A DNA stretch of 12,369 nt from Burkholderiales bacterium (GTDB lineage Bacteria > Pseudomonadota > Gammaproteobacteria > Burkholderiales > Burkholderiaceae_C): positions 1-12,369 of the forward strand of contig SXXD01000202.1 of assembly GCA_005789685.1 (NCBI GenBank), written 5' to 3'. The position numbers and the translations under genes are program-made. The notes beneath the pieces are model-generated. The model ran no database searches. It saw nothing but the letters and a program-made list of their open reading frames with translations, and had not been told where the DNA came from. Below, piece after piece: positions 1 through 12,369 of this stretch (the first letter of the stretch is position 1; each line of letters starts with the position of its first letter).

Positions 1-315
1 ATCGTGGATGACGTGATGAGCGCAGGCACTGCCGCTCGCGAGTCCATTGAGCTGATCAAAAAAGCCGGCGCCACTGCGCACGCCATTGCCATTGCACTTG
101 ACCGCCAAGAAATGGCCACCGAAGTTCAACCAGATGGCTCGATCAAAGATGTGCCGCACAGCGCGGTGCAATATGTGCGCAACACGTTGGGCATGGGCGT
201 GTGCTGCATAGCAGAGCTGTCTGATTTGCTGGCCTACCTGTCTAAACAAACTGGCAATCAGATGGGCCAACACCTGCCCAAGGTACAGGCCTATCGCGAT
301 CGCTACGGCGTCTGA
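1..315 (+). CDS. pyrE: Orotate phosphoribosyltransferase, C-terminal part (5' end outside window)
   Basis: This is the last 104 residues of PyrE, which joins orotate to PRPP to give orotidine 5'-monophosphate in the cytosolic pyrimidine pathway. The window opens inside the PRPP-binding signature: residues 1-11 read IVDDVMSAGTA, the acidic pair plus glycine loop of type I phosphoribosyltransferases. The following GATAHAIAIALDRQE stretch and the end (DLLAYL, then KVQAYRDRYGV) match the PyrE C-terminus as I know it from the enterobacterial enzyme. The reading frame is open from base 1 and ends in TGA at 313-315. Start, promoter and N-terminal domain lie upstream. It converges on gatB, and a hairpin between them probably separates the two transcripts. 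Identity is secure; only the missing N-terminus limits the description. Confidence 0.95.
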   Translation: MVDDVMSAGTAARESIELIKKAGATAHAIAIALDRQEMATEVQPDGSIKDVPHSAVQYVRNTLGMGVCCIAELSDLLAYLSKQTGNQMGQHLPKVQAYRDRYGV

Positions 316-325
316 TGGAATGGGC

Positions 326-356
326 GTGAAGCGTAAATTTGAATTTTACGCTTCAC
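326..356. terminator. 12-bp perfect hairpin between convergent pyrE and gatB
   Basis: GTGAAGCGTAAA (326-337) and TTTACGCTTCAC (345-356) are exact reverse complements around a 7-nt loop. The hairpin sits in the 60-bp gap between the pyrE stop and the gatB stop. There the expected element is a bidirectional terminator serving both transcripts. Neither strand has a clean run of T directly after the stem (ATTTG on plus, GCCCATT on minus), so it may instead be an mRNA 3'-end stabiliser or a Rho-assisted stop. The structure is seen directly; its role is inferred from position. Confidence 0.6.
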
Positions 357-375
357 ATTTGAAGCGCAAATGCAA

Positions 376-1829
<1,454 letters not shown>

Positions 1830-1833
<4 letters not shown>

Positions 1834-3305
1834 TTTGCGCCTCCTGGTTGATGGAGGTGAAAGTCGGTGGCTTGCTGCAAGCGATGTGCGGCATTGAGCA
1901 ACTGAGCTTCTTTGAAGTAATTGCCAATGAGCTGCAAACCAACAGGCATGCCGTTTTCGCCAAAACCAGCTGGCACACTCATGCCTGGCAAGCCTGCTAA
2001 TGAAGCAGGCAAGGTGAAAATATCGGCCAAATAATTGGCGACAGGGTCATCTGTTTTTTCGCCCAATTTCCAAGCCACGGTGGGCGCCACAGGTCCGGCA
2101 ATCACATCGCAAACTTGGAAGGCTTGCTGAAAATCATCAGAGATCATGCGGCGAATTTTTTGCGCTTGTAAATAGTAAGCATCGTAATAACCGTGCGACA
2201 ACACATAGGCGCCCGTCATGATGCGGCGCTTGACTTCTTCGCCAAAACCTTCAGCGCGCGAGCGCTTGTACATTGACACCAAGTCCGTGTAGTCTTTGGT
2301 GCGATGGCCAAACTTGACGCCATCAAAGCGGCTTAAATTGCTAGACGCTTCTGCTGGTGCAATGATGTAGTAAACAGGAATAGAAAGTTCTGTGCGCGGC
2401 AAGCTGATGGACACCAAGGTGGCACCGAGTTTTTCATATTCTTTCAAGGCGGCATCGACCGCAGTGCGCACACCCGTTGCAAGCCCTTCACCAAAAAATT
2501 CTTTGGGAATGCCAATGCGCAAACCATCGAGTGACGCGTTCAAATCGCGTGCAAAGTTTTCTGCAGGCACATCGAGAGACGTTGAGTCGCGGTCGAGATC
2601 GGGTCCGCACATGGCCGACAACATGAGCGCGCAATCTTCTGCGGTGCGCGCCATGGGGCCAGCTTGGTCCAGACTGGAAGCGAAGGCAATCATGCCGTAA
2701 CGTGAAGCGCGGCCATAGGTGGGTTTGATGCCCGTGATGCCGCAAAAGCTGGCGGGCTGTCGAATGGAGCCGCCCGTGTCAGTTCCCGTTGCAGCAGGTA
2801 CCAAGCGCGCCGCAACCGCTGCAGAGCTACCGCCCGAAGAACCGCCAGGCACACGCGATGTGTCCCAAGGGTTTGTGACGGGTTTGTAGGCCGAGTTTTC
2901 GTTGGACGAGCCCATGGCGAATTCATCGCAATTGAGCTTGCCCACATTGACCATGCCAGCGCCGCCAGCCTGTACGCCCAATTTGCGCACCACGGTGGCG
3001 TCAAAGGGTGAGCGATAGCCCTCTAGTATCTTGGAGCCGGCTGTGGTGGGAAAGTCGGTGGTTACAAAAATATCTTTGTGCGCCATGGGCACACCAGCCA
3101 AGGGGCCTGCTGTGCCTGTGGCCAACTGCGCATCGGCTTCATTGGCTTGCGCCAGCGTAGCTTCTGGGTTGAAGCTTAAAAAAGCGCCAGATGTGTCGGC
3201 CTGGCAGCGTGCCAAAAAGTGCTGGGCGACCTCCTTGGCGCTGATTTTTTTAGCGCGAAGGTCGTCTGACAACGCGGCAACGGTCTTGTCGTGTAAAGCT
3301 GTCAT
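1830..3305 (-). CDS. gatA: Asp/Glu-tRNA(Asn/Gln) amidotransferase subunit A (amidase)
   Basis: GatA hydrolyses glutamine and channels ammonia to GatB. It belongs to the amidase-signature family with a Ser-cisSer-Lys triad. Numbering from the ATG at 3305 (491 residues), Lys77 lies in AHKDIF, the cis-Ser is Ser156 in PGGSSGGS, and the nucleophile is Ser180 in TGTDTGGS. Spacing of the two serines (24 residues) fits the family. Motif [11 protein letters not shown] follows, and the C-terminus carries [10 protein letters not shown] and GLQLIG, typical of GatA. An upstream in-frame TTG at 3323 would add six residues but would overlap the gatC end. The ATG is preferred because AAGGGG (3312-3317) sits six bases before it and MTALHDKTV resembles normal GatA N-termini. 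The gap to gatC is 10 bp, and the 3' end overlaps gatB by 4 bp. Confidence 0.97.
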
Positions 3306-3315
3306 GTAGGGCCCC

Positions 3316-3615
3316 TTACTCAATCACTTTGGGGACCAAAAACAGGCCACGCTCGACAGCAGGGGCACTTCGTTGGTTGGCTTCCCGTTGGTTGGGCTCG
3401 CTGGCAATGTCGTCGCGCAAACGCAGCGCCACTTCCTGAATGGTGGCAATGGGGTGCGGCAAGGGCTCGACACCCGTAGTGTCCACAGCGCGCATGGCTT
3501 CCACAATGCTGAAAAAGCCGTTGATTTGGTCCAACATGCGTTGGCCCTCCTCGGGCTGAAGCTCTAACCGCGCCAAATTGGCAATCCGGTCAATTTCTTG
3601 GGCGGTCAATGACAT
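3316..3615 (-). CDS. gatC: Asp/Glu-tRNA(Asn/Gln) amidotransferase subunit C
   Basis: GatC (99 residues) is the small belt-like subunit that wraps around GatA and GatB and stabilises the complex. The N-terminus [19 protein letters not shown] is the hallmark of the family. It is followed by the helix containing [29 protein letters not shown] (broken here by natural variation) and an extended tail of the LRDD type. It is first in the operon, ten bases upstream of gatA, in the common order gatC-gatA-gatB. The start ATG (3613-3615) has only a weak purine-rich ribosome site (AAAGAA, at a distance), so translation may rely on an A/U-rich leader. Stop is TAA. Confidence 0.95.
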
Positions 3616-4873
<1,258 letters not shown>

Positions 4874-4881
4874 CGCAATTC

Positions 4882-5763
4882 ATGGCGCTAGATTTTCTTG
4901 ACCGCTCAACCCCACCTTTTTTCAGGGTGGGCTTAGCGCCCCTGACCAAACTCATTTTTTTCAGCGCTCTCTCTTTGCTGCTGATGTTTGGTGACAAACA
5001 GCTGCAGTTCACCAAACCCCTGCGTGCAGGGCTTTCAACCCTGATTCTGCCTGTTCAATGGTTGGTGCTACAACCAGGCGAAGTATTGTCAGTCATCGGC
5101 ACTTATTTTCAGAGCTTGAATCAAGCCCAAAAAAATCTGAAGGCTGCAGAACTCAAGATCCTTCAACAGTCTTTGCGATCGCAACAAGTTGAGCAGTTGC
5201 AAATTGAAAATCAAAATCTTCGCTTGCTCATGGACCTTCAGGCCAGCATCGCCGTTTCATTTCAGACGGCCGAAGTTTTATTTGATGTTCCAGACCCCTA
5301 CAACCAACGCATTGTGATCGACCGAGGCCAACTCAAAAACGTGGCACTGGGTTCTCCCGTCATTGACGCGGGCGGTGTTGTTGGACAAGTCACGCGAGTT
5401 TATCCATTGACGTCCGAAGTCACCCTTCTGACCGACAGAGACCAAAGCATTCCAGTACTCAACAGCCGCACTGGCGCCCGCAACATCACCAGTGGCGACG
5501 TCATGGCAGGTCAGCCCATGATCGAACTTAAATTTGTGCCTGCCAGTGCCGATGTGAAAGTAGGCGACTTCCTCACCACCAGTGGCATTGATGGCGTCTA
5601 TCCTGCAGGACTTCAAGTGGCGCGCATCAGTCACATTGAGCGGCGCGTTGATATTTCTTTTGCCAGAATTCATGCAATTCCCTTGGCAGAACTCAAAGGT
5701 CGCCATGTCTTGGTTTTGCAGCCCTCTGCGGCTTCAGCACTCAACAAAGGCAAAACGCCATGA
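4882..5763 (+). CDS. mreC: Rod-shape determining protein MreC
   Basis: MreC (293 residues) is a bitopic inner-membrane protein whose periplasmic part links MreB/MreD to PBP2 and activates it. The sequence shows a short cytoplasmic N-terminus, one transmembrane helix at about residues 21-37 (LTKLIFFSALSLLLMF), a periplasmic coiled coil at about 75-118 rich in Gln, Glu and Leu, then the beta-domain. That domain contains RIVIDRGQLKNVALGSPVI and VGDFLTTSGIDGVYPAGL, the best conserved MreC segments. Length is normal for betaproteobacteria. The start lies 14 bp after the mreB stop; no Shine-Dalgarno is visible, so coupling to mreB is likely. The TGA stop overlaps the mreD ATG by four bases. Confidence 0.96.
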   Translation: MALDFLDRSTPPFFRVGLAPLTKLIFFSALSLLLMFGDKQLQFTKPLRAGLSTLILPVQWLVLQPGEVLSVIGTYFQSLNQAQKNLKAAELKILQQSLRSQQVEQLQIENQNLRLLMDLQASIAVSFQTAEVLFDVPDPYNQRIVIDRGQLKNVALGSPVIDAGGVVGQVTRVYPLTSEVTLLTDRDQSIPVLNSRTGARNITSGDVMAGQPMIELKFVPASADVKVGDFLTTSGIDGVYPAGLQVARISHIERRVDISFARIHAIPLAELKGRHVLVLQPSAASALNKGKTP

Positions 5764-6281
5764 TCATGAGTCGCCGCGAGGCCTTGTTGTTACCCGTTAG
5801 CCCTTGGTTTATCGCCCTCAGCCTTTTATTGTCCTTGCTTTTCAGCATGCTGCTTGGCTTGTCTCAAGCCCTTTGGATTCCTGATATTTTGGCTGTCTGC
5901 ATTTTCTTTTGGGGCATCCACCAGCCACGACGAGTCGGCATGGCCACTGCATTCATGCTCGGTTTGTGGATGGATGTTCAGCACTCATCCCTGTTCGGCC
6001 AGCATGCTATGTCATATGTTGTGCTCAGTTACTTTGCGCTCAGCATGCACCGCCGCCTGCTTTGGTTTCCCATCAAAGAGCAGATGCTTCAAATCTTGCC
6101 ATTCTTCATTTTGGTAGAGGCCATTAGCCTGCTCATTCGTTTAAGCACGGGAGATGATTTTCCAGGTTGGACCATGTTGCTGTCCCCCTTCATCGAAACT
6201 TTGTTGTGGCCTGTGGCCAATTTAATTTTGCTTGCGCCGCAACGAAGAGCACACGACCCCGACGCCAATCGGCCGATCTAA
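5760..6281 (+). CDS. mreD: Rod-shape determining protein MreD
   Basis: MreD (173 residues) is a polytopic inner-membrane partner of MreC in the elongasome. The protein is strongly hydrophobic with about five to six membrane segments (roughly residues 15-35, 38-53, 59-73, 80-98, 106-126 and 140-160). It contains the typical RVGMATAFMLGLWMDV stretch in which an Asp follows a small helix, and it has a charged C-terminus. Identity rests on this profile plus position between mreC and mrdA. The ATG at 5760 overlaps the mreC stop (ATGA). AAGG at 5747-5750 is nine bases upstream, which favours this start over the ATG two codons later at 5766. Only three bases separate it from mrdA. Confidence 0.92.
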   Translation: MIMSRREALLLPVSPWFIALSLLLSLLFSMLLGLSQALWIPDILAVCIFFWGIHQPRRVGMATAFMLGLWMDVQHSSLFGQHAMSYVVLSYFALSMHRRLLWFPIKEQMLQILPFFILVEAISLLIRLSTGDDFPGWTMLLSPFIETLLWPVANLILLAPQRRAHDPDANRPI

Positions 6282-6284
6282 AGC

Positions 6285-8279
6285 ATGGCCTTTCACCTGC
6301 CCTCGTTGAGCGAGTTGCGCAACACCGAGTTTGAAATATTCAAATTTCAAACCCGTGTGGTGATTTTGCAAGGCGTGGTCTTGATGTGCTTTGCACTCTT
6401 GGGTATTCGTTTGTTTTACCTTCAAGTCATTCGGCATGAAGATTTGCTAGAGCAAGCTGAAAATAACCGAACTGCTGTGATTCCTACAGTGCCCAACCGA
6501 GGCACCATCCTCGATCGCAATGGTGTGGTGTTGGCCAATAACTATTCAGCTTACACCCTAGAAATTACGCCTGCGCGCGTCAAAGACTTGGACGCCACCA
6601 TCGACAGCTTGTCGAAAATCATGGAAATTTCGTTTCGCGACAAAAGGCGTTTCAAGCGTATGAACGAAGAGTCTAAAAATTTTGACTCACTGCCTATTCG
6701 TTCGCGACTGACAGAAGAAGAAGTGGCCATATTTACGGCGCACAAATTTAAATTTCCAGGCGTTGAAATCAAAGCCCGGTTGTTTCGAAATTACCCCTTT
6801 GGCCATTTAGCCAGCCATGTGGTGGGCTACATTGGGCGCATCAATCAAAAAGAAAAGGAAGAGATTGAAGAGAGTGAAGACGAGGCCAATTACCGCGGCA
6901 CACAATACATTGGCAAGCTTGGCGTCGAGCAACGCTATGAGCGTGAGCTTCACGGCATTACAGGCGTTCAGGAAGTCGAAAAATCTGCTGCCGGTCGTGC
7001 CGTTAGACGACTGGCCAGTCGTCCTGCTACGCCGGGTCAAAACGTCGTGTTGTCAATCGACATCAAACTACAAAACATGATTGAAGATCTTTACGGCGAG
7101 CGGCGAGGTGCGTTGGTTGCACTCGACCCCCGCACAGGCGAAATCTTGGCCTTCGTCAGCAAGCCCACGTTTGATCCCAATTTATTTGTCGATGGCATCG
7201 ACAGCGAAAGCTGGAAACTCTTAAGTGAGTCCATTGACAAGCCATTGTTAAATCGCGCCATGCGAGGCACCTACCCACCTGGCTCAACCTACAAACCTTT
7301 CATGGCCATGGCAGCACTTGAAACTGGCAAACGCAGCGCCAGCGAAATTGTCAATGACGCAGGCTCTTGGACTTATGGTGGGCACACTTTTAGAAGCCAC
7401 GGCGATGCAGGCTTAGGGCCTGTCGACATGGTCAAGTCCATCGTGCTTTCCAGCAATGTTTACTACTACTCGCTGGCCAACACCATGGGCGTCGACACCA
7501 TTCATGACTTTATGAAACCACTTGGATTTGGCCAACTCACAGGTGTCGATTTACCCGGTGAGCTGCGCGGCACCTTGCCCAGTACAGATTGGAAAAAGAA
7601 AACTTATAAAAAGCCAGAGCAACAACGTTGGTATGGCGGTGAAACTATTTCACTGGGCATTGGACAAGGCTACAACGCGTTCACAATGCTACAACTGGCT
7701 AGCGCCACCAGCACATTGGCCAATGGTGGCATTTATCGCAAACCTCGTTTGGTCATGGCCACGCAAGATCCCATTCAACGCGTAGACCGAGTTGTGGCCG
7801 GTGAAGAGCCAATCAATTTAGGCTTCAAGACAGAGAACGTGGCAGTGGTTCATCAAGGAATGATCGGTGTGGCCAAAGTGGGCACCGCTGCTCGTGTGTT
7901 TGCTGGCACACCTTATCAAAGCGCCGGTAAAACTGGCACAGCGCAAGCCGTAACCATTGGGCAAAAAGAAAAATACAACGCCAGCAAGTTGGACGAACAT
8001 CAACGCGATCATGCTTTGTACATCGCGTTTGCGCCCGCAGAAAACCCCCAAATTGCGCTGGCCATCGTGGTCGAAAACGCAGGCTTTGGTGCCGCTCAAG
8101 CCGCGCCCATTGCCAGGCGCATTTTTGATTATTGGTTAGTGGGTGACTACCCCAGCGTACTGGACATTGAAGCTTCTCAAAAAGGTTTGGCTTCAACGCC
8201 CGTCGGTGTCAAAAGACGCAAGGAAGACATACAACTTGCGCCAAGTGAAGGCGTGGTGGGTGGCATTAAAAATCGTTGA
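6285..8279 (+). CDS. mrdA: Penicillin-binding protein 2 (elongation-specific transpeptidase)
   Basis: MrdA/PBP2 (664 residues) cross-links peptidoglycan during side-wall elongation, under control of MreC and together with the RodA glycosyltransferase. The sequence shows a cytoplasmic N-terminus, a membrane anchor at about 27-48, the PBP dimerisation (pedestal) domain with PNRGTILDRNG (70-80), and the transpeptidase domain. Its three catalytic motifs are SxxK with Ser334 (GSTYKPF), SxN at 389-391 (SSN), and KTG at 549-551 (GKTGTAQ). This spacing agrees with PBP2 of other proteobacteria. The C-terminus is a short basic tail. The start follows the mreD stop by three bases and has no strong ribosome site, consistent with coupling. 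The expected partner gene rodA does not follow: a convergent tRNA gene begins 5 bp after the stop. Confidence 0.97.
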   Translation: MAFHLPSLSELRNTEFEIFKFQTRVVILQGVVLMCFALLGIRLFYLQVIRHEDLLEQAENNRTAVIPTVPNRGTILDRNGVVLANNYSAYTLEITPARVKDLDATIDSLSKIMEISFRDKRRFKRMNEESKNFDSLPIRSRLTEEEVAIFTAHKFKFPGVEIKARLFRNYPFGHLASHVVGYIGRINQKEKEEIEESEDEANYRGTQYIGKLGVEQRYERELHGITGVQEVEKSAAGRAVRRLASRPATPGQNVVLSIDIKLQNMIEDLYGERRGALVALDPRTGEILAFVSKPTFDPNLFVDGIDSESWKLLSESIDKPLLNRAMRGTYPPGSTYKPFMAMAALETGKRSASEIVNDAGSWTYGGHTFRSHGDAGLGPVDMVKSIVLSSNVYYYSLANTMGVDTIHDFMKPLGFGQLTGVDLPGELRGTLPSTDWKKKTYKKPEQQRWYGGETISLGIGQGYNAFTMLQLASATSTLANGGIYRKPRLVMATQDPIQRVDRVVAGEEPINLGFKTENVAVVHQGMIGVAKVGTAARVFAGTPYQSAGKTGTAQAVTIGQKEKYNASKLDEHQRDHALYIAFAPAENPQIALAIVVENAGFGAAQAAPIARRIFDYWLVGDYPSVLDIEASQKGLASTPVGVKRRKEDIQLAPSEGVVGGIKNR

Positions 8280-8284
8280 ACATG

Positions 8285-8360
8285 TGGTGCGGCTGGCGGG
8301 GATCGAACCCACGACCCTTGGCTTCGGAGGCCAATACTCTATCCACTGAGCTACAGCCGC
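8285..8360 (-). tRNA. tRNA-Arg(CCG)
   Basis: The minus strand folds into a complete cloverleaf. The acceptor stem GCGGCTG/CAGCCGC is a perfect 7 bp. The D arm is GCTC/GAGT, and the anticodon stem TTGGC/GCCAA carries loop CTCCGAA. The variable loop has 5 nt, and the T arm GTGGG/CCCGC has loop TTCGATC. The discriminator A and an encoded CCA end at 8285. The anticodon CCG (plus-strand 8325-8327) reads CGG, hence arginine. The body without CCA is 73 nt, the standard class I size. It converges on mrdA with a 5-bp gap. On its own strand a T5 run (plus-strand AAAAA at 8268-8272) lies just downstream, inside the mrdA 3' end, and may help stop transcription. Confidence 0.97.
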
Positions 8361-8389
8361 GCCTGATTCATTGCTGAGAGTGGTTGCCG

Positions 8390-8395
8390 ATTATG
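8390..8395 (-). promoter_or_regulatory. Probable extended -10 of the tRNA-Arg promoter
   Basis: Read on the minus strand, TGC precedes CATAAT, a TGn-type extended -10 with five of six matches to TATAAT. It would start transcription around 8383, about 20 nt before the mature tRNA 5' end, a usual leader length. No good -35 box is seen at 16-18 bp, which an extended -10 can tolerate. An inverted repeat CCCCT/AGGGG (8403-8418) overlaps the expected spacer/-35 zone. Confidence 0.4.
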
Positions 8396-8449
8396 GCATG
8401 CGCCCCTTATTTCAGGGGTTTCAATGGCCAACCCAAATCTCTCGGAGGT

Positions 8450-8455
8450 TATAAT
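8450..8455 (+). promoter_or_regulatory. Consensus -10 box of the cytochrome c5 gene
   Basis: A perfect TATAAT lies 60 bp before the cytochrome ATG, giving a predicted 5' leader of about 50 nt. The -35 region is poor (TGGCCA at 19-bp spacing is the nearest), so activation or a relaxed promoter is possible. The gene's ribosome site GAGGA (8506-8510) is four bases from the start. Confidence 0.45.
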
Positions 8456-8514
8456 CAAAGGCTAATTCCGATCAACCGGACACCACAGTTCACTAGAGAT
8501 TCATTGAGGACGCT

Positions 8515-9030
8515 ATGAGCGACAACAGCCAAGATCAAGCCCACGAAGACCACACTGGCCCGGTCAAAACGCCGAAGCAAATGTTGATGTTGAGTTTTGC
8601 CTCTTTTGTCATTCCCGTTTTCATCATCATTGGCTTGGTGTACTACGTTACCTCGGCCAACAAAACGGCCCCTGGCGGTGACACCGAACGTTCTGTAGCA
8701 GAGCGCATTCAAAAAGTAGGCACCGTTGAAATTCGCGATGCCAACCGTCCCATGAAGGCTGGCCAAGAAGTTTACAAAGCGCAATGTGCTGCTTGCCACG
8801 ACGCTGGTCTCGCTGGTGCTCCTAAGTTTGCAGATACAGGTGCATGGGCACCTCGCATCAAAACGGGTTATGACGCCTTGCTTAATTCTGCCCTCAAAGG
8901 CAAAAACGCCATGGGCGCACAAGGTGGTGGCGATTACAGCGACCTTGAAATTGGCCGTGCTGTTGCTTATTTAACCAACTCTGCGGGCGGCAAGTTCAAA
9001 GAGCCAGAAGCGCCTGCTGAGAAAAAGTAA
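8515..9030 (+). CDS. Membrane-anchored monohaem cytochrome c5-family protein
   Basis: This 171-residue protein is a c-type cytochrome that should shuttle electrons in the periplasm while tethered to the inner membrane. It has a 23-residue hydrophilic N-terminus, an uncleaved membrane helix at about 24-46 and a charged linker, then one haem site CAACH (residues 91-95; His95 is the axial ligand). The segment AGAPKFADTGAWAPR after the haem site is characteristic of the cytochrome c5 family. Met133 in NAMGAQGG is the likely second axial ligand, and the domain closes with the helix LEIGRAVAYLTN. The tail is rich in Glu, Pro and Lys. It is monocistronic, with its own -10 box and a terminator 40 bp downstream. 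The partner oxidase or reductase is not encoded nearby, so its place in the respiratory chain is not known from this window. Confidence 0.9.
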   Translation: MSDNSQDQAHEDHTGPVKTPKQMLMLSFASFVIPVFIIIGLVYYVTSANKTAPGGDTERSVAERIQKVGTVEIRDANRPMKAGQEVYKAQCAACHDAGLAGAPKFADTGAWAPRIKTGYDALLNSALKGKNAMGAQGGGDYSDLEIGRAVAYLTNSAGGKFKEPEAPAEKK

Positions 9031-9069
9031 CTTACACAGCACACTCCCTAGAATGGGGGGCTGCTTTTC

Positions 9070-9100
9070 AAACCGCTCGATGCAAATCAGCGCGGTTTTT
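9070..9100 (+). terminator. Intrinsic terminator after the cytochrome gene
   Basis: AAACCGC (9070-9076) pairs with GCGGTTT (9092-9098) around a 15-nt loop, and the stem runs into a T-rich tail (six T from 9096). This is a plausible Rho-independent terminator for the plus-strand cytochrome transcript. An alternative fold uses CGCT/AGCG within the same element. It overlaps the end of the convergent 181-residue gene, whose TGA stop (9087-9089) falls in the loop, so it may act on both strands, though the minus side lacks a good T-run. Confidence 0.65.
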
Positions 9101-9632
9101 TATTGGCACCCGCGGGACTGAGGGTGTAGCCAAATTGATTGGGCATGTCGGCCGCCTTCATGGACTCTAGGGGCCACAAGCCAAGTTCCAAACCCTCTGC
9201 CGCTTTGGCCACATCCAAGGTGTGGAGTAAGCCAAAACCCATGGCCGTTTGAAAATACACCCGCCCTGCTTCATCGGTGTAACAAATTTCTGCTTGAGTT
9301 TCTGCGCCCGTTTGCGCTGTTAATTTGAAGTCCGAGGACAGTCGCCAAACAAAGGGGGTTGCAGCTAGCTCCACATAAACACGCTGCGGCCCATTTTGAA
9401 AAAACCAGGCACCCGTTAAATCTGGCGCGTAGTTGCGGTGAATGAATTCAATCAATTTTTCATGGTGCAGCAAGGATCCTTTGGCGCCAGGCGCACCGCT
9501 TTGAAAGCTGCCAAAAGCCTGCGCGGGGTCATCTCTGAGGTACCAATGTCCGCGTTCATCCAAGCCCAGCCAACCATAACAGTTGGGCACATTGGGCCAC
9601 TTGGCCATGGCTTGTTTGACAATATCGTCCAT
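9087..9632 (-). CDS. Conserved protein of unknown function, 181 residues
   Basis: I do not recognise a defined function. The protein is soluble-looking, with no signal peptide or membrane helix, and is rich in aromatic residues. Its N-terminal part, with PNVPNCYGWLGLD (about 14-26) and RGHWYLRDD, is followed by HHEKLIEFIHRNY (about 56-68) and the striking WFFQNGPQRVYVEL (about 76-89). The middle holds beta-type alternation (FVWRLSSDFKL, ICYTDEAGRVYFQT). I have an impression of similar proteins in Burkholderiales genomes, annotated as a DUF, but give no number because I cannot verify it. It starts 10 bp after the hydrolase stop and is last in a three-gene minus-strand cluster with the NTF2-like and hydrolase genes. 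The start ATG has no strong ribosome site, so translation is probably coupled. Normal codon character and intact frame support a real gene. Confidence 0.85.
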   Translation of the reverse strand: MDDIVKQAMAKWPNVPNCYGWLGLDERGHWYLRDDPAQAFGSFQSGAPGAKGSLLHHEKLIEFIHRNYAPDLTGAWFFQNGPQRVYVELAATPFVWRLSSDFKLTAQTGAETQAEICYTDEAGRVYFQTAMGFGLLHTLDVAKAAEGLELGLWPLESMKAADMPNQFGYTLSPAGANKKPR

Positions 9633-9642
9633 GGTTTTGATC

Positions 9643-10632
9643 TTAGTGGATGTGCTGTAACAACCATTTGCCCACAGCCTTTGGCATGGCTTTCAAATGC
9701 CCTGGCCATGAACCACTTGCAAAGCCAACATGGCCACCATCGTCTGGTTGCCAGAGTGTGACGTGAGCACTGACTTTTTCCAAAGTTGGCAAACTGTCAT
9801 AAGGAATGAAGGGGTCATTCTTGGCATTCAAAGCCAAGGCTGGCAATGCAATGCGTCCCATGTGCTGCAGCGCCGAAGCACGCAGCCAATAGTCATCGGT
9901 GCTTTTAAAACCATGCAAGGGCGCTGTGAACACATCGTCAAACTCATAGAGGTCTTGGGCCGCCATGAGTTTTTTGGCGTCAAACAGGCCAGGAAACTGC
10001 TTGAGTTTGGCCATGGCTTTGGGCTTCATGCTGCGCAAAAACATGCGTGAGTAAACCTGCCGGTTAAAACCTTGACCGATGGCGTGGCCGCTGGCAGTCA
10101 GGTCTAAAGGTGAACAAATTGAAGCCACTGCATTGACAACTTTTTGCGCTGACTGGCCGTGCTCACCAGCCCAGCGCATCAATGCATTGCCTCCCAAGGA
10201 CACACCCGCTGCCAATAGACCGGGCCGACTTTGTGCATCGACCACGCGCTTGAATTTGCGCAGCAAATGGTCTATCTCTTCATGGTCGCCTGAGTGATAC
10301 GCACGTGGCGCCAAGTTCAAAGTACCACTGCAACCTCTGAAGTGCGGGACGGCAATGTCGCACCCGTTTTGCAAACCCCAATCGGCAAAGGCTTGCGAAT
10401 AGTGACTCGCAGAAGAGCCCTCCAAACCATGAAATAGCACCAACAAGGGTTTTGAAATCTGAGAAGGCTTGGCTTCGCAAAAGTCGACATCCACAAAGTC
10501 ATCGTCTGGTGTGCTCCAACGCTCGCGCCGCCAACAGGGCGCAGTTGTCTCAAGCCTGCGTGACCACCTTGCAGACCAAATGGTTTGAAAATGGCCGCCG
10601 GGCAACCATGAAGGTGCTGCGTAATCTTTCAA
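9643..10632 (-). CDS. YheT-type alpha/beta hydrolase (predicted esterase), TTG start
   Basis: This 329-residue protein belongs to the alpha/beta-hydrolase group of YheT (UPF0017), predicted cytoplasmic carboxylesterases of unknown substrate. Seen: the N-terminal SWLPGGHFQTIW motif that marks the group (residues 8-19), the oxyanion strand LLVLFHGLEGS (63-73), HFRGCSGT (97-104), and the nucleophile elbow GVSLGGN with Ser145. The acid is probably Asp273 in NAKNDPFIP, and the catalytic His is His301 in DDGGHVGF. The triad is therefore complete. No ATG fits. The frame is closed upstream by TAA, and the first usable codon in register with the family N-terminus is TTG at 10630-10632. It overlaps the preceding gene's TGA as TTGA (4-nt overlap), which supports this start and implies translational coupling. 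It lies between the NTF2-like gene and the 181-residue gene. Confidence 0.92.
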   Translation of the reverse strand: MKDYAAPSWLPGGHFQTIWSARWSRRLETTAPCWRRERWSTPDDDFVDVDFCEAKPSQISKPLLVLFHGLEGSSASHYSQAFADWGLQNGCDIAVPHFRGCSGTLNLAPRAYHSGDHEEIDHLLRKFKRVVDAQSRPGLLAAGVSLGGNALMRWAGEHGQSAQKVVNAVASICSPLDLTASGHAIGQGFNRQVYSRMFLRSMKPKAMAKLKQFPGLFDAKKLMAAQDLYEFDDVFTAPLHGFKSTDDYWLRASALQHMGRIALPALALNAKNDPFIPYDSLPTLEKVSAHVTLWQPDDGGHVGFASGSWPGHLKAMPKAVGKWLLQHIH

Positions 10633-11078
10633 TGAAGTACCGATGGGCTTGAGGAAACTTCGGCAGGCGCGTTAGGTGTGCCCGGACTGGCGTGGTGCGC
10701 CACCATGCGCCAGCCTTGCGGCGTCTTGTGATACACATTGGTGGTGAGCACATAGGCCGTTTGCGGGCCGTCAGAGCCTAATACTTCAACACGCTCCACC
10801 AAATGATGCATGGCGCTGGCCAATGAATCGACCTTGTGAACATTTGTAGGGTGCGCTTGCACGGTGCCGTTGGCAAACATGGCCTCAAAGGTGGCACGTA
10901 TGGCACCAGAGCCAATTAAGCGTGGGCCACCCGGGTGAACACACACAATTTCTTCTTCATCGGCCCAACACGCCATGAGGCGCTCAATGTCGCCTTGCCT
11001 TAGTGCGTCGTAAAACGCGGCCTCGATATCGTCAGGGTTGCCACCCAATGTGGCGGCTTGAAGTTTGGCTTTGCGCAT
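10629..11078 (-). CDS. NTF2/SnoaL-like domain protein (DUF4440-type), function unknown
   Basis: This 149-residue protein has the shape of a one-domain cone-like NTF2-superfamily fold. Features are an N-terminal helix DIEAAFYDALRQGDIERLMACW (interrupted by nothing and typical of SnoaL-like/DUF4440 proteins), then EEEIVCVHPGGPRLIGSGAIRATFEAMF, then beta strands, among them AYVLTTNVYHKT and GWRMVAHHAS. Members include ketosteroid-isomerase-like enzymes and many proteins with no known activity; the substrate cannot be read off. It has no signal peptide and a loose Ser/Pro tail. The ATG at 11076-11078 has a good Shine-Dalgarno AAGGA (11083-11087). It follows the atp-operon terminator by only 15 bp and overlaps the hydrolase gene by 4 bp. 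This indicates it heads a three-gene cluster read either by leak-through from atp or from a promoter inside atpC. Confidence 0.88.
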   Translation of the reverse strand: MRKAKLQAATLGGNPDDIEAAFYDALRQGDIERLMACWADEEEIVCVHPGGPRLIGSGAIRATFEAMFANGTVQAHPTNVHKVDSLASAMHHLVERVEVLGSDGPQTAYVLTTNVYHKTPQGWRMVAHHASPGTPNAPAEVSSSPSVLH

Positions 11079-11093
11079 GGTGTCCTTAGAAAC

Positions 11094-11118
11094 AAAAAAC
11101 CCGGCGTGCGCCGGGTTT
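11094..11118 (-). terminator. Strong Rho-independent terminator of the ATP synthase operon
   Basis: On the minus strand AAACCCGGC pairs with GCCGGGTTT (9 bp, GC core) across a GCAC tetraloop, and the stem is followed by T residues to give six T in a row (11099-11094). It lies 34 bp beyond the atpC stop, in the right orientation to end the atp transcript. On the plus strand there is no T-run after the stem, so it is directional. Confidence 0.85.
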
Positions 11119-11152
11119 CAGAAAACTTGTCAGCGTTTGCAACGCCCACATT

Positions 11153-11569
11153 TTATTTTTTAGTGCGGAACTTGCGCAAGGCTGCCAGTTGCGCTGCAAA
11201 CACAGCCAACTCACTTTGCGCACGTGCCATGTCGATTTCAGTCTTGGCATTGCGAAGGGCGTCTTCTGCTGCTGCTTTAGCGGCATTGGCTTTTTCTTCG
11301 TCCAAGTCTTTACCGCGAATGGCAGTGTCTGACAACACGGTCACGTGGTCGGGCTGCACTTCCAAAATACCACCAGCCACGAAGACAAACTCTTCGGTAC
11401 CGTCGGTTTTTTCGATGCGAACAGAGCCAGACTTGATGCGTGAAATGAGTGGTGTGTGGCGGGGGTAAATGCCCAACTCGCCAGCTTCACCAGGCAAGGC
11501 CACAAACCGGGCTTCACCTGAGAAGATGGACTCTTCGGCACTGACCACATCAACGCGGATGGTGTTCAT
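11153..11569 (-). CDS. atpC: F1Fo ATP synthase epsilon subunit
   Basis: AtpC (138 residues, usual size) is the central-stalk epsilon subunit that couples rotor movement to F1 catalysis and can inhibit ATP hydrolysis. Residues 1-85 form the beta-sandwich: [18 protein letters not shown], the conserved [18 protein letters not shown] (about 25-42), SGSVRI, and [19 protein letters not shown] (about 63-81). The rest is the two-helix C-terminal domain, Ala-rich and ending in a basic tail. The ATG (11567-11569) has an excellent Shine-Dalgarno AAGGAA (11576-11581) six bases upstream. It lies 34 bp after atpD in the canonical last position of the atp operon and is followed by the operon terminator. Confidence 0.97.
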
Positions 11570-11594
11570 AGTTAGTTCCTTGAAAAGAGTTTAC

Positions 11595-11615
11595 AAAAAT
11601 GGCTTACGCCATTTT
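11595..11615 (-). other. GNRA-tetraloop hairpin with T5 tail at the atpD–atpC junction
   Basis: On the minus strand AAAATGGC pairs with GCCATTTT (8 bp) closed by a GTAA tetraloop, a GNRA type, and is followed by one more T (five in a row, 11599-11595). The loop contains the atpD stop TAA (11604-11606). The arrangement looks like a weak terminator or a 3'-end stabiliser between atpD and atpC, where epsilon is needed at one third of the beta-subunit dose. The fold is seen directly; the regulatory role is inference. Confidence 0.5.
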
Positions 11616-12369
11616 CTTGGCCTTTTCGAAGGCTTCATCAATGCTACCGACCATGTAAAAGGCTTGCTCTGGTAAGTGATCGCACTCGCCAGCCACAATC
11701 ATCTTGAAACCCCGAATGGTTTCGGCCAATGTGACGTACTTGCCAGGTGAGCCTGTGAAGACTTCAGCCACGTGGAAAGGCTGCGACAAGAAACGCTGAA
11801 TCTTACGGGCACGGGCCACAGACAACTTGTCTTCCGGCGCCAAGTCGTCCATACCCATAATGGCAATGATGTCGCGCAGTTCGCGATAACGCTGCAATGT
11901 GCCTTGCACAGCGCGTGCTGTTTCGTAGTGATCAACACCCACGACCAAAGGATCGAGCTGACGGCTTGTAGAGTCCAAAGGATCAACCGCGGGGTAGATG
12001 CCCAAAGAGGCGATGTCACGAGACAACACCACGGTGGAGTCTAAGTGAGCAAACGTTGTAGCAGGTGATGGGTCGTTCAAGTCATCGGCAGGCACGTAAA
12101 CGGCTTGGATGGAAGTGATAGAGCCAACTTTGGTCGAGGTAATACGCTCTTGCAACGGGCCCTTTTCTTCGGCCAGTGTTGGCTTTTAACCCACTGCTGA
12201 TGGCATACGACCCAACAAGGCGGACACTTCGGTACCGGCCAATGTGAAGCGGTAGATGTTGTCCACGAAGAACAACACGTCTTTGCCTTCGTCACGGAAA
12301 GATTCGGCAATGGTCAAGCCTGTGAGGGCCACGCGCAAACGGTTGCCTGGTGGCTCGTTCATCTGACCG
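11604..12369 (-). pseudogene. atpD: ATP synthase beta subunit, 3' part, interrupted by an in-frame TAA
   Basis: AtpD carries the catalytic nucleotide sites of F1. The window holds its C-terminal half; the P-loop lies upstream, outside. Sixty residues from 12368 read [15 protein letters not shown], then [16 protein letters not shown] and [10 protein letters not shown] without fault. TAA follows (12186-12188), and the same frame resumes with [36 protein letters not shown] (the DELSEED loop) and [13 protein letters not shown] to the normal C-terminus. Family proteins read GYQPTL at the stop, so the Tyr codon is replaced. Next to it Gln has become Lys, Met of EEMG has become Lys, and the residue after that Gly is Pro. 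No frameshift is needed to join the halves. It is either a broken gene with a functional copy elsewhere or a consensus error; the rest looks under full selection, which favours error or a very recent lesion. Confidence 0.85.

Follow-up and report, generated by a model that had tools for sequence, protein, structure and literature searches.

An atpD fragment with an in-frame TAA

The stretch of DNA analysed here (the window; 12,369 nucleotides) is one whole contig, C142, among the 299 contigs of a 1.81-Mb assembly that is estimated to be 73% complete and 1.4% contaminated, and the genome is very likely metagenome-assembled. On the minus strand at its far end lies the 3' part of atpD, encoding the beta subunit of the F1 ATP synthase (Table 1). 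This piece comprises 255 codons including the terminal stop and is cut at position 12369, where the window ends; a TIGR01039 search of the 73%-complete assembly did not find the 5' part of the gene elsewhere. In the profile search, which reads through stops by design, the fragment scored 467.7 bits over positions 209-462 of the 462-position profile, with one internal TAA, and thereby exceeded the curated cut-off of 462.85 bits for membership in the AtpD family. In the consensus, the frame runs open from 12368 as far as its final stop (TAA, 11606-11604) except at bases 12188-12186, where a TAA flanked by GGT (Gly) and AAG (Lys) interrupts it; relatives read Gly-Tyr-Gln-Pro-Thr-Leu at this place. 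The first-pass annotation had placed the stop at the tyrosine of this GYQPTL motif, and the comparison with relatives bore this out. It was also roughly right in putting the stop two thirds of the way through atpD, as codon 61 of the fragment falls near profile position 269 of 462, i.e. at about 58%.

Table 1. Coordinates of the atpD fragment, its altered codons and the adjoining contig end.
Feature	Position in window	Strand	Remark
3' part of atpD (F1 ATP synthase beta)	11604..12369	-	truncated by contig end; TIGR01039 and translation
In-frame TAA	12186..12188	-	Tyr in 29/29 relatives
AAG (Lys), codon adjoining TAA	12183..12185	-	Gln in 29/29 relatives
AAG (Lys)	12162..12164	-	Met in 29/29 relatives
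CCG (Pro), two neighbouring bases differ	12156..12158	-	relatives: Arg 28/29, Lys 1/29
TTC (Phe)	12246..12248	-	Tyr in 29/29 relatives
Final 109 contig bases, beyond the cluster	12261..12369	-	2 differences vs G019, at third codon positions, silent

The adjoining atpC has an intact frame and scores above its family cut-off. By its score and by this neighbour, within a stretch that aligns throughout to the syntenic relative G019, the fragment resembles an ordinary AtpD; it differs in being cut by the contig end and broken by one TAA in the consensus. Family models back the gene names atpD, mreB, mrdA and atpC, while the other names used for the window (e.g. mreD) are our assumption or that of the first-pass annotation. 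Between mrdA and atpC, positions 8515-11078 likewise align to G019 throughout and encode a cytochrome c-like protein whose NCBIfam matches fall far short of the cut-off, a protein of 181 aa that matches no NCBIfam model, a PRK10985-like hydrolase (224.1 bits against a cut-off of 267) and an SgcJ/EcaC-like protein, again below cut-off.

Departures from the relatives in residues and bases

A DNA search of 60 genomes, including the window's own, returned matches in 54, i.e. in 53 of the 59 others. Sequences were compared for 29 of these 53 (L004-L032; 27 from the same genus and two from the same order). Within codons 41-71 of the fragment, five residues of the window (Y to F, Y to stop, Q to K, M to K and R to P) were seen in none of the 29. 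At four of these sites all the relatives agree, and at the fifth 28 have R and one has K. Only two of the 31 columns in this region vary at all among the 29. Elsewhere, the remaining 224 codons contain just three residues unseen in relatives: two at sites where the 29 do not vary (codons 98 and 183) and one at codon 242, a site with T or G in the relatives. Besides, 21 loci from named records were inspected, nine of which have an atpD match; the seven that cover the motif all carry Tyr, at least three of these seven being genomes already counted among the relatives. Three loci that are close to the window in mreC (L043, L044 and L046) gave no atpD match.

A similar picture emerged from five syntenic relatives, the nearest of which is G019 (91.5% match over 12.0 kb). 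Where these five agree, the window departs from them in residue at seven of the 255 atpD codons, and five of the seven fall into codons 41-71. When seven changes were placed at random, five landed within 31 codons in 1.2% of 200,000 trials, a figure to be read in the knowledge that the stretch was picked after the data had been seen. The crowding of improbable changes that an error near a contig end would produce is thus present here, as five residues in 31 codons. In mrdA (window 6285-8279), the same comparison gave 17 departures in 653 codons, a rate like that of atpD. The distribution is uneven there, too, with 13 of the 17 in codons 66-264, although this stretch is far longer than the atpD cluster.

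At the level of bases, the window differs from all five agreeing syntenic relatives at 182 of the 11,539 columns in which each of the five has a base. All seven of these strictly unique bases in 12150-12260 are transversions, compared to 74 of 175 in the rest of the contig (Fisher one-sided P = 0.003). The excess of transversions is weaker when G019 is the only reference (10 of 15 differences in 12150-12260 vs 427 of 991 in 376-12149). Two more bases in 12150-12260 are common to none of the five relatives, which vary there; the third base of the TAA is one of those two and hence stands outside the seven. In two instances, the altered bases are immediate neighbours (12186/12185 and 12157/12156).

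As judged from these comparisons, the pattern does not resemble a single recent nonsense mutation, nor does the remainder of the atpD fragment look like a decaying gene. A lone point lesion would leave the Q, M and R changes nearby unexplained, and the framing in the first-pass annotation, a single lesion at what it took to be the adenine-contacting tyrosine, found no support: the TAA belongs to a cluster of five altered residues within 31 codons, close to where the contig ends. That annotation had mentioned neither the Lys codon beside the stop nor the three other altered residues, and it could not have known that window and contig end together.

The contig end and a second atp contig

Measured from the end of C142 that truncates atpD (counting the last base as 1), the altered cluster occupies bases 123-214 and the TAA codon itself bases 182-184. 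Such distances would be within reach of one read or of a break in the assembly graph, and in its closeness to the contig end the cluster is placed as an error of this kind would be. The outermost 109 bases look clean, their two differences from G019 both being silent, so quality does not simply decay toward the contig end. Nor did we find support for the idea that contig ends are generally broken in this genome: among 16 family matches that start 214 or fewer bases from the beginning of a contig (counted by hand, at contig starts only), none contains a stop. The atpD cluster would therefore be a local fault.

Another contig, C124, carries genes that we take, by eye, to be atpE, atpF, atpH and the beginning of atpA. 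Its TIGR01039 match of 77.3 bits is below the cut-off, and we read it as atpA. The similarity of this atpA to G019 (94% identity over 2155 bases) halts abruptly at base 2159 of the C124 locus (L002), though the G019 stretch continues, and the next 170 bases have a GC content of 71% vs 53% before. Assuming the usual left flank of 1,500 bases, the end of C124 is probably 246 bases past the family match. Together, this suggests a chimeric join, and positions 2159-2418 of L002, after the first part of atpA, appear to be a chimeric contig end. In a Pfam scan of this odd tail, the sole match was to Lyase_1, below threshold (E 0.028), and the gene it may contain was therefore left unnamed.

Explanations for the apparent stop

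The first-pass annotation had left error, recent lesion and recoding side by side; the comparison with relatives favours the first of these, and terminator use and the family matches contradict the last. On sequence grounds, the TAA is very probably an error of sequencing or assembly. In this reading, several wrong bases would lie close to the end of C142, in a short stretch (about 12156-12247) that is probably backed by few or poor reads, and one of these wrong bases would turn the Tyr codon into TAA, while the cell itself would hold an intact, ordinary atpD. If so, the reads should contradict the consensus or back it thinly. Errors of base calling or joining at the contig ends of short-read metagenomes offer a known parallel, which the present case matches in that the cluster lies within about 215 bases of the end in a fragmented, incomplete genome, that the altered residues occupy conserved positions and that another contig of the same operon ends in an apparent chimera. 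The likeness is not complete, however, as the 109 bases next to the contig end look correct and family matches at the sampled contig starts are free of stops. Most likely, then, the apparent stop is ordinary and does not reflect new biology. It also counsels caution: when a stop turns up in an essential gene of a fragmented environmental genome, the neighbouring codons, the relatives and the contig ends should be checked before biology is invoked.

We consider it unlikely that atpD is really broken, through a cluster of mutations left by error-prone repair, in a cell or subpopulation that lives otherwise or relies on another, unassembled copy. The TAA does stand in the consensus, the final 109 bases of the contig look clean and the genome's other family matches are stop-free, all of which would fit a true lesion. 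A second copy may also be missing from a genome that is only 73% complete. The first-pass annotation had proposed a genome-wide search for such a copy, and our profile search returned nothing beyond C142 and the sub-threshold match on C124; given the incompleteness of the genome, the absence of a second atpD proves little. Likewise, a pattern for the motif hit a single site in the genome, the one in the window. On the other hand, the fragment outside the cluster appears to be under constraint, with its three unseen residues in 224 codons, the adjoining atpC has an intact frame, and the relatives G019 and G005 each gave one atpD match over the cut-off in the family search. We hold it to be distinctly improbable that a real population exists in which a local mutation cluster has broken atpD at the Tyr codon and which manages with no normal ATP synthase or by means of a second copy that escaped assembly. 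Were the lesion true, the question would be how a freshwater bacterium that is presumed to respire makes its ATP.

Far less probable still is a mixture of strains, in which reads from another strain or species, or from a degraded copy, were merged into the consensus near the contig break. The contig does break inside a highly conserved gene, and the neighbouring contig seems chimeric, as such merging might leave them. However, the stop would not have come from a donor whose atpD is intact, and among the 16-base words of 12150-12205 just one recurs in the other loci compared, bearing none of the changes. No exact copy of the altered stretch (51 bases) was found in the genome contigs, a search from which the window's own genome was possibly excluded.

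That TAA encodes an amino acid in this case can practically be dismissed, for although the atpD frame is open on both sides of the codon, residues near it are altered as well, TAA terminates seven of the 13 further genes whose ends lie in the window (the remaining six have TGA) and none of 132 genome-wide family matches (ABC_tran, 61; BPD_transp_1, 27; adh_short, 23; AMP-binding, 21), three of which score below their own family's cut-off, contains an internal stop. A reassigned TAA would be expected to recur inside conserved genes and to have fallen out of use as a terminator, and the same counts contradict both. The first-pass annotation had likewise judged recoding unlikely, citing gatB, gatC, mreB, the cytochrome gene, the hydrolase gene, atpC and atpD as genes ending in TAA; its list is correct, and mreD can be added to it.
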